From assembly GCA_013391845.1 (NCBI GenBank), contig CP058414.1, positions 2,218,501 to 2,282,500 on the forward strand: DNA of 64,000 nt. Reading direction: 5' to 3'. Under the pieces are notes generated by a model that made no database searches, had not been told where the DNA came from, and was given only the letters and a program-made list of their open reading frames with translations. Numbering within the stretch: the first letter of the stretch is position 1; each line of letters begins with the position of its first letter. Of this stretch, positions 1 to 64,000 are shown in pieces. The position numbers and the translations under genes are program-made. The DNA is from Pseudoalteromonas shioyasakiensis. Lineage in GTDB: Bacteria > Pseudomonadota > Gammaproteobacteria > Enterobacterales > Alteromonadaceae.

Positions 1-2
1 AT

Positions 3-281
3 TTAAAAAATCAAGCACCGACAGAAAAGTTTGACCAAAGCTTTTTTAATTACCCTGAAAGTGATGATGCATCAAATAACCTATTTGGATATTACTTTCA
101 ATCACCTACCGGTTTACCTTGGGCTATTGAGGTTGGAGCTGAGTGGGCACATCCAAAAGAGAAAGTTGATATAACATTAGCTTACAGCGAATTCAAAATA
201 TTTGCAGAGTCATCTGGGCGTGAAAGCACACTTTGGTTTAATAGTGCAAAGCTGGCAAATGTTATTTTACGAGGAGAATAA
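3..281 (+). CDS. LruC domain-containing protein, C-terminal fragment
   Basis: This is an open frame entering from the left edge and ending at the TAA at 279-281, so only about 92 C-terminal residues are visible. They contain the pattern PWAIEVGAEWAHPKEKVDI, followed by a YSEF stretch and a tryptophan near the end. This resembles the end of the LruC/DUF4842 domain found in large surface or secreted proteins of Bacteroidetes and marine gammaproteobacteria. The function is unknown. The stop lies two bases before the next ATG, and the last codons supply that gene's GAGGAG ribosome site, so the two are probably one operon. The family call rests on motif recall only. Confidence 0.6.
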   Translation, partial: LKNQAPTEKFDQSFFNYPESDDASNNLFGYYFQSPTGLPWAIEVGAEWAHPKEKVDITLAYSEFKIFAESSGRESTLWFNSAKLANVILRGE

Positions 282-283
282 TC

Positions 284-757
284 ATGAAATATTATACTTT
301 AATAACTTTTAGCCTAATGTTGTCTGCATGTGGTGGTGGCGAAAGCAACTCATCAATTAAGACTGAAAGTGCTATACAGACACCCACCACAAGTACAGCT
401 ACTGAAACAACTGGAACAGATATAAGTGTAGAAACAGAGACAATGGCGGACTTAATGATTGAACCGGAATTTGATTTAAGTAGCAAAATGGAACTAAGCG
501 TAGATGTTGATTTAAACATGGGTGATAGCAGAGCGTATGTAAATATTTGTCTAAAAGGTGATGATAACAGAGCAGATTACAGCCAGTGCTTACTGCGTGC
601 TCCATTAAAACAAAGCAAATTGTTATCTAGTGTGATGCTTGCAAACAATGCGATACAGCTGGTGGCTGAAGTGTGGTTTTATGACTCTCAAAATGAGCCT
701 CTACGTTTTTATTGGCAGTATGATGATAGGCAACCATCCGTGTTTAGTATTCGCTAA
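284..757 (+). CDS. Small hypothetical lipoprotein
   Basis: This 157-residue protein starts with a lipoprotein signal: a short hydrophobic stretch, then LSAC (cysteine 16) and a GGG linker. The lipidated cysteine would anchor it to a membrane. Residues 20-55 are Ser/Thr/Glu-rich low complexity, typical of a tether. The rest (about 60-157) is a small folded-looking region with two cysteines, near CLKGDD and YSQCLL. I do not recognise the family. It starts two bases after the LruC-domain gene and its ribosome site (GAGGAG) lies inside that gene, so it is probably translated together with it and may be its membrane-attached partner. The partnership is inferred from position only. Confidence 0.75.
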   Translation: MKYYTLITFSLMLSACGGGESNSSIKTESAIQTPTTSTATETTGTDISVETETMADLMIEPEFDLSSKMELSVDVDLNMGDSRAYVNICLKGDDNRADYSQCLLRAPLKQSKLLSSVMLANNAIQLVAEVWFYDSQNEPLRFYWQYDDRQPSVFSIR

Positions 758-838
758 AATAAGTGATCGATATTATGTTTTTTTAAGTTTAATTTTAAGA
801 GACCGATTATTTTCAACAGCTTAAAATAGGATTTTGAT

Positions 839-2191
839 ATGCAATATATAGAAGAGGTACTGCAAACTGTAAAAGAGTCTAACCCAAACGAACAAGAGTT
901 TTATCAAGCTGTTGAAGAAGTGTTGACATCAATTAGTCAGGTAGTTGAAGCTAATAGTGAATATCGAGAACATGCTATATTAGAGCGATTAGTTGAGCCT
1001 GAAAGACAGGTAGTTTTTAGGGTACCTTGGCTTGATGACAATGGCAAAGTCAACGTTAACCGTGGTTTTAGAATTGAATTTAGCTCGACCCTAGGCCCAT
1101 ATAAAGGTGGCTTGCGTTTCCATCCGAGTGTTAATCAAAGTGTGGTTAAATTTTTAGGCTTTGAGCAAGTTTTAAAGAATTCACTGACAGATTTACCTTT
1201 AGGAGGAGCCAAAGGTGGTGCTGACTTTGATCCAAAAGGTAAAAGTGATAATGAAATTATGCGTTTTTGCCAGTCATACATGACAGAGCTTTATCGTCAC
1301 ATTGGTGCAAATACAGATGTTCCTGCTGGCGATATTGGTGTTGGCACTAAAGAAATAGGTTACTTATTTGGTCAATACAAACGCATCACTAATCAATTTC
1401 AAGGTGTACTTACCGGAAAATCAGAAATTATGGGTGGTTCAGCTTTAAGAACAGAAGCAACTGGCTATGGTATCGTTTATTTCTTGAGTGCAATGCTAGA
1501 TGCTAAAGGTGAGTCCTTAAGGGGTAAGAGGTGTTTAGTGTCTGGAGCTGGTAATGTTGCGCTATATCTGATGGAAAAACTCGATGAATATGATGCAATA
1601 ATACTAAGTTGTAGCGATTCAAAAGGTACACTGTATTGCAAGGATGGGCTTGACGTGAAATTAGTTAAGCATTTAAAGAAAGAAAAAGGAGCTGAGCTTA
1701 GGGATTATTTGAACAAGCATAAAGATGCTGAATTTACGCCTGTTAATCAATACCCTAGTGAAGGTCATCAAGTATGGCAATATGAAGCCGACATTGCACT
1801 TCCGTGTGCAACACAAAATGAAATTACCGAAAAAGATGCTTTAACACTTGTAGAAAATAACTGTTTGATCGTGTGTGAGGGCGCAAACATGCCAACCACA
1901 GTCGATGCGCTTAAAGTATTTAAAAAGCACAATGTCTTTTTAGGACCAAGCAAAGCAGCAAATGCGGGCGGTGTTGCTACGAGCCAATTTGAGATGGCTC
2001 AAAATGCAAGTATGCAAAAATGGCGGCCGAAACAAGTTGATGAAAAGCTTCAGCAAGTTATGAAGTCAATTTTTGATACTATTTCATCGACAGCTAAACA
2101 GTATTCTAATGAATACGACCTTGTACTTGGTGCGAATATAGCGGGGTTTGAAAGAGTTGCAGATGCAATGTTAAAACAAGGTGTTGTGTAA
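839..2191 (+). CDS. gdhA: NADP-specific glutamate dehydrogenase
   Basis: It interconverts 2-oxoglutarate plus ammonia and glutamate in the cytoplasm. The 450 residues match the usual length of the hexameric small-subunit type (E. coli GdhA is 447). The dehydrogenase core is visible: GGLRFHPSV near residue 91, the substrate-lysine segment LGGAKGGADFDP near 120-131, and the nucleotide-binding fold with SGAGNVA near 237. The C-terminal part contains GPSKAANAGGVATSQFEMAQN, typical of the family. It has a separate start from the lipoprotein upstream (82-base gap). An AGGAT-like ribosome site precedes the ATG. No neighbour suggests a special role. Confidence 0.95.
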   Translation: MQYIEEVLQTVKESNPNEQEFYQAVEEVLTSISQVVEANSEYREHAILERLVEPERQVVFRVPWLDDNGKVNVNRGFRIEFSSTLGPYKGGLRFHPSVNQSVVKFLGFEQVLKNSLTDLPLGGAKGGADFDPKGKSDNEIMRFCQSYMTELYRHIGANTDVPAGDIGVGTKEIGYLFGQYKRITNQFQGVLTGKSEIMGGSALRTEATGYGIVYFLSAMLDAKGESLRGKRCLVSGAGNVALYLMEKLDEYDAIILSCSDSKGTLYCKDGLDVKLVKHLKKEKGAELRDYLNKHKDAEFTPVNQYPSEGHQVWQYEADIALPCATQNEITEKDALTLVENNCLIVCEGANMPTTVDALKVFKKHNVFLGPSKAANAGGVATSQFEMAQNASMQKWRPKQVDEKLQQVMKSIFDTISSTAKQYSNEYDLVLGANIAGFERVADAMLKQGVV

Positions 2192-2239
2192 TGCTTCATA
2201 ATTAAAAAACATTCTTTTTAGTAATATAAAATGAAATAT

Positions 2240-2252
2240 AAAAAGACACCCA
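2240..2252. repeat. Left arm of 13-bp inverted flank of the RAYT gene
   Basis: The 13 bases AAAAAGACACCCA here are the exact reverse complement of 3491-3503, on the far side of the transposase gene. Next to this arm is an imperfect hairpin (2252-2272, ACTTTTAC against GTAAAAAGT). The rest of the 256-base gap between gdhA and the transposase is AT-rich with nothing else recognised. Confidence 0.6.
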
Positions 2253-2447
2253 CTTTTACTTATGTAAAAAGTAGGTTGTCACAGCCTTTGGTTGAGCACA
2301 TTATATATACAAATGATATTTAGTTCTTTTTCACTATTTGAATTTAAGTTTTAGTTATTAATTTTAGCTAAAATAAAATTCAGAACGTAGACATTTACGA
2401 TTTATAAAAATAGAGAAATAAAAGAAGTGATTGTATAGTTTTAGAAT

Positions 2448-3422
2448 TTAGCAAAACAAAGCTTGGCTATTAGCTATTGAGCTTCTTCGTTTTCTTTGCA
2501 TGTGTATTGCATGAGCTGTAATTGCTTGCTCTTTACCAGCTGCATTTTTAAATGAACGTGTAAATGAGGTCGTGAGTGAAAGCCAGTTGCTAGCACTTAT
2601 ATTTAACCTTTCTATAATTGGGGCCGCTTCATCAGGTATTTTACCTGGTTTATTATTTTGTATAGAGCGGCCAGTCCAATCAACGAGTTGCAGGTATGTT
2701 TTTAGGTCAAATGGCAGACCTTTAGGTGTACGTTTATGTTGCTCACCAGCAAAGCGCATGAGTGCTTTCGGTTGCTTACCTGTTTCAGATGATTGAATTC
2801 GCATTTTAATACTTGTGTAGTCGGACTTTTCTGGTAAATCAGCTGCTTTGGCTCTAATCGGGTTTAAGTCAACATAAGCAAGACAAGCAGCAAGCGCAGC
2901 TTCATCTAGCAAAGCTTGTGATTTGAAACGGCCTTCCCAAAATCGCCCTTTGCAACCATCTTCTTTATTGGCCTTTCGAGCAATACCTTCATTAAGAACT
3001 CGCATAAACCAACTAATACTGCTTAGCCTTTCTCGATAAATATTAATTCGAGCATTTAGAGCTGCGAGCTCCGCCTGTGTAAGTAATTCACCACTTAAAT
3101 ACCGCTGACATAAAAAAGAGCTTTTAAACAACTTGTGCCACCTTATAAGAATAGCTTTATTATTTAATCGCTTAGATTTTTCTAAATTAACATGGAGTAC
3201 CAAATGAGTGTGATTGCTCATAACAGCATAAGCACAAATATCAATACAAAATATATTGCCAAGCTGAAGTAATTTCGTTTCAACCCAATCGCGCCGGTGC
3301 TCATAAGAGCGACCAGTAAGTGAGTCTTTTCCACATAAATAAGCGCGGCGAACGCAACGTGAAATACAGTGGTAATAAGGTGTGTTTGAAAGGCTAATTA
3401 AGTTCTTCCGTGGTGTTGCCAT
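2448..3422 (-). CDS. REP-associated tyrosine transposase (RAYT, Y1 family)
   Basis: This is a single-strand DNA transposase-like protein of the IS200/IS605-related Y1 superfamily, 324 residues from the ATG at 3422. The HUH metal site is visible as SNHTHLVLHV near residue 70. The likely nucleophile tyrosine is in AYVDLNPIRA near 187. The N-terminal phrase TPYYHCISRCVRRAYLCG and the LVDWTGR segment are typical of RAYT proteins. The frame extends five codons upstream, but GGAGGAG lies 5-11 bases before the ATG at 3422, so that start is preferred. RAYT genes are usually single-copy chromosomal genes linked to short palindromic repeats. The 13-bp inverted repeat at 2240-2252 and 3491-3503 fits this. 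It looks intact. Confidence 0.85.
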   Translation of the reverse strand: MATPRKNLISLSNTPYYHCISRCVRRAYLCGKDSLTGRSYEHRRDWVETKLLQLGNIFCIDICAYAVMSNHTHLVLHVNLEKSKRLNNKAILIRWHKLFKSSFLCQRYLSGELLTQAELAALNARINIYRERLSSISWFMRVLNEGIARKANKEDGCKGRFWEGRFKSQALLDEAALAACLAYVDLNPIRAKAADLPEKSDYTSIKMRIQSSETGKQPKALMRFAGEQHKRTPKGLPFDLKTYLQLVDWTGRSIQNNKPGKIPDEAAPIIERLNISASNWLSLTTSFTRSFKNAAGKEQAITAHAIHMQRKRRSSIANSQALFC

Positions 3423-3490
3423 GCTCTTCTCCTCCATGAGTTGAACATTTTAAGTTTAGTCATAATTTTGAGAAGTGAGAAATATTAAGT

Positions 3491-3503
3491 TGGGTGTCTT
3501 TTT
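3491..3503. repeat. Right arm of 13-bp inverted flank of the RAYT gene
   Basis: TGGGTGTCTTTTT is the reverse complement of 2240-2252. A further partial direct copy of the core, TGGGTGTCTA, lies at 3553-3562. The core GGGTGTC may be the recognition tag of this transposase. That is inference. Confidence 0.6.
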
Positions 3504-3617
3504 TAAATTTATTCTTTAGAAATAGAGTTGAGTTTCCTCTTTAGAATTAAAATGGGTGTCTAAATATCTTTTCATAACATGGGAGTCCTAATAAATAGGA
3601 GTCATAATAAATTTAAA

Positions 3618-3639
3618 AAGCTCAGGCGTTGCTGAGCTT
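3618..3639 (-). terminator. Rho-independent terminator after the acyl-CoA synthetase gene
   Basis: An 8-bp stem (3618-3625 with 3632-3639) has a 6-base loop. On the minus strand it is followed by a T-rich tract. It lies 35 bases past the stop of the gene at 3674-5389. Confidence 0.75.
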
Positions 3640-3673
3640 GGTTGAAATTAGGTTGTATTTTGCAAGCAAATGA

Positions 3674-5389
3674 TTACGAAAAAGCTTTTTCGCTGAGGAG
3701 TTCTTGCATTTGTTCGCGCATTTTGAATTTTTGTAGTTTACCAGTCACTGTCATTGGGTATTCTTCAACAAAGCGAATGTATTTTGGTACTTTGAAATAG
3801 GCAAGTTTGTCTTTTAAAAATTCGCGAATGGCATTTTCATCAAGCACTGCATCATCTTTGGGTTGTATCCAAGCGCAGACTTCTTCACCATATTTTTCAT
3901 CGCTAATACCAAAAATTGCTGCATCTTGAATGCCGGGGTAGGTATACAGAACCTCTTCAATTTCTCTTGGGTATATGTTTTCGCCACCGCGGATAATCAT
4001 GTCTTTGATACGACCAACTATTGCAACAAATCCATCTTTATCCATTACACCTAGATCACCAGAATGTAACCAGCCTTCTTTATCGATAGTTGCGTTAGTT
4101 TTTTCTTCGTCGTTCCAATAACAACGCATAATGCCTGCGCCACGGCTACATACTTCACCGGGTATACCTACTTTTTGTACGTCGCCTGATTCGTCGATGA
4201 TTTTAACTTCAGTATGTGCTAATGCACGGCCTACCGTGGTCACTTGTTTTTCTAGCGGTGAATCGGTTTCTGTAACATTATTGATAGGGCTACATTCAGT
4301 TTGACCATAGCCAATTACCACTTCTGTCATATGCATCAAAGTATGAACTTTACGCATTACTTGTTCAGGACACGTAGAACCGGCCATAACACCTGTACGT
4401 AGGCTAGATAAATCGTAGTTTGCGAATTCTTTGAGTTCTAACTCGGCAATAAACATGGTCGGTACACCATGTAAACCAGTGCAACGTTCTTTTTCAACCA
4501 CTTCAAGGGTTGTTTTAGGATCAAATGAATCACCAGGAAAAACCGCAGTGGCACCTTTACTTATACATACTAAATTACCAAGCACCATACCAAAGCAATG
4601 ATAAAGGGGCACAGGTATACAAAGTTTATCCATATGAGTAAGTTTCATCGCTTGTGCCATTAAAAAACCATTATTCAAGATGTTTTTATGCGATAAAGTA
4701 GCTCCTTTTGGATTACCTGTGGTACCAGAAGTAAATTGAATATTGATATCTTGGTCACAATGCAAAGTGGCAGCAATTGCATCAAGCTCTAGCTTATGGG
4801 CATCTGTAGCGCGTTGCATAATATCGCTAAAACTAAACATCCCAAGTGCTGGCTCGTTACCAATTCGAATTATGTTTTTTAAATGTGGTAGAGCGCTTAA
4901 ATTTAATTCACCAGGTTCTGAATTACTAAGCTCAGGCGCTAGTGCATTGAGCATGCTAATATAATTACTCGCTTTAAACTCACTTGCTGTGATAAGTGTT
5001 GAACATTCAACACTGTTCAGAGCGTATTTTAACTCGTTTGGTCGGTATGCAGGGTTAATGCATACCATTATTGCCCCAATCTTGGCTGTGGCAAATTGGG
5101 TTAAGCACCATTCAATATTATTAGGTGACCAAATGCCTACACGGTCACCAGGTTTAACACCGATAGCTAACAACCCCATGGCAAGCTGATTAATCTGATG
5201 TTGATATTGTTTATAAGTTAAACGGATCTGTTGATGATGAACCACTATAGCGGGGTGTTCTGGGTAATTGTCGACAATATCATCAAGATACTGCCCGATT
5301 GTTTTATCTATCAAAGGACTGTCTGTGCAACCTTTATAATAACTATGAGAAAGTGGAAGCGCATTACTTTGTGTGTTCTTTGTCTGCAT
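3674..5389 (-). CDS. AMP-binding acyl-CoA synthetase (ACSF2/FadD-like)
   Basis: It is predicted to activate a fatty or other carboxylic acid to its CoA thioester using ATP. The 571 residues carry the adenylate-forming motifs: P-loop IQFTSGTTGNPKGATLSH near residue 215, the GYGQTECSP substrate/ATP segment near 360, GWLHSGDLG near 440, GRIKDMIIRGGENIYP near 460, and the C-terminal lysine in TVTGKLQKFKM near 550. Overall it most resembles medium-chain ACSF2-type enzymes. No chain-length specificity can be read from sequence. GGAGAT precedes the ATG. It is monocistronic, with its own terminator. A TTGTCGACAA palindrome lies 109 bases upstream of the start and another inside the 5' coding end. Confidence 0.88.
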   Translation of the reverse strand: MQTKNTQSNALPLSHSYYKGCTDSPLIDKTIGQYLDDIVDNYPEHPAIVVHHQQIRLTYKQYQHQINQLAMGLLAIGVKPGDRVGIWSPNNIEWCLTQFATAKIGAIMVCINPAYRPNELKYALNSVECSTLITASEFKASNYISMLNALAPELSNSEPGELNLSALPHLKNIIRIGNEPALGMFSFSDIMQRATDAHKLELDAIAATLHCDQDINIQFTSGTTGNPKGATLSHKNILNNGFLMAQAMKLTHMDKLCIPVPLYHCFGMVLGNLVCISKGATAVFPGDSFDPKTTLEVVEKERCTGLHGVPTMFIAELELKEFANYDLSSLRTGVMAGSTCPEQVMRKVHTLMHMTEVVIGYGQTECSPINNVTETDSPLEKQVTTVGRALAHTEVKIIDESGDVQKVGIPGEVCSRGAGIMRCYWNDEEKTNATIDKEGWLHSGDLGVMDKDGFVAIVGRIKDMIIRGGENIYPREIEEVLYTYPGIQDAAIFGISDEKYGEEVCAWIQPKDDAVLDENAIREFLKDKLAYFKVPKYIRFVEEYPMTVTGKLQKFKMREQMQELLSEKAFS

Positions 5390-5580
5390 TGTTATCTCCG
5401 TGTCCGGTTAATTTGTTGTCGTGGACTTGATGCAAAAGAATTGAAAAACATTGTGGGTGATTTTCAAAACATGCGTACCTAATTAACTAAACATAGATTG
5501 TCGACAAATAAAAGCTATATAAGACTAATGTACAGAGGGATTTTGAGATTACAGAAAAGTAAATGGAATCGTGGGTATAA

Positions 5581-5602
5581 AAAACGTGCCGAAGCACGTT
5601 TT
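5581..5602. terminator. Bidirectional terminator downstream of the DUF3010 gene
   Basis: A 9-bp stem, AAAACGTGC/GCACGTTTT, closes a CGAA tetraloop. It lies ten bases past the stop of the minus-strand gene at 5612. The A/T ends let it work on either strand. Confidence 0.8.
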
Positions 5603-5611
5603 ATTGTTAGG

Positions 5612-6058
5612 TTATTGTTCGTCTTGCTTATATGTCTTACGCATTAGGTATACATAGGCACTGATAAAGGCATTTTCCTGGAACTTCTTAAGGCCTGTAT
5701 CTTCGAAATCGATAGGTAAGGGGTTACGTTTTAGCTGCTCTTTAATTGTCGTTGCAGAAAAAATCTGTACATCCAATTCGTCAATCAGCTGAATAGCTGT
5801 TTCCATTTTAAAGCCTTTCGCGCTTCCGGCGAACTTACCTTTTGGCTGACGCTCTTTAATCGCAACAGAGTCAATTTGATAATCTTGCATTAGCTTTCTA
5901 AAATCAAACTGAAACTTACGCATAACCTCAGTGTCATTACCATTTGCTAAAGTAAAGCGTGTTTGTCTGATGTCACGGATATCAAATACATCATTGTCTT
6001 TGGTTAAAATACAAAGTAGTACGTCACTACCTGTGATTTCTACACCGCATGTTCTCAT
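5612..6058 (-). CDS. DUF3010 family protein
   Basis: This is a small cytoplasmic protein (148 residues from the preferred start) of the DUF3010 family, which has no assigned function. It opens with CGVEITGSDVLL and has the conserved-looking segment AIKERQPKGKFAGSAKGFKMET in the middle. The opening Gly-x-Glu pattern and layout resemble RNase H-like folds, but I would not infer activity. An upstream ATG at 6064 is possible, but the AGAGA ribosome site sits directly against it and is better spaced for the ATG at 6058. It has a clear terminator downstream and an independent gene upstream on the same strand. Confidence 0.8.
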   Translation of the reverse strand: MRTCGVEITGSDVLLCILTKDNDVFDIRDIRQTRFTLANGNDTEVMRKFQFDFRKLMQDYQIDSVAIKERQPKGKFAGSAKGFKMETAIQLIDELDVQIFSATTIKEQLKRNPLPIDFEDTGLKKFQENAFISAYVYLMRKTYKQDEQ

Positions 6059-6122
6059 GGTCATTCTCTAAATAACTTAATTTGCGCAATTATAGCAAGT
6101 AACGTTATGAAAAACAGTTGCT

Positions 6123-7136
6123 TTAAAAATGAATTTTTATAGCAATAATACTGTGGTCACTGACACTGATATCTTCGATTAATTGTGTCGGTGAAATATG
6201 TTTGTCATAACTTTCATAGTCGAGCGTTTTAACCTTAGAAACTTGGCACTCAGGGTTAAAATGCGCTGAGGCGAGAATGTAATCAAGCACATTACCTTTC
6301 CCTTGGTAATAATGGCTGAAGGGTTTTGATTTATTCTCATTAAAACAGCGGCTAAACTCAAAGCTGTCTGTTAAACCAACAACGGGTTCGTTATGTTCTA
6401 TGCAGGGTTCACAACGAGTTGGGTGAAAACCTTGAGTCATAAATGACAATGTCGGACTGGTAAGTACATCATTAAAATCACCCATAACTAATGTTGCACA
6501 CTGTTTTTCTCGCTGGGTTTTAAGGGCGTCATAATAAACAATCGATGCTTCTAGTGATCGTGAAATTTGTGATTGCATGGTGCCAACTGTCTGGTGTAGC
6601 AACTGCAAAAGTGGATCTTCAAGGTTATGTATATTAAGTATGTGCGCCATTGACTGCACTCGTTGTGATTTAAAATGAACCACATAAAAGCAAACTTCAC
6701 CAAATTCAGGAAGGTCAATTAAACACTTAATAGGTGTGCGATTAAATTTGAACTCGTTTTGATTATTTAAATACTCAAGTAATTCGGGGCAAGGTGCTAG
6801 TGCCTCAACTGATTTAAATGGGTATTTACTTGCAATTGCAACCACAGGGTTGAACAATACTTGCGGGTACAACGCATCATGAGATGGGTTATCGACTGTT
6901 TTAAAGTAGTCATAGCCAGCTTCTTTACATTGAACTTCTAAGGCATGTTGACTAAACACTTCTTGAAATGCCACCACATCCGGGCTTGATTCACTCAAAA
7001 AATTAGCAACAAACAATTGTTTTTGTTGCCACTGAGTTTTGTTATACCGCTCATGCAATTGATAAAACGAGTAGGGGGGCGCGGTATAATTTAATAAGTT
7101 AAACGTTGCAAACTTGAAAGAACGCGAGTTTGACAT
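6123..7136 (-). CDS. Endonuclease/exonuclease/phosphatase (EEP) family protein
   Basis: This is a 337-residue metal-dependent hydrolase of the EEP (DNase I-like) fold. The ordered motifs are visible: KFATFNLLN at 7-15 (Asn ligand), DVVAFQEV near 54 (catalytic Glu), HFKSQR near 150, VMGDFNDVLTS near 220 (Asp/Asn pair), LDYILAS near 285 and SDHSIIAI near 327 (catalytic His). It could cut DNA, sugar phosphates or phospholipids, and the substrate cannot be named. There is no signal peptide. AAGGT precedes the ATG. It shares a direction with the DUF3010 gene, but a 58-base gap separates them. Confidence 0.85.
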   Translation of the reverse strand: MSNSRSFKFATFNLLNYTAPPYSFYQLHERYNKTQWQQKQLFVANFLSESSPDVVAFQEVFSQHALEVQCKEAGYDYFKTVDNPSHDALYPQVLFNPVVAIASKYPFKSVEALAPCPELLEYLNNQNEFKFNRTPIKCLIDLPEFGEVCFYVVHFKSQRVQSMAHILNIHNLEDPLLQLLHQTVGTMQSQISRSLEASIVYYDALKTQREKQCATLVMGDFNDVLTSPTLSFMTQGFHPTRCEPCIEHNEPVVGLTDSFEFSRCFNENKSKPFSHYYQGKGNVLDYILASAHFNPECQVSKVKTLDYESYDKHISPTQLIEDISVSDHSIIAIKIHF

Positions 7137-7284
7137 CTTGATTACCTTAAAAGTATTAACTCATTAAGTATGAAATGAGTTAACTAATTGTCAATTTAGT
7201 CTTCTAATTACTTGTATTTGAGTACGTGAGCGGCGACAATGGTCGCTTGTATTTGCGAAGACTCAGTAAATACGAGCTTAATTA

Positions 7285-7310
7285 GCAATGCTTATTCGTA
7301 AAAGCGTTGC
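7285..7310 (+). promoter_or_regulatory. thrS leader hairpin 1, tRNA-Thr anticodon-like (CGT loop)
   Basis: The stem 7285-7293/7302-7310 has 9 pairs, one of them G-U. It closes the loop ATTCGTAA. The loop holds TT-CGT-AA, the arrangement of a tRNA-Thr(CGU) anticodon loop (U33, anticodon, A37). In E. coli, ThrRS represses its own translation by binding two such arms in the thrS leader. This would correspond to the distal arm. Confidence 0.65.
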
Positions 7311-7344
7311 AGAGTTACTTAAAATTAATTTTAAAATATTACAT

Positions 7345-7365
7345 GTGATGCATTGTAGGCATCAC
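7345..7365 (+). promoter_or_regulatory. thrS leader hairpin 2, tRNA-Thr anticodon-like (TGT loop)
   Basis: A perfect 7-bp stem, GTGATGC/GCATCAC, closes the 7-base loop ATTGTAG. A 7-base loop with T at position 33, then TGT, then A is the geometry of a tRNA-Thr(UGU) anticodon arm. It ends 20 bases before the thrS ATG, just upstream of the AAGGAT ribosome site. A bound synthetase would therefore block ribosome entry. It is separated from hairpin 1 by an AT-rich 34-base linker. Confidence 0.65.
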
Positions 7366-7385
7366 CACTGTATTAAGGATGTATA

Positions 7386-9296
7386 ATGCCAGTTATTACC
7401 CTCCCTGACGGCAGTCAGCGTAGTTTTGAAAACCCAGTAAGCACATATGACGTAGCAAGCGATATCGGTCCCGGACTTGCCAAAGCAACCATTGCCGGTC
7501 GAGTTAATGGTAGCCGTGTTGATGCATGTGACTTAATCACCGACGATGCGCGATTAGAAATTATCACAGCAAAAGATGATGATGGTTTAGAGATCATCCG
7601 TCACTCGTGTGCGCACCTTATTGGTCATGCGGTTAAGCAGCTTTTCCCTGAAGCAAAAATGGCAATCGGTCCGACCATCGATAATGGTTTTTATTACGAT
7701 ATCGATATGGAACATTCTTTAAGCCAAGATGATTTAGATGCTATCGAAAAGCGTATGCTTGAGCTTGCAAAAACAAACTACGACGTTGTTAAAAAGACCG
7801 TAAGCTGGCAAGAAGCACGCGATACTTTTGAAGCGCGTGGTGAAACATATAAGATGGAAATCTTAGACGAGAACATCGCAAAAGATGACCGTCCGGGTTT
7901 ATACCATCACGAAGAATACATCGACATGTGTCGTGGTCCACACGTACCAAATATGAAATTCTGCCAACACTTTAAAATTATGAAAGTGGCAGGTGCTTAT
8001 TGGCGTGGTGATTCAGAAAACAAAATGCTCCAACGTATCTACGGCACAGCATGGGCAGATAAAAAGCAACTTAAAGCATATTTAAAACGCTTAGAAGAAG
8101 CTGAAAAGCGTGACCACCGTCGTATTGGTAAAGCACTTGATTTATGGCACTGGCAAGAAGAAGCTCCAGGTATGGTGTTTTGGCACAATGATGGCTGGAG
8201 TATTTACCGTGAACTAGAAGACTTCGTTCGTGAAAAGCTACGTGAGTACGATTACGAAGAAGTAAAAGGCCCGTTAATGATGGACCGTGGTTTATGGGAA
8301 AAATCAGGTCATTGGGACAAATACGCAGATGCGATGTTCACAACTGAATCTGAAAAGCGTGAGTATGCAATCAAACCTATGAACTGCCCAGGTCACGTAC
8401 AAATCTTTAATCAAGGTTTAAAATCATACCGTGATTTACCATTACGTATGGCTGAGTTTGGTTGTTGTCACCGTAACGAACCATCAGGAGCACTTCACGG
8501 CTTAATGCGTGTGCGAGGGTTTACACAAGATGATGCGCATATCTTCTGTACAGAAGAGCAAATCATGGATGAAGTTTCTGCATGTATTAAAATGGTTTAT
8601 GACACATACGAAACGTTTGGCTTTGAGAAGATTGTTGTAAAACTTTCTACTCGTCCAGAAAAGCGTATCGGTGAAGACGAAATGTGGGATAAAGCAGAGC
8701 TTGCGCTTGCTGAAGCACTTAAAGTAAACGACATTGAGTTTGATTACCTACCAGGTGAAGGTGCATTCTACGGTCCTAAGATTGAATTTACACTTTATGA
8801 CTGTTTAGATCGTGCTTGGCAATGTGGTACAGTGCAGCTAGACTTTGCATTACCGGGTCGTTTAGGTGCAACTTATGTTGCAGAAAACAATGAACGTCGT
8901 ACACCTGTAATGATCCACCGTGCTATTTTAGGTTCAATTGAGCGTTTCATCGGTATTTTAACTGAAGAATATGCTGGATTGTTCCCAACATGGCTTGCTC
9001 CTAAGCAAGTAGTGATCATGAATATCACGGATAAACAAGCTGATTATGTGCAAGAAATTGTACAAAAATTAAATAAACTTGGAATTAGAGCCGCTGCTGA
9101 CTTGAGAAATGAGAAGATTGGCTTTAAAATCCGTGAACATACGTTAAAGCGTATTCCTTACTTACTTGTTGTTGGCGATAAAGAAGTTGAACAGCAAGAG
9201 GTGGCAGTACGTACTCGCACAGGTGAAGACCTAGGCAAATTTAGTGTTGATGATTTTATCGCTAAAGTAAGCGAAGAAATTAAAAATCGACAATAA
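7386..9296 (+). CDS. thrS: Threonine-tRNA ligase
   Basis: It charges tRNA-Thr with threonine in the cytoplasm and, in E. coli, also represses its own mRNA. The 636 residues (E. coli 642) show the full layout. An N-terminal TGS domain spans about 1-61. The editing domain starts near 70, with [10 protein letters not shown] as its HxxxH site. The class II core follows, with zinc cysteine in [10 protein letters not shown] near 335, [15 protein letters not shown] near 358, DDAHIFC near 384 and the C-terminal histidine in [13 protein letters not shown]. The anticodon-binding domain spans about 535-636. AAGGATGT places the ATG at 7386. It heads the thrS-infC-rpmI-rplT operon, and its leader holds two tRNA-like hairpins. 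Confidence 0.98.
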
Positions 9297-9303
9297 ATCA
9301 TGA

Positions 9304-9342
9304 GCGTGTAGGGCATAACAAACAGCCAACTACACGCTTTTT
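9304..9342 (+). terminator. Terminator-like hairpin between thrS and infC
   Basis: A perfect 8-bp stem, GCGTGTAG/CTACACGC (9304-9311/9330-9337), has an 18-base loop. It is followed by TTTTTATTTTAT. It lies eight bases past the thrS stop and just before the infC ribosome site. It probably reduces read-through, so that infC-rpmI-rplT can also be driven from an internal promoter. Confidence 0.65.
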
Positions 9343-9368
9343 ATTTTATATTCTTGGAGGATCGTACC

Positions 9369-9917
9369 ATTAGAGGCGGCAAGAAAGGGCAACAAACAGC
9401 TCAAAAAAATCGTATCAACGAAGATATTACAGCTAAAGAAGTTCGTTTAATTGGCATTGACGGTGAACAAGCTGGCATCGTGTCATTAAAAGAAGCACAA
9501 GCTATGGCTGATGATGCGGGTGTAGATCTTGTAGAAATCAGTCCTAATGCTGAGCCACCTGTTTGTAAGGTTATGGACTACGGTAAGTTCATCTTTGAAA
9601 AAAGCAAAGAACTAAAAGAACAAAAGAAAAAGCAAAAGCAGATCCAGGTTAAAGAAATCAAATTCCGTCCGGGTACGGATGAAGGTGATTACCAGGTTAA
9701 GCTTCGCAACTTACGCAAGTTCTTAGAAGCGGGTGACAAAGCTAAAATTACTATCCGTTTCCGTGGTCGTGAAATGGCTCACCAAGAAATTGGTATTGAA
9801 TTATTAAACCGTGTTAAAGCTGATTTGGAAGATGTTGCACAAGTAGAGTCTTTCCCAAATCGTGTTGAAGGTCGCCAGATGGTTATGATGATGGCGCCTG
9901 TTGCTAAAAAGCAATAA
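9369..9917 (+). CDS. infC: Translation initiation factor IF-3 (ATT start)
   Basis: IF-3 binds the 30S subunit, keeps subunits apart and rejects poor start codons. The protein has the N-terminal domain with [19 protein letters not shown], a lysine-rich linker (EQKKKQKQ), then the C-terminal domain with [13 protein letters not shown] and [10 protein letters not shown]. The frame has a TTG at 9354, but that lies on the GGAGG ribosome site. The ATT at 9369, ten bases past GGAGG, begins the residues (M)RGGKKGQQ. These match where E. coli IF-3 starts with its AUU codon. The length from there is 182 residues. The AUU start makes translation sensitive to IF-3 itself, giving autogenous control. Confidence 0.95.
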
Positions 9918-9942
9918 ACGCGGTATATTACGCACCGATTTT

Positions 9943-10031
9943 ATTTCAGGTCTGCAAGTAACAGTTTTCTGTTCACCTGAAATAACCGGTTTAAGTAAGG
10001 TTGCACTGCTTTTGTAGTGAACCTTCACCGG
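9943..10031 (+). promoter_or_regulatory. Folded rpmI leader, probable L20 autoregulatory region
   Basis: The 206-base infC-rpmI gap holds two strong hairpins. The first is 9943-9951/9975-9983 (ATTTCAGGT/ACCTGAAAT) with an inner AACAG/CTGTT stem. The second is 9986-10031, with nested stems CCGGT/ACCGG, AAGGTT/AACCTT and CACT/AGTG. In E. coli and Bacillus, ribosomal protein L20 binds the rpmI leader and represses rpmI-rplT. The position here fits that. The assignment by position is inference. Confidence 0.55.
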
Positions 10032-10123
10032 ACTATGGCAGTAAGTTAGGCCTTTAAAGAAGAGCTATTTTATATCTCTCGCCTGCTTGCTAATGTTTAA
10101 GCAATACATTTGGAGTTATTGCA

Positions 10124-10324
10124 ATGGCTTATAAGCTAAAAACTCACAGAGGCGCTGCTAAGCGTTTCAAGAAAACTGCTTCTGGCGGTTTCAAGCGTAA
10201 ACAAGCGCATCTTCGTCACATTCTGACTAAGAAAACTTCTAAGCGTAAATTACACTTACGTCCTAAGATGATGGTTCATAAGAATGACCATGGTCTAGTT
10301 TCACGTATGTTACCATTCGCTTAA
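10124..10324 (+). CDS. rpmI: 50S ribosomal protein L35
   Basis: This small, very basic ribosomal protein has 66 residues (usual 64-66). The family signature [25 protein letters not shown] opens the protein, with [14 protein letters not shown] near the end. It is part of the large subunit. GGAG precedes the ATG. It follows infC after a structured leader, and rplT starts 15 bases after its stop, so L35 and L20 are co-translated and probably share L20 repression. Confidence 0.97.
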
Positions 10325-10339
10325 TAGGAGTCTTCAGAA

Positions 10340-10699
10340 ATGGCAAGAGTTAAACGCGGTGTTATCGCACGTGCACGTCACAAAAAAGTTTTAAAGCAAG
10401 CTAAAGGTTACTACGGAGCACGTTCACGTGTTTACCGCGTAGCTTTCCAGGCAGTTACTAAAGCGGGTCAATACGCTTACCGTGACCGTCGTGCTAAGAA
10501 ACGTACTTTCCGTCAACTTTGGATTGCACGTATCAATGCAGCTGCTCGTCAAAACGGTCTTTCATACAGCCGTTTTATCAATGGTCTTAAAAAGACTTCT
10601 GTAGAAATCGATCGTAAGATTCTTGCAGATATCGCTGTTTATGACCAAGTTGCATTCGCAGCGCTTGTTGCAAAAGCAAAAGAAGGCCTAGCGGCTTAA
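10340..10699 (+). CDS. rplT: 50S ribosomal protein L20
   Basis: This 23S-binding protein is needed early in large-subunit assembly and is a translational repressor of its own operon in relatives. The 119 residues start with [25 protein letters not shown], the long basic N-terminal helix, followed by the globular domain with [24 protein letters not shown] lies before the ATG. It is the last gene of the operon and is followed by a strong terminator. The pheST-ihfA genes that often come next in enterobacteria are not here. Confidence 0.98.
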
Positions 10700-10722
10700 T
10701 TTCGCTTTTCATAAAGTTTAAA

Positions 10723-10746
10723 AAGGAGCCTAGTGCTCCTTTTTTT
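10723..10746 (+). terminator. Terminator of the thrS-infC-rpmI-rplT operon
   Basis: The stem AAGGAGC/GCTCCTT (10723-10729/10735-10741) has a CTAGT loop. It is followed by a run of T, 24 bases past the rplT stop. Confidence 0.9.
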
Positions 10747-10753
10747 GATCTTA

Positions 10754-10915
10754 TTCCAATCCGCTTAATTAAGTAGTCTATTTTGAGGCAATAAAACCTC
10801 GTTGATAACAAGGCGAAAATTTCGTTATTTAGTTGTTCTAAATGAGAAATTTTTAACGCAGTTAGCGACAGGTTTAATCCCTCAAAATGATTAAGTATTA
10901 TTGCGGGTTGGTATT
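10754..10915 (+). repeat. MITE-like dispersed repeat, full copy A
   Basis: This element of about 160 nt has imperfect terminal inverted repeats (CCAATCCGC at the left, GCGGGTTGG at the right). A central hairpin spans 10816-10853, with AAAATTTC against GAAATTTT and ATTTAG against CTAAAT nested inside. A near-identical inverted copy lies at 29594-29753. Two short versions, made of the ends only, lie at 13501-13545 and 49884-49919. It has no coding capacity. Together with the terminator it accounts for most of the 359-base gene-free stretch. The remainder (10916-11058) holds only a possible -10 box TATAAT at 11018-11023 for the next gene. Confidence 0.8.
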
Positions 10916-11058
10916 AAATAATATTCATAAGTAACATCGATTCTGCATAGCGTATGTCGTTTGCTCCATTTTTTTGTTGAATCACCGCAGTTTACGCAAT
11001 CCCTTCAGATTAGTTGTTATAATTTCCACAAAGAATAAGTACCGCACTTGAGAGTGAT

Positions 11059-12855
11059 ATGTTTGCGAGTTTAGTGTTTTTATCTGCTGCAGTAACTTTA
11101 GACAGCCACTTACCCCCATTGTTACCATGGCAAGGTGACAGTGTGTCTTTGATGCAAGAAAAAGGGCCATTGACCACAGATTTTGAATTAAGTGAAGGCA
11201 CTTTATCACCAAATTATGCTGACACTATGGCATTTGTTGATCGCCTTGTTGCGGCAAATCCAACACAGTTCAAAGTCACGACTATTGCAAAGAGTAGCTC
11301 TAACCGTGCGGTCAAGATGTTAGTGGCGAATGAGCAAGGCTTATTTGATGCGAAACAACTCGTAGCAGATACAAAACCAACCATTTTGATTCAAGCAGGT
11401 ATTCACAGCGGTGAAATTGATGGCAAAGATGCCATGTTTATGCTTTTACGCGATATTGCGACAGGTAAACGCCGCGATATTTTGAGCAAAGTAAATATTC
11501 TGTTTATCCCTATTTTAAACGTTGACGGTCATGAACGTAGAAGCAAATATAACCGTATAAATCAGCGTGGTCCTATAGAAATGGGTTTTCGGACAAATGC
11601 TCTAAATTTAAACTTGAATCGAGATTACACAAAGCTTGATACGCCAGAAGTACGTGGCGTGATGAAAGCTATTAATCAATTTAAACCCGATTTATATGTG
11701 GATATCCATGTAACCGACGGCGCTGATTATCAATATGATGTGACCTACGGTTACAACCCCGTTTTTTCCAGTGAGTCACCAAGCGTTTCTGAAGCGTTAG
11801 ATAACCTTTTTAAACCAGTAATAGACGCAAAGCTTGAAAAAGCAGGCCATATTCCAGGTCCGCTAGTTTTCGTTATGGATAAGCGTGAGTTTAAAAAAGG
11901 CTTAGCTGGTTGGGTCGCTACTCCGCGTTTTTCAAATGGCTGGGGGGATTTACGTTCACTGCCAACCATCTTAGTTGAAAATCATTCATTAAAACCCTAC
12001 AAGCAACGTGTTTTAGGTACCTATGTTTTTATTGACGGTACGATTGATGCTTTAGCAGCAAACGATAAAGCGCTTAATGAAGCTGTTAAAAAAGAGCTAG
12101 ATTTTAAGCCAACGCAATTAGTCGTTGAGCGTGGTTATGCGAAAGAGCCAGATACTATCGAATTTAAAGGTATCGCTTATTCAAGAACAGAAAGTGCATT
12201 GTCAGGGCAGCCTGAAGTTAAATATTTAGGTGAAGCTAAAAACTATGACGCACTACCAATTTTTTGGCAAAAAGACGTTAAAAAGACCGTTAATGTTCCT
12301 ACAGCGTTTTATATTCCGCCTGCATACAGTCAATTGGTTGCAAAGCTTAAACTTCATGGTATCGACGTAACGACACTGAATGAAGCTATTTCTGAACCAT
12401 TAACGCAAGCAAGCGTTGCTGATTATTCATTTGCAAAAACGCCTTTTGAAGGACGTTTTCGCGTAGAGGCAACATTTGATTACAATACAGTTGAAAATAT
12501 CGATATAACAGGCTGGTATAAAGTCTCAACGGATCAGTCCTATTCTGAACTGGCAACGCACTTGTTACATCCTGAAGCGCCTGATTCATTTTTTGCGTGG
12601 GGTGAGTTCAATACTATTTTTCAGCGTACCGAGTATGTGGAAAATTACGCTTTAATGCCGTATGCACGACAAATGTTAAAAGATAAGCCAGCACTAGCTT
12701 TAGAGTTTGACAAAAAAATTCGTGAAGATAAAAACTTTGCAAAAGATGCAGATGCTCGTTTGCATTGGCTTTATGAGCGTACACCATTTTATGATCAAGG
12801 CTATTTAAAATATCCAATTTTAATGACGTTTGAGCAGTTACAAAAAGGACAATAA
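11059..12855 (+). CDS. Secreted M14-family zinc carboxypeptidase
   Basis: This predicted exported metallopeptidase has 598 residues. A short signal-like hydrophobic N-terminus (about residues 1-15) is present. The M14 zinc ligands are visible: HSGEIDGKD near residue 117 (His and Glu of HxxE) and the third ligand in LYVDIHVTDG near 217. The substrate-carboxylate region shows LNLNRDYTKLDTPE near 192-205. The catalytic Glu is less certain; VENHSLKPY near 310 may lie in the active site. The C-terminal 200 residues are a family-specific extension. Such proteins occur widely in marine gammaproteobacteria that feed on protein. It lies just before ycbL with only one base between the stop and the next ATG, so the two are probably an operon. 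Confidence 0.85.
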   Translation: MFASLVFLSAAVTLDSHLPPLLPWQGDSVSLMQEKGPLTTDFELSEGTLSPNYADTMAFVDRLVAANPTQFKVTTIAKSSSNRAVKMLVANEQGLFDAKQLVADTKPTILIQAGIHSGEIDGKDAMFMLLRDIATGKRRDILSKVNILFIPILNVDGHERRSKYNRINQRGPIEMGFRTNALNLNLNRDYTKLDTPEVRGVMKAINQFKPDLYVDIHVTDGADYQYDVTYGYNPVFSSESPSVSEALDNLFKPVIDAKLEKAGHIPGPLVFVMDKREFKKGLAGWVATPRFSNGWGDLRSLPTILVENHSLKPYKQRVLGTYVFIDGTIDALAANDKALNEAVKKELDFKPTQLVVERGYAKEPDTIEFKGIAYSRTESALSGQPEVKYLGEAKNYDALPIFWQKDVKKTVNVPTAFYIPPAYSQLVAKLKLHGIDVTTLNEAISEPLTQASVADYSFAKTPFEGRFRVEATFDYNTVENIDITGWYKVSTDQSYSELATHLLHPEAPDSFFAWGEFNTIFQRTEYVENYALMPYARQMLKDKPALALEFDKKIREDKNFAKDADARLHWLYERTPFYDQGYLKYPILMTFEQLQKGQ

Positions 12856-12856
12856 C

Positions 12857-13498
12857 ATGAAAGTTATAACTGTTCCTGTCACTGGTTTTGCCCAAAACTG
12901 TCGAATTATTATTTGTAAGCAGACAAATAAAGCAGCTTTAGTTGACCCAGGTGGTGATGCAGAAAAGCTACAAGCTGAACTTGCAGCTTTAAATTGTCAA
13001 TTAGAGGCAATTTATTTAACACATGGTCACTTAGACCATGTGGGTGCTGCAAAGCAACTCGCAGAGCACTTCAGTGTTGATATCATTGGCCCACATTTAG
13101 ATGATAAATTTTGGTTTGATGCCTTACCCATGCAAGCACAAATGTTTGGTTTTACGGCGATTTCGCCATTTTATCCAACGAAGTGGCTAAATCATGGTGA
13201 TACAATCACAGTGGGTGAACTTGAATTATCAGTACGCCATTGCCCAGGGCATACGCCTGGTCATGTTGTTTTTTATCACCAAGGTTCAGAACAAGTGATA
13301 GTGGGTGATGTGATTTTCCAAGGCTCTGTTGGTCGTACTGATTTTCCGAAAGGGGATAGTGCGCAATTAATCGAATCAATTAATTCTGAGATCTTATCAT
13401 TCTCAGATGAGGTTGCTATTTTGCCAGGCCACGGTCCGAATACCACCGTAGGGCATGAGCGAAAAACAAATCCATTTATTAGTGGACGTTTTGGTTAA
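12857..13498 (+). CDS. ycbL: YcbL-like metallo-beta-lactamase-fold hydrolase
   Basis: This 213-residue type II glyoxalase-like thiolesterase belongs to the metallo-beta-lactamase fold. The metal site is THGHLDHVG near 59-67, with further ligands in HCPGHTPGH near 131 and VGDVIF near 153, and ILPGHGP near 194. Sequence and length agree with E. coli YcbL, which hydrolyses lactoylglutathione weakly. The physiological substrate is not settled. The frame is open from a TTG at 12830, but the ATG at 12857 has AAAGGAC upstream and matches homologues. It starts one base after the M14 peptidase stop. Confidence 0.9.
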   Translation: MKVITVPVTGFAQNCRIIICKQTNKAALVDPGGDAEKLQAELAALNCQLEAIYLTHGHLDHVGAAKQLAEHFSVDIIGPHLDDKFWFDALPMQAQMFGFTAISPFYPTKWLNHGDTITVGELELSVRHCPGHTPGHVVFYHQGSEQVIVGDVIFQGSVGRTDFPKGDSAQLIESINSEILSFSDEVAILPGHGPNTTVGHERKTNPFISGRFG

Positions 13499-13500
13499 TG

Positions 13501-13545
13501 CCAACTCGTAATATTTGCTAAGTACTTTATTAAATGGATTGGTAT
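13501..13545. repeat. Short end-only copy D of the dispersed repeat
   Basis: It begins CCAACTCGTAATA and ends ATGGATTGGTAT. Both ends resemble the two ends of the full repeat at 10754-10915 (and 29594-29753), but the 110-120 base middle is missing. It sits directly after the ycbL stop. It is the more diverged of the two short copies, so this call is tentative. Confidence 0.5.
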
Positions 13546-13644
13546 AAAATTGCAATTTTTTTGCATAAATAGTAGAAAATAGGCAGACTGATTTTTAAAT
13601 CAGTTATATAATTTAACCAGTATTTTTACAGAAAAAGAAATAAA

Positions 13645-14103
13645 ATGTCTCTGAACCAAGTAGATCGCCAAATTTTGGCATTATTACAGCAGGATGCTAG
13701 CTTATCTACGGCAGAAATTGCCGATAAAGTTGGTTTATCTCAATCTCCATGTTGGCGTCGTATTGCTAAGCTTGAGCAAGATGGCTATATCAAAGGTAAA
13801 GTTGCTTTGCTTGACGAGAAAAAGCTTGGCTTTGATATGTTGGTTTACGCCCATGTTCGTTTATCTAACCACGGTAGAACAAATCTAGCAGAATTTGAGC
13901 GTTTAATTATGAGCTATGATGAAGTAACTGAGTGCTACAGCATGGCAGGTACTATGGACTTTATGCTTCGAATTATTTCGAAAGGCATAGAGGGTTACGA
14001 GCAGTTCGTACGTGATAACTTATTAAACCTTGAATTTGTACAAGAGGTTCACTCGAACGTAACAATGACTTGTGTTAAGCGTAGTACGTCTCTACCTCTT
14101 TAG
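13645..14103 (+). CDS. Lrp/AsnC family transcriptional regulator
   Basis: This is a DNA-binding regulator of 152 residues, the usual family length. An N-terminal winged helix-turn-helix (AEIADKVGLSQSPCWRRIAKLEQDG, about residues 20-45) is followed by an AsnC/RAM effector domain (about 65-145, with EVTECYSMAGTMDFMLRI). Such proteins form octamers and respond to amino acids. Which amino acid and which genes cannot be told. It is monocistronic with its own terminator. The neighbouring SulP transporter is read in the same direction but from a separate transcript. Confidence 0.92.
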   Translation: MSLNQVDRQILALLQQDASLSTAEIADKVGLSQSPCWRRIAKLEQDGYIKGKVALLDEKKLGFDMLVYAHVRLSNHGRTNLAEFERLIMSYDEVTECYSMAGTMDFMLRIISKGIEGYEQFVRDNLLNLEFVQEVHSNVTMTCVKRSTSLPL

Positions 14104-14131
14104 TCTTTTTCTACTACGTTTTATTTTTTCG

Positions 14132-14166
14132 AAAACGGTTAGTGCTTTTAGGCACTAGCCGTTTTG
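14132..14166 (+). terminator. Terminator after the Lrp-family gene
   Basis: A 14-bp stem, AAAACGGTTAGTGC/GCACTAGCCGTTTT (one G-U pair), has a TTTTAG loop. T-rich sequence follows. Confidence 0.85.
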
Positions 14167-14247
14167 TTGTTAATAATTGTTAACTTTTGCAGATTTTGCT
14201 AGAATTCTGCGCCTTGCCGAAATGCATTCACTATAAAGAGGATCTTA

Positions 14248-15804
14248 ATGTTTAACTTACTCAGCAAAGCGCCAAGCTCTGCTAAAAACGATATTCTATC
14301 AGGCCTGACAGTTGCGTTGGCGTTAGTACCAGAAGCGGTTGCGTTTGCTTTTGTTGCTAATGTAGAACCATTAGTTGGTTTATATGCCGCATTTATTGTT
14401 GGCTTAATTACGGCTATTTTTGGTGGTCGTCCAGGTATGATTTCTGGTGCTACCGGTGCACTAGCCGTTGTAATGGTAAGTTTAGTATTAGATCATGGCG
14501 TAGAGTATTTATTTGCAACCGTCTTATTGATGGGAATACTGCAAGTGCTCGCGGGTATTTTTAAGCTTGGAAAGTTTATTCGAATGGTCCCGCATCCAGT
14601 AATGCTGGGCTTTGTAAACGGTCTTGCTATTGTGATTTTCTTAGCCCAACTAGGTCAATTTAAAGTACCCGATGGTATGGGTGGTCAACAGTGGATGGAA
14701 GGGCAAGCACTATATATTATGCTTGGTTTAGTAGCGTTAACTATGGCTATCATTCACTTCTTGCCTAAGTTAACCACTGCAGTTCCTTCATCGTTAGCTG
14801 CGATTGTAACCGTGACCGCGATTGTGATTGGCTTTGATTTAGAAGCACGTACAGTTCTTGATTTCTTAAAAGGGATGACTGGCAACGAGCAAGCTACTAT
14901 TGCCGGAGGTTTACCTGAGTTCCATATTCCTATGGTGCCATTTAACCTTGAAACATTAAAAATTATCTTCCCTTATGCGTTAGTTTTAGCGGCAATTGGT
15001 TTAATTGAGTCATTATTAACATTAACTTTGATTGATGAAATTACTGAAACTCGTGGCCACAGTAATAAAGAGTGTATTGGTCAAGGTGCAGCAAATATTA
15101 CTTGTGGATTCTTCGGAGCGATGGGTGGCTGTGCGATGATTGGTCAATCTATGATCAATATTAATTCGGGTGGTCGCTCACGTTTATCTGGCATTAGTGC
15201 AGCATTAATACTGCTAGCATTCATCATTTTTGCAGCCAGTTTAATTGAAATGATCCCACTTGCTGCGCTTGTTGGTGTTATGTTTATGGTTGTTTTAGGT
15301 ACTTTCGAGTGGGCAAGCTTCAAAATGATGAAGCGTGTGCCTAAGTCTGATGCCTTTGTGATTGTACTTGTATCAGGTGTAACCGTAGTAACAGACCTTG
15401 CAATTGCAGTATGTGTGGGTGTCATTGTATCGGCTTTAGTATTTGCCTGGCAGCATGCGAAACACATTTACACGAGTAACTACATCGATGAACAAGGCTC
15501 TAAAGTGTATGAGCTTCATGGTCCATTATTCTTTGGCTCGGTTAAGAACTTTGCTGAGTTATTTGATGTTAAAAATGACCCTGATGATGTGATCATTGAA
15601 TTCAAACACAGCCGTGTAGCTGATCACAGTGCAATTGAAGCAATTGATAGTCTTGCTGATAAATACGCTAAAGCAGGCAAACAATTACACTTGCGTCACT
15701 TAAGCCCAGACTGTATTCAGTTATTACATAAAGCACGTGACTTAGTTGAAGTTAATGTAATTGAAGATCCAAACTATAAAGTTGCTTCAGATAAATTAGC
15801 TTAA
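14248..15804 (+). CDS. SulP-family anion transporter with STAS domain
   Basis: This inner-membrane transporter has 518 residues. It has many hydrophobic helices from residue 10 to about 405, including the early [19 protein letters not shown] segment and [17 protein letters not shown] typical of SulP proteins. A cytoplasmic STAS domain spans about 420-510 ([26 protein letters not shown]). SulP members carry sulfate, bicarbonate or dicarboxylates. The substrate cannot be called here, and no carbonic anhydrase or sulfur gene lies next to it. AGAGGAT precedes the ATG. A strong terminator follows. Confidence 0.88.
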
Positions 15805-15819
15805 AAATAAAGCGTTTAA

Positions 15820-15852
15820 AAAGCGAAGGCTCACAAGGTCTTCGCTTTTTTA
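15820..15852 (+). terminator. Terminator after the SulP gene
   Basis: The stem AAAGCGAAG/CTTCGCTTT has an 11-base loop and is followed by T6. Confidence 0.85.
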
Positions 15853-15959
15853 ATGTCTGAATAATGCGGTAAGGCTATAAAAAATTAAGATAGGCGGCAG
15901 TGCTTTGTTCTCGTGACTATCGGTATAATAAAAATAATTATGAAAGGTAATCTTATATT

Positions 15960-17033
15960 TTGAATTGGCAATCATTAGTTGATAATCGACAACGCTTTTT
16001 CTGGGTTTTGCAAATTGCAGGCTGGATAGGGTATGCGTTAGTTAATTATATCGGCTCAAAAGTCTTTGAAATGCGTGATATTTACGTATTTGTTATTGTG
16101 TTAAACGCCTATGCAGGCTGTTTAATGACAGTACCTTTGCGTTATATGTACCGTAAAGTGTGGAATGCTTCACCTTGGGTATTGATGCTCGTGGTTTTTG
16201 GTGCTTCATATGTTACTGGGACACTTTGGGCTGTAGTACAAAAATTCAATTTATGGGAAATCTACCGTCACGGTTACCGCCCAAATGAGTGGTTTTATTA
16301 CTTTCAGCAAGGTTTAGATTCGGTTTATATCATTCTTTGTTGGAGTGGTTTGTATTTTGGGATTAAGTATTATCAGCTATTGCAAAGTGAGCGTCAAAAA
16401 GCTTTAAAAGCAACCACTATGGCTCATGAAGCACAGCTTAAAATGCTGCGTTATCAACTTAACCCGCATTTTTTATTTAATACCTTAAATGCAATCTCCA
16501 CGTTGATTTTGGTAAAAGAGAATAAAGATGCGAATTTAATGGTGTCTAAATTGAGTGATTTCTTACGTTATACACTTAATACCGACCCCATTAAAAAGGT
16601 GCCGTTAGAACAAGAAATTCATGCATTGATGCTGTACCTTGAAATCGAAAAAGTTCGCTTCGATGAGCGCTTACAAGTAAATGTTGATGTAAGCGAGCAA
16701 GCAAAAGAAGCCTTGGTACCAAGCTTAATCCTTCAGCCTATAATCGAAAACTCGATTAAGTATGCGATAGCGCAATTAAATGAAGGCGGTGTGATTGATA
16801 TTAAAGCACAAGTTTTTGCAAATGAACTATTATTGGAAGTAGGCGATAATGGTCCTGGCACTGAGCTAAAAAATGGTCAACTAGTTAATTCACATGGCGT
16901 TGGCATAGCAAATACACAGGACCGCTTAAAAACACTTTATGAGAACAACTACTCGTTTGTTCTCTCTGACAATACGCCAAGTGGATTAAAAGTTAATCTG
17001 CGCGTTCCGTTTGAAAAGGCTGTTAAGAAATGA
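15960..17033 (+). CDS. LytS-like membrane sensor histidine kinase (TTG start)
   Basis: This 357-residue kinase of the LytS/YehU class pairs with the LytTR regulator that follows. There are four predicted membrane helices (about 11-30, 40-62, 73-95 and 115-140). A His_kinase domain has the phospho-histidine in LRYQLNPHFLFNTLNAIS near residue 172, and a GHKL ATPase domain has IENSIKYAI and GDNGPG. No periplasmic sensor domain is apparent, so the signal is probably sensed in the membrane. The only in-frame start is TTG, with AAAGGT about eleven bases upstream. It overlaps the next gene by four bases (ATGA). Confidence 0.88.
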   Translation: MNWQSLVDNRQRFFWVLQIAGWIGYALVNYIGSKVFEMRDIYVFVIVLNAYAGCLMTVPLRYMYRKVWNASPWVLMLVVFGASYVTGTLWAVVQKFNLWEIYRHGYRPNEWFYYFQQGLDSVYIILCWSGLYFGIKYYQLLQSERQKALKATTMAHEAQLKMLRYQLNPHFLFNTLNAISTLILVKENKDANLMVSKLSDFLRYTLNTDPIKKVPLEQEIHALMLYLEIEKVRFDERLQVNVDVSEQAKEALVPSLILQPIIENSIKYAIAQLNEGGVIDIKAQVFANELLLEVGDNGPGTELKNGQLVNSHGVGIANTQDRLKTLYENNYSFVLSDNTPSGLKVNLRVPFEKAVKK

Positions 17034-17854
17034 GCAAAATTAGAACTTTGATCGTTGATGATGAACCGTTAGCAAGAAAAGGCCTAGCTGTTCGACTTTC
17101 TGAGTTTGACGATTTAGAAGTCATTCGTTTATGTAGCAATGGTCAAGAAGCAATTGAAGAATGCTTATCAGGCAACATTCAATTGGTTTTCTTAGATATT
17201 CAAATGCCAAATATGAACGGTTTTGAAGTAGCAAGAGCACTTAGCGAGAGCGTAAATCCATTACCAGCTATTGTGTTTGTAACAGCTTTTGACCAGTTTG
17301 CAGTAAAAGCATTCGAGATTCATGCGTTGGATTATATTCTTAAACCAGTCGATGACAACAGACTAAAACAGGCGGTAGAAAAAGTGCATACCTATTTAAA
17401 AACGCAACAAGATAACGCCCATAAGAAAAAACTAGCGAGCTTTGTTGCAGGTATTACAGGCAATAATTGCGAAGAAATTCTAAAGAAGTTAGCAACGGGC
17501 GATAGCCTTGCTGATCGTCGTTATCCAGAATCATTAGCTGTAAAAGAGCAGGGCGAAATTGTCCGTGTGCCAGTAATTACAATTCAATGGGTTGATGCAG
17601 CAGGCGATTATATGTGCTTACATTGCCAAGATGGACAAACTCACATACTGCGCAAAACAATGAAAGAGCTTGAACAAGAGCTTGATCCGCAATTATTTGT
17701 CCGTGTTCATCGCAGTGCAATAGTGAATACAAAGCAAATTAGCAAGCTTGTTACTCAAGTAAGTGGAGAATACCTTTTAGTGTTAGATAACGGTCAAGAA
17801 TTAAAAGTAAGCCGCAGCTACCGCGACAAAGTTAAAGCAGCACTTGCTAGTTAA
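17030..17854 (+). CDS. LytTR-family response regulator
   Basis: This 274-residue DNA-binding regulator has a receiver domain at about 4-120. The acidic pair is VDDE, the phospho-acceptor is the Asp in LVFLDIQMPNMNG near 57, and the lysine is in LDYILKPVDD. A linker leads to a LytTR domain at about 172-270, recognised by WVDAAGDYMCLH, FVRVHRSAIVN and SRSYRDKVK. LytTR proteins bind direct repeats upstream of their targets. It overlaps the sensor kinase stop by four bases, so the pair is translationally coupled. The target genes are not evident in the window. Confidence 0.93.
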   Translation: MSKIRTLIVDDEPLARKGLAVRLSEFDDLEVIRLCSNGQEAIEECLSGNIQLVFLDIQMPNMNGFEVARALSESVNPLPAIVFVTAFDQFAVKAFEIHALDYILKPVDDNRLKQAVEKVHTYLKTQQDNAHKKKLASFVAGITGNNCEEILKKLATGDSLADRRYPESLAVKEQGEIVRVPVITIQWVDAAGDYMCLHCQDGQTHILRKTMKELEQELDPQLFVRVHRSAIVNTKQISKLVTQVSGEYLLVLDNGQELKVSRSYRDKVKAALAS

Positions 17855-17870
17855 CTAATTAAATACAAAC

Positions 17871-17900
17871 AAAAAAGGCGCAATCTATTGCGCCTTTTTT
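17871..17900. terminator. Bidirectional terminator between the LytTR gene and pyk
   Basis: A perfect 13-bp stem, AAAAAAGGCGCAA/TTGCGCCTTTTTT, has a TCTA loop. It lies between convergent genes and serves both. Confidence 0.92.
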
Positions 17901-17917
17901 AATGAACATTAAAAAGT

Positions 17918-19351
17918 TTAAACTGTTACAATCTTCATTGTGTTGGTAGCACCAATTGTTTCCATCGCATCACCGTGAGTTAAAATCACAGTATCACCTG
18001 CTACAAGAGCACCTTGCTCAACAAGCGTATTTAGTGCGTCACGAACCATACTGTCATCTTCACATTTTGTTGAATCGAAGAATACAGGGTAAACACCACG
18101 GTAAAGCGCTGTCTGACCAAGTGTGTTAGCATGACGTGATAGTGAATAAATTGGTAAACCAGAGCTAATACGCGACATTAGTTTAGCTGTGCTACCTGAT
18201 TCAGTTAGTGTCACAATCGCTTTTACAGAATCTAGGTGGTTAGCTGCATACATAGCAGATAACGCAATTGATTCAGCATTTGATGAAAAACGGCTGTCTA
18301 AACGGTGCTTAGAAACGTGAGTTTCTTTTTGTGATTCTGCGCCTAAACAAACACGAGCCATTGTAGCTACTGTTTCTTCAGGGTAGTCACCAGCCGCTGT
18401 TTCTGCAGATAACATAACTGCATCAGTGCCATCTAAAACTGCGTTTGCAACATCCATAACCTCAGCACGTGTTGGCATTGGGTTATCGATCATTGATTCC
18501 ATCATTTGAGTTGCTGTAACCACAGTACGGTTTAGTGAACGCGCACGGCTAATAATTAGCTTTTGTTTACCAACAAGGGCTGCATCACCAATTTCTACAC
18601 CTAAATCACCACGAGCAACCATAACTGCGTCTGAAGCAAGTACGATATCGTCGATTGCTTCAACGGTTTCAACCGCTTCTGCACGCTCGATTTTTGCAAG
18701 TAGTTGTGCGTTTGAGCCTGCAGCTTCTGCCAAAGAGCGAACATAACGCATATCATCGCCACTACGCGGAAATGAAACAGCAATATAATCAACACCAATT
18801 TCAGTCGCTGTGATTAAATCTTCTTTGTCTTTCTCGGTAAAAGCTGGGGCTGTTAAACCACCACCTAGACGGTTGATACCTTTATTGTTTGAAAGTACGC
18901 CACCTACAGTAACAGTCGTGTGAACTAGGTCACCATCAACGCTATCAACAGTTAATTGAATTAAACCGTCGTTTAATAACAATAAATCGCCTGTTTTAAC
19001 ATCGTTAGGTAACTCTTTATAGTCGATACCTACTGCATTAACGTCGCCTTGGCCCTTTTCCATTTTTGCATCAAGGGTAAATTTTGCGCCAACTTCTAGG
19101 TTTACTTTGCCGTCTTTAAACGTAGATACACGAATCTTAGGGCCTTGTAAGTCAGCAAGGATAGCAACGTGTTTGCCTAAACGCTTAGCAATGCTGCGTA
19201 CCGCTTCTGCGCGGTCTTTATGATCTTGTGCAACGCCATGTGAGAAGTTCAAACGAACCACATTTGCACCTGCACGAATAATTTTTTCTAGGTTGTTATC
19301 GCGATCAGTTGCCGGTCCAAGGGTCGCAACAATTTTTGTGCGTCTTAGCAT
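17918..19351 (-). CDS. pykA: Pyruvate kinase (PykA type)
   Basis: It transfers phosphate from phosphoenolpyruvate to ADP, the last step of glycolysis. From the ATG at 19351 it has 477 residues. It opens [24 protein letters not shown], very like E. coli PykA. Motifs include VVRLNFSHG near 35, the catalytic lysine region [12 protein letters not shown] near 220 and [12 protein letters not shown] near 244. The frame runs up to a TTG at 19372, but AGGAG lies seven bases before the ATG at 19351, which is preferred. It is divergent from gnd across a 423-base spacer with operator-like palindromes. Confidence 0.95.
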
Positions 19352-19457
19352 CAAATTCTCCTGTGCGCTCAAATATATTAAGCGAATTGATGGTTATCTA
19401 TTAAAATGTCGTGCTATAAACCTTAATTATAGGCTTATACATAAGCACAATGTAGAA

Positions 19458-19492
19458 CTCATAAGTAAAAAATGATTGTTTTTACTTATGAG
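19458..19492. promoter_or_regulatory. 14-bp inverted repeat in the pyk/gnd spacer
   Basis: CTCATAAGTAAAAA (19458-19471) and TTTTTACTTATGAG (19479-19492) are exact reverse complements separated by ATGATTG. The site lies between two divergently read genes, so a terminator role is unlikely. An operator is more plausible. The regulator is unknown. Confidence 0.5.
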
Positions 19493-19546
19493 AATCTGGC
19501 TCTTTGTATGAATTTTAAAGTTTACAAAGTATGAATGACGTTATTA

Positions 19547-19560
19547 TGACACCGGTGTCA
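19547..19560. promoter_or_regulatory. 14-bp CG-centred palindrome, LacI-family-like operator
   Basis: TGACACCGGTGTCA is a perfect palindrome with a central CCGG. CG-centred palindromes of this shape are typical of LacI-family sugar regulators. It lies 215 bases before the gnd ATG and 196 bases before the pyk ATG. The rest of the 423-base spacer holds only a possible gnd -10 box, TATAAT, at 19713-19718. Confidence 0.5.
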
Positions 19561-19774
19561 GGTAGCGTCAATACACATACCTTTTTAAAGGGTATTATAA
19601 AAATCTGGTCCGATGCCTTAGTAATTTTGATATACTGAGCGAAACGTCGCTTCATGATTTCTTAGATTTCTCTCAAGTTGGCTCTCAAGCTCGCATTTTT
19701 GGGCTGCTTGGGTATAATGCGCGCGTAATTATTTTGATTAACTAACCAATAGTTGTTACCGAGGAGGACACTAA

Positions 19775-21148
19775 ATGCAAGTTGCATTAGTAGGGTTAGG
19801 CGTTATGGGTAAAAATCTTGCCCTCAACCTGATTGAAAAAGGGCTGACTTTAGTAGCTTATGATAAAAACCCAGATGCGGGTGCCGAGTTACTAAGCTGT
19901 GCAAAAACACTCGGTTTAGCAGACCGTTTACACATTGTGTCAGATTTAAATGATATGGTAAGACGCTTAGAGCCACCTCGTTCAATTCTACTTTTAGTTC
20001 CTGCTGGTGAATTGGTTGATAAAGTATGTACAGAGCTTGCAGAGGCAGGTGTTGACTGTGATGACATTATCGTAGATTGCGGCAACAGTAACTATAAAGA
20101 TGGTATTAGCCGTAAGCTTAAATATCAAAACAAATTTGAATTTGCCACTATGGGGATTTCTGGTGGTGCTGAGGGCGCACGTCATGGTCCAGCTATGATG
20201 GCAAGTGGTTCAGAAGGCGGCTGGGAGCGTGTTGAGCCGTGGTTTGAAAAAGTAGCTGCAAGCTACAAAGGTGAGTCATGCTTTGCGCGAGTAGGCCAAT
20301 CTGCAAGTGGCCACTTTGTGAAAATGGTACATAACGGTATCGAATATGCGTTAATGCAATTAATCGCTGAAATGTATCAACTACTTCGCTTAGGTACTAA
20401 TCGTTCACCAAAAGAAGTTGCTGATATTTTCAATGAATGGTCAGAGGGAACTTTAAATAGCTACTTGCTGTCAATCTCTAGCCATATCTTAAGCCTTGAA
20501 ACAACTGAAGGTGAACCTCTAGTTGATTTAATCGACAATAAGGTTGGCGCTAAAGGCACAGGCCTATGGACTGCACAAAATGCTTTAGAACTGGGTATTG
20601 CAGTACCATCATTAGTCGCAGCTGTGCAAGCTCGTCACTTAACAAATACTTGTGATACACATGCAGCTAAAGAAATGACTTACGCTGCTAAATCAACTGA
20701 CTCAGTTGACTTAGATTTGGATGAGTTAAAAGATGCATTCACACTGGCAAGTTTACTTGCTTATCGTCAAGGCTTAGCACTTATCAAAGGTGCATCACGT
20801 GCTCATCAATGGAAAGTTGACCTTTCGAAAACGCTACAAACATGGCGTGCAGGTTGTATCATCCGTGCTGATTACTTAGATAATGTAGCTGATGGTGTAG
20901 AGTTTATCGATTCTATGCAGCGTGAATCAGCAGCATTACGAAAAGTAACAGGTGCTGCAGTTGCTTCGGGTCTTGCTTTCCCTGTGTTAACAGCAACGCA
21001 AACTTACATCGCGACGTTAACTACACCAAGTAATGGTCATCTTGTACAAGCACAACGTGACTATTTTGGCGAACATGGTATTAAAACGCATAGTGGTGAG
21101 ATATGCCATTTAACAGACTTAGTTGAGATTGACGAAAAAGTTCGTTAA
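19775..21148 (+). CDS. gnd: 6-phosphogluconate dehydrogenase, decarboxylating
   Basis: It oxidises 6-phosphogluconate to ribulose 5-phosphate and CO2 with NADP in the pentose phosphate pathway. The 457 residues (usual about 468) begin with the nucleotide fold VALVGLGVMGKNLALN. GISGGAEGARHGPAMMASG lies near 128-146, with the catalytic lysine in HFVKMVHNGIEYALMQ near 183. DNKVGAKGTGLWTAQNAL follows near 255. Strong GAGGAGGA precedes the ATG. No zwf, pgl or edd gene is adjacent. The spacer to pykA holds two palindromes, suggesting sugar-responsive control. Confidence 0.95.
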   Translation: MQVALVGLGVMGKNLALNLIEKGLTLVAYDKNPDAGAELLSCAKTLGLADRLHIVSDLNDMVRRLEPPRSILLLVPAGELVDKVCTELAEAGVDCDDIIVDCGNSNYKDGISRKLKYQNKFEFATMGISGGAEGARHGPAMMASGSEGGWERVEPWFEKVAASYKGESCFARVGQSASGHFVKMVHNGIEYALMQLIAEMYQLLRLGTNRSPKEVADIFNEWSEGTLNSYLLSISSHILSLETTEGEPLVDLIDNKVGAKGTGLWTAQNALELGIAVPSLVAAVQARHLTNTCDTHAAKEMTYAAKSTDSVDLDLDELKDAFTLASLLAYRQGLALIKGASRAHQWKVDLSKTLQTWRAGCIIRADYLDNVADGVEFIDSMQRESAALRKVTGAAVASGLAFPVLTATQTYIATLTTPSNGHLVQAQRDYFGEHGIKTHSGEICHLTDLVEIDEKVR

Positions 21149-21162
21149 TTATCAAAAAGCGT

Positions 21163-21190
21163 AAAAAAGGCACCAATTGGTGCCTTTTTT
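21163..21190. terminator. Bidirectional terminator between gnd and ansA
   Basis: A perfect 12-bp stem, AAAAAAGGCACC/GGTGCCTTTTTT, has an AATT loop. It lies between convergent genes. Confidence 0.92.
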
Positions 21191-21208
21191 GTATTTGATG
21201 ATTTTATT

Positions 21209-22219
21209 TTAACGGCTTAACTCACCACGTAAGTTGTCTTGCATCAAGTGACGAATAGTTTCAACCTCGAGCTTTTGGCTGAATAAGTAATGTAATTTAG
21301 TCAAACAGGCTTCTAATGTCATATCGTAGCCACTGATGACACCACAATTTAATAATGCATTACCTGTTGCATAACCACCCATATTTACTTGGCCTTTTAA
21401 ACACTGTGTTAAATTAACTATTACCATACCGCGTTTACTTGCGTCATTAAGTATATCTAAAAACGCTGGATCTTGTGGGGCATTGCCCACACCAAAACTT
21501 AATAAAACAAGTGCTTTAATGTCGTCATTAACTAAACTTTTCACGACTTTTGGACTGATCCCGGGATATAGATAAAGCACACCAATTGGCTGAGGTGTGA
21601 TATTTGATACCTGTAGTTCATTATCTACGTATGGGCTAAGTTGACCTTTGATCAGTTGAATATTGATTCCTGAAAGTGCTAGTGGTTCAAGATTAGGTGA
21701 AGCAAATGCATCAAAGCCATCGGCATGCGCTTTTGTAGCACGGTTACCACGAAACAATTGGTTATTGAAAAATAGGCTTACTTCTGCAATAGGGTAATTA
21801 GCTGCTAAGTACATCGCATTTAGTAAGTTCACTTGGCCATCAGAACGCAGTTGAGAGAGCGGTATTTGCGAGCCAGTCACAATTACAGGTTTCGTTAAGT
21901 TTTCGAACATAAAAGACAGGGCCGAAGCTGTGTATGCCATGGTATCGGTACCATGTAGCACTACAAAACCATCATAGTCTTGGTATTTACTTTTGATATC
22001 GTCAGCGATTAATTGCCAGTGGGCAGGGGACATATCAGAAGAATCAATAAGCGGGCAATATTCGTGAATATCAAACAAAGGCATTTCATCACGATTAAAC
22101 TCTGCATTATTGACCACTGTTTCTGTTAAAAAACCTTCTGCCGGAACATAGCCTCGGCTCGATTTTTTCATACCAATAGTACCACCTGTATAGGCGATAT
22201 ATATACGTTTACGTTTCAT
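21209..22219 (-). CDS. ansA: Type I (cytoplasmic) L-asparaginase
   Basis: It hydrolyses asparagine to aspartate and ammonia. The 336 residues from ATG match the cytoplasmic AnsA family. The first catalytic threonine is in AYTGGTIGM near 9-17 and the second active site is VLHGTDTMAYTASALSF near 87-103. There is no signal peptide. The frame extends to a TTG at 22240 that lies inside a terminator hairpin, so the ATG at 22219 is the likely start. It has no visible Shine-Dalgarno sequence, because the seven T of the terminator run straight into the ATG. It follows sppA on the same strand, as in E. coli. Confidence 0.93.
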   Translation of the reverse strand: MKRKRIYIAYTGGTIGMKKSSRGYVPAEGFLTETVVNNAEFNRDEMPLFDIHEYCPLIDSSDMSPAHWQLIADDIKSKYQDYDGFVVLHGTDTMAYTASALSFMFENLTKPVIVTGSQIPLSQLRSDGQVNLLNAMYLAANYPIAEVSLFFNNQLFRGNRATKAHADGFDAFASPNLEPLALSGINIQLIKGQLSPYVDNELQVSNITPQPIGVLYLYPGISPKVVKSLVNDDIKALVLLSFGVGNAPQDPAFLDILNDASKRGMVIVNLTQCLKGQVNMGGYATGNALLNCGVISGYDMTLEACLTKLHYLFSQKLEVETIRHLMQDNLRGELSR

Positions 22220-22248
22220 AAAAAAAGCCCAGTTAAACAACTGGGCTT
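22220..22248 (-). terminator. Terminator-like hairpin after sppA, abutting the ansA start
   Basis: The stem AAGCCCAGTT/AACTGGGCTT (10 bp) has a GTTT loop on the minus strand. It is followed by T7 and then immediately the ansA ATG. It should limit sppA read-through and may set ansA level. Confidence 0.8.
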
Positions 22249-22278
22249 AGTATACCTAAAATTGCTTTGCTAAGTAAC

Positions 22279-24144
22279 TTATTGAATTACGTTACATACT
22301 AAACAACGAGCGTAAACGCCTTGAGGATCGTTATAATCTTTTAGGTTATCAATTTCACTACTTAACTGATTTATTAGGCTTTGTAAGTTAGCTTGCGTAG
22401 CCAATACTGATGTAGATGAATCAGATTTAGCAAAGAAACTCTGAATAGCCGCTGTGCCTAAGATATCTTGTAGCATCTGCTCTTGAGGTGTTAATGACTG
22501 TTTGATGGTTTTAACATCATAATGCTTAAGCTTAGCAAGCTCGGCTGCTGCTTTAATTGCATCTTGTTTATCACCTAACTTATCAACTAAACCAAGGTCT
22601 TTTGCTTGAGTTGCAATCCATACACGGCCTTGGGCAATTTTATCAACTTGTTCAGGGGTCATGTTACGTGCTTCAGCCACCACATTTAAAAAGCGTTTGT
22701 ATGCATTTTCAACGCTCATTTGAATGATATCTGACATTTTCTCATCAAGAGGGCGAGCTATAGAAAAACCAGCAAGGTCCGTTGTTGCAACGCCGTCTGA
22801 ATAAATACCCAATTCAGCCATGGTGTTTTCAAAAGTCATGAAAGTACCGAATACACCGATTGAACCTGTGATTGTGCTAGGAGCAGCCCAAATTTCATTG
22901 GCTGCTGATGCAATCCAGTACCCACCTGATGCTGCCACTGAGCTCATTGATGCAATTACTGGTTTACCTGCTGCTTTTAGAGCTAATACTTCAGCGCGGA
23001 TCACTTCAGAGGCGAACATGCTACCACCACCTGAGTCAATACGAAGTACAACAGCTTTTACTTTGTCATCTAGGCGTGCTTTACGAAGTAGGGCAGCTGT
23101 CGAATCACCGCCAATTTCACCGGCTTTGCGCTCGCCATCTACAATCGTTCCTTTAGCAACAACAACGGCAACTTTTTCAGTGATTGGGTTATCGAACTCA
23201 ACGGGTGGTTTTACAAGTGATAAATACTCACGAAAGCTAACCTGTTTAAAAGTTTTACCCGTTTCTTCTGCACCCACTAACTCAATAAGTTGCTGGCGAA
23301 TTTGTTGTGATGTTTTTAAAGAATCAACCCATTGATTATTTAACGCATACTGACCTGAGTTACCGTCAACTGCTTGCATTTTTGTTAGATATACTTCCAT
23401 ATCCTCATCAAAATTGCTTTCATCGAATGGACGACTCGCTGCAACATCAGTTTTATACTCGTTCCAAAGAGCTGTTAACCAGACACGGTTAGCTTCTTTT
23501 GCTGCATCTGACATGTCATTACGAATAAACGGTTCTACAGCTGATTTATAAGTACCAACACGGAAGATATGTTGAGTTACTTTTAATTTCTCAAGGGCAT
23601 CTTTGAAGTAAAGCGGGAACATGCCGTAACCTTCAATGCTAACACCGCCATATGGGTGCATTGATACTTCATTAGCATGGGCAGCAATATAATATTGTGC
23701 TTGTGTGTAGTAGTAACCTGTAGCAATAACTTGTTTTCCAGCAGCTTTAAATGCATCAATTGCTTTGGTTATCTGTTTTAGCTTATTGATGTGCGCGCTA
23801 GGCATTTTTTGCAGGTCAAGTAGCATTACAGTGATGCGATCATCTTTGGTCGCTTCGTTGATCACTTCAACAACATCATCAAGAAGGATCTCTGATGGTG
23901 CTTCTTTGCCCATTGTTGCATCGTTGATAGCTGCTTCTACAGGATCAACATAGGTTTTTTCTTCAACAATTGGGCCGTTTAAGTTTAGGCGTAGCACGGT
24001 TCCATCTGCTACCTTTACTTGGTCTTCTTCACCAGTGATGGCAACAAAGAAGAAAATTACTAGTAATAAAAATAATATGTTTAGGACCAAACGGCGGGAA
24101 AAATTAATCCCGGTCCAAATGCCTTTAAATATCTTTGCTAGCAA
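22279..24144 (-). CDS. sppA: Signal peptide peptidase SppA, 67 kDa type (TTG start)
   Basis: This inner-membrane serine protease degrades cleaved signal peptides. The 621 residues match the duplicated long form (E. coli 618). An N-terminal membrane anchor lies at about 18-38. The Lys of the Ser-Lys dyad is in FRVGTYKSAVEPF near 200, and the serine is in ASMSSVAASGGYWIA near 395. IDSGGGSMFASE and the SIGVFG stretch are family features. The only plausible start is TTG with AAGGAT six bases upstream. It lies upstream of ansA, the same order as in E. coli. Confidence 0.94.
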   Translation of the reverse strand: MLAKIFKGIWTGINFSRRLVLNILFLLLVIFFFVAITGEEDQVKVADGTVLRLNLNGPIVEEKTYVDPVEAAINDATMGKEAPSEILLDDVVEVINEATKDDRITVMLLDLQKMPSAHINKLKQITKAIDAFKAAGKQVIATGYYYTQAQYYIAAHANEVSMHPYGGVSIEGYGMFPLYFKDALEKLKVTQHIFRVGTYKSAVEPFIRNDMSDAAKEANRVWLTALWNEYKTDVAASRPFDESNFDEDMEVYLTKMQAVDGNSGQYALNNQWVDSLKTSQQIRQQLIELVGAEETGKTFKQVSFREYLSLVKPPVEFDNPITEKVAVVVAKGTIVDGERKAGEIGGDSTAALLRKARLDDKVKAVVLRIDSGGGSMFASEVIRAEVLALKAAGKPVIASMSSVAASGGYWIASAANEIWAAPSTITGSIGVFGTFMTFENTMAELGIYSDGVATTDLAGFSIARPLDEKMSDIIQMSVENAYKRFLNVVAEARNMTPEQVDKIAQGRVWIATQAKDLGLVDKLGDKQDAIKAAAELAKLKHYDVKTIKQSLTPQEQMLQDILGTAAIQSFFAKSDSSTSVLATQANLQSLINQLSSEIDNLKDYNDPQGVYARCLVCNVIQ

Positions 24145-24343
24145 AATAAATCCTTAATTCAGTACAGCTTAGTAGTGAACTTATCTTAGCTTAGAATAAC
24201 TTTAAAATTAACTGTTAAATAGTAACAGAGTGTTTAAAACCACAATTTGCTACAGATTAATTAATAGCGAAAAGTTGATTATTCTAAGTTATTGCCGCAG
24301 AATCTATTTCTAATAGAGGTTCGACCAGTTAACGGGGCACACA

Positions 24344-26305
24344 ATGTTAGAACAAAAATTACAATTACCGCATACCGAACTTCGTAATCGTTTGGTTATG
24401 GGCTCAATGCACACTGGCTTAGAAGAAGGCTGGCATAACCGTAAACGCTTACGTGCATTTTACGAAGCACGTGCCAAAGGTGGCACGGGTTTGATAATTA
24501 CAGGGGGCTATAGCCCTAATTTACGCGGTAAGCTCTCACCATTCGCATCAACATTTAATTCATTTTATGATGTGATTAAACACAAAGCTTATACAGAAGC
24601 CGTACATCAACATGGCGGTAAAATTTGCTTACAATTATTGCATGCAGGTCGCTACGCATATCATCCATTTAATCAAGCGCCAAGTGCAATTCAAGCTCCT
24701 ATTAATCCTTATAAACCTAAAGAGATGTCGTTAGGGTCAATTAAAAAGACCATAAAAGACTTTGCACATTCAGCAAAACTAGCTGAAAAAGCAGGCTATG
24801 ATGGTGTTGAAATCATGGGCTCTGAAGGTTATTTAATTAATGAGTTTATGGCTAACCACACCAATAAAAGAACAGACAAGTATGGTGGTAGTTTAGAAAA
24901 TCGAATGCGCTTAGCTTTGGATATAGTTAAAGCGGTGCGCGCTAAAGTGAGTCAAAAATTCATTATAGTATTTCGCTTGTCAGTGATGGATTTAATTCCC
25001 AATGGATCAACGCCCGATGAAGTAAAACAACAGGCTTTAGCTCTTGAACAAGCAGGTGTCGATATTTTTAATACCGGTATAGGTTGGCATGAAGCCCGTG
25101 TACCAACCATCGCAAGTATGGTACCACCGGGGGCATTTAAAGAAGCATCAAAACGCTTAAAAGATACGGTATCAGTGCCTGTTATCGCGGTTAACCGCAT
25201 TAATACACCAGAAATTGCTAATGGTATTTTAGCGGCGGGTGAGTCAGATTTAATTTCGATGGCACGTCCTTTATTAGCGGACCCTGATTTTTTTAATAAG
25301 TACGTTAATAATAAAGCTGAGCAAATCAATATTTGTATCGGTTGTAATCAGGGCTGTTTAGACCATGTGTTTAAAAACAAACGTGCAACTTGTTTGGTTA
25401 ATCCACAAGCGGCTTTTGAATTAGATTACAGTTTAGAAAAAACAAAATTTTCACGATTAGTCCTGGTTGTTGGTGCAGGCCCCGCTGGCCTTGCTGCAAG
25501 TTGTTACCTAGCAGAGAAAGGTCACAAGGTGACCTTAATTGAACGTAAAGAGCAAATGGGTGGTCAGTTTAACTTAGCAATGCAAGTGCCAGGTAAAGAA
25601 GACTTTAACCATACACTCAATTATTTCACTAATGAATTAAAGCGGTTGAATGTAGATTTGCAGCTTGGTACTGACTTTACTGATGATATGCTTAATCAAT
25701 ACGATGATGTGGTGTTTGCAACGGGCGTACGTCCGCGTGAAGCCAAAATCGAATGTGGAGATGGGAAACGCGTATTTGCTTATGATGAAGTTATTCGTGG
25801 TGAAGTCGAACTTGGTGAGAAAATTGCTATTCTTGGTGCCGGAGGTATAGGCTTTGATATGGTTGCCTTTTTAAGTGAGCATAAAGGGCAAACTATAGAG
25901 CAGTTCAAAGCTCAATGGGGCATTGAATGTGAACCTGCACCTGATAAAGACAACCGCCAAATATACATGCTTAAGCGCAGTGCAGGGCGTTTTGGTAGTG
26001 AACTTGGTAAAACGACAGGTTGGATCCATCGTCAAGTTGCTAAACAGCACGATGTAAAACAAATTGCTGAGTGTCAGTATATAAGCTTTGATGAAAAAGG
26101 TTTAAAAATTACTGTTAAAGGTGAAGAACAAATCTTAGATGTAGATACCGTGATTGCTTGTATTGGTCAGGTTTCAAATACTGAAACTTTTGAAAAAGAA
26201 ACTGAAAACGCCAAAGTACACGTAATTGGAGGAGCCAAGCTTGCTGCAGCCATTGATGCAAAACGTGCAATTTTTGAAGCATTACAAGTTGCTCGTAAAA
26301 TATAA
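24344..26305 (+). CDS. fadH: 2,4-dienoyl-CoA reductase (NADPH), FadH
   Basis: This flavo-iron-sulfur enzyme removes double bases at C4 during beta-oxidation of unsaturated fatty acids. The 653 residues (E. coli FadH 672) comprise an Old Yellow Enzyme-type FMN barrel at about 1-340. It has RNRLVMGSMHTGLEE, LLHAGRYAYHPF and EIMGSEGYLINEF. The 4Fe-4S ligands are in CIGCNQGCLDHVF and RATCLVNP near 330-355. The FAD/NADPH domains begin VVGAGPAGLAASCYLAEKG near 372 and include AILGAGGIGFD near 490. It starts 199 bases after the divergent sppA gene. The next gene may be co-transcribed. Confidence 0.93.
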   Translation: MLEQKLQLPHTELRNRLVMGSMHTGLEEGWHNRKRLRAFYEARAKGGTGLIITGGYSPNLRGKLSPFASTFNSFYDVIKHKAYTEAVHQHGGKICLQLLHAGRYAYHPFNQAPSAIQAPINPYKPKEMSLGSIKKTIKDFAHSAKLAEKAGYDGVEIMGSEGYLINEFMANHTNKRTDKYGGSLENRMRLALDIVKAVRAKVSQKFIIVFRLSVMDLIPNGSTPDEVKQQALALEQAGVDIFNTGIGWHEARVPTIASMVPPGAFKEASKRLKDTVSVPVIAVNRINTPEIANGILAAGESDLISMARPLLADPDFFNKYVNNKAEQINICIGCNQGCLDHVFKNKRATCLVNPQAAFELDYSLEKTKFSRLVLVVGAGPAGLAASCYLAEKGHKVTLIERKEQMGGQFNLAMQVPGKEDFNHTLNYFTNELKRLNVDLQLGTDFTDDMLNQYDDVVFATGVRPREAKIECGDGKRVFAYDEVIRGEVELGEKIAILGAGGIGFDMVAFLSEHKGQTIEQFKAQWGIECEPAPDKDNRQIYMLKRSAGRFGSELGKTTGWIHRQVAKQHDVKQIAECQYISFDEKGLKITVKGEEQILDVDTVIACIGQVSNTETFEKETENAKVHVIGGAKLAAAIDAKRAIFEALQVARKI

Positions 26306-26327
26306 TTGAAAGTAAACTAGAAAACTC

Positions 26328-26365
26328 GCGGTCTGTGTGATTAATAAAATTAGTCACGAGACCGC
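26328..26365 (+). promoter_or_regulatory. Hairpin directly before the DoxX gene start
   Basis: The outer stem GCGGTCT/AGACCGC (26328-26334/26359-26365) has an inner TGATTA/TAGTCA stem. It has no T-run, so it is not a standard terminator. Its base ends one nucleotide before the ATG at 26367, and could hamper ribosome loading. Confidence 0.45.
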
Positions 26366-26366
26366 T

Positions 26367-27077
26367 ATGTTGAACACACACCTTCGACCTTTATACAACC
26401 GCATCTTAAACAACTTTCAGTTTTTAGATGGACTACCCAGCCTTTTAATTCGCTTAATTTTAGCTCCAGTGATGATAATTGCAGGTTTTAATAAACTTGC
26501 CTTAAGTGGTGATGTCACTCACTTCCACCAATACTTTTTAGCATCCAATGATATTGTTGCATGGTTTGGCAATAACGAATGGGGCTTAGGCCTGCCAATG
26601 CCCTCCGTACTAGCATTTTTAGCGGCATGGACAGAATTTTTAGGGGGGATATTTCTTTTATTAGGTTTATTTACCCGCTTAACCGCAATTCCTTTGATGA
26701 TCACTATGGTTGTTGCAGCGACTACAGTACACGCTAGTAATGGCTGGTTTGCTGTAACCCCCACAGATGCAAGCACTAGCCCAGCAAGAGTTCTCAATTG
26801 GCTTTCAATACCAGGTAGTGAAGCCAGTTTGGTTAATTCAGATGAAGCAAGTGAGAGATTGACTAAAATGCGCGAGTTGCTAGAGACTCATGGTTATACA
26901 GAATACCTTTATGAAAAAGGTAAACCTGTGATCTTAAATAATGGGATTGAATTTTCCGCAATTTACTTTGTTATGCTGTTAAGCTTATTTTTTGTAGGTG
27001 GCGGTCGTTACGTTAGTTTAGATTATTGGTTAACTAGAAAAGTACCGAATAGCTTTATTGCTAATAAAGATAAATGA
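26367..27077 (+). CDS. DoxX-family membrane protein
   Basis: This inner-membrane protein has 236 residues from ATG 26367. It has four hydrophobic segments and the DoxX-type motif region PSLLIRLILAPVMIIAGFNKL near 20-40. AAWTEFLGGIFLLLGLFTRL lies near 80-100. A loop insert of about 50 residues (about 125-190) separates the third and fourth helices, which is longer than in small DoxX proteins. The family is linked to redox stress, but its biochemical role is not known. A GTG start at 26337 is possible but lies within a hairpin. It follows fadH closely (61 bases), so the two could be co-transcribed. Confidence 0.78.
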   Translation: MLNTHLRPLYNRILNNFQFLDGLPSLLIRLILAPVMIIAGFNKLALSGDVTHFHQYFLASNDIVAWFGNNEWGLGLPMPSVLAFLAAWTEFLGGIFLLLGLFTRLTAIPLMITMVVAATTVHASNGWFAVTPTDASTSPARVLNWLSIPGSEASLVNSDEASERLTKMRELLETHGYTEYLYEKGKPVILNNGIEFSAIYFVMLLSLFFVGGGRYVSLDYWLTRKVPNSFIANKDK

Positions 27078-27140
27078 TAAGCTAGAGTTATATTGCCTCT
27101 ACTTGATAGGGGCCTTGTCTTAAGCTTTTACGGAACATTC

Positions 27141-27689
27141 ATGGACGCTTTAACGCTATTACAAACTCGACAATCAGACCCTCGCCTTGTAGCACCAGGG
27201 CCTACGGCAGAACAACTTGAAATCATTAAGCGCGCAGCTATCAAAGTACCAGATCATGGCTGTATTGCTCCTTGGCGGTTTATTGTTGTAGAGGGGGATG
27301 CTCGGAATAAATTGGGTGAAATCTATCACCAAGCTGCTGTTGCTGAAAAACAGGATCAAAGAACGATTGATCGAGCAAAAGAATTACCGCTGCGTTCACC
27401 TATGATGATAATTGCTATTGCAGATGTAGCAGAAAACCCAAAAGTGCCTCGGATTGAGCAAGTGCAAAGTGCAGGATGTAGTGTTCTTGCAATGCAACAA
27501 GCTGCGTTTGCACAAGGTTTAGGAGGTATTTGGCGCACAGGCTATTTTGCACAGAGTCCAGCAGTGAAAGCAGCACTTGGCTGTAAAGAAGAAGATGAAA
27601 TTGTTGGTTACCTATATTTGGGCACGCCAGAAGTAGATATCAAAAAGCCAATTAGACACAAGCCAGAGACGTTTTTTGAGAATTTATAA
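27141..27689 (+). CDS. ydjA: Nitroreductase family protein, YdjA-like
   Basis: This FMN-dependent oxidoreductase has 182 residues, matching the small YdjA subgroup. Sequence near the start (MDALTLLQTRQSD, then IKVPDHGCIAPWRFIVVEG) resembles E. coli YdjA. The FMN contact GGIWRTGY lies near 135 and VGYLYLGTPE near 160. The true electron acceptor is not established. The frame is open back to a TTG at 27093, but the ATG at 27141 matches homologues and has CGGA upstream. In E. coli ydjA neighbours sppA. Here fadH and the DoxX gene lie between. Confidence 0.88.
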   Translation: MDALTLLQTRQSDPRLVAPGPTAEQLEIIKRAAIKVPDHGCIAPWRFIVVEGDARNKLGEIYHQAAVAEKQDQRTIDRAKELPLRSPMMIIAIADVAENPKVPRIEQVQSAGCSVLAMQQAAFAQGLGGIWRTGYFAQSPAVKAALGCKEEDEIVGYLYLGTPEVDIKKPIRHKPETFFENL

Positions 27690-27888
27690 ATAGTAGGAAC
27701 TTTTATACAGTTAAGCAGTCAGACACTATTAAGCTTACTTATGTTAGTTTTTTCAGATTTAGCTTAGCTGTAAGAAGCGCACGGATGCAAAAAACGAAAT
27801 AATTCTTCTTCAGTGTGTTTTTTAATCGGTTATTTTTTGTTAACGTATGGATGGTCTTAAAAAAATAACGATAAAGAAGACGAGAACA

Positions 27889-28266
27889 ATGGGAAACTTA
27901 TTTTTACGTGAAAAAGAAAATTGGTTCGCTTGGTCAATTTGGGGCATAATTGGTGCTGTAGTCACTTTCTTTGTTGCTATGGCGACTAATCAACCTCATT
28001 ATCTAGGCTTGTCTGCAGTAGTTGTATTACTCTTCCTTACATGGTGGATGCAAAGCACTAAACGTTTCGATTTTGGTCGCGCCTTTAAAATATGTTGTTA
28101 TGTTTTAACGCTCACTTGTTTACCGGCATTCGTGTTAGTCATCATACCTAGTTATAACCTCAATAAAATTGATGTGATTGTTCAAGGCTCTGGCTTTGCA
28201 CTTGTCAGCCTGATTGTTTGTCTGGTGTGTTCTTTAATTGCAAAACGCCCGAAGCAGTATTATTGA
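27889..28266 (+). CDS. Hypothetical four-helix membrane protein
   Basis: This 125-residue protein from ATG 27889 has four predicted membrane helices, about residues 15-33, 38-54, 68-90 and 98-118. It ends in a basic tail (AKRPKQYY). I do not recognise the family. An upstream ATG at 27847 adds 14 mostly charged residues, but neither start has a strong ribosome site. It lies upstream of tRNA-Ser with no shared promoter evident. Confidence 0.6.
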   Translation: MGNLFLREKENWFAWSIWGIIGAVVTFFVAMATNQPHYLGLSAVVVLLFLTWWMQSTKRFDFGRAFKICCYVLTLTCLPAFVLVIIPSYNLNKIDVIVQGSGFALVSLIVCLVCSLIAKRPKQYY

Positions 28267-28309
28267 TAGTTATAGATTTTAGTTTTTTAAAGTTTTTTAC
28301 AATTAAGGC

Positions 28310-28338
28310 TTTACAACGTACGCAGTAAACACTATTAT
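28310..28338 (+). promoter_or_regulatory. Sigma-70 promoter of tRNA-Ser
   Basis: TTTACA (28310-28315), a 17-base spacer, then TATTAT (28333-28338). A GC-rich stretch, GCGCGCCG, follows the -10, the usual discriminator of growth-rate-controlled stable RNA promoters. Confidence 0.75.
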
Positions 28339-28349
28339 GCGCGCCGTAC

Positions 28350-28440
28350 GGAGAGATGGCAGAGTGGTCGAATGCACCGGTCTTGAAAACCGGCAGGGGT
28401 TTGTAGCCCCTCTAGGGTTCAAATCCCTATCTCTCCACCA
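28350..28440 (+). tRNA. tRNA-Ser (anticodon TGA)
   Basis: It is a type II tRNA with a long variable arm. The acceptor stem GGAGAGA pairs with TCTCTCC, followed by the discriminator A and an encoded CCA (28438-28440). The anticodon loop CTTGAAA gives TGA, reading UCA codons. The variable arm AGGGGTTTGTAGCCCCT is present, and the T-arm GGGTTCAAATCCC is standard. It has its own promoter and terminator. Confidence 0.97.
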
Positions 28441-28446
28441 TTATTT

Positions 28447-28473
28447 AAAAAACCGCCTACAGGGCGGTTTTTT
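28447..28473 (+). terminator. Terminator after tRNA-Ser
   Basis: The 11-bp stem AAAAAACCGCC/GGCGGTTTTTT has a TACAG loop, seven bases past the tRNA end. Confidence 0.92.
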
Positions 28474-28491
28474 GCTATCTGGAGATAAGTA

Positions 28492-28893
28492 ATGTCAACA
28501 AGCGAGTCTTCTTTTACACCAATACGTTTTGTAAAACATGTTTTACTTTGGTGTATCTTTTCTTATTTTTATCACAGCGGAATCAACGTACTCGTTGCCA
28601 TGGCCCATGATGCACAACCTGATTACGGATTATTATCTTCAATAGCTTATGGAATAGGCTTTAATGTATTAGTTGGTCATCTCATTGGTAAATACGACAA
28701 ACACTGGCCTACTATCGCAGCCTTTGTAATTTCTTCGATAGGGCTTATTGTTGTGCCTTTAATCATGTTAGGCAAAGAGGGCTTAATGAGTGGCTTTTTT
28801 ATTGCATCGATGATCGCCACTTTACCAGTTGCGACTTTCGTTATTGATAAAATAAAGCTGCGAATTAGTGCAAACACTGAGCAAACGCAGTAA
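28492..28893 (+). CDS. Hypothetical small membrane protein
   Basis: This 133-residue protein has about four hydrophobic segments (15-33, 45-62, 72-90 and 97-117) and a short polar C-terminal tail. No family is recognised. CTGGAGATAAG gives a good ribosome site before the ATG. It is placed between tRNA-Ser and fklB. No linked function can be inferred. Its transcript probably starts downstream of the tRNA terminator or arises from read-through. Confidence 0.7.
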   Translation: MSTSESSFTPIRFVKHVLLWCIFSYFYHSGINVLVAMAHDAQPDYGLLSSIAYGIGFNVLVGHLIGKYDKHWPTIAAFVISSIGLIVVPLIMLGKEGLMSGFFIASMIATLPVATFVIDKIKLRISANTEQTQ

Positions 28894-28966
28894 AACTAGG
28901 CGATATTCGTTGTTTTTTTATGTTAGTATGACCACGTCTTTTAACTAAATAAACGTGAATTAAAAC

Positions 28967-29584
28967 ATGTCAGATAATTTTACAACAGACGCTGAAAAAG
29001 CAAGTTACGGTATTGGTTTACAAATGGGTGAGCAATTAAAGGCGAATCCATTTGAAGGTTTAAACTTAAACTCTGTATTTGAAGGTATGAAAGACGCATA
29101 CACTGGTAACGATTTCCAAGTTGAAATCCCAGCAATTCAAGCAGCATTTGAGAAAATCAACGCTGAGATCCAAGCTCGTCGTGAAGAAGAAGCTAAAGTT
29201 CTTGCAGCTGAAGGTATTGCATTCTTAGAAGAAAATGCAAAACGTCCTGAAGTAACAGTAACTGAGTCAGGTCTTCAATATGAAGTACTTACTGCAGGCG
29301 ACGGTGAAAAGCCAACTGCAGATTCAACTATCCGTGCACATTACCACGGTACACTAATCAATGGTACAGTATTTGATAGCTCATATGAGCGTGGTCAACC
29401 AGCTGAGTTCCCTGTGGGCGGTGTAATCAAAGGTTGGACTGAAGCGGTACAAATGATGGGTACTGGTTCTAAGTGGCGTTTATACGTACCACACGAACTT
29501 GCTTACGGTGAGCGCGGTGCTGGTGCAGCAATCGCTCCTTTCTCAACGCTAATCTTTGACGTTGAGCTATTAGATATCATCTAA
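28967..29584 (+). CDS. fklB: FKBP-type peptidyl-prolyl isomerase FklB
   Basis: It catalyses proline cis-trans isomerisation and assists folding in the cytoplasm. The 205 residues match E. coli FklB (FKBP22, 206). A helical N-terminal dimerisation domain spans about 1-110 (EKASYGIGLQMGEQL). A C-terminal FKBP domain spans about 115-205, with HYHGTLINGTVFDSSYERG and VPHELAYGERGAGAAIAPF. There is no signal peptide, in contrast to FkpA. It is convergent with fur, with a dispersed repeat and a shared terminator between. Confidence 0.95.
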   Translation: MSDNFTTDAEKASYGIGLQMGEQLKANPFEGLNLNSVFEGMKDAYTGNDFQVEIPAIQAAFEKINAEIQARREEEAKVLAAEGIAFLEENAKRPEVTVTESGLQYEVLTAGDGEKPTADSTIRAHYHGTLINGTVFDSSYERGQPAEFPVGGVIKGWTEAVQMMGTGSKWRLYVPHELAYGERGAGAAIAPFSTLIFDVELLDII

Positions 29585-29593
29585 TTGATTTCT

Positions 29594-29753
29594 AATACTA
29601 CTCGTAATAATACTTGGTCATTTTAAGGGTTAAATCTATCGCTAACTGCGTTAAAATTTCTCATTTAGAACTACTAAATAATGATTTTTTGCCTTTTATC
29701 AACGATGTTTTTATTGCCTCAAAATAGATTACTTAATTAAACGAGTTGCTATT
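29594..29753 (-). repeat. MITE-like dispersed repeat, full copy B (inverted)
   Basis: This is the reverse-orientation copy of the element at 10754-10915. It shares AATACTTGGTCATTTTAAGG-type left sequence, the core GCTAACTGCGTTAAAA, and the ACTTAATTAA end. The termini AATACTACTCGT and ACGAGTTGCTATT are imperfect inverted repeats. It fills the gap between the fklB stop and the shared terminator. Confidence 0.8.
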
Positions 29754-29800
29754 CAGACATAAAAAAACCTGCTTCTAAGCAGGTTTTTTTATGTCTGAAT
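29751..29800. terminator. Long perfect bidirectional terminator between fklB and fur
   Basis: The arms 29751-29772 and 29779-29800 are 22-bp exact reverse complements with a TTCTAA loop. The inner part is AAAAAAACCTGC/GCAGGTTTTTTT. It serves both convergent genes. Confidence 0.92.
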
Positions 29801-29811
29801 TTAATACTCAA

Positions 29812-30255
29812 TTAGCTATTTGATTCAGCGAATTCTTTACACGCAGCAGTGTCTTCACATTCACCGTATAGGTAAAGAGAATGGTTTGTTAGTTTGATGC
29901 CATTCTCTTTGGCGATCTCTTCTTGACGACGTTCGATAGTGTCGTCTTCAAACTCAACAACCTTACCACATTTAAGGCAAACTAAATGATCATGGTGAGT
30001 GCTACCCGATAATTCAAATACTGATTTTCCGCCTTCGAAGTGGTGGCGAGATACAATACCTGCATCATCAAATTGATTTAGAACACGGTAGACAGTTGCA
30101 AGACCAATCTCTTCGCCTTTGTCTAAAAGAATTTTATAGACATCTTCAGCGCTGATGTGTTGGTTGTCTGGAGATTGTAAAATCTCTAAAATTTTAATAC
30201 GAGGCAGTGTTACTTTTAACCCTGCTTTTTTTAATTCCAAGTTGTGATCAGTCAT
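29812..30255 (-). CDS. fur: Ferric uptake regulator Fur
   Basis: This iron-responsive repressor of iron uptake has 147 residues (E. coli 148). The N-terminal winged helix spans about 1-83 (LKVTLPRIKILEIL, ISAEDVYKILLDKG, GLATVYRVLNQF). The dimerisation/metal domain contains HHDHLVCLKCGKVVEF near 87-102 and a second cysteine pair region, GECEDTAACKEF, near 132-142. It lies downstream of fldA on the same strand, the conserved fldA-fur arrangement. I could not identify a clear Fur box upstream. Confidence 0.97.
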   Translation of the reverse strand: MTDHNLELKKAGLKVTLPRIKILEILQSPDNQHISAEDVYKILLDKGEEIGLATVYRVLNQFDDAGIVSRHHFEGGKSVFELSGSTHHDHLVCLKCGKVVEFEDDTIERRQEEIAKENGIKLTNHSLYLYGECEDTAACKEFAESNS

Positions 30256-30445
30256 TCAATCTGTCTCAATTTTATTTAGTTATACTAGGCATCATTAAGA
30301 TGCACACGACACATTAGCAACTGTTAGAATAACGTGCCTAGTTACTAAGTGCAAAGAACAATTCGTCTTGTTGCTGTTTTTTTGAACAAAAATGAACTGG
30401 TTGTGCATCTTTACATCAGCTAGTAAATGCGAGTAGTACTTGTTA

Positions 30446-30973
30446 TTAATCAGCAAGTTCTGCTAAACACATTTCTTCATAAACCTGAGCACACCAGTCT
30501 TTAACACGCTTTTCTGTAAGTTCTGGTTGACGGTCTTCATCAATACCTAAGCCAACAAAATTGCTGTCATCTATAAGAGCTTTTGATGCTTCAAAGTCAT
30601 AACCTTCTGTAGACCAATGACCAACAACGATTGCACCACGCTCAGTTACGATATCGTTGATCATACCCATTGCATCTAAGAAGTATTCAGCATAGTCTTC
30701 TTGGTCACCGCAGCCGAAGATAGCTACTAGTTTACCTTCAAAGTCAACTTCTTCTAATTCAGGGAAGAAGTCATCCCAGTCACATTGAGCTTCACCGTAG
30801 TACCAAGTTGGAATACCGAATAACAATAAATCGAATTCAGCAATCTCTTCTTTTGAACTTTTTGCAATGTCATGAACTGCAACTAGCTTTTTACCTAATT
30901 CCTTTTGAATCATTTTAGCTACATGTTCAGTATTGCCTGTGTCACTTCCGAAAAAAATACCTACGCTTGACAT
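30446..30973 (-). CDS. fldA: Flavodoxin FldA
   Basis: This FMN electron carrier supplies electrons to enzymes such as BioB, IspG/IspH and anaerobic ribonucleotide reductase activation. The 175 residues begin with the phosphate-binding loop VGIFFGSDTGNTEHVAKMI. They contain the FMN-contacting LLFGIPTWYYGEAQCDWDD near 50-68 and IFGCGDQEDYAEYFLDAMG near 85-103. AGAAGG precedes the ATG. It sits between ybfE and fur, as in E. coli. It may serve the biotin synthase encoded at 62 kb. Confidence 0.96.
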   Translation of the reverse strand: MSSVGIFFGSDTGNTEHVAKMIQKELGKKLVAVHDIAKSSKEEIAEFDLLLFGIPTWYYGEAQCDWDDFFPELEEVDFEGKLVAIFGCGDQEDYAEYFLDAMGMINDIVTERGAIVVGHWSTEGYDFEASKALIDDSNFVGLGIDEDRQPELTEKRVKDWCAQVYEEMCLAELAD

Positions 30974-30987
30974 GGATTTAAAACCTT

Positions 30988-31266
30988 CTATCTATCAATA
31001 GCCAATCTTTCTTGTAAAATTGTTTCAATCAACGCGCTACGGCTAATATTCTGCGCATCTGCCATATCGCTTAATGCTTGATATAACTGTGATGAAACCT
31101 TAAATTCTACACGCTTTAAACCACGTGCTTTATCTCGCTTTATTTGATTACGTTTATTTACTTTTAATTGCATGTCACGAGGTAGGGGATTCGTTTTAGG
31201 TCTACCTGGACGTTTTTCGTATTCAAATAAATCGGGTGTTGTTCTATCTGTTTCTGACTTTGCCAT
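30988..31266 (-). CDS. ybfE: YbfE family protein (LexA-regulated in E. coli)
   Basis: This 92-residue basic protein resembles E. coli YbfE, which is known as a LexA-controlled gene of unknown function. The N-terminus DRTTPDLFEYEKRPGRPKTNPL and GLKRVEFKVSSQLYQAL are shared features. The C-terminal half looks like a ribbon-helix-helix DNA-binding unit (ISRSALIETIL). The frame extends upstream to 31353, but those residues overlap the preceding gene, and the ATG at 31266 matches homologues. No LexA box was seen near it. Confidence 0.88.
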   Translation of the reverse strand: MAKSETDRTTPDLFEYEKRPGRPKTNPLPRDMQLKVNKRNQIKRDKARGLKRVEFKVSSQLYQALSDMADAQNISRSALIETILQERLAIDR

Positions 31267-31268
31267 GT

Positions 31269-31490
31269 CTAGCCCACACCTGCGCCTTGCCAGAAGACTT
31301 GAATAAGCCCTTTCGCTATAAACCCAGAACAGCCTAAAAATAGCACTAACCAAACGATGTATCGGCCAAATCGTGGTACATCACCTTTTTTAAGGACATC
31401 TTGAATTGCCATTCCAATAAAAAAGAAAATACCAGCTAAGCCAAAATACAACCCTAAGGTATCAAATTCGTTAATTAACTGACTGACCAT
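31269..31490 (-). CDS. DUF2788 family small membrane protein
   Basis: This 73-residue protein has two hydrophobic helices (about 13-33 and 46-65) separated by a charged loop (QDVLKKGDVPRFGR). It matches the DUF2788 family of short inner-membrane proteins of unknown function that lie upstream of ybfE in gammaproteobacteria. An ATG at 31490 is preceded in frame by TTG at 31493. AAAGGT lies upstream and either start is possible. Its stop is two bases before the ybfE ATG, so the genes are coupled. Confidence 0.82.
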   Translation of the reverse strand: MVSQLINEFDTLGLYFGLAGIFFFIGMAIQDVLKKGDVPRFGRYIVWLVLFLGCSGFIAKGLIQVFWQGAGVG

Positions 31491-31589
31491 CAACGTATAA
31501 ACCTTTAAATTAAACGGCGCGTACTATAGCACAAAAATTTGTAATAATTTAGTGCGCACGATCAAAAACAGCGAATTTTATCAGCGCAA

Positions 31590-32354
31590 TTATTGTGCTA
31601 AAAAATCGCTGATTGCTTTATTAACGGCAAGTGGTTTTTGCGCATGTAGCCAATGACCTGCACCATGAATAATTTTTGCTTTAGCATTAGGAAATAAAGC
31701 CATAATTGCGGGTCGATGCTCAGCTAAAATGTAATCTGAATCATTACCTTTGATGAACAAAGTATCACATAAACAAGAATCATTTTCACCAACTCGCGCT
31801 AAAATATTTTCATACTGCTGATATAAAACCGCTAAATTAAAGCGCCATTGGTATTTGCCTTCGTCATTCTTAGCAAAACTTTTCAATAAAAACTGACGGA
31901 CACCCATCTCATCAATGTGTTTTGCAAGAATCTCATCAGCGGTTTTTCTATCAGTTACATTTGACTCTGCCACCTCATTGAGGCCTGAAAAAATAGCGCT
32001 ATGACGGGGGGCATTGGCAACAGGAGAAATGTCTAACACCACAAGTTTATCGATGAGCGACGGATGATTAAGTGCTAATTGCATGGCAACTTTACCACCC
32101 ATTGAATGCCCAATGATGTGAGCCTTACTTATATTTAAATGTTTTAGTAATTCACTAACATCATTAGCCATTGCGTGATAATTCATTGTATCACTGTGAA
32201 AAGATCTACCGTGGTTACGTAAATCAATATTGGTAACCCGGTAATTTTCAGCTAAGGCTTTTGCAATTACATTGAGGTTTTCAAGCGAGCCAAACAAACC
32301 ATGGATCAATACAACGTCTGAACCTTGACCCAATTGTTGGTAGTTTAATAGCAT
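31590..32354 (-). CDS. ybfF: Alpha/beta-hydrolase esterase YbfF
   Basis: This cytoplasmic esterase has 254 residues. The alpha/beta-hydrolase features are the oxyanion stretch VVLIHGLFGS near 14-23, the nucleophile serine in HIIGHSMGGKVAMQ near 84, VVLDISPV near 108, and the catalytic histidine in IHGAGHWLHAQKP near 233. The match to E. coli YbfF (acyl-CoA/short-chain esterase) is good in sequence and position. TTG at 32360 is in frame, but AGGAG lies six bases before the ATG at 32354. It is divergent from seqA. Confidence 0.9.
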   Translation of the reverse strand: MLLNYQQLGQGSDVVLIHGLFGSLENLNVIAKALAENYRVTNIDLRNHGRSFHSDTMNYHAMANDVSELLKHLNISKAHIIGHSMGGKVAMQLALNHPSLIDKLVVLDISPVANAPRHSAIFSGLNEVAESNVTDRKTADEILAKHIDEMGVRQFLLKSFAKNDEGKYQWRFNLAVLYQQYENILARVGENDSCLCDTLFIKGNDSDYILAEHRPAIMALFPNAKAKIIHGAGHWLHAQKPLAVNKAISDFLAQ

Positions 32355-32485
32355 TTTCAACTCCTAATTTTAATGGCAGTATTTTGCCTAGTGAAATTAC
32401 AAAATGCAAAACATAGAGAATTGCTGCGAGCTTAGGTATAATCATTGAGAACTTTTAAAATGTGACCCGTAAAGACAGGAATAAC

Positions 32486-33088
32486 ATGAAAAAAATCGAC
32501 ATAGACGACGAGTTATATCAATACATTGCAAGCAACACGCAAAGTATTGGTGAAAGTGCATCAACCATTTTACGTCGTTTATTAAACCTCTCTGATGGCG
32601 CCAATGCCCCAGTTGAAACAACTACTAAAACTGAACAAGAACACCCAGTTGTTGAAGTAAAAGAAGAAGCAAAACAAGAATCAAGTCTCGAACCAAGCGA
32701 CGAAAATGTTGACGAGGCTGCTGAAACTGTCACAGCATCGACACAAGTGAAAGGTAATGTGTTTAATGTATTAAACAAAGAAGAGCTAGCAATGCAAAAA
32801 GGTGTTGTTGGTCGATTCTTATTTATACTTGCTGCTTTATACAGAACACATAAGAAAGATTTTGCTAACGTACTTGAAATTAAAGGCCGTGACCGTGTTT
32901 ATTTTGCTACAAGCAAAGAAGCACTTCTTGAAAGCGGTAGCAGCATGAATCCAAAAAATATCACTGATACTGAGTATTGGGTGATGACAAATTCAAATAC
33001 AACCAGAAAAAAAATGATGCTTCACGAAGTGGCACTGTGCTTAGGCTATAGCGCGGATGAAGCAGAAAAAATTCGTGATTACTTATAA
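32486..33088 (+). CDS. seqA: Negative modulator of replication initiation SeqA
   Basis: It binds hemimethylated GATC sites and delays re-initiation at oriC. The 200 residues comprise an N-terminal ribbon-helix oligomerisation domain (IDIDDELYQYIASNTQSIGESASTILRRLL, residues 3-32). An unusually long Glu/Thr-rich linker spans about 40-90. The C-terminal DNA-binding domain begins with NVFNVLNKEELA and includes YFATSKEALLESG and WVMTNSNTTRKK. The preferred ATG at 32486 follows CAGGA. A GTG at 32462 is also in frame. It overlaps no gene and pgm follows 16 bases later. Confidence 0.95.
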   Translation: MKKIDIDDELYQYIASNTQSIGESASTILRRLLNLSDGANAPVETTTKTEQEHPVVEVKEEAKQESSLEPSDENVDEAAETVTASTQVKGNVFNVLNKEELAMQKGVVGRFLFILAALYRTHKKDFANVLEIKGRDRVYFATSKEALLESGSSMNPKNITDTEYWVMTNSNTTRKKMMLHEVALCLGYSADEAEKIRDYL

Positions 33089-33104
33089 TCCATAAGGAAA
33101 TAAT

Positions 33105-34742
33105 ATGGCGATTCATCCTGATGCAGGTAAACCTGCACCGCAATCAAGCTTAGTGAATGTACCAAAACTGATCTCGGCTTATTACTTAAATGAACCTGAT
33201 CTGGAACAAAACCCAGAGCACTGTGTTGCTTTTGGTACTTCTGGCCATCGTGGTTGTTCGTTCGATGTAAAATTTAATGAATCGCATATTTTAGCGATCA
33301 CACAAGCAATTTGTGATTACCGTAAAGAAAATAACATTTTTGGCCCACTATTCCTTGGTAAAGATACCCATGCATTGAGTGAAGCCGCTTTTAACTCTGC
33401 AATTGAAGTACTTGTTGCAAACGAAGTACAAGTCATCGCACAAGAAAATGATGATTACACACCAACTCCTGTAATCAGTCATGCTGTTGTTTGTCATAAT
33501 AAAGAAAACCCAAATGAATTAGCAGATGGGATTGTTGTAACACCTTCACATAACCCGCCAGAAGACGGTGGCTTTAAATACAACCCACCAAACGGTGGCC
33601 CTGCTGACACTGATGTGACTAAATGGATTGAAGACAGAGCGAATCAATTACTTTTAGAAGATTTAGTTGAAGTAGAGTTATTCCCTTATGCTAAAGCATC
33701 ACGCTCGGGCTTTATTAAGTACCAAGATTTAATTACACCATATGTAGATGATTTAGTTAACATCGTTAATTTAAAAGCAATCAGCGATGCAAAAATCAAA
33801 ATAGGTGTTGACCCACTTGGTGGTTCAGGTATCAACTTTTGGCCAGTCATTGCAGAAAAATATAATTTAGACTTAACGGTCGTAAATGAGTCTGTTGACC
33901 CTACGTTCTCATTCATGCCTTTAGATAAAGACGGCAAAATCCGTATGGATTGTTCATCTCCTTATGCAATGACAAACCTTATTGCATTAAAAGATGATTA
34001 TGATATCGGTATTGGTAACGACCCTGATTATGACCGCCATGGTATTGTTACGCCTGACGGTTTAATGAATCCAAATCACTTTTTAGCTGTTGCGATTGAC
34101 TATTTATTAAATAACCGTAACTGGTCAAAAGATGTCGCAATTGGTAAAACACTGGTATCAAGCGGCATGATTGATAAAGTAGTTGCACGTAATAACCGTG
34201 AAGTAAAAGAAGTACCGGTAGGCTTTAAATGGTTTGTAGAAGGCCTAAGCAAAGGTACCCTTGCTTTTGGTGGTGAAGAAAGTGCAGGGGCGTCATTCTT
34301 ACGTTTTGATGGAACAGTTTGGAACACTGATAAAGATGGCTTTATTTTAGGCTTACTAGCTGCTGAGATTTTAGCGGTAACGGGTAAAACACCGTCACAG
34401 CTTTATAAAGAGCTTGAACAAGAGTTCGGTGCACCTATTTACAAGCGTATTGATGCTCCCGCTGATGCGCAGCAAAAATCACGTTTAAAAGCGTTATCAG
34501 CAGACGATGTAAAAGCAAACACCTTAGCAGGCGATGCAATTACACAGAAGCTAACCCATGCACCGGGTAATAATGCGGCTATTGGTGGTTTGAAGGTTGT
34601 TACCGAAAACGGTTGGTTCGCTGCTCGTCCATCGGGCACTGAAGACATTTATAAAATTTACCTTGAATCATTCAAAGGTGAAGAGCATCTAGCATTATTA
34701 GAAAAAGAAGCGAAAAAGCTGGTTGATTCAGTAATTAGCTAA
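33105..34742 (+). CDS. pgm: Phosphoglucomutase (alpha-D-glucose specific)
   Basis: It interconverts glucose 1- and 6-phosphate, linking glycolysis to glycogen and surface-sugar synthesis. The 545 residues match E. coli Pgm (546). [16 protein letters not shown] opens the protein, and [17 protein letters not shown] lies near 43. The phosphoserine loop is [18 protein letters not shown] near 146. The metal loop is [12 protein letters not shown] near 305, sugar recognition [11 protein letters not shown] near 388, and phosphate site [10 protein letters not shown] near 508. AAGGAA precedes the ATG. It forms the conserved seqA-pgm operon. Confidence 0.97.
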
Positions 34743-34760
34743 ATTCTTTTTTACCCTTTA

Positions 34761-34790
34761 AAACGGCTGAGATTCTCAGCCGTTTTTGTA
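34761..34790 (+). terminator. Terminator after seqA-pgm
   Basis: The 11-bp stem AAACGGCTGAG/CTCAGCCGTTT has an ATT loop and is followed by T-rich sequence. Confidence 0.9.
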
Positions 34791-34821
34791 TTCTACTCTC
34801 ACGTATTTTTAGGATAGAACT

Positions 34822-35877
34822 ATGAGCTATTCAACTCCTTCATATCTCCAAAAATTAAAAAGTACTGGCGACTTTTTAACACTAACCCGAAACAATGAAT
34901 TTTCACTAGATTCTTGTGCTTTTAAGCTTGAAAACGGCACTGATGTCACAGTTCACGATACTGGCATCATAGAGTTTCAACCAAAAGAGCAAACAAACAA
35001 AGATATTGTACTTTCGAGTGCGGTGCACGGTAACGAAACAGCACCAATTGAAATCTGTGACCAATTAATCAAGGCAATCATTACACAAGAACTTGTACTT
35101 AAACAGCGTGTATTGTTTATTTTTGGTAATCCAAAATCGATAAATATCGGTAAACGCTTTGTTGATGAAAACTTAAATCGTTTATTTAATGGTCATCACA
35201 CTGTTGAGGGGGTTGATTCAAATCCTGAGCGAGTTCGTGCAAAGCTACTTGAAGATGTAGTTTCTGACTTCTTTGCAAGAGGCAACCAAGGTAGTGAACG
35301 TTTTCATTATGACCTACATACTGCAATTCGAGGTTCTAAAAATGAAAAGTTCGCTGTGTATCCATTCTTACATGGTAAACCGTGGAAAAAATCACAGCTG
35401 CAATTCTTACTTAGCTGTGGTGTAAACACTGTATTAATGATGAAATCAGCGGCAACAACTTTTAGCTACTACTCATCGTTTGTACATGGTGCTGATTCAT
35501 TTACCGTAGAGCTTGGTCAAGTAAAGCCATTTGGCGAAAATGATATGTCACGATTTGAGAAAACCAAACAAACATTAATTGCATTAATTAGTCAGGAAAC
35601 TGTTAATTACAAAGAATTTAATGCAGGGGATTTTGAGTTGTTTTCAGTTTATAGAACAATAAACCGTACTTGCGAAGATTTTAGTTTCCCATTTGCTGAT
35701 GATGTCGAAAATTTCACCGGTTTTGCAAAGGGGGATTTATTAGCAACTGATGGTCAGACCAGATATGAAGCGGAAGTGGACGGCGAAGCTATTATCTTCC
35801 CAAATGCTGATGTAGCCTTAGGTCAACGTGCTTTACTTACAGTTGTACCAATGCAAGTTGATAGCAACTTTATTTAA
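34822..35877 (+). CDS. astE: Succinylglutamate desuccinylase
   Basis: This zinc hydrolase splits succinylglutamate to glutamate and succinate, the last step of the AST arginine-degradation pathway. The 351 residues show the M14-related metal site: [16 protein letters not shown] near 68-80 (His and Glu ligands), [12 protein letters not shown] near 112-123, and the third ligand in [21 protein letters not shown] near 160. The other ast genes are not adjacent, so the pathway is split in this genome or the enzyme acts alone. AGGATAG precedes the ATG. No terminator is obvious after it. Confidence 0.92.
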
Positions 35878-36010
35878 AATCTCTGCATTATCACCCACCG
35901 ATTTTTGGTTAACTATATGACAATAAAGAATTTATTTCGTTGTATAGTTAACTTTCCATGCGTTTTTAGCCATTTATCACCTATTCGTCTATGATTAGTT
36001 GAATAACAAC

Positions 36011-36024
36011 TTACGTTAACGTAA
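36011..36024. promoter_or_regulatory. ACGT-type palindrome before bkd, LiuR-like operator
   Basis: TTACGTTAACGTAA is a perfect 14-bp palindrome, 123 bases before the bkdA1 ATG. MerR-family LiuR regulators of branched-chain amino-acid catabolism in Alteromonadales recognise palindromes of this ACGT-N2-ACGT shape. A similar site precedes etfBA at 55763. The remaining 269-base spacer shows nothing else. Confidence 0.55.
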
Positions 36025-36146
36025 AGTGACGGCAGTTTAATTTAATTAGATTGAATATTACGCAAACTTTATCCTTACAGCTCATGCTGATAAAAATAGT
36101 AATAAGGGCAGTGGCGTAGGTTTCTGACAACGAAAGAAGGTAGGTT

Positions 36147-37361
36147 ATGAGTAATCCAAATAACGTATCGCTAAACATTAATCATGAACTGTCATTTATT
36201 GATGGTCACGCATTAACGATCCCTACATTAAGCATTCTTAATGAGGAAGGCGACATCCACGAAGGTGCAACCGCACCTGATATCGACAAAGCAACAGCAA
36301 TCCGTTTATACGAGACAATGCGTTTTATTAGAGCGCTTGATGAGCGTATGCAAGCAGCACAGCGTCAAGGTCGAGTTAGCTTTTACATGCAATGTTTAGG
36401 TGAAGAGGCTGCTGTAACGGCATCGGCTGCAGCGCTTGACCAAAATGACATGATCATGGCCCAGTACCGTGAACAAGCCGCTTTACGCTATCGTGGTTTT
36501 AGCCTAGACCAATTCATGAACCAAATGTTTTCAAACGAAAAAGATTTGGGTAAAGGTCGCCAAATGCCAATTCACTACGGCTCACGCGAACTCAACTATA
36601 TGACCATTTCATCTCCGCTTGGTACGCAAATTCCGCAAGCAACAGGTTATGCGTATGGTCAAAAAGTTCGTCACATTGATGCCCAAACAGGTGAGTTGAA
36701 CAGTACGATTGATAACATCACCATTTGTTATTTTGGCGAAGGTGCGGCATCTGAAGGTGATTTTCATGCTGGTTTAAATATGGCTGCAGTTCATGAAGCA
36801 CCGGTTATCTTCTTTGCGCGTAATAATGGCTATGCGATATCAACACCTGCAGATGAACAATTTAAAGGTGATGGTATTGCATCACGCGGTGTTGGCTATG
36901 GCATTAAAACAATTCGTGTTGACGGTGCTGATGCGCTTGCAGTTTATGCTGCAACGAAAAAAGCCCGTGAAATTGCTACTACCAAAGGTGAACCAGTTTT
37001 AATTGAATCGATTGCCTATCGTTTAGGTGCTCACTCAACTAGTGACGATCCTAGCGGCTACCGTACAAAAGACGAAGAAGCAAAACATAAAGGCTGTCCA
37101 ATTGAGCGTTTCCGTAAGTGGTTATTAAAACAAGGTTGGTTAGACGTAGCGCAAGACGCAAAAGATAAAGAAACAATTCGTGAAGAAATCTTAGCGGCTC
37201 TTAAACGCGCTGAAAAAGTTGCAAAACCAGCATTAGAAGATCTTATTTCTGATGTTTATGATAAGCCAATTCCATCACTGCAAAAACAATACGAAGAATT
37301 AAAAGAGCACATTTTGCAGCATCCTGATGCTTATCCAACAACTGCAGGGAGATTAAAGTAA
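36147..37361 (+). CDS. bkdA1: 2-oxoisovalerate dehydrogenase E1 component, alpha subunit
   Basis: This is the thiamine-diphosphate subunit of the branched-chain 2-oxoacid dehydrogenase complex, which oxidises the oxoacids of valine, leucine and isoleucine to acyl-CoA. The 404 residues include [19 protein letters not shown] near 75 and the ThDP/Mg motif [22 protein letters not shown] near 195-215. [10 protein letters not shown] lies near 228 and the regulatory-loop-like [15 protein letters not shown] near 292. A GAAGGTAGG ribosome site precedes the ATG. Its TAA overlaps the ATG of the beta subunit by one base, so the subunits are made together. Confidence 0.95.
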
Positions 37362-38338
37362 TGGCTAAAATGAACATGCTTCATGCAATTAACTCTGCCC
37401 TTGATATCACCATGGCAGAGCATCCAAATGCATGTATTTTTGGTGAAGACGTTGGCTATTTTGGTGGTGTATTCCGTGCAACATCAGGCTTACAAGAAAA
37501 ATATGGTAAGCACCGTGTGTTTAATACACCATTAACTGAGCAAGGTATTTTAGGTTTTGCTAATGGTCTAGCTGCTTTTGGTGCGCCTGCTTTAGCTGAA
37601 ATTCAATTTGCAGATTATATTTTTCCTGCATTTGACCAAATCGTAAATGAATCTGCTAAATTCCGTTACCGTAGTGGTAATGAATTTAATGTAGGCAACC
37701 TAACAATTCGTACTCCTTATGGCGGTGGTATTGCGGGTGGTTTATATCACTCACAATCACCGGAAGCTTATTTTGCTCATACACCGGGTTTGAAACTTGT
37801 TGTGCCACGTAACCCTTATCAAGCAAAAGGTTTGCTTCGTGCATCAATTAAAGATGATAACCCAGTTATTTTCTTTGAGCCAAAACGCTTATACCGTGCA
37901 TCAACAGGTGAGGTACCAGAAGAGGATTACAGCATCGAGCTTGGTAAAGCAGAAGTCATTCAAGAGGGTACTGATGTTACTTTGCTTGCTTGGGGTGCAC
38001 AAATGGAAATCGTTGAAGATGCCGCTAAAAAAGCAGCAGAGCAAGGAATTAGTTGTGAAGTCATCGACTTACGAACTATTTTACCGTGGGATGTTGAGAC
38101 AATCGCTAAATCAGTAACCAAAACCGGTCGTTTAGTGGTTAGCCACGAAGCGCCAATCACAAATGGTTTTGGTGCAGAAATCGTTGCAACAATTCAACAA
38201 GAGTGTTTCTTACACCTTGAATCGCCAATTGCTCGAGTGTGTGGTTTAGATACGCCATACCCATTAGCACTTGAAAAAGAATATGTGCCAGATGCACTTA
38301 AAGTGCTTGCTGCGATTAAGCAATCTGTAGAGTTTTAG
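37361..38338 (+). CDS. bkdA2: 2-oxoisovalerate dehydrogenase E1 component, beta subunit
   Basis: This is the transketolase-like partner of the alpha subunit. The 325 residues contain [18 protein letters not shown] near 22, the ThDP-activating [19 protein letters not shown] near 57, [18 protein letters not shown] near 80, and the C-terminal domain with [11 protein letters not shown] and [14 protein letters not shown]. It sits between the alpha subunit (1-base overlap) and E2 (8-base gap with AGGAGTC as ribosome site), so the three are one operon. Confidence 0.96.
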
Positions 38339-38346
38339 GAGTCAGT

Positions 38347-39918
38347 ATGTCTAAAGATTTTATCTTGCCAGATATCGGCGAAGGCATCGTAGAATGTGAA
38401 ATTGTTGAATGGTTAGTTGCAGAGGGCGATTCTGTAAAAGAAGATCAGCCAATTTGTGACGTCATGACCGACAAAGCGCTTGTGCAAATTCCAGCTGTCC
38501 ATGATGGTGTGATCAGTAAGCTTTATTATGCAAAAGGTGATATTGCTAAAGTACATGCACCATTATTTGCGATGGATGTTGATGGTGAAGCACCTACGCA
38601 AAACGAAGAAGCTCAAGCTCCAGTTGAAGCAGCCGCAATACCTGAATCTGGTGAACATTTAGAAGATTTCATTTTACCTGACATCGGTGAAGGTATTGTT
38701 GAGTGTGAAATCGTTGAGTGGTTAGTCAGCGAAGGTGATGAAATCGTTGAAGACCAAGCTGTGTGTGATGTAATGACAGACAAAGCATTGGTTCAAATTC
38801 CGGCTAAATATACAGGTAAAGTTGAAAAGCTTTATTATAAGAAAGGCGATATTGCCGCTGTTCACAGTCCATTATTCCAAATGAGCATTGTAGGCCAAAA
38901 CTCAGAGCCTGATGTAAGCTCTGCGGTAGTTAAAGCGCAAACAAATGCAGCGACTAAACCAGCACAAAAGCCTGTGTCTGCATCAAATGAGACTAAACAA
39001 CTTAATAAGAAAGCAGTTGCTTCACCAGCTGTTCGTCGTAAAGCACGTGAACTTGATGTAGATTTAACGCAAGTACCAGGCTCTGGTAAAAATGGCCGAA
39101 TTTACAAGCAAGACATCGAAGATTTCTTAAACGAATCACCAAGCCAAGCAGTAACACAACAAGCTGCTCCTAAAGCGGCAGAGCCTGTAAAAACTGCAGC
39201 ATCCACAGCTGGTGGTAGTCATGTTGAGCCTATTAAAGGCATTAAAGCGGCAATGGCTAAGCAAATGGTTGCGTCAGTATCGACAATTCCGCATTTTACT
39301 TTTTGTGATGAAATTGACCTGACAAAATTGATTGCTATGCGAAGCGAACTTAAAGAGCAGTATAAGCAACAGGGCGTTAAGTTAACTATGATGCCATTCT
39401 TTATCAAAGCTCTATCGCTTGCAATGAAGCAGTTCCCAGTACTTAACTCACAAGTGAATGATGATTGTAGTGAGCTGACTTATTTTGACGACCATAACAT
39501 TGGTATGGCGGTTGATTCTAAGATTGGCTTATTAGTACCAAATGTTAAAGCATGTCAGTCAAAGAGTATTGTTGATGTTGCAAATGAAGTTACGCGCTTA
39601 ACTGAAGCAGCACGGGATGGACGTGTATCACCAGATGATTTAAAAGGCGGTACAATTAGTATCTCTAACATTGGTGCTATTGGCGGCACAATTGCAACCC
39701 CGATCATCAATAAACCAGAAGTGGCCATTGTTGCATTAGGTAAGTTACAACATTTACCTCGTTTTGACGAACAGGGTAATGTGGTTTCAGCAGCCATTAT
39801 GCAAGTAAGCTGGTCTGGCGATCATCGAGTGATTGATGGCGGAACAATTGCCCGCTTCAATAACTTGTGGAAGTCTTATTTAGAAGATCCTGCAAAAATG
39901 ATGATGGCTATGAGCTAA
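38347..39918 (+). CDS. bkdB: Branched-chain 2-oxoacid dehydrogenase E2 (dihydrolipoyl acyltransferase)
   Basis: This core subunit carries lipoyl groups and transfers acyl groups to CoA. The 523 residues hold two tandem lipoyl domains (about 1-80 and 105-185), each with the target lysine in VMTDKALVQIPA. An Ala/Pro/Lys-rich linker follows. The peripheral subunit-binding domain (ASPAVRRKARELDV to GRIYKQDIEDFL) lies at about 225-260. The catalytic acyltransferase domain (about 295-523) has the active-site DHRVIDGG near 496. Many bkd E2 proteins have one lipoyl domain. The second here is a clear internal duplication. No E3 (lpd) gene follows, so E3 is shared from elsewhere. Confidence 0.95.
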   Translation: MSKDFILPDIGEGIVECEIVEWLVAEGDSVKEDQPICDVMTDKALVQIPAVHDGVISKLYYAKGDIAKVHAPLFAMDVDGEAPTQNEEAQAPVEAAAIPESGEHLEDFILPDIGEGIVECEIVEWLVSEGDEIVEDQAVCDVMTDKALVQIPAKYTGKVEKLYYKKGDIAAVHSPLFQMSIVGQNSEPDVSSAVVKAQTNAATKPAQKPVSASNETKQLNKKAVASPAVRRKARELDVDLTQVPGSGKNGRIYKQDIEDFLNESPSQAVTQQAAPKAAEPVKTAASTAGGSHVEPIKGIKAAMAKQMVASVSTIPHFTFCDEIDLTKLIAMRSELKEQYKQQGVKLTMMPFFIKALSLAMKQFPVLNSQVNDDCSELTYFDDHNIGMAVDSKIGLLVPNVKACQSKSIVDVANEVTRLTEAARDGRVSPDDLKGGTISISNIGAIGGTIATPIINKPEVAIVALGKLQHLPRFDEQGNVVSAAIMQVSWSGDHRVIDGGTIARFNNLWKSYLEDPAKMMMAMS

Positions 39919-39932
39919 CATTATTAATAAAT

Positions 39933-39958
39933 AAAAAACCAGCCTCGGCTGGTTTTTT
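39933..39958. terminator. Bidirectional terminator after the bkd operon
   Basis: The 11-bp stem AAAAAACCAGC/GCTGGTTTTTT has a CTCG loop and is followed by T8 on the plus strand. It also ends the convergent exporter gene. Confidence 0.92.
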
Positions 39959-39979
39959 TTATAGTATTTAATTTATATT

Positions 39980-41152
39980 TTAAAGACCGTAATAGTACAA
40001 TCCATAACCGAGTAACAGCGCAGGTATTGTTGAATAGACTGTCGCCATTAAAGCTGCTTTTGGTGCTAATGCGATGGCTGGGAAGAGAGCATCGCCATCA
40101 TTTGATATTGCATTTGCTGCCATCGCACTAAATGGGATAATGCCTTGAATATAAAGTGTCATTACGACAATTTGCGGCCCACAGCCTGGTAACAAACCTA
40201 TTGCTACAGCTACCAAGGGAGCAAGATAAGCATATTCAGAAAACCATGCTTTTAAATCAACACCTAGCAAATTAACTAAAACTTCAAATAGCATGAAACT
40301 GGCGACAACCCATGCTGTAACAAAGTGCGTGTCCATTAACACTTTCGTGAGCTTTGAAGGTGGATTGCATGGAGCTTCTTCGCTGGTCACTTGTTTATAA
40401 CTGCTGCCTTTAGATGAAAGAGCCCATACAACTACAGTAAATAGCGCCATGATTGAACCAAATAGGGTAATGCCATGATTAATACCATTACCAAATACGC
40501 TAAGCTCGGTATTGGTGGCAATAACAATAGCAACAATCAAGCTTGGCATTAAGGCAAATTTCCAAACCGGGCGGCTAAATATTAAAGCTTTTGGTTGGCA
40601 TTGAGGTTGTTCGCTGAAGTCACTGGCCTGCGTAGGTTGAAACTTATCTGATTTATGAAATGTATTAACCACCTGTCCGCTAATTACGCCTACACTAACA
40701 CCGATTACCATCATTAATAACCCATCAAGAGGGCGGGTTGCTAATAACAAAAATGCAGCATCACCCATGGTTGCTGTTAATACTGCGACCACAGAGCCAA
40801 AGCTAGCTTGTTTTTTGGTAAATTGGGTAACTACAATAATGGCACCTCCACAGCCAGGTAAAGCACCTAAAATTGACGCAAAACCGATTTCTAGGATGCC
40901 TGATTTAGCTCGTAAATAGCTGAGCTGTAATTGAGGTAGCCGATCAATCAAGTAGTAATAGATTAATAAAGTGGCTGCAACAAACACAGATACTTGAAAA
41001 AAAGCATCACTTAACGCTTGGAGGGTAAACTCACGGCTTGCTGGTATTGCCAAAGAAATTAGCAATAATAGGGGTAAAAATAAGCGTTTATTGTCCGTAA
41101 TATAACACCTCACTTTATGGGTGGAATACCTCGTTTGTGTTAATGAGAGCAT
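39980..41152 (-). CDS. Putative manganese exporter (MneA-like, ArsP_2 family)
   Basis: This inner-membrane protein has 390 residues with about ten hydrophobic helices arranged as two halves. Each half carries a matching motif: ILGALPGCGGAIIVV near 91-105 and IGLLPGCGPQIVVMT near 325-339. This duplicated LPGCG pattern resembles the 10-TM putative heavy-metal exporter family. A member of that general type, MneA of Vibrio cholerae, was shown to export manganese. The central loop (about 190-220) is polar. The start is uncertain: the ATG at 41152 lies at the edge of a palindrome, and a GTG at 41113 is also possible. Confidence 0.7.
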   Translation of the reverse strand: MLSLTQTRYSTHKVRCYITDNKRLFLPLLLLISLAIPASREFTLQALSDAFFQVSVFVAATLLIYYYLIDRLPQLQLSYLRAKSGILEIGFASILGALPGCGGAIIVVTQFTKKQASFGSVVAVLTATMGDAAFLLLATRPLDGLLMMVIGVSVGVISGQVVNTFHKSDKFQPTQASDFSEQPQCQPKALIFSRPVWKFALMPSLIVAIVIATNTELSVFGNGINHGITLFGSIMALFTVVVWALSSKGSSYKQVTSEEAPCNPPSKLTKVLMDTHFVTAWVVASFMLFEVLVNLLGVDLKAWFSEYAYLAPLVAVAIGLLPGCGPQIVVMTLYIQGIIPFSAMAANAISNDGDALFPAIALAPKAALMATVYSTIPALLLGYGLYYYGL

Positions 41153-41188
41153 ACAGTGCAACCTAAAAATTAATCAGGTTACACTGTA
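41152..41188. promoter_or_regulatory. 13-bp inverted repeat before the exporter gene
   Basis: TACAGTGCAACCT (41152-41164) and AGGTTACACTGTA (41176-41188) match at 12 of 13 positions across an 11-base spacer. There is no T-run, so it is not a terminator. It lies in the 62-base gap upstream of the exporter start and may be an operator (MerR-like dyad shape) or an RNA hairpin. Confidence 0.5.
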
Positions 41189-41223
41189 TTACCGATTTAA
41201 ATGAAAATCAATCTCATTTGCAG

Positions 41224-42849
41224 CTATTTGCGTTGAAACTCAGAGCTCGCATTCCAGGTCGGCCATTCTTTACGCTCTGAAATATCAAAACCTACTTGAT
41301 AGAATAACTGAAGATCCTGAACGGCACCTGATAAATCCCATTCATCACGGTAACGATCGCAAGGCTGATGGTAACAACCGCGAAGAACTAAGCTCATACG
41401 CTTACGGTAATTTGCTGTTTCTTCATCAAGGGCTTCACTGCCGCCGCCAGCATACATTGCTGGTACACCCATGTTTGCAAATGCAAAGTGATCAGAACGA
41501 TAGTAACCACCCGAAGACGGTTTAGGATCGCCAGATACAGTTCGGCCTTGTGCTTTAGCAGCTGTTTCTAACAAGCTATCCATTTCTGATTTGCCGATAC
41601 CAACAACACTGATATCTTTCACTTTACCTAATAGATTTAAGCTATCCATGTTGATGTTTGCAACAGTTTGAGAAGCTGGGATCACTGGGTTTGCAGCGTA
41701 ATATTTTGATCCAAGTAGACCTTGTTCTTCAGCGGTTACTGCTAAGAAAGTCATTGAGCGGCTAGGGTGCTCAGGAAGGCTAGCAAATGCTTCTGCAACT
41801 TCAATTAAGCCTGCAGTACCTGTCGCGTTATCGTGGGCACCATTATAAATTTGGTCACCTTTACGTGTTTTATCTGTACCAAGGTGATCCCAATGAGCTG
41901 AGTAAATGATGTGCTCGTCTGGCTTTTCGCTGCCAGGTAACGTTGCAATGAAGTTATATGAAATTGACTTTTTAATCGTGTTATTTACTTCAACGCTAGC
42001 TGTTAGGTCGCCCATATCAATATGGTAAGCACCTTTTGCAGCATTTGCTTTCATAGTATCGAAATCTAAACCTGCTTTTTTGAATAGCTCTTTGGCAACA
42101 TCAGTTGTTACCCAGCCTTCAACAGCAACACGATCCATGTTGTTATTTTCTTTTTGGAAACCAAATTGCTCACCGCTCCAAGAGTTTTCAACAACTGACC
42201 ATGGGTAAGAAGCTGGTGCTGTTTCGTGGATAATAATTGCACCAGCTGCACCTTGACGACTTGCTTCTTCATATTTGTATGTCCAGCGACCATAATAAGT
42301 CATGGCGTCGCCAGTAAATAAATCTGGGTTTTTAGTCGCATAACCTGGATCATTAACTAGCATTACAACTGTTTTGCCTTTTACGTCTATGCCTTCGTAG
42401 TCGTTCCAGTTGTACTCTGGCGCATTTACACCATAACCAACGAATACTAATTCAGAATCTTTAATGCTTTGTTTAGCACTAATACGGCTACTACCCATTA
42501 CCATATCTTTTTTATACTGATAATCTTTGCCGCCAATGGTAAGTACCATGTTTGAGTCTGCTTCAAGTGAAACAAGCGGTACTTCTTGTAAGAAGCTATC
42601 ACCGTTACCAGGCTCAAAACCCAATGCTTTAAATTGGTCAGTTAAATAGGCAAGCGTTAGCTCTTCACCTTTCGATGATGGAGCACGGCCGCCGAATTCA
42701 TCAGAAGCTAACACTTTAATGTGCTCTGCTAGTTGCTCTGAGTTGATGCTTTGATAGGCTTTTTCTACATCACCTGATGTGATACTTGTTGAAGCACAGC
42801 CTGCAAGAATGGAACTTGCAAGTACTGTCATTGGAAAATAGCGTTTCAT
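41224..42849 (-). CDS. M28-family zinc aminopeptidase, lipoprotein
   Basis: This exported peptidase has 541 residues. The signal ends in LAGC (Cys 18), so it is lipid-anchored. A protease-associated domain spans about 130-280, with the M28 catalytic domain at about 290-510. The zinc ligands are in YSAHWDHLGT near 321, NGAHDNATGTAGLIEVAEAF near 338, VTAEEQGLLGS near 372 (catalytic and ligand Glu) and YRSDHFAFANMG near 450. It is similar to aminopeptidases used for external peptide breakdown in marine bacteria. It is upstream of the exporter on the same strand, but the two need not be linked. Confidence 0.9.
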   Translation of the reverse strand: MKRYFPMTVLASSILAGCASTSITSGDVEKAYQSINSEQLAEHIKVLASDEFGGRAPSSKGEELTLAYLTDQFKALGFEPGNGDSFLQEVPLVSLEADSNMVLTIGGKDYQYKKDMVMGSSRISAKQSIKDSELVFVGYGVNAPEYNWNDYEGIDVKGKTVVMLVNDPGYATKNPDLFTGDAMTYYGRWTYKYEEASRQGAAGAIIIHETAPASYPWSVVENSWSGEQFGFQKENNNMDRVAVEGWVTTDVAKELFKKAGLDFDTMKANAAKGAYHIDMGDLTASVEVNNTIKKSISYNFIATLPGSEKPDEHIIYSAHWDHLGTDKTRKGDQIYNGAHDNATGTAGLIEVAEAFASLPEHPSRSMTFLAVTAEEQGLLGSKYYAANPVIPASQTVANINMDSLNLLGKVKDISVVGIGKSEMDSLLETAAKAQGRTVSGDPKPSSGGYYRSDHFAFANMGVPAMYAGGGSEALDEETANYRKRMSLVLRGCYHQPCDRYRDEWDLSGAVQDLQLFYQVGFDISERKEWPTWNASSEFQRK

Positions 42850-42959
42850 AATAGCTCTTTTTTTGTTTTATGGTGGCATTAGTATATGAGGTTCTATTAA
42901 TGAGAACCAGTTTTTACGGTAAACTACCCACAATACATCAAGAAGTTAAAAAATAAGCA

Positions 42960-43772
42960 ATGAAACGATTTAGCGCACCAGAGCAATGGTCAACACAATA
43001 CCTTACAACCGGTGCTTTTAGTGACCTAGCAACGCTGTTTAATATTGACAAATTATCGAATTGGCCGTCTTGTGACTGGTTTAATCAATATTTAAATGCC
43101 AAAACAACACAAGGCACAGTAATAAGCTTTGTAGAGGATGAAAAATTTGCCGACGAAACTCGTTATTATGAGCAAATTATTTATGAAACAGGGCAAGTAC
43201 CAACAAGACAACAAAATTGGCACGACCTTTTTGGTGGATTTATTTGGTGTTTATTTCCAAAAACAAAAGCACTGATAAATCATCAACATATCGAAGAAAT
43301 TAAACTGCATGGTCTAAAAGAGCGCAGCAAACACCGTAATGCTCTCACCTTATTCGACGAATGTGGTGTAGTACTGGCAATTACCGAACAAAGTTGGCAA
43401 CAACAATTACGCGATCATCAATGGCATCAAGCATTTGTTACACAACGTGAGCAGTGGGGTAAAAATATTCGACCGTTCATGTTTGGCCATGCTAACTACG
43501 AGATGCTCACTCAGCCTTATATAGGTTTAACAGGGAAAGCATTATTTGTAATTGTACCCAATGACATATTTTGTAAAGATTTAAGCGAGCAATATGCGTA
43601 TCTAGATCAACGTCTTTATGAGATGATTAAAGTAGATGATTGTTTACGTGATAATAAGAATTTATCTCCATTACCCTTGTTAGGTGTACCAGGGTGGTGG
43701 ACTGAAAATGAAAATCCAGAATTTTACAGTAACACTGATTACTTTAGACCTAAACGAAGGAAACGCACATGA
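42960..43772 (+). CDS. DUF3025 domain-containing protein
   Basis: This 270-residue soluble protein matches DUF3025. It is recognised by RQQNWHDLFGGFIWCLFPKTK near 81-101, HRNALTLFDECG near 120, FGHANYEML near 176, and the C-terminal PLLGVPGWWTENENPEFYSNT. There is no signal peptide or membrane segment. No function is assigned to the family. The stop overlaps the next gene's ATG by four bases (ATGA), so it heads a three-gene operon with the NatAB-type transporter. The coupling suggests a shared pathway, but this is inference. Confidence 0.85.
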   Translation: MKRFSAPEQWSTQYLTTGAFSDLATLFNIDKLSNWPSCDWFNQYLNAKTTQGTVISFVEDEKFADETRYYEQIIYETGQVPTRQQNWHDLFGGFIWCLFPKTKALINHQHIEEIKLHGLKERSKHRNALTLFDECGVVLAITEQSWQQQLRDHQWHQAFVTQREQWGKNIRPFMFGHANYEMLTQPYIGLTGKALFVIVPNDIFCKDLSEQYAYLDQRLYEMIKVDDCLRDNKNLSPLPLLGVPGWWTENENPEFYSNTDYFRPKRRKRT

Positions 43773-44557
43773 TTGAAGTTGCAGGGCTTAAAAAGAAATT
43801 TAAGCTAACAAAAGATCATAAAAAAAATAAAACGGACAATGTAGACCCCCGCGAAGATAAAGAGTTTTTCCATTCTGTAAGAGACGTCAGCTTTAAATGT
43901 AATAAAGGTGAAGTGCTCGGCTTACTCGGCCCAAATGGTGCAGGTAAAACAACGACCCTTAGAATGATTTCAACAGCATTAAAACCAGATGAAGGCAGTA
44001 TCACCATCTCTGGTCACGATATTGTTAAAAAGCCATTAGTTGGCCGCAAATCAATTGGTTTTCTATCTGGTAGCACTGGCTTATATGGGCGTTTAACGGT
44101 TAAAGAAAACGTAGAATATTTTGCCCGTTTACATGGCATGAGTAAAAAGGCGGTAGCGGCACGTTGTGATGAACTATTCAGCTTACTTGATATGCACAAC
44201 TTCATTGATAAGCGTGCCGAAAACCTTTCCACAGGTATGAAGCAAAAAGCCAATATTGCTCGCGCTGTTGTTCATCATCCTGACGTGGTAATTCTCGATG
44301 AACCAACGACAGGTTTAGACATTATGACCACGCAAACTGTAATTAGCTTTATTCGTGGCCTTAAAGAGCAAGGTACTCCAGTCATTTTTTCAACTCACCA
44401 TCTAGATGAAGTTGCATTACTTTGTGATCGCGTTGCAGTTATAAATCAAGGTATTAGTTGCTTTGATGGCACATTAGAACAGTTTAAACAAACTGGTCAA
44501 AGTGAGGAATTAAATCAAGCGTTTATGAATATTTTAACGGAGAGTCGTGATGTTTGA
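43769..44557 (+). CDS. ABC transporter ATP-binding protein, NatA-like
   Basis: This ATPase subunit of an ABC-2 type exporter has 262 residues. Walker A is LLGPNGAGKTTTLRM near 52, the signature NLSTGMKQKANIARA near 152, and Walker B VVILDEPTTGLD near 173. The switch histidine is in FSTHHLDE near 210. The short charged insertion near residues 12-35 is unusual. Closest in type to NatA, which with NatB exports sodium in Bacillus, but the substrate here cannot be assigned. It overlaps the genes on both sides (four bases upstream, eight downstream). Confidence 0.9.
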   Translation: MIEVAGLKKKFKLTKDHKKNKTDNVDPREDKEFFHSVRDVSFKCNKGEVLGLLGPNGAGKTTTLRMISTALKPDEGSITISGHDIVKKPLVGRKSIGFLSGSTGLYGRLTVKENVEYFARLHGMSKKAVAARCDELFSLLDMHNFIDKRAENLSTGMKQKANIARAVVHHPDVVILDEPTTGLDIMTTQTVISFIRGLKEQGTPVIFSTHHLDEVALLCDRVAVINQGISCFDGTLEQFKQTGQSEELNQAFMNILTESRDV

Positions 44558-45758
44558 AGTATTTAAAAAGGAATTAAAAGAGCTGTTACGTGACCGTAAA
44601 ACATTGATATTCGTTGTCGCACTGCCAGTTGCTATTTTCCCTCTTTTATTTGCTGTGATGGCATTTATTAGTTCACAAGCAGCACTCGAAGCTGAACAAG
44701 AAGTGCATACTTACGCCATTATTAATGGTAATTACGCGCAAGAATTTACAGATAAGGTGTTTTATCATAAGAGCTTCGCATTATATAAAGGCGACGAAAC
44801 CTTTAATACGGTAGAAGATCTCACTAAAGCGGTTAAAGCGGGTACCATCGATATGGGTATCTATTTACCTTCAGACGCTGAGCAAACACTCGACAACGCT
44901 AAACAAAGTGAGTGGCAAGTTGTGTATAACGACGCTAAGGCGATTAACTTCTTATTTGACCGCGTTAAAGAACTTGCAAAAGAGTATGGTGATAAACTGC
45001 GTACTACTAAACTGTTAAGCTTTGGCGTATCAGAGCAGCAACAAGCCGCGATTATCGAGCCAATTAAAGTTGTTAAGGTCGATACTGCAGATAAACGTGA
45101 AAATCTGGGTGAAAAAATTGGCGGGTTTATTCCTTATCTACTTATTCCTCTCGTATTGATGGGCGCAACGTACCCGGCTATTGATTTAGGGGCTGGTGAA
45201 AAAGAGCGCGGTACACTCGAAACCCTTCTACTTACACCAATCACGCGCACACAGCTGGTGTTAGGTAAGTTTGTAACCTTGCTGGCTTCTTCAATTGCGA
45301 CAACCACTATTACAGTTCTTAGTATGGGTGTGTGGATATCGGTGGCCATTGCTTTTGTAGATTTAGCGGTTGTTAAAAACGCATTTAGCTCTTTAACTGT
45401 ATTAGATTTAGGGCTGATTTTTGTGTTGTTATTGCCTATTGCTGCAATCTTCTCATCATTAGCATTGGCTATTTCAATTTATGCGCGAACTTTTAAAGAA
45501 GCACAAAACTATATGGCTCCGCTAAGCATAGGTGTAATTTTTCCAATTATGATTGCGTTGATGCCGAATGTTGAGCTTACGAGCAAAACAGCCTTTATTC
45601 CTGTAACAAATGTAGCTTTGGCAATCAAAGAAATCATTAAAGGCACAGTCGATTACACACTAGTGGGTTTAATTTTCCTAGCAACAGTAATTGTGGCAGG
45701 GGCACTATTAGCATTTTGTGTTAAATGGTTTAATAAAGAAGATGTCTTATTTAGATAA
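44550..45758 (+). CDS. ABC-2 type transporter permease, NatB-like
   Basis: This membrane subunit of the preceding ATPase has 402 residues. One helix lies near 22-42, followed by a large extracytoplasmic domain (about 45-195). Five C-terminal helices (about 200-390) include GAGEKERGTLETLLLTPITRTQLVLGK, the conserved cytoplasmic loop of NatB/ABC-2 permeases. Start: ATG at 44550 after GGAGAG, with an in-frame GTG three bases before. It overlaps the ATPase stop by eight bases. A terminator follows. Confidence 0.9.
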   Translation: MFEVFKKELKELLRDRKTLIFVVALPVAIFPLLFAVMAFISSQAALEAEQEVHTYAIINGNYAQEFTDKVFYHKSFALYKGDETFNTVEDLTKAVKAGTIDMGIYLPSDAEQTLDNAKQSEWQVVYNDAKAINFLFDRVKELAKEYGDKLRTTKLLSFGVSEQQQAAIIEPIKVVKVDTADKRENLGEKIGGFIPYLLIPLVLMGATYPAIDLGAGEKERGTLETLLLTPITRTQLVLGKFVTLLASSIATTTITVLSMGVWISVAIAFVDLAVVKNAFSSLTVLDLGLIFVLLLPIAAIFSSLALAISIYARTFKEAQNYMAPLSIGVIFPIMIALMPNVELTSKTAFIPVTNVALAIKEIIKGTVDYTLVGLIFLATVIVAGALLAFCVKWFNKEDVLFR

Positions 45759-45780
45759 GAATTTATTGATTTTACCTAAT

Positions 45781-45807
45781 AATAAAGCACCAATTTGGTG
45801 CTTTATT
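45781..45807. terminator. Terminator after the NatAB operon
   Basis: The 11-bp stem AATAAAGCACC/GGTGCTTTATT has an AATTT loop, 22 bases past the stop. Confidence 0.8.
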
Positions 45808-45913
45808 TGTATATAGAACAGGCTAACTCCTTACTAATCCTTATTAACTAAAATTTTTTCTGTATACTCCACTTTAGTTATCATTCTCTCCTATACTCTA
45901 AAGCAGAGTAGCA

Positions 45914-48900
45914 ATGAAGGCTTTCGATTCAATGGATTCTGGACATTCAGCGCATTTCTTCCAACGTAATAAACTACCAATACTAGCAATTTGTATACTC
46001 TTGATATTGGGCAGTATTGTTACAGTAAAATATGAATATGATCTTCGAGAAGAGGTATTTAGCCGCGCACTTGAACAGATGCAGCGAGAACTAGATAGAA
46101 AACAAAGTGTGTTTAAAACAAGTCTAAGAGAGAATGTTTCAGCCCTTAATTTCTTAGATTCCACCCCACCAGTACTCGCTATAATGCGTTCCACTAATGA
46201 TAAACAGGTAGATCCGGTTTTAGGCACGCCTATTTCTGCTTGGAAATACCGCCTCGCAAAAATCTTTAGTGGTTTTATGACTACAGATAAAGAATTAGCG
46301 CAGGCGCGATATATTTATATTGCAGACAATGGCAAAGAAGTTGTTCGTGTTGATAATGTCAACGATCAGGTTATTAGAATTAGTGAAGAGAACTTACAGC
46401 ATAAAGGCCATCGTGATTATATGCGAGTTGCTGCAGAGCTAGAAGATGGTCAAGTTTATATATCACCAATTAACTACAACCGTGAAAATGGACGATTACA
46501 ACAGCCTTACGTTAGCACATATAGGATTGCTAAACTTGTAAAAGACACTGAAGGTAAGCCGTTTGCTGTTTTGATCCTAAACTATAATGCCGAAGACCTT
46601 ATCAATAAGTTAACAAGTAATACTGCTAAAAAACTATCTGTGTATCTTTTAAATGCTCAGCAGCAATTTATTTATCACCCAAAGGAGTCGTATCGCTTTA
46701 GTTTTGAGTTGGACGACCCTCATTATTGGTCTGAAGAATTTAGTATCGATCAACAAATGAATGCCAATGATTTTTTTGATGTAATGAATCTTCCTGAAAA
46801 ATTATATGCTCAGAAAACTATTGAGTTTGAAAATGACATTCACATGCAGCCATTGACTCTGGCTGTTTCTATAAAAACCGAGATACTCTTGCAAGAAATC
46901 AATCAAAAACGTATGAGGTTTATAAGCACTTTATGTTTAATGATTATTTCTGTATTAATACTATTTACTATCTATCAACGCGATATTAATAGAAAAATTG
47001 AGCTGAGTTTTCTAAAAGAAAAGAATAGTAAAATCATAGAAAACTCGACAGATGCTATCATTATGGTTCAGCCAAATGGAGTTATTTGCAATGCCAATGA
47101 AACAGCAAAAACGTATTTTGGTATCACCGAGCATTCAACCCACTTTGATACATTGTTTGATTATAATGAAGAAGATTTTCAAGGGGTTGGCGAAGCGATA
47201 AAAAAAGGGCAACGATCTACGTTTGAAGCTGTGCACATTAATGAACAAAACACGCATTATTTTTCGATCACAATGACACCTGTCTATGATGCAGCAAAAC
47301 AACAATATCAAATAGCGGCCATACTTCGTAATATTGATTCACTTAAGTGTGCTCAACATCAACTTGAAAAGCTTAATACTACATTAGAAGAAAAAGTGAA
47401 AAGTCGCACAGCAGAGCTTGAAAAAGCCACCGAAGAAGCTCTTGCAGCAAGTAAAGCTAAAAGTGAATTTGTAGCTAATATCTCACATGAAATCCGCACC
47501 CCGATGAATGGGGTACTTGGTATGCTGGAAATGCTCGAAGAAGAGCCTTTATCTACTCAGCAAATGCAATACTTACATTATGCAAATACCAGTGCCAACT
47601 CATTGATGACACTGATCAATGACATTCTCGATTTTTCTAAAATTGAAGCTGGTAAACTTGATTTAGATAGTCATGAGTTTGATGTTGTTTCAGTGTGCAG
47701 TGATTTAATAACATCGATGGCCGTTCAAGGTCAGAAAAAAGGTATTGAAATACTGTTCGATGCTCATGCTATTACTAAGCGTACTGTAATGGGTGATAGC
47801 CACCGCTTAAAACAAATTCTCAATAATTTACTCAGTAACGCATTTAAGTTTACACATAAAGGTCATGTAAGCTTAACGGTTAAGGAACAGCTGCATTCAG
47901 ACAATACGCTTTGCCTAAGCTTCGTTGTTGAAGATACAGGTATTGGTATTTCGAAAGCAAACCAAAGTAAATTGTTTGAAGTGTTTACCCAAGAGGACTC
48001 AAGTACAACACGGCATTATGGTGGCAGTGGTTTAGGGCTTTCAATAAGCCGAAAACTCGCTCAGTTGATGGGTGGTGATATTATCGTTGAAAGTGAAAAA
48101 GGAAAGGGCAGCCGCTTTTGGGCAAGTATTTGTGTATCGATAAGTGAGTCGTCAAAAGTGCCGCATCAAAGCAATGTACTGAATGATAAACAAGTAGGCT
48201 GTGTAATTCATTATGAATTACTGGCTAACAATGTTGAGCTGCAACTAGCGACACTAGGCCAGAGTCATAAAATAACGCATTTAACTGATGTTTCTGAAAC
48301 TGATTTTAATGATTTAGATTTACTTATCATTGATCATAAACATCCAGAACTAAAGAATGTGTTGAGTTTTGCAAATCGCTATCCCGGCACCTGTGTATTA
48401 ATTTTAGGTGTTATGTCATCACTTAAACAAAAAGAAACATTACCGAGCAATTGTACTGTTATTGCAAAACCTGTCACTCCTGATGAATTAGCCTATAAAC
48501 TCGCGGTTTTATTTAATGACGATGATTCTGCTATTGAGCGTAAAAATACAGATACTAAAGAAATTATTGAGCTTGATTTAACATCTCGTTCAGTGCTTAT
48601 CGTCGACGATAACATGATTAATATAGAGGTGAGCAAAGCCATTTTAAGAGATAGCCATGTTCATATTGAATCAGCCAGCGATGGTCTTGAAGCAATTGAG
48701 GTATTGAATAACAGCGAAACTCAATTTGATCTGATCTTAATGGATTGCCAAATGCCAAACTTAAATGGTTATGACTGTACTAAAGCTATCAGACAGGGCA
48801 AAACAGGTGATAAATACCAAGATGTCGTGATCATTGCCATGACAGCAAGTGCAATGGCGGGTGATAGAGAAAAATGTCTGAGTGTTGGCATGAATGACTA

Positions 48901-48964
48901 TATCACCAAGCCAATTAAACAGGCCACATTGCGCAAAAAGCTATCAATGTGGCTGAAGTCTTAA
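45914..48964 (+). CDS. Hybrid sensor histidine kinase/response regulator
   Basis: This inner-membrane hybrid kinase has 1016 residues. TM1 lies at about 15-37, with a large periplasmic sensor of dCache-like size at about 38-333. TM2 is at about 335-355, a PAS domain at about 375-480, and a coiled-coil at about 485-520. The HisKA domain has phospho-His 525 in [13 protein letters not shown], and the ATPase has [19 protein letters not shown] and KGKGSRFW. Two receivers follow. The first (about 755-865) is degenerate: it keeps IDHKHPE and AKPVTPDE but lacks the acidic pair. The second is intact, with Asp 944 in [12 protein letters not shown]. No HPt domain is present. The ligand and the partner are unknown. 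Its stop overlaps that of the convergent gene. Confidence 0.9.
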
Positions 48965-49794
48965 GCAGCATCTTGGTTTTTATTAAACGCAGCTTTTGGT
49001 GTTAGTTTATTAATATCAGCAGAGTGAATCACTTTTTGTGTTTCACTCCAGTGCAGTAATTCAATACGCCCAGAGCTGTTTTCTACTAATGCAGTGCAGT
49101 TTTCAATCCAGTCGCCATCATTGCAATACAAAATTCCATCAACCACTTTAACGGCTGGGTGATGAATGTGCCCGCAAATGATGCCATCGACGACTTGTTT
49201 TTTTGCTTCGTGGATGGCCGCTTTTTCAAATGCATCAATTGCTTCACGTGCTTTATGCACTCGTGCTTTGATCCAAGAGGCTAATGACCAATAATTACCG
49301 CCAAATAAACGGCGAATGCGATTAGTCCAGCGATTTAAAAATAGTAAAAAGTCGTATCCTGCATCGCCTGCAATGCTGATTAATTTGTTGTAGCGAGTTG
49401 CTGAGTCAAAATCGTCGCCATGTAAAAGTAAAAACCGTTTGTTGGCTTTAGTTGTATGAATATATTGTTTATGTACTTCTATACCGAATAATGAATCATT
49501 AGCATAATGGCGAAAGGTTTCGTCGTGGTTACCCGGTATGTAGATCACTCGTGTGCCATCTTTCGCTTTTTGTTGAATAAGCGCTAACACATCATAATGA
49601 CTAGGATGCCAAAAAAACTGTCGTTTCATTGACCATAAATCGACAATATCACCGACCAAATACAACACATCGCATTCAATCGCATTTAAAAAGTCTAGTA
49701 AATACTGCGCTTGGCAGTCTTTATAACCTAAGTGAACGTCGGAAATCCAAACGGCAGGATAGTGGGTTTTACTACTACAAGTGGTGTTATTCAT
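48961..49794 (-). CDS. LpxH-like UDP-2,3-diacylglucosamine diphosphatase family phosphoesterase
   Basis: This calcineurin-like metallophosphoesterase has 277 residues. Motifs in order are [11 protein letters not shown] at 17-27, [10 protein letters not shown] near 46, [12 protein letters not shown] near 88, [11 protein letters not shown] near 123, and [11 protein letters not shown] near 208. It resembles the LpxH2-type proteins that split UDP-diacylglucosamine in lipid A synthesis, and is longer than E. coli LpxH (240). The substrate is therefore probable, not certain. Its TAA shares bases with the TAA of the convergent kinase (TTAA at 48961-48964). Confidence 0.8.
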
Positions 49795-49883
49795 GGCATT
49801 TACTCATGGTGTAATAAAGTAAATGCTAGGTAGAATCAATGACAGATAAAAGACGCTTTAGCGAAACATCTATGACAATTAAT

Positions 49884-49919
49884 CCCAATCCGCAATAATA
49901 CTTAATTAAGCGAATTGGT
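49884..49919. repeat. Short end-only copy C of the dispersed repeat
   Basis: CCCAATCCGCAATAATACTT joins directly to AATTAAGCGAATTGG. On the reverse strand it reads as the left end of the full element (CCAATCCGCTTAATTAAGTA type) fused to its right end (AGTATTATTGCGG), with the whole middle gone. It lies downstream of proS, just past its terminator. Confidence 0.7.
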
Positions 49920-49930
49920 AAAATAAAACA

Positions 49931-49954
49931 AAAAAACCGCCGAAGCGGTTTTTT
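49931..49954 (-). terminator. Terminator after proS
   Basis: The 10-bp stem AAAAAACCGC/GCGGTTTTTT has a CGAA loop, 23 bases past the proS stop. Confidence 0.9.
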
Positions 49955-49976
49955 ATATTTTGTATAGCTGACTTAA

Positions 49977-51701
49977 TTAGCCTTTAACAAGTGCTGCAAT
50001 TTCAGAAGCGGCACTATCTAAATCAAGCATTAGCTTTTCACCAGTATGGCGGTTTTTAAGCTCAACCTTGTTTTCATCAAGGTTACGCTCACCAATAACG
50101 AGTGTGAAAGGCACACCTAGTAACTCCATGTCGTTGAACATTACACCAGGGCGCTCTTTACGGTCATCAAATAACACATCTAAACCGGCATCTTTCAAAC
50201 CTTTGTAAAGGTTATCTGCAATATCAGGAATACGATGAGACTTATGCATATTCATAGGTACGATAGCTAAATCAAATGGCGCGATAGGTTGCGGCCATTT
50301 AATACCGTATTGGTCGTTGTTTTGCTCAATAGCGGCAGCCACGATACGTGATACACCAATACCGTAACAACCCATTGTCATTACTTGGTTTTTACCTGTT
50401 TCACTCAAAACGCCTGCTTTCATTGCTTCTGAGTACTTAGTACCAAGTTGGAAAATATGACCTACTTCAATACCACGTTTGATTTGCAGTGAACCTTGAC
50501 CACATGGGCTTGGGTCGCCTTCAACGATATTACGGATATCAGCCACTTCGTAGTTTTCTACATCGCGATCCCAATTGATACCACTGAAATGTTCACCATC
50601 TTTATTAGCACCTGCTACAAAGTCAGCCATTACGTTAGCTGTGCGATCAACAATAATTGGCATTGATAGACCGACAGGGCCTAAAGAGCCAGGTTTTGCA
50701 CCAATCGCTGCAACGATGTCTTCTTCTTTTGCCATTTCAAGCGGTGAGTCTACAAGCGGATGTTTTTCAGCTTTTAACTCGTTTAATTCATGGTCGCCAC
50801 GTAATACAAGGGCAACTAAACCACGTTGTTCGTTTTCATCTGGTGCGCCATACACGATTAATGTTTTAACGCCTCGATGAGGTTTAACACCATAGTGCTC
50901 TTTAAGCTCAGCAATTGATTTTGCATCAGGCGTTGGGAACGCTTTTAACTCTTTACTTGCAGCTGGGCGCTCTTCAGTCGGTGCTAATGCTTCTGCTTTT
51001 TCGATATTTGCAGCGTAATCACTTGCATCACTAAATGCGATTGCATCTTCGCCTGACTCTGCAAGGACATGGAACTCGTGTGATACGCTACCACCAATAG
51101 AACCTGTATCTGCAATAACAGGGCGATAATCAAGACCAAGACGCTCAAAAATGTTACAGTATGCTTTGTGCATTACTTGGTAGGTTTTCTCTAAACACTC
51201 ATCACTTAAGTGGAAAGAGTAAGCATCTTTCATTGTAAATTCACGAGCACGCATTACACCAAAACGAGGGCGAACTTCGTCACGTACTTTTGTTTGTACT
51301 TGGTAAAGAGTAAGCGGTAATTGCTTATAAGAGCTGACTTCTTTACGAACAAAATCCGTGATCACTTCTTCATGAGTTGGACCTAGCGCAAATGGACGAT
51401 TGTGGCGATCAGTAATGCGTAGCAATTCAGGTCCAAACTGTTCCCAACGGCCAGACTCTTCCCAAAGATCAGCAGGTTGGATAATAGGCATTAACATTTC
51501 GATAGCGCCGGCTTTATCCATTTCTTCACGTACAATGTTTTCTACTTTTTTAAGTACGCGTAGTCCAGAGGGCAACCATGTATACAAACCCGACGCAACG
51601 CGGCGGATCATGCCTGCTCGTAGCATTAATTGATGAGAAACAATTTCTGCATCAGACGGAGTTTCTTTAAGTGTTGCGAGTATATATTGACTGGTACGCA
51701 T
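49977..51701 (-). CDS. proS: Proline-tRNA ligase
   Basis: It charges tRNA-Pro. The 574 residues match the bacterial type (E. coli 572). The class II core begins with [23 protein letters not shown] near 24. It has [13 protein letters not shown] near 107 and [30 protein letters not shown] near 128. The editing (INS) domain spans about 225-405. The core resumes with [13 protein letters not shown] near 445, then the anticodon-binding domain at about 475-574. It is upstream of its terminator and downstream of trmO, the same linkage as in E. coli. Confidence 0.97.
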
Positions 51702-51827
51702 CTCTATTCCAAGTAGTGTTAAAATTATTATCGTTTACTCAAGACGTTTGAGTAATAACAAGCTGCTAAGTTTACCAGTGGAAGCACTGACACTAAAGCG
51801 CTATGTGTTAAAAAAAGTGTTAAAAAA

Positions 51828-52532
51828 CTAGCATTTTTCAATGCTGGTCACTGTATTATGATTATCCTGAACATGCCACCTAATATTAAAATCATATAAG
51901 GTCATACCGTAGCTTTGCTCTGAGTCACGTTGCTTTTTGTATGCAGGGCGAGGATCTTGCTTTAATACATTGCTTATAAAGGCTTTTAATTCAGGTTGTT
52001 CGGTTTGTTTGTCAATAAACGCAAGAGCTTCATCACTAAACTCGACACTCATATCTGTTTCTGGTCGGGTATCGGCAAAACCAGCGGTGGCGTCGGTCAT
52101 TGCATCTGAATACGGCAGGTAAGGCTTAATGTCCAAAATTGGTGTGCCATCGAGTAAATCAATACCTGATAGTAATAAGCTTAACTGACCATTTTTATAC
52201 TCGATACCTTCAAGTTTTACAGCACTCATACCAATTGCATTTGGGCGGAAGGTGGCACGTGTTGCAAATACGCCTTTTCGTTCGTTACCGCCAAGGCGAG
52301 GGGGTCTAACCATTGCTGAGTAGCCTTTATCAGCGGTTTCATGAAATCTGAATAATAACCAAATATGGCTGAATTCATCGAGACCACGTACAAACTCTTC
52401 ACGATTAAAATCGCTACTAAATACTAGCTTTGCTTTAGCTTCAGGAACCAAGCGAGGTTGGCGAGGTATAGCAAACTTTTGTTTGTATGGAGATTGAATG
52501 TGGCCGACGGCGGTTAATTGGTATTCGCTCAT
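51828..52532 (-). CDS. trmO: tRNA (t6A37)-methyltransferase TrmO
   Basis: It methylates N6-threonylcarbamoyladenosine at position 37 of tRNA-Thr. The 234 residues match E. coli TrmO/YaeB (235). The TsaA-type beta-barrel domain shows GHIQSPYKQKFAIPRQPRLV near 10-29, LDEFSHIWLLFRFH near 50, VRPPRLGGNERKGVFATRATFRPNAIGMSAV near 75-105, and DIKPYLPYSD near 135. The C-terminal domain has the DPRPAYK motif near 194. It lies upstream of proS with a 126-base gap. Confidence 0.92.
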   Translation of the reverse strand: MSEYQLTAVGHIQSPYKQKFAIPRQPRLVPEAKAKLVFSSDFNREEFVRGLDEFSHIWLLFRFHETADKGYSAMVRPPRLGGNERKGVFATRATFRPNAIGMSAVKLEGIEYKNGQLSLLLSGIDLLDGTPILDIKPYLPYSDAMTDATAGFADTRPETDMSVEFSDEALAFIDKQTEQPELKAFISNVLKQDPRPAYKKQRDSEQSYGMTLYDFNIRWHVQDNHNTVTSIEKC

Positions 52533-52582
52533 TGTGCAATGTCGTTAAGAAAATCTAACGACATTTTACATGCAAACACAAA

Positions 52583-52606
52583 AAAAGGCAGTCGAGACTG
52601 CCTTTT
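52583..52606 (-). terminator. Terminator after the outer-membrane barrel gene
   Basis: The 10-bp stem AAAAGGCAGT/ACTGCCTTTT has a CGAG loop. On the minus strand it is followed by a T-run, 26 bases past the stop at 52632. Confidence 0.85.
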
Positions 52607-52631
52607 AAATATTTAGACTGTATAGTCTAAA

Positions 52632-53204
52632 TTAAAACATGTATTGGAATGATACAGACGCTACATCCATATCTGGGTCAATGTCATCTTCTAACTTATA
52701 GCGCTCATATTCTAAACGTACTTGCACGTTTGTTGTAAAAGCATACTCAATACCTGCACCATAAAATACATCGCCGCCATCTGTGTCAGCACTAATGCTG
52801 CCAAGCTCGCCTAGATCTTGCTCAATTTCAGCGTCCCACTCTAGCCAACCACCTTTAGCATAAACAGAAAAGTTATCAGTAATTGGTGCTGCTAAGCGTG
52901 CCGCAAGAGAAACACCGTCAATTTCAGCTTTAGAATCGATATCACTTACTTCATCAAAATTTTGGTATGCAAGTTCAAGGCTAAGATACTTATTAAACTG
53001 AGTACCAATATAACCTTTTAGCATTTGCGAGTCGTCATCGAAGTCAGTGTCATTTTCGCTATCTTCAAACTCGAAAGAATATTGGCCATAGCCGATACCG
53101 GTATAAATACGCGGAGAATCCATTTCGGTAATATCTGCATGTGCTGCATTGTTAAAACCCAGTAGTGCTAAAGAAAGTGCAGAAATTGAAATTGCTTTAA
53201 TCAT
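52632..53204 (-). CDS. Outer-membrane beta-barrel protein (OmpA/OmpW-like)
   Basis: This secreted barrel has 190 residues. The signal peptide runs to AHA (about 23). The mature part shows alternating strands with many aromatic and acidic residues (IYTGIGYGQYSFEFED, YLSLELAYQNFD, FSVYAKGGWLEWDAE, VQVRLEYERYKLE). It ends in a terminal Phe (FQYMF), the usual assembly signal. The size fits an eight-stranded barrel. Acidic loops (SENDTDFDDDS, DSKAEID) suggest cation-rich surroundings. AAAGGAGC precedes the ATG. No function can be assigned. Confidence 0.85.
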   Translation of the reverse strand: MIKAISISALSLALLGFNNAAHADITEMDSPRIYTGIGYGQYSFEFEDSENDTDFDDDSQMLKGYIGTQFNKYLSLELAYQNFDEVSDIDSKAEIDGVSLAARLAAPITDNFSVYAKGGWLEWDAEIEQDLGELGSISADTDGGDVFYGAGIEYAFTTNVQVRLEYERYKLEDDIDPDMDVASVSFQYMF

Positions 53205-53288
53205 TTAATAGCTCCTTTATAAAATAAATAAACGAATGTTTCGCGTCATTCACAAGGAGTGTTGCAATGACAATGCCAACGCAAAAAT

Positions 53289-53316
53289 AAAGCCTAAAGT
53301 ATTGTTTTTAGGCTTT
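53289..53316 (-). terminator. Terminator downstream of the thioesterase gene
   Basis: The stem AAAGCCTAAA/TTTAGGCTTT (about 10 bp) has an 8-base loop. On the minus strand it is followed by TATTTTTG. It lies about 130 bases past the stop at 53444. Confidence 0.55.
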
Positions 53317-53443
53317 TTTAAGCGTTTTTTTGAACAGGTTGTTGAAACTGTAATCAGGCATTCAGTTTGGCAGTCGTAACAATTTCAGGGTGCTCTGTAG
53401 AAGTTACTAAGTGCAGATTTTAAATTCGCGTTGTTTTGTATTT

Positions 53444-53908
53444 TTACGCTTTTTGTAAAAGGGTTTCTGTTTCAATCGCGATCTCTTTCATTTTAATCGC
53501 ATAGTTTTCGATTTTCTTCTCTTCATCTGTTACTGCTGTATATGAAGGCACTTCAATTGGGTAACCCGCTTCATCCATGGCAATAAAACTAATAACGCAA
53601 TGATTGGTTTCAACCAGGTTTTGTGTTTTTGGATCGCCACAGCGTACTTGAATAAAGATTTGCATGCTGGTTTTACCAGTGTGGGCGATACTTGCTTTCA
53701 CTTCGACTATTTGGCCAACCAAAATAGGGCGCTGAAACTTCACGCCTGCGACAGAGACTGTAACGCAGTAATGTCCACTCCAACCAGCAGCACAGGCGTA
53801 ACCAGCTTGGTCAATCCACTTCATTACCACACCACCATGAACCTTACCGCCAAAATTTACATCGGTAGGTTCAGCTAAAAAACGAAAGGTTACACTTGAA
53901 GACGGCAT
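53444..53908 (-). CDS. Acyl-CoA thioesterase, hotdog fold (YciA-like)
   Basis: It hydrolyses acyl-CoA to free acid and CoA. The 154 residues are one hotdog domain. The N-terminal NFGGKVHGGVVMKWIDQAGYACAAGWSG (about residues 18-46) carries the conserved active-site Asp and helix of the BFIT/YciA type. VKFQRPILVGQIVEVKASI follows near 56, and FIAMDEAGYP near 112. The acyl specificity cannot be predicted. It has a separate promoter from etfD, whose terminator lies just upstream. Confidence 0.9.
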   Translation of the reverse strand: MPSSSVTFRFLAEPTDVNFGGKVHGGVVMKWIDQAGYACAAGWSGHYCVTVSVAGVKFQRPILVGQIVEVKASIAHTGKTSMQIFIQVRCGDPKTQNLVETNHCVISFIAMDEAGYPIEVPSYTAVTDEEKKIENYAIKMKEIAIETETLLQKA

Positions 53909-53956
53909 ACTTTACTCACTTTTATAATAAATCACGACATTTTCAGCATAGCCTAA

Positions 53957-53976
53957 AAAAGGGGCCGAAGCCCCTG
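53957..53976 (-). terminator. Terminator after etfD
   Basis: The stem GGGGC/GCCCC closes a CGAA loop. On the minus strand it is followed by T6, 42 bases past the etfD stop. Confidence 0.8.
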
Positions 53977-54017
53977 CAATTTAGGATAAATTTTAATTAA
54001 ATGAGTAACGTGCGTTA

Positions 54018-55664
54018 CTACATGTTAGGGTAGTTTGGTCCACCAGCTCCCTCAGGGGTTACCCAAGTAATGTTTTGACTAGGGTCTTTTATGTCACAGG
54101 TTTTACAGTGAACACAGTTTTGCGAATTGATAACAAACTCTTTCTCACCTTCGACTTCCTGAACTTCGTAAACACCAGCAGGGCAGTAGCGTTGTGCAGG
54201 CTCATCAAATTGTACCAAATTCACTTTGATGGGAATCGAGTTATCTTTTAGCTTTAAATGACATGGCTGCGATTCTTCATGATTGGTATTTGATAAAAAC
54301 ACAGATGAAAGTTTATCGAAGCTAAGTTTGCCATCTGCTTTCGGGTAGTCGATTTTTTCAGCCTGATCAGCAGTGACTAAGGTGGCATGGTCTGGCATGT
54401 TATCTTCAAAATTAAACGGTAAGCTGCCACCGAATAGGTTTTGATCAAGCGTATTGTAAGCACCGCCTAAGAACTTACCTAGTTTATGCATAACAGGGCC
54501 AAAGTTCCGCGATTGATATAGCTCTTTATAAGCCCAGCTTTGTTCAAAGGCTGTTTTATATTCAGCTAAATTAGCATTTTCTTTACCATCACCTAGGGCT
54601 TCTAAAATGACATCAGCTGCGACCATGCCAGACTTCATTGCCGTATGATTACCTTTAATTTTGGCAAAATTTAATGTGCCAGCATCACAGCCCACGAGTA
54701 AACCACCCGGAAAGTGCATTTTTGGTAATGAGCGCAGCCCACCTTTTGCAATAGCCCTAGCACCATAAGCTATACGTTCGCCCCCTTCTAAAACATCTTT
54801 AAAAATAGGGTGATGTTTCATACGTTGGAATTCATCAAACGGACTCAAATGCGGGTTCGAATAGTTCAGATCAACAATTAAACCAACAACAACTTGGTTG
54901 TTGTCGCTGTGGTACATAAACGCACCACCGCTGGTATCACCTGTTAACGGCCAACCTGTACCATGTACTACGGTGCCTTCTTTGTGTTTACTTGGATCGA
55001 TTTGCCAAATTTCTTTGAAGCCTAAACCGTAATGCTGTGGTGACGCATCTTTATCAAGGGCAAAGTGTTTGATTAGCTCTTTACCTAAATGACCGCGGCA
55101 GCCTTCAGCAAATACGGTGTATTTAGCTCTAAGCTCCATACCTGGCATATAACCATCTTTTTCGTTGCCGTCTTTATCAAGACCCATATCGCCGGTAATA
55201 ATGCCTTTAACTGTATCTTCTTCAATGATTAGAGAGTGCGCGCTAAACCCTGGGAAAATTTCTACACCTAAATTTTCAGCTTGCTCGGCTAAAAAGCGAC
55301 ACACATTACCCATAGAAACTATGTAATTACCGTCGTTATGAAAAGTTTTAGGACTAGCAAAGTGGGGGATGCTAGTGGCTTTCTCACTGTTATTGAACCA
55401 GTAAATGTCATCTTGAGTTACTTTAGTAGTAACGGGAGCGCCTAATGACTGCCAATCAGGTAGTAATTCATCGAGTGCTTTAGTCTCAAAAACGGCACCC
55501 GATAAAATGTGTGCGCCCACCTCAGAGCCTTTTTCTACCACACAGATCATTAATTCTTGTTGTTTTTCTTGTGCTTGTTGAGCCAATCTAATTGCAGTTG
55601 ATAAACCTGCTGGGCCTGCGCCTACGATGACTACATCAAATTCCATGGTTTCGCGTTCGACCAT
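54018..55664 (-). CDS. etfD: Electron transfer flavoprotein-ubiquinone oxidoreductase
   Basis: It passes electrons from ETF to the quinone pool at the membrane. The 548 residues begin with the FAD fold VVIVGAGPAGLSTAIRLAQ. GAHILSGAVFE lies near 52 and VGCDAGTLNFAKIKGNHTAMKSG near 330. The C-terminal 4Fe-4S domain has CPAGVYEV, then CVHCKTCDIKDPSQNI with GAGGPNYPNM at the end, so all cluster cysteines are present. AGAGG lies five bases before the ATG. It is divergent from etfBA across a 193-base spacer with one LiuR-like palindrome between. Confidence 0.96.
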   Translation of the reverse strand: MVERETMEFDVVIVGAGPAGLSTAIRLAQQAQEKQQELMICVVEKGSEVGAHILSGAVFETKALDELLPDWQSLGAPVTTKVTQDDIYWFNNSEKATSIPHFASPKTFHNDGNYIVSMGNVCRFLAEQAENLGVEIFPGFSAHSLIIEEDTVKGIITGDMGLDKDGNEKDGYMPGMELRAKYTVFAEGCRGHLGKELIKHFALDKDASPQHYGLGFKEIWQIDPSKHKEGTVVHGTGWPLTGDTSGGAFMYHSDNNQVVVGLIVDLNYSNPHLSPFDEFQRMKHHPIFKDVLEGGERIAYGARAIAKGGLRSLPKMHFPGGLLVGCDAGTLNFAKIKGNHTAMKSGMVAADVILEALGDGKENANLAEYKTAFEQSWAYKELYQSRNFGPVMHKLGKFLGGAYNTLDQNLFGGSLPFNFEDNMPDHATLVTADQAEKIDYPKADGKLSFDKLSSVFLSNTNHEESQPCHLKLKDNSIPIKVNLVQFDEPAQRYCPAGVYEVQEVEGEKEFVINSQNCVHCKTCDIKDPSQNITWVTPEGAGGPNYPNM

Positions 55665-55762
55665 ATTAACCTCTTCTCGGTGACGGACCTGCTGTAAAGA
55701 ACCTTATTTCATACTTGCAAATGAAACGTTACAGGCTGTGAATACTTTAAGGTTATTTTAGG

Positions 55763-55778
55763 TTGACGTTTACGTCAA
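55763..55778. promoter_or_regulatory. ACGT-type palindrome in the etfD/etfBA spacer, LiuR-like operator
   Basis: TTGACGTTTACGTCAA is a 16-bp palindrome with one off-centre TT. It has the same ACGT-N2-ACGT core as the site before bkd at 36011. Being between divergent genes it can control both. Known LiuR regulons in Alteromonadales include etf genes. Binding here is inferred. Confidence 0.6.
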
Positions 55779-55857
55779 CAGGAAGTAGTCTGAATTCATA
55801 AAATAAATAAGTTGACGCGAAGGTTAACTTTGAGAACACACAATTGATGGAGTCACG

Positions 55858-56607
55858 ATGAAAGTCCTCGTTCCAATTAAAAGAGTAATTGACTACAACG
55901 TCAAAGCACGCGTTAAAGCCGATAAAACGGATGTTGATTTAGCTAATGTGAAAATGGCGATGAACCCGTTTTGTGAAATTGCAATTGAAGAAGCTATTCG
56001 TTTAAAAGAAGCAGGAACTGCCACTGAGGTTGTTGCTGTGACTATTGGTAATAAATCATCTCAAGAGCAATTACGTACAGCGTTAGCACTTGGTGCTGAT
56101 AAAGCCATTCATATTGAAACAGAAGAAAAGCTTGAGTCTTTGCATGTTGCTAAATTACTTAGCAAGATTGTAGAGCAAGAATCACCTGAGCTAGTTATTT
56201 TAGGTAAGCAATCGATTGACTCTGACAACAATCAAACTGGGCAAATGCTTGCTGCATTAACTGGTCGTGGCCAAGGTACCTTTGCGTCTAAAGTGGACGT
56301 ACAAGCAGGTACGGTTAATGTAACACGTGAAGTAGACGGCGGTTTACAAACTGTTGCGCTGAAACTCCCAGCTATCGTTACCACAGACTTACGTTTAAAT
56401 GAGCCACGCTATGCTTCATTACCAAACATTATGAAGGCTAAGCGTAAACCGCTTGATGTTATTGCCGCAGATAGTCTCGGTGTAGACCTTACTCCTCGCG
56501 TGCAATTGGTTGAAGTTAACGAGCCAGAAAAGCGCAGTGGCGGTATTGTTGTAGAAGATGTAGCGACATTAGTAGAAAAGTTAAAAACAGAAGCGAAGGT
56601 GATCTAA
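55858..56607 (+). CDS. etfB: Electron transfer flavoprotein, beta subunit
   Basis: It is half of the soluble FAD/AMP carrier that takes electrons from acyl-CoA dehydrogenases. The 249 residues match the family. [15 protein letters not shown] opens the protein, and [13 protein letters not shown] lies near 39. The AMP-binding stretch includes [22 protein letters not shown] near 118-139. The recognition-loop region is [22 protein letters not shown] near 177-198, typical of beta-subunit docking with dehydrogenases. ATGGAGTC precedes the ATG. The alpha subunit gene starts at the base after its stop. Confidence 0.97.
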
Positions 56608-57534
56608 ATGAAAACATTAGTGATAGCCGAACACGACAAAGGTGTTCTAAAGCCTGAAACCAATAAAACGGTTACAGCTGCTGTTAAACTAGGCTTTGAT
56701 GTAGATTTATTACTTGCAGGTGAAAACTTATCTGCAATGAGTGAGCAAGCAGCGTCAATTGCAGGTGTAAGCAACGTTTTAATTGCAGATGATGCAGCTT
56801 ATGCACACCAACTAGCTGAAAACGTCGCGGATCTGGTTTTATCTTTAGCAGATAACTATTCACACATTGTCGCGAGCGCAACAACAACGGGTAAGAACTT
56901 TATGCCGCGTGTTGCAGCACTTCTTGATGTCGCTCAAATCTCTGAAATCATTGATGTGATTGATGCTGATACCTTCAAGCGTCCTATCTATGCTGGTAAT
57001 GCAATTGCGACAGTAAAATCACTTGATAGCAAAAAGGTTATTACCGTTCGTGCAAGTAGCTTTGATGTTGCACCAGAGCAAGCACCTGTAGCTGCAACTA
57101 GTGTTACAGGTAAAGGTTCAGTTGGTCTGAGCGAGTTTGTATCAGAAGAACAAACTGAATCAGAACGTCCAGAGCTGACTGCTGCACCTGTGGTTATTTC
57201 AGGTGGTCGTGGTATGCAAAATGGTGAAAACTTTGCGTTGTTAAATGGTATTGCCGATAAACTAGGCGCAGCCATTGGTGCTTCACGTGCTGCTGTAGAT
57301 GCGGGCTTTGTACCAAATGATATGCAAGTGGGTCAAACAGGTAAAATTGTTGCCCCAGATCTATATATTGCTGTGGGTATCAGTGGTGCAATTCAACACC
57401 TAGCGGGTATGAAAGACTCTAAAGTGATTGTTGCCATCAATAAAGACCCTGACGCACCAATATTCCAAGTCGCTGACTACGGTTTAGTTGCGGATTTATT
57501 TGATGTGTTACCAGAGCTAGAAAGCGCTCTGTAA
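56608..57534 (+). CDS. etfA: Electron transfer flavoprotein, alpha subunit
   Basis: This FAD-holding partner of EtfB has 308 residues. The C-terminal FAD domain shows VVISGGRGMQNGENFALLNGIADKLGAAIGASRAAVDAGFVPN near 196-238. GQTGKIVAPDLYIAVGISGAIQH lies near 243-265, and INKDPDAPIFQVADYGLVAD near 280-299. The N-terminal domain is the usual adenine-nucleotide-like fold. It is translationally coupled to etfB with zero spacing. A terminator follows. The pair feeds EtfD, encoded divergently. Confidence 0.97.
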   Translation: MKTLVIAEHDKGVLKPETNKTVTAAVKLGFDVDLLLAGENLSAMSEQAASIAGVSNVLIADDAAYAHQLAENVADLVLSLADNYSHIVASATTTGKNFMPRVAALLDVAQISEIIDVIDADTFKRPIYAGNAIATVKSLDSKKVITVRASSFDVAPEQAPVAATSVTGKGSVGLSEFVSEEQTESERPELTAAPVVISGGRGMQNGENFALLNGIADKLGAAIGASRAAVDAGFVPNDMQVGQTGKIVAPDLYIAVGISGAIQHLAGMKDSKVIVAINKDPDAPIFQVADYGLVADLFDVLPELESAL

Positions 57535-57555
57535 CCCATAACGATTCTGGTTGTT

Positions 57556-57590
57556 AAAAGCTGTTCACCTTTTCGGTGCGCAGCTTTTTT
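57556..57590 (+). terminator. Terminator after etfBA
   Basis: The nested stem AAAGCTG/CAGCTTT has an inner CACC/GGTG and is followed by T8. It begins 22 bases past the etfA stop. Confidence 0.85.
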
Positions 57591-57607
57591 TCGTTTTAAT
57601 TTTCAGA

Positions 57608-58549
57608 TTACTGTTTTACCGGAAGGTAACCAAACTCAAGCAGCTTCTGTTGTATCTTGTGTGATTTAACAATTACATCGAGCCTATTACCAATCTTTTT
57701 TGAGCGTGGTGATTGTGTATTAACAATAAGCACAAGAGGCCTAACAAAGGCATAATCGCCATTTTGAATTGATTCGACTGAAGGGCTAACACCATCAATC
57801 TGTAGTAAAGCAACCTTATTAATGCGTCTGTCATTTTCTAATTTACTGATAGCACCATATGAATCATAGGCAATGGCATTTGGTATACGCTGCACTATAC
57901 CCAGTGCTTGATTGAACTGATCGTAAAGCTCAACTTTCTTATCTGAAAATAAACCTCTGTTACCCGCTATTTTTAGGCGTATAAAGTTACTGCCAGGTTC
58001 TTGGATATAATCTAAATTTAGATATTCTAAAAATACATCAAAGCTGCCATGGTTAGTGCCTTTACTAAAAAGTAGGATCTCATCATTTTTTGCACTAAGC
58101 TCAGGTGTATAAGGTGAAACCTCAGACCACGCCTTTAGTTTACCTTGGTAGATATCGCTTAGCTTTTTAGTGGTAAGTTCAGTGATGTTTAAGTTTTTAT
58201 TTACAAAAAATGCGATTGCATCTTGGGCTATGATTATTTGCCGCAAAAAAGGCCAGCGTTGTTGTTCTTCTTTTGATAAATAACGGGAGCTGGTGCCGAT
58301 ATCGATAACATTTTCGGCAATGGCTTTAATGCCTTTATCACTGCCCATCGGTCTAATTTGTATGCTATTGCCAAACTCTTGGCTTAAGTCATCTTTTATA
58401 TCGACTAATAATTCTGTCACTGTGGTTGAGCCTGCAATAAAAATTGGTTTCGAATTAATATTTTCTTCAATTGCATACGCACTATGTGCAGAGATAAGGG
58501 TTGTAGATAGCAAAAGGGCTTTCATAGAGCGAAATAGCATAGTAGACAC
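57608..58549 (-). CDS. PstS-like phosphate/anion-binding periplasmic protein
   Basis: This 313-residue secreted substrate-binding protein has a signal peptide ending AHSAYA. The fold is of the PBP2 phosphate type. IAGSTTVTELLVDI near 39 and IRPMGSDKGIKAIAENVIDIGTSSRYLSKEE near 65-93 match the anion-contacting loops of PstS. It lacks a nearby pstCAB or membrane subunit, so it may act as a sensor or scavenger. The start is uncertain: GTG at 58549 is close to AAGGAG, ATG at 58540 is further away, and ATG at 58525 gives the shortest signal. Confidence 0.75.
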   Translation of the reverse strand: MSTMLFRSMKALLLSTTLISAHSAYAIEENINSKPIFIAGSTTVTELLVDIKDDLSQEFGNSIQIRPMGSDKGIKAIAENVIDIGTSSRYLSKEEQQRWPFLRQIIIAQDAIAFFVNKNLNITELTTKKLSDIYQGKLKAWSEVSPYTPELSAKNDEILLFSKGTNHGSFDVFLEYLNLDYIQEPGSNFIRLKIAGNRGLFSDKKVELYDQFNQALGIVQRIPNAIAYDSYGAISKLENDRRINKVALLQIDGVSPSVESIQNGDYAFVRPLVLIVNTQSPRSKKIGNRLDVIVKSHKIQQKLLEFGYLPVKQ

Positions 58550-58651
58550 AAACTCCTTAATAGTTAGCTTCTTATCAATATAGGCAATATGTCTGGCTTT
58601 GCTAATTCTTTAGACTGTAATTTTTTAAAATATTTAATGATTTACACACAA

Positions 58652-58675
58652 AAAAGCCGCTCGAAAGCGGCTTTT
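58652..58675 (-). terminator. Terminator after asnS
   Basis: The stem AAAAGCCGCT/AGCGGCTTTT (10 bp) has a CGAA loop, 21 bases past the asnS stop. On the minus strand a T-run follows. Confidence 0.9.
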
Positions 58676-58695
58676 AAATAATCTAGCGTTACTTA

Positions 58696-60093
58696 TTAGT
58701 AAGTCGCGCTGCCTTTTGTACGAGGGAAGGCGATAACGTCACGAACGTTGCCCATACCTGTTACATAAGCAACTAAGCGCTCAAAACCTAAACCAAAACC
58801 AGAGTGTGGAACAGTACCGTATTTACGCAGATCACGGTACCAGCTGTAGTCTTCTTTATCTAAGCCCATTTCTTCTAAACGTTTGTCTAGTACATCTAGG
58901 CGCTCCTCGCGTTGAGAGCCGCCGATGATTTCACCGATACCCGGCGCAACGACATCCATCGCTGCCACTGTTTTGCCGTCTTCGTTTTGACGCATGTAGA
59001 ACGCTTTTATATCACGCGGGTAATTTTTGATAACTACTGGTGCGTTAAAGTGCTCTTCAGCAAGGTAACGCTCGTGCTCAGATTGTAAATCTACACCCCA
59101 TTCAACAGCGAACTCGAACTTCTTGCCGCATGCTTTTAAGATTTCGATAGCATCAGTGTAATCGACTTGAGCGAAATCTTTTGTAACGAACTCTTCTAAA
59201 CGAGAGATAGCTGTTTTCTCTACACGTTGTGCAAAGAATTCCATGTCATCACGACGTTCAGTTAATACTGCATTGAAAACATATTTCAGCATGTCTTCAG
59301 CAAGTTTTGCGATATCTTCTAAATCTGCGAACGCAACTTCAGGTTCAACCATCCAAAACTCTGCTAAGTGACGCGATGTGTTTGAGTTCTCAGCACGGAA
59401 AGTAGGGCCAAAGGTATAGATTTTTGACATTGCAGATGCATATGTCTCACCATTTAACTGACCAGATACAGTTAAGAACGCTTCTTTACCGAAGAAATCT
59501 TCGCTGTAATCGATGTCACCTTTATCTGTGCGTGGCAAGTTTTGCATATCTAAAGTAGATACACGGAACATTTCACCTGCACCTTCACAGTCACTTGCAG
59601 TGATAATAGGCGTGCTGATCCAGTAGAAACCTTGTTCGTGATAAAAACGGTGAATCGCTTGTGCTAAACAGTTACGTACACGAGTTACTGCGCCCATAAT
59701 GTTAGTACGAGGGCGAAGGTGCGCATGTTCACGTAAATACTCAATGCTGTGACGTTTAGCTGACATAGGGTAAGTATCTGGGTTCTCAACCCAACCTAAT
59801 ACTTCAACAGAGTTAGCCTGAATCTCGAAAGACTGACCTTGGCCTGCTGAAGGAACAAGGATACCGGTTACAGAGACTGAACAACCAGCAGTTAAACGTG
59901 TGACTTCATCATAATTATTGAGTGAATTAGGTACTACCGCTTGAATAGGATCAAAACACGAACCGTCATGAACGGCTAAAAATGAAATTCCTGCTTTTGA
60001 ATCGCGGCGTGTACGGATCCAGCCTTTTACTGTTACTTGGCTGTCTACCGCAACCTTGCCTTTTAATAGCTCTGAAATCGCTAAATGGCTCAT
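58696..60093 (-). CDS. asnS: Asparagine-tRNA ligase
   Basis: It charges tRNA-Asn. The 465 residues match E. coli AsnS (466). The N-terminal anticodon-binding OB domain ([25 protein letters not shown], residues 18-42) is followed by the class II core. This has motif 2 in [27 protein letters not shown] near 223-250, and motif 3 in [16 protein letters not shown] near 434-449. A GTG at 60099 is in frame, but GGAG lies five bases before the ATG at 60093, which is preferred. It is divergent from the P-loop kinase gene with a 271-base spacer in which I see no regulatory motif. Confidence 0.97.
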
Positions 60094-60364
60094 CTTCACT
60101 CCAATGATATAAGTTGCCTAATATTATAATGCTGTGCATTGCACTTGAATCGACTATCTTACCTTCGTAAATCAAATAAAAAAACTATTCAGGCGTACTC
60201 TTTAGTAGTTTTTCTTCAATTGGATAAAATAGCAGCAATATTTTGCGTAAAATTTGCGTTTATTTAAATTCTCGCTGCGCTAATTGGTTATTTTGTGGCA
60301 TTATTAACAATTCTCAACAGGATAACTGTCCTTTAGTCTTTAATTAATTTGTATAACAGGTGCT

Positions 60365-60799
60365 ATGAAACAAGTTTTTATTCTTCGCGGCTTACCAGGT
60401 TCAGGTAAATCATATTATGCACAAAGCCTTGCTGATGAGTTGGTAGCAGGTAATGAAAGTGACTATGTAGTGTGCGCAACAGATGATTATTTTTACAATA
60501 GCGAAGGTGTATATCAATTTGATAAGTACAAGCTACCTGAATATCATAATCTAAACCTTGCGCGCTTTATTAATGCTTTAGCAGAAGAAATTCCGCTAGT
60601 GATTGTTGATAACACCAATATCAAAAAGTGGGAATTTATCGCTTACGCACAAGCTGCCACTGCATTGGGTTATCAAGTAAAAGAAGTCATCGTTGGTGAA
60701 ATTAAAGATAAATCATTGCAGCATCTTTACGCCAAGCGCTGTGAACATAAAGTACCGCTTCGAATGATCAGTAAAATGGCATATATGTTTGAATGGTAA
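60365..60799 (+). CDS. P-loop kinase-like ATPase (N4BP2-like AAA_33)
   Basis: This small ATP-binding protein has 144 residues. The P-loop GLPGSGKSYYAQSLADEL lies at 10-27. DDYFYNSEGVYQFDKYKLPEYHN near 43-65 and the Asp/Asn segment IVDNTNIKKWEFIAYAQAA near 80 match the AAA_33 kinase-like family, seen next to the NEDD4-binding protein 2 type. It could phosphorylate a nucleic acid end or small molecule. The substrate is unknown. It is a single gene with its own terminator. Confidence 0.75.
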   Translation: MKQVFILRGLPGSGKSYYAQSLADELVAGNESDYVVCATDDYFYNSEGVYQFDKYKLPEYHNLNLARFINALAEEIPLVIVDNTNIKKWEFIAYAQAATALGYQVKEVIVGEIKDKSLQHLYAKRCEHKVPLRMISKMAYMFEW

Positions 60800-60810
60800 A
60801 GTTTAAAGGA

Positions 60811-60836
60811 AAAGGAAGCAGCAGCTTCCTTTTTTA
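60811..60836. terminator. Bidirectional terminator between the P-loop kinase gene and bioA
   Basis: The 9-bp stem AAAGGAAGC/GCTTCCTTT has an AGCA loop and is followed by T-rich sequence. It ends the plus-strand gene. The bioA gene converges from the other side. Confidence 0.8.
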
Positions 60837-60842
60837 ATGGCT

Positions 60843-62135
60843 TCAATACGCTTGTTGTTCAATGGCTGCAAAAATAGCATCACATAATTTCGTTAGGCTT
60901 TGTTCATTGCTTATATATGGCGGCATTAAATAAATTAACTTGCCAAATGGGCGGATCCAAACACCTTGCTCTATAAAAAAGCGTTGAATTTTAGCTACAT
61001 CAACATTTTGATTAAGCTCTACAACACCAATAGCGCCTAATGTGCGCACATCAACGACTGCATCGAGTTGCTTACATTTAGTAAGTTGGGATGTTAGCAC
61101 GTCATTTATGTGTTCAATTTGTTCTTGCCAAGGTTGCTCTAGTAGTAAATCAATACTCGCGCAGGCTGTGGCACAGGCAAGCGGGTTACCCATAAACGTT
61201 GGGCCATGCATTAATACGCCGGCTTCACCTTCACTGATCCCAACAGCGACTTTGCTGGTGGTTAATGTTGCTGATAGCGTCATCATGCCACCTGTTAATG
61301 CTTTGCCAATACATAAAATATCTGGCTCGATATTGGCATGTTCAACAGCAAACAAGGTACCGGTGCGGCCAAACCCTGTGGCGATTTCATCACAAATAAG
61401 TAAAACATCATACTTATCGCAAAGAATGCGCAGGTGTTTTAAGTAATCAGGATGGTAAAAATTCATGCCTCCGGCATTTTGAACAATGGGTTCAATGATA
61501 AAAGCAGCCACATCTTGATGATGAGCTGCAAAAAAGCTTTCAAGCGTATCCGCTTCAGCAGGGCTAAACTCTTCATTAAATTTAGAAATAGGAGCCGGCA
61601 CAAAAACATGTTCAGGTAAAAACCCTGAATACATGCTGTGCATTGAATTTATTGGATCACAAACGCTCATGGCTGCGAAGGTGTCGCCATGATAACCCTT
61701 TAGCGGCGTCATTAACTTTTGCTTGCTGGTGTATCCTTGGCTTAACCAGTATTGCAAAGCCATTTTGATTGCGACTTCAACACTCACAGAGCCACTATCG
61801 GCTAAGAACACTTTATCAAGTGAAGCAGGTGTCATACTTACCAACTTTTTACACAGCTCAACAGCGGGCTCATGAGTTAAGCCACCAAACATGACATGGC
61901 TCATTTTGCTAACTTGCTTGGTGATTGCCTCATTTAAAACAGGGTGGCAGTAACCATGAATTGCACTCCACCAAGAGGCCATACCATCTATTAGGCTTTC
62001 ACCTGTTTCTAAGAAAATACGATTTGCATTTGCATGACTTACTGGATACACGGGAAGGGGTTGAGTCATAGAAGTATAAGGGTGCCAAATATGGTCACGA
62101 TCAAAATCTAAATCTATTGGTTGTTTATTAATCAT
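60843..62135 (-). CDS. bioA: Adenosylmethionine-8-amino-7-oxononanoate aminotransferase
   Basis: This PLP enzyme uses S-adenosylmethionine to aminate KAPA to DAPA in biotin synthesis. The 430 residues from ATG 62135 match E. coli BioA (429). DRDHIWHPYTSM is near the start, MASWWSAIHGYCHPVL near 54, and MFGGLTHEPAVEL near 84. GYHGDTFAAMSVCDP lies near 146, LLICDEIATGFGRTGTLFA near 245, and the PLP lysine in CIGKALTGGMMTLSATL near 275. A GTG at 62153 is in frame. Neither start has a strong ribosome site. The gene starts at the edge of a BirA-like operator and faces bioB. Confidence 0.95.
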   Translation of the reverse strand: MINKQPIDLDFDRDHIWHPYTSMTQPLPVYPVSHANANRIFLETGESLIDGMASWWSAIHGYCHPVLNEAITKQVSKMSHVMFGGLTHEPAVELCKKLVSMTPASLDKVFLADSGSVSVEVAIKMALQYWLSQGYTSKQKLMTPLKGYHGDTFAAMSVCDPINSMHSMYSGFLPEHVFVPAPISKFNEEFSPAEADTLESFFAAHHQDVAAFIIEPIVQNAGGMNFYHPDYLKHLRILCDKYDVLLICDEIATGFGRTGTLFAVEHANIEPDILCIGKALTGGMMTLSATLTTSKVAVGISEGEAGVLMHGPTFMGNPLACATACASIDLLLEQPWQEQIEHINDVLTSQLTKCKQLDAVVDVRTLGAIGVVELNQNVDVAKIQRFFIEQGVWIRPFGKLIYLMPPYISNEQSLTKLCDAIFAAIEQQAY

Positions 62136-62169
62136 ATGTAAACTTTGTATCACTTCAATTCGTTGACAA
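62136..62169. promoter_or_regulatory. BirA-like operator between bioA and bioB
   Basis: ATGTAAACT (62136-62144) and CGTTGACAA (62161-62169) each match seven of nine bases of the known BirA half-site pair TTGTAAACC and GGTTTACAA. The 16-base spacing between them matches my recollection of the E. coli bio operator. The downstream bases TTGACA (62163-62168) and TAGACT (62185-62190) can form the bioB promoter. Confidence 0.5.
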
Positions 62170-62232
62170 TGTTACGTCAAGTCGTAGACTAAGCCAATCA
62201 AACCGTCCTAATAATTTAAAAAAGAGACTATT

Positions 62233-63273
62233 ATGGAGCACGCAGTTGTCCGTCACGATTGGACTCACCAAGAAGTAAAAGCATTATTCGAAATGCCATT
62301 CAATGATTTGTTATTTAAAGCGGCCAGTGTTCACCGTGAAAACTTCAACCCAAATGAAGTACAAATTTCTACTTTGTTATCGATTAAAACCGGTGCTTGC
62401 CCAGAAGATTGCAAATATTGTCCTCAGTCAGGTCATTATAAAACAGACCTAGACCGTGAGCGCCTTATGGAAGTAGAAAAAGTGGTTGAACAAGCGCGTG
62501 TTGCTAAAGAAAAAGGGGCAACACGTTTTTGTATGGGGGCTGCTTGGTCTGACCCTAAAGAGCGAGATATGCCATATATTTCTAAAATGGTAAAAGAAGT
62601 TAAAGAACTTGGGCTTGAGACTTGTATGACACTTGGCATGCTAGATAACGAAAAAGCTCATGCATTAAAAGACGCCGGTCTTGATTACTACAACCATAAC
62701 CTTGATACATCACCAGAGTATTATCAACAGATCATTACAACACGTACTTATCAAGACCGTTTAAATACCATTGATAATGTACGTGATGCCGGAATGAAAG
62801 TGTGTTCAGGTGGTATAGTCGGTATGGGAGAGCAGGCTGCTGATCGTTTTGGTTTATTAATGCAATTAGCAAACTTGCCGCAACAGCCAGAGAGTGTGCC
62901 AATTAACATGTTAGTTAAGGTGAAAGGCACACCTCTTGAAGATGTAGAAGACTTAGATCATTTTGAGTTCATTCGTACTATCGCAGTTGCACGTATTATG
63001 ATGCCTAAAAGTTATGTTCGTTTATCAGCTGGCCGTACTGCGATGAATGAACAAATGCAATCTATGTGTTTCTTTGCTGGTGCTAATTCAATTTTCTACG
63101 GTGATAAGTTACTGACTACAGAAAACCCTGAAGCAGACGCTGATATGATGCTGATTAAAAAATTAGGCATGAACCCAGAAACCCGTGAAGATTATTCTGA
63201 TGAAGCGGTTGCAGCATCGCTTTCTTCAAAAGTTGCCGATAAAGCAACATCAGAACTATTTTACGAAGCGTAA
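62233..63273 (+). CDS. bioB: Biotin synthase
   Basis: This radical SAM enzyme inserts sulfur into dethiobiotin. The 346 residues equal E. coli BioB. The SAM cluster cysteines are in [18 protein letters not shown] near 51-68. [17 protein letters not shown] lies near 98, [13 protein letters not shown] near 151, and [15 protein letters not shown] near 188. [11 protein letters not shown] near 261 holds the 2Fe-2S arginine ligand. AAAGAGAC precedes the ATG. It is followed by bioF after seven bases. The flavodoxin encoded at 30 kb is the usual electron donor. Confidence 0.98.
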
Positions 63274-63280
63274 CATTTAA

Positions 63281-64000
63281 ATGGCTTTCGATTTTATTGC
63301 CGAGCATCTTGAAGAGCGTCAAGCAGATGCATTACTGAGACAGCGTCAACTTGTTGAGCAATCAAGCGGGCGTTTTATAAAAGCTGCTGGTAAACAATAT
63401 TTAAATTTTGCCAGTAATGACTACCTTGGCTTTGCTGATGATTTTATCGAAATACAAGCGCAGCAACTAGGTAGCCACAGTTCTGCTCTAGTGAATGGCT
63501 ATAATAAAGCGCAGCAACAGCTTGAACAGCGTTTATGCAAGCTATTAGGCTTTGAAAGCGCGATGTTATTTAATAGCGGATTTAGTGCTAATAGCAGCGT
63601 ATTAAAAGCATTGTTTCAAGATAAAAGCGTGGCGCAATCATCGGCAATTTTTCAAGATAAGCTCAATCATGCCAGCTTAATTGATGGCGGCCTTCATTCT
63701 GCCGCTGCTATGGTGCGTTTTAATCATAACGACCTAAAGCATTTAGAATCTCGGCTACAAAAGTCAAAAGCAAAGCATAAACTCATTGTGAGTGAAGGGG
63801 TGTTTTCAATGGATGGTGATAAAGCCCCCATTGAAGAACTGTTTAAACTTGCTAAACAATACGATGCGTGGCTCATGATTGACGACGCCCATGGCTTTGG
63901 CGTATTGGGTGAGCAAGGCTTAGGAAGTTGTGAGGCAATCAAGCCAGATTTATTAATTATCACCTTTGGAAAGGCACTTGCAAGTAGTGGTGCTTGCCTG
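63281..64000 (+). CDS. bioF: 8-amino-7-oxononanoate synthase, 5' part
   Basis: This PLP enzyme condenses pimeloyl-ACP with alanine. The frame starts ATGGCTTTCG seven bases after the bioB stop and stays open to the window end (240 codons), so it is truncated here. LNFASNDYLGFADD lies near 44, AMLFNSGFSAN near 98-108, and the pocket histidine in LNHASLIDGG near 131. MIDDAHGFGVLGEQGLG near 195 and TFGKALASSGACL at the edge carry the PLP-lysine region. The stretch LGSHSSALVNGYNKAQQQLE lacks the histidine usually found four residues past the GY motif. Confidence 0.92.
   Translation, partial: MAFDFIAEHLEERQADALLRQRQLVEQSSGRFIKAAGKQYLNFASNDYLGFADDFIEIQAQQLGSHSSALVNGYNKAQQQLEQRLCKLLGFESAMLFNSGFSANSSVLKALFQDKSVAQSSAIFQDKLNHASLIDGGLHSAAAMVRFNHNDLKHLESRLQKSKAKHKLIVSEGVFSMDGDKAPIEELFKLAKQYDAWLMIDDAHGFGVLGEQGLGSCEAIKPDLLIITFGKALASSGACL

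Follow-up and report, generated by a model that had tools for sequence, protein, structure and literature searches.

The window that we analysed is a stretch of 64,000 nucleotides from Pseudoalteromonas shioyasakiensis. It contains thrS, the gene for threonyl-tRNA synthetase (ThrRS), and a 249-nt gap upstream of thrS in which two hairpins sit (Table 1). We refer to the hairpin nearer the start codon as the proximal arm and to the other as the distal arm. Pfam identifies four domains in the ThrRS, so the N-terminal domains are present, and residues 1-635 align with the solved structure 1qf6, which we take to be the ThrRS of E. coli. The nearest ThrRS from a named record, among the matches listed, is that of P. 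luteoviolacea (95% identity). The upstream neighbour, on the opposite strand (6123-7136), encodes an Exo_endo_phos family protein, and ORFs that we read as infC-, rpmI- and rplT-like lie 3' of thrS.

Table 1. Features of the thrS leader and gene (coordinates are those of the window).
Feature	Coordinates	Strand	Remarks
TTGTAT	7212..7217	+	probable -35 hexamer of the thrS promoter
GACAAT	7235..7240	+	probable -10 hexamer; 17-nt spacing kept among congeners
Distal anticodon-like arm (counterpart of E. coli domain 4)	7285..7310	+	9-bp stem, 8-nt loop
Linker (counterpart of domain 3)	7311..7339	+	A/U-rich, 26/29 bases A or T
Proximal anticodon-like arm and outer helix (counterpart of domain 2)	7340..7372	+	UACA-U-GUGAUGC-AUUGUAG-GCAUCAC-CAC-UGUA
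UAAGGA, Shine-Dalgarno-like	7374..7379	+	with the start codon, counterpart of domain 1; weak Shine-Dalgarno
thrS	7386..9296	+	threonyl-tRNA synthetase, 636 aa; TGS, SAD, catalytic and anticodon-binding domains

The candidate thrS promoter is weak (7 of 12 positions match the sigma-70 consensus), and the TTGTAT/GACAAT pair was absent from a stricter consensus promoter scan of the window. A motif of TTGnAn, a 17-nt spacer and GACAAT or CACAAT is found in 27 of 37 congener rows, and 7 more have CAAAAT or GAGAAT as the second hexamer; the motif ends 140-168 nt 5' of the ATG. (Locus L033 has the same leader as L020, so the 37 rows represent 36 congeners.) Because the hexamer pair recurs in congeners with its 17-nt spacing, we predict that transcription starts near 7247, which would give a leader of about 139 nt with both arms inside. 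A terminator-like element called at 7232-7247 coincides in part with the conserved -10 region and is unlikely to be a real terminator.

Both hairpins had been proposed in a first-pass annotation, at 7285-7310 and 7345-7365, and the sequence and its predicted folding bear them out. The proximal hairpin, GUGAUGC-AUUGUAG-GCAUCAC, has 7 base pairs and a 7-nt loop with UGU at 7354-7356, and its 3' end lies 20 nt before the ATG at 7386, as annotated. In two of three folds it is extended by a short outer helix, UACA/UGUA (7340-7343 with 7369-7372). The distal hairpin is GCAAUGCUU-AUUCGUAA-AAGCGUUGC, with CGU at 7297-7299. The letters UUCGUAA that had been given for its loop are there, but the loop is larger than was thought: it has an extra A on the 5' side and reads AUUCGUAA. 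The linker is unpaired in the centroid and partly paired in the minimum-energy fold, and the pairing of the Shine-Dalgarno sequence varies among the predicted folds. The stretch from 7200 to 7420 has a folding z-score of -3.19; taken singly, the two hairpins stand out only modestly from dinucleotide shuffles (distal z = -1.96, proximal z = -1.82). We take the arms to be more than chance because of covariation in the proximal arm and enrichment of GU loops in the distal arm.

For these comparisons we collected 138 thrS leaders (E. coli and 137 others); these sequences are related, and 31 are close congeners, one of them a duplicate, so that our counts are of sequences and not of independent events. 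Locus L140 was dropped for lack of a usable thrS start. Within the order, 9 of 105 leaders (30 main-clade congeners left out) had no detectable proximal arm and were dropped before the distal arm was counted. The remaining 96 leaders have 83 distinct arm sequences and include one of the 31 main-clade congeners and 7 congeners in all. Order membership of the named loci is taken from general taxonomic knowledge, and we assumed it for the metagenome-assembled genomes L051 and L056. The comparison set from outside the order has 69 leaders with 65 distinct arm sequences, all chosen for a match to a covariance model of the proximal arm: 66 come from the 106 outside-order genomes that had a match, and L100, L108 and L112 were added. 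Down to the lowest-ranking match that we used, we left out G420 (at a contig edge), G249 (a partial match), G370 and the second site of G363. For 40 short stretches, the start of the protein confirmed that they lead into thrS (40 of 40).

Among 100 distinct relatives, 98.2% of the pair cells of the proximal arm are paired, compared with 82.7% after shuffling, and 9 of 10 pairs show changes on both sides. The covariation score is 0.545, versus 0.221 for shuffled alignments and at most 0.142 for slid structures. Furthermore, when we picked the best hairpin with a 7-bp stem and a 7-nt loop close to the start codon, blind to the letters of the loop, it was present in 134 of 138 leaders, and 129 had GU at positions 35-36. 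Two features never vary in the alignment: the A at column 3 and the CACT that follows the stem. A covariance model built from proximal arms (the window sequence included) matched the arm with E = 5.5e-10, and at E up to 0.5 the genome has no other match. A strong site (E ≤ 2.6e-7) was found in 50 of 60 relatives, many of whose leaders are also in the model, and each lies directly 5' of thrS. We also searched these 60 relatives for other targets of ThrRS and found no second strong site; there were 15 weaker matches (E from 0.0024 to 0.46). Across the class, at least 110 of 369 genomes have a match (a lower bound, under stricter filters), and the best 30 matches are all directly upstream of thrS.

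In ten leaders (eight distinct sequences), the fourth pair of the main proximal stem is an A-C mismatch. These are Rheinheimera, Idiomarina, Alkalimonas and Colwellia-like (L047, L051, L052, L054, L056, L058, L063, L077, L082 and L104), and the mismatch is perhaps a protonated wobble pair.

The distal arm called for a different test. Of the 31 main-clade rows of Pseudoalteromonas, 25 have one and the same 24-nt core, CAATGCTTATTCGTAAAAGCGTTG (24 of 30 genomes once the duplicate is removed), and 6 deviate from it at a single base; the flanks diverge. Because the stem hardly changes among main-clade congeners, alignment-based covariation is uninformative there; the covariation expected of both stems was found for the proximal one. 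Between genera, the distal stem has different sequences: the hairpin is CGGTA-TTCGTGT-TACCG in Vibrio, GATGGCTT-CTTGTAT-AAGCCATT in Rheinheimera, GATTTAAC-AATTGTGG-GTTAAATC in Dickeya, and CAATTTAGC-ATTTGTTG-GCTAGATGG in E. coli. For this reason we asked instead how often a hairpin has GU at positions 35-36 of its loop. We considered hairpins with loops of 7-9 nt within a stretch of 91 nt directly 5' of the proximal arm, a scan that can miss odd loops. A hairpin with GU (score of 11 or more) was found in 61 of the 96 leaders of the order, while the other 15 dinucleotides were found in 5-28; the highest of these, UG and UA, overlap GU within UGUA loops. An earlier set of 81 leaders, with loops of 7-8 nt, gave a similar picture: 56 had a GU hairpin at a score of 10, as compared to 10-25 for other dinucleotides and a mean of 13.3 (maximum 21) for dinucleotide shuffles. 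The distal arm was under threshold in 35 of the 96 leaders, including Colwellia L058 and L077 and Alteromonas L037, for which a separate scan found none.

The leader closely resembles the thrS operator of E. coli. Both have two anticodon-like hairpins 5' of the Shine-Dalgarno sequence with a linker between them, a proximal arm about 20 nt before the ATG, a weak Shine-Dalgarno sequence (UAAGGA in E. coli as well, in excerpts of PMC3858243), GU in both loops, and a full-length ThrRS. The first-pass annotation had compared the two leaders, and the proximal covariation and distal GU enrichment uphold its view that two tRNA-Thr anticodon-arm mimics precede thrS, as in E. coli. The arrangement is not particular to Alteromonadales: our E. 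coli sequence (L141) reads UGU in its distal loop and CGU in its proximal one, the reverse of the order here. The distal stems of the two are unrelated in sequence, and the distal loop is AUUCGUAA here and AUUUGUUG in E. coli. (In the excerpted text of a review, both E. coli arms contain CGU [PMC7373986], unlike the UGU of the distal loop in L141.)

In E. coli, as described in excerpts of PMC11088916, PMC7373986, PMC3858243 and PMC9976931, ThrRS binds to both hairpins; domain 1 and some of the linker, domain 3, are needed by the ribosome; the ThrRS-bound operator excludes the 30S subunit; and tRNA-Thr competes. The N-terminal domains of ThrRS are required for repression, according to the part of PMC7373986 that we draw on. 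We consider it highly likely that the leader in P. shioyasakiensis is likewise a translational operator of thrS, bound and shut off by the cell's own ThrRS. By analogy, when free ThrRS exceeds the supply of tRNA, a ThrRS dimer would bridge the two hairpins, binding both via its anticodon-binding domains and reading G35-U36 in each loop. The bound enzyme would cover the A/U-rich linker and the Shine-Dalgarno sequence and so keep the 30S subunit off. As uncharged tRNA-Thr rises, it would compete ThrRS off the leader, and translation would resume.

The element is thus a further case of the known E. coli-type regulator of thrS. We found no comparative study of the thrS operator in the open-licence literature; its conservation in some species may be in print. 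An Rfam scan of the leader gave no family over the gathering score, and a relaxed threshold gave one chance-level match to a microRNA (E = 4.9); the E. coli thrS leader had no match at E up to 5. This textbook case of tRNA mimicry seems to be a widespread gammaproteobacterial regulator that is missing from Rfam, and not a speciality of E. coli. The T-box leaders of Gram-positive thrS genes also tune thrS to tRNA charging, and in those the RNA itself binds tRNA; unlike them, the leader here has no T-box match in Rfam. The yeast AspRS and HisRS mRNAs have anticodon mimics too: in excerpts of PMC7373986 and PMC6542539, the message is bound, at an anticodon-like element, by the synthetase that it encodes. 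These involve other enzymes in a eukaryote and are not homologous.

What do the loops mimic? In the proximal loops that we examined, G35-U36 is constant and base 34 can be C, G, U or A. Base 34 varies in the distal arm as well: among 56 leaders (the window and non-congeners of the order with a scored distal arm), it is U in 22, A in 14, C in 11 and G in 9. Hence the expected retention of CGU and UGU across species did not hold up. Nor is the U that precedes the triplet, like U33 of tRNA, a required feature of the mimicry: of the 96 proximal loops from the order, 72 have it. It is rarer there than outside the order (65 of 69), as is A37 (44 of 96 versus 59 of 69). We considered whether a second arm relaxes the proximal loop, and claim no such causal link: inside the order, U33 is present in 45 of 61 leaders with a distal arm versus 27 of 35 without (p = 0.81). 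G35-U36 are identity bases of tRNA-Thr in the E. coli arms (as stated in a portion of the review PMC7373986). The natural variation suggests that ThrRS reads G35-U36 in the mRNA, and not base 34 or U33.

The first-pass annotation had instead proposed that each arm imitates a different isoacceptor (CGU or UGU). On such a reading, the operator could sense two pools of tRNA-Thr separately. Many congeners do look this way: the distal/proximal triplets are CGU/UGU in 24 of 36, and with one case of CGU/GGU, a distal CGU is joined to a differing proximal triplet in 25 of 36. Also, 3 of 60 relatives, all from other genera, have the letters TTCGTAA of the distal loop within matches to a CGU tRNA-like pattern. 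Yet 10 of the 36 congeners have the same triplet in both arms (CGU/CGU in 7, UGU/UGU in 3; the last congener has GGU/CGU), and loops with AGU also occur among the arms. Across the 56 leaders, avoidance of the same triplet was not significant: base 34 is common to both arms in 9, while 11.0 are expected by permutation. The tRNA genes do not fit either. The genome has at least 104 tRNA matches (150 of 318 first-look candidates were scored), and ARAGORN typed 103 of these, including one tRNA-Thr with GGU and four with UGU and none with CGU; the remaining match is the tRNA-Ser of the window. A pattern search of the genome that tolerated as many as 3 mismatches found 24 sites, and CGU was absent from all of them. 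Judging from the genome, it is very likely that the cell has no tRNA to match the distal CGU. An exact pattern for a CGU tRNA-Thr was absent from 36 genomes of the same genus, which is only suggestive of a genus-wide absence, as the UGU control was recovered in just 20 of the 36. Because base 34 drifts while G35-U36 is constant, because some congeners have the same triplet twice, and because no CGU tRNA-Thr was found, we consider the two-isoacceptor proposal highly improbable; by the annotation's own criterion, that CGU and UGU be kept across species, it is refuted. At the level of sequence, the common denominator of both arms is G35-U36, and they track no particular tRNA species.

Alternatively, the proximal arm could be the only ThrRS site, and the distal hairpin could serve as a transcription-factor site on the DNA or as an element in RNA processing or stability. 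The distal 24-mer is indeed an imperfect palindrome that barely changes in main-clade congeners as its flanks diverge, and leaders outside the order manage without it. Loose matches to the palindrome (up to 3 mismatches) are also numerous in the genome, with at least 109 versus 57 for a reversed control among the matches listed. Close copies are another matter: among the matches listed, the 24-mer itself is the sole perfect copy, and one copy with a single mismatch has another loop. Also against this alternative, the hairpin lies downstream of the predicted promoter; other genera have an unlike stem sequence but keep GU at 35-36; and the E. coli counterpart is described as bound by ThrRS (in an excerpt of PMC11088916). 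We regard this alternative as very unlikely, if slightly less so than separate sensing of two isoacceptors. That both arms are chance hairpins in an A/U-rich leader would agree with their modest z-scores, each taken singly, but covariation refutes it for the proximal arm and the dinucleotide controls do so for the distal one, and its probability is close to nil.

The second arm looks like an addition of one clade. Outside the order, 9 of 69 leaders have a distal GU hairpin, which is what is expected by chance (other dinucleotides give 2-30). The difference from the 61 of 96 inside the order is significant (Fisher p = 5e-11, with kinship ignored). Because distal GU is at chance outside the order, a clade-specific second arm is the simplest reading of the sequences, although the scan, limited to 91 nt, can miss odd loops, and 35 of the 96 leaders inside the order also fall below its threshold. 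The genomic context differs as well: according to ARAGORN, at least 45 of the 69 outside leaders have a tRNA-Val(GAC) gene 5' of thrS in the same orientation (one more has it in the opposite orientation), versus no tRNA upstream of thrS in the 96 leaders of the order. (We searched up to 350 nt, and less than that for most of the outside leaders: at least 158 nt, with a median of 261.)

A stepwise history would account for these patterns, and we give it an even chance. The ancestor in Gammaproteobacteria would have had one arm, commonly beside tRNA-Val(GAC); a second arm, giving the symmetrical two-site form that E. coli has, would have been gained in the ancestor of the order, which in this scenario holds Enterobacteriaceae, Vibrio, Alteromonas and Pseudoalteromonas; and on several later occasions the arm would have disappeared or been rebuilt with an unrelated stem, while selection in either loop acted on G35-U36 alone. 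If true, a two-site repressor target evolved stepwise from a one-site target. The natural one-armed and two-armed versions also offer a handle on what the second arm contributes to affinity, cooperativity and the steepness of feedback.

Several other observations concern the arms and their surroundings. In outside leaders, a terminator-like hairpin sometimes follows tRNA-Val(GAC) (loci L203-L276). Two of the outside leaders have a strong terminator-type hairpin with an NGU loop 5' of the proximal arm (L108, from Cellvibrio, AAUCGUAG; L203, GCGGUUG); NGU-loop hairpins are not enriched over all 69. Within Escherichia, E. coli (L141) and E. whittamii (L084) have the proximal arm in common, the DNA upstream of it is unmatched, and the putative distal loops differ (AUUUGUUG and AGAGUGAA), a pattern that would fit the exchange of the whole distal part as one module. 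Genome G363 has an orphan operator arm (L233:2390-2431) that is identical at 41 of 42 bases to the arm of its own thrS (L234). It lies between unrelated ORFs, away from thrS, and might be a relic or possibly a decoy for ThrRS.

Just downstream of thrS, the ORF caller starts infC at TTG 9354. A GGAGG at 9356-9360 is followed by an in-frame ATT at 9369, which looks like a rare AUU start of the IF3 type. (The IF3 of E. coli has a rare AUU start codon.)
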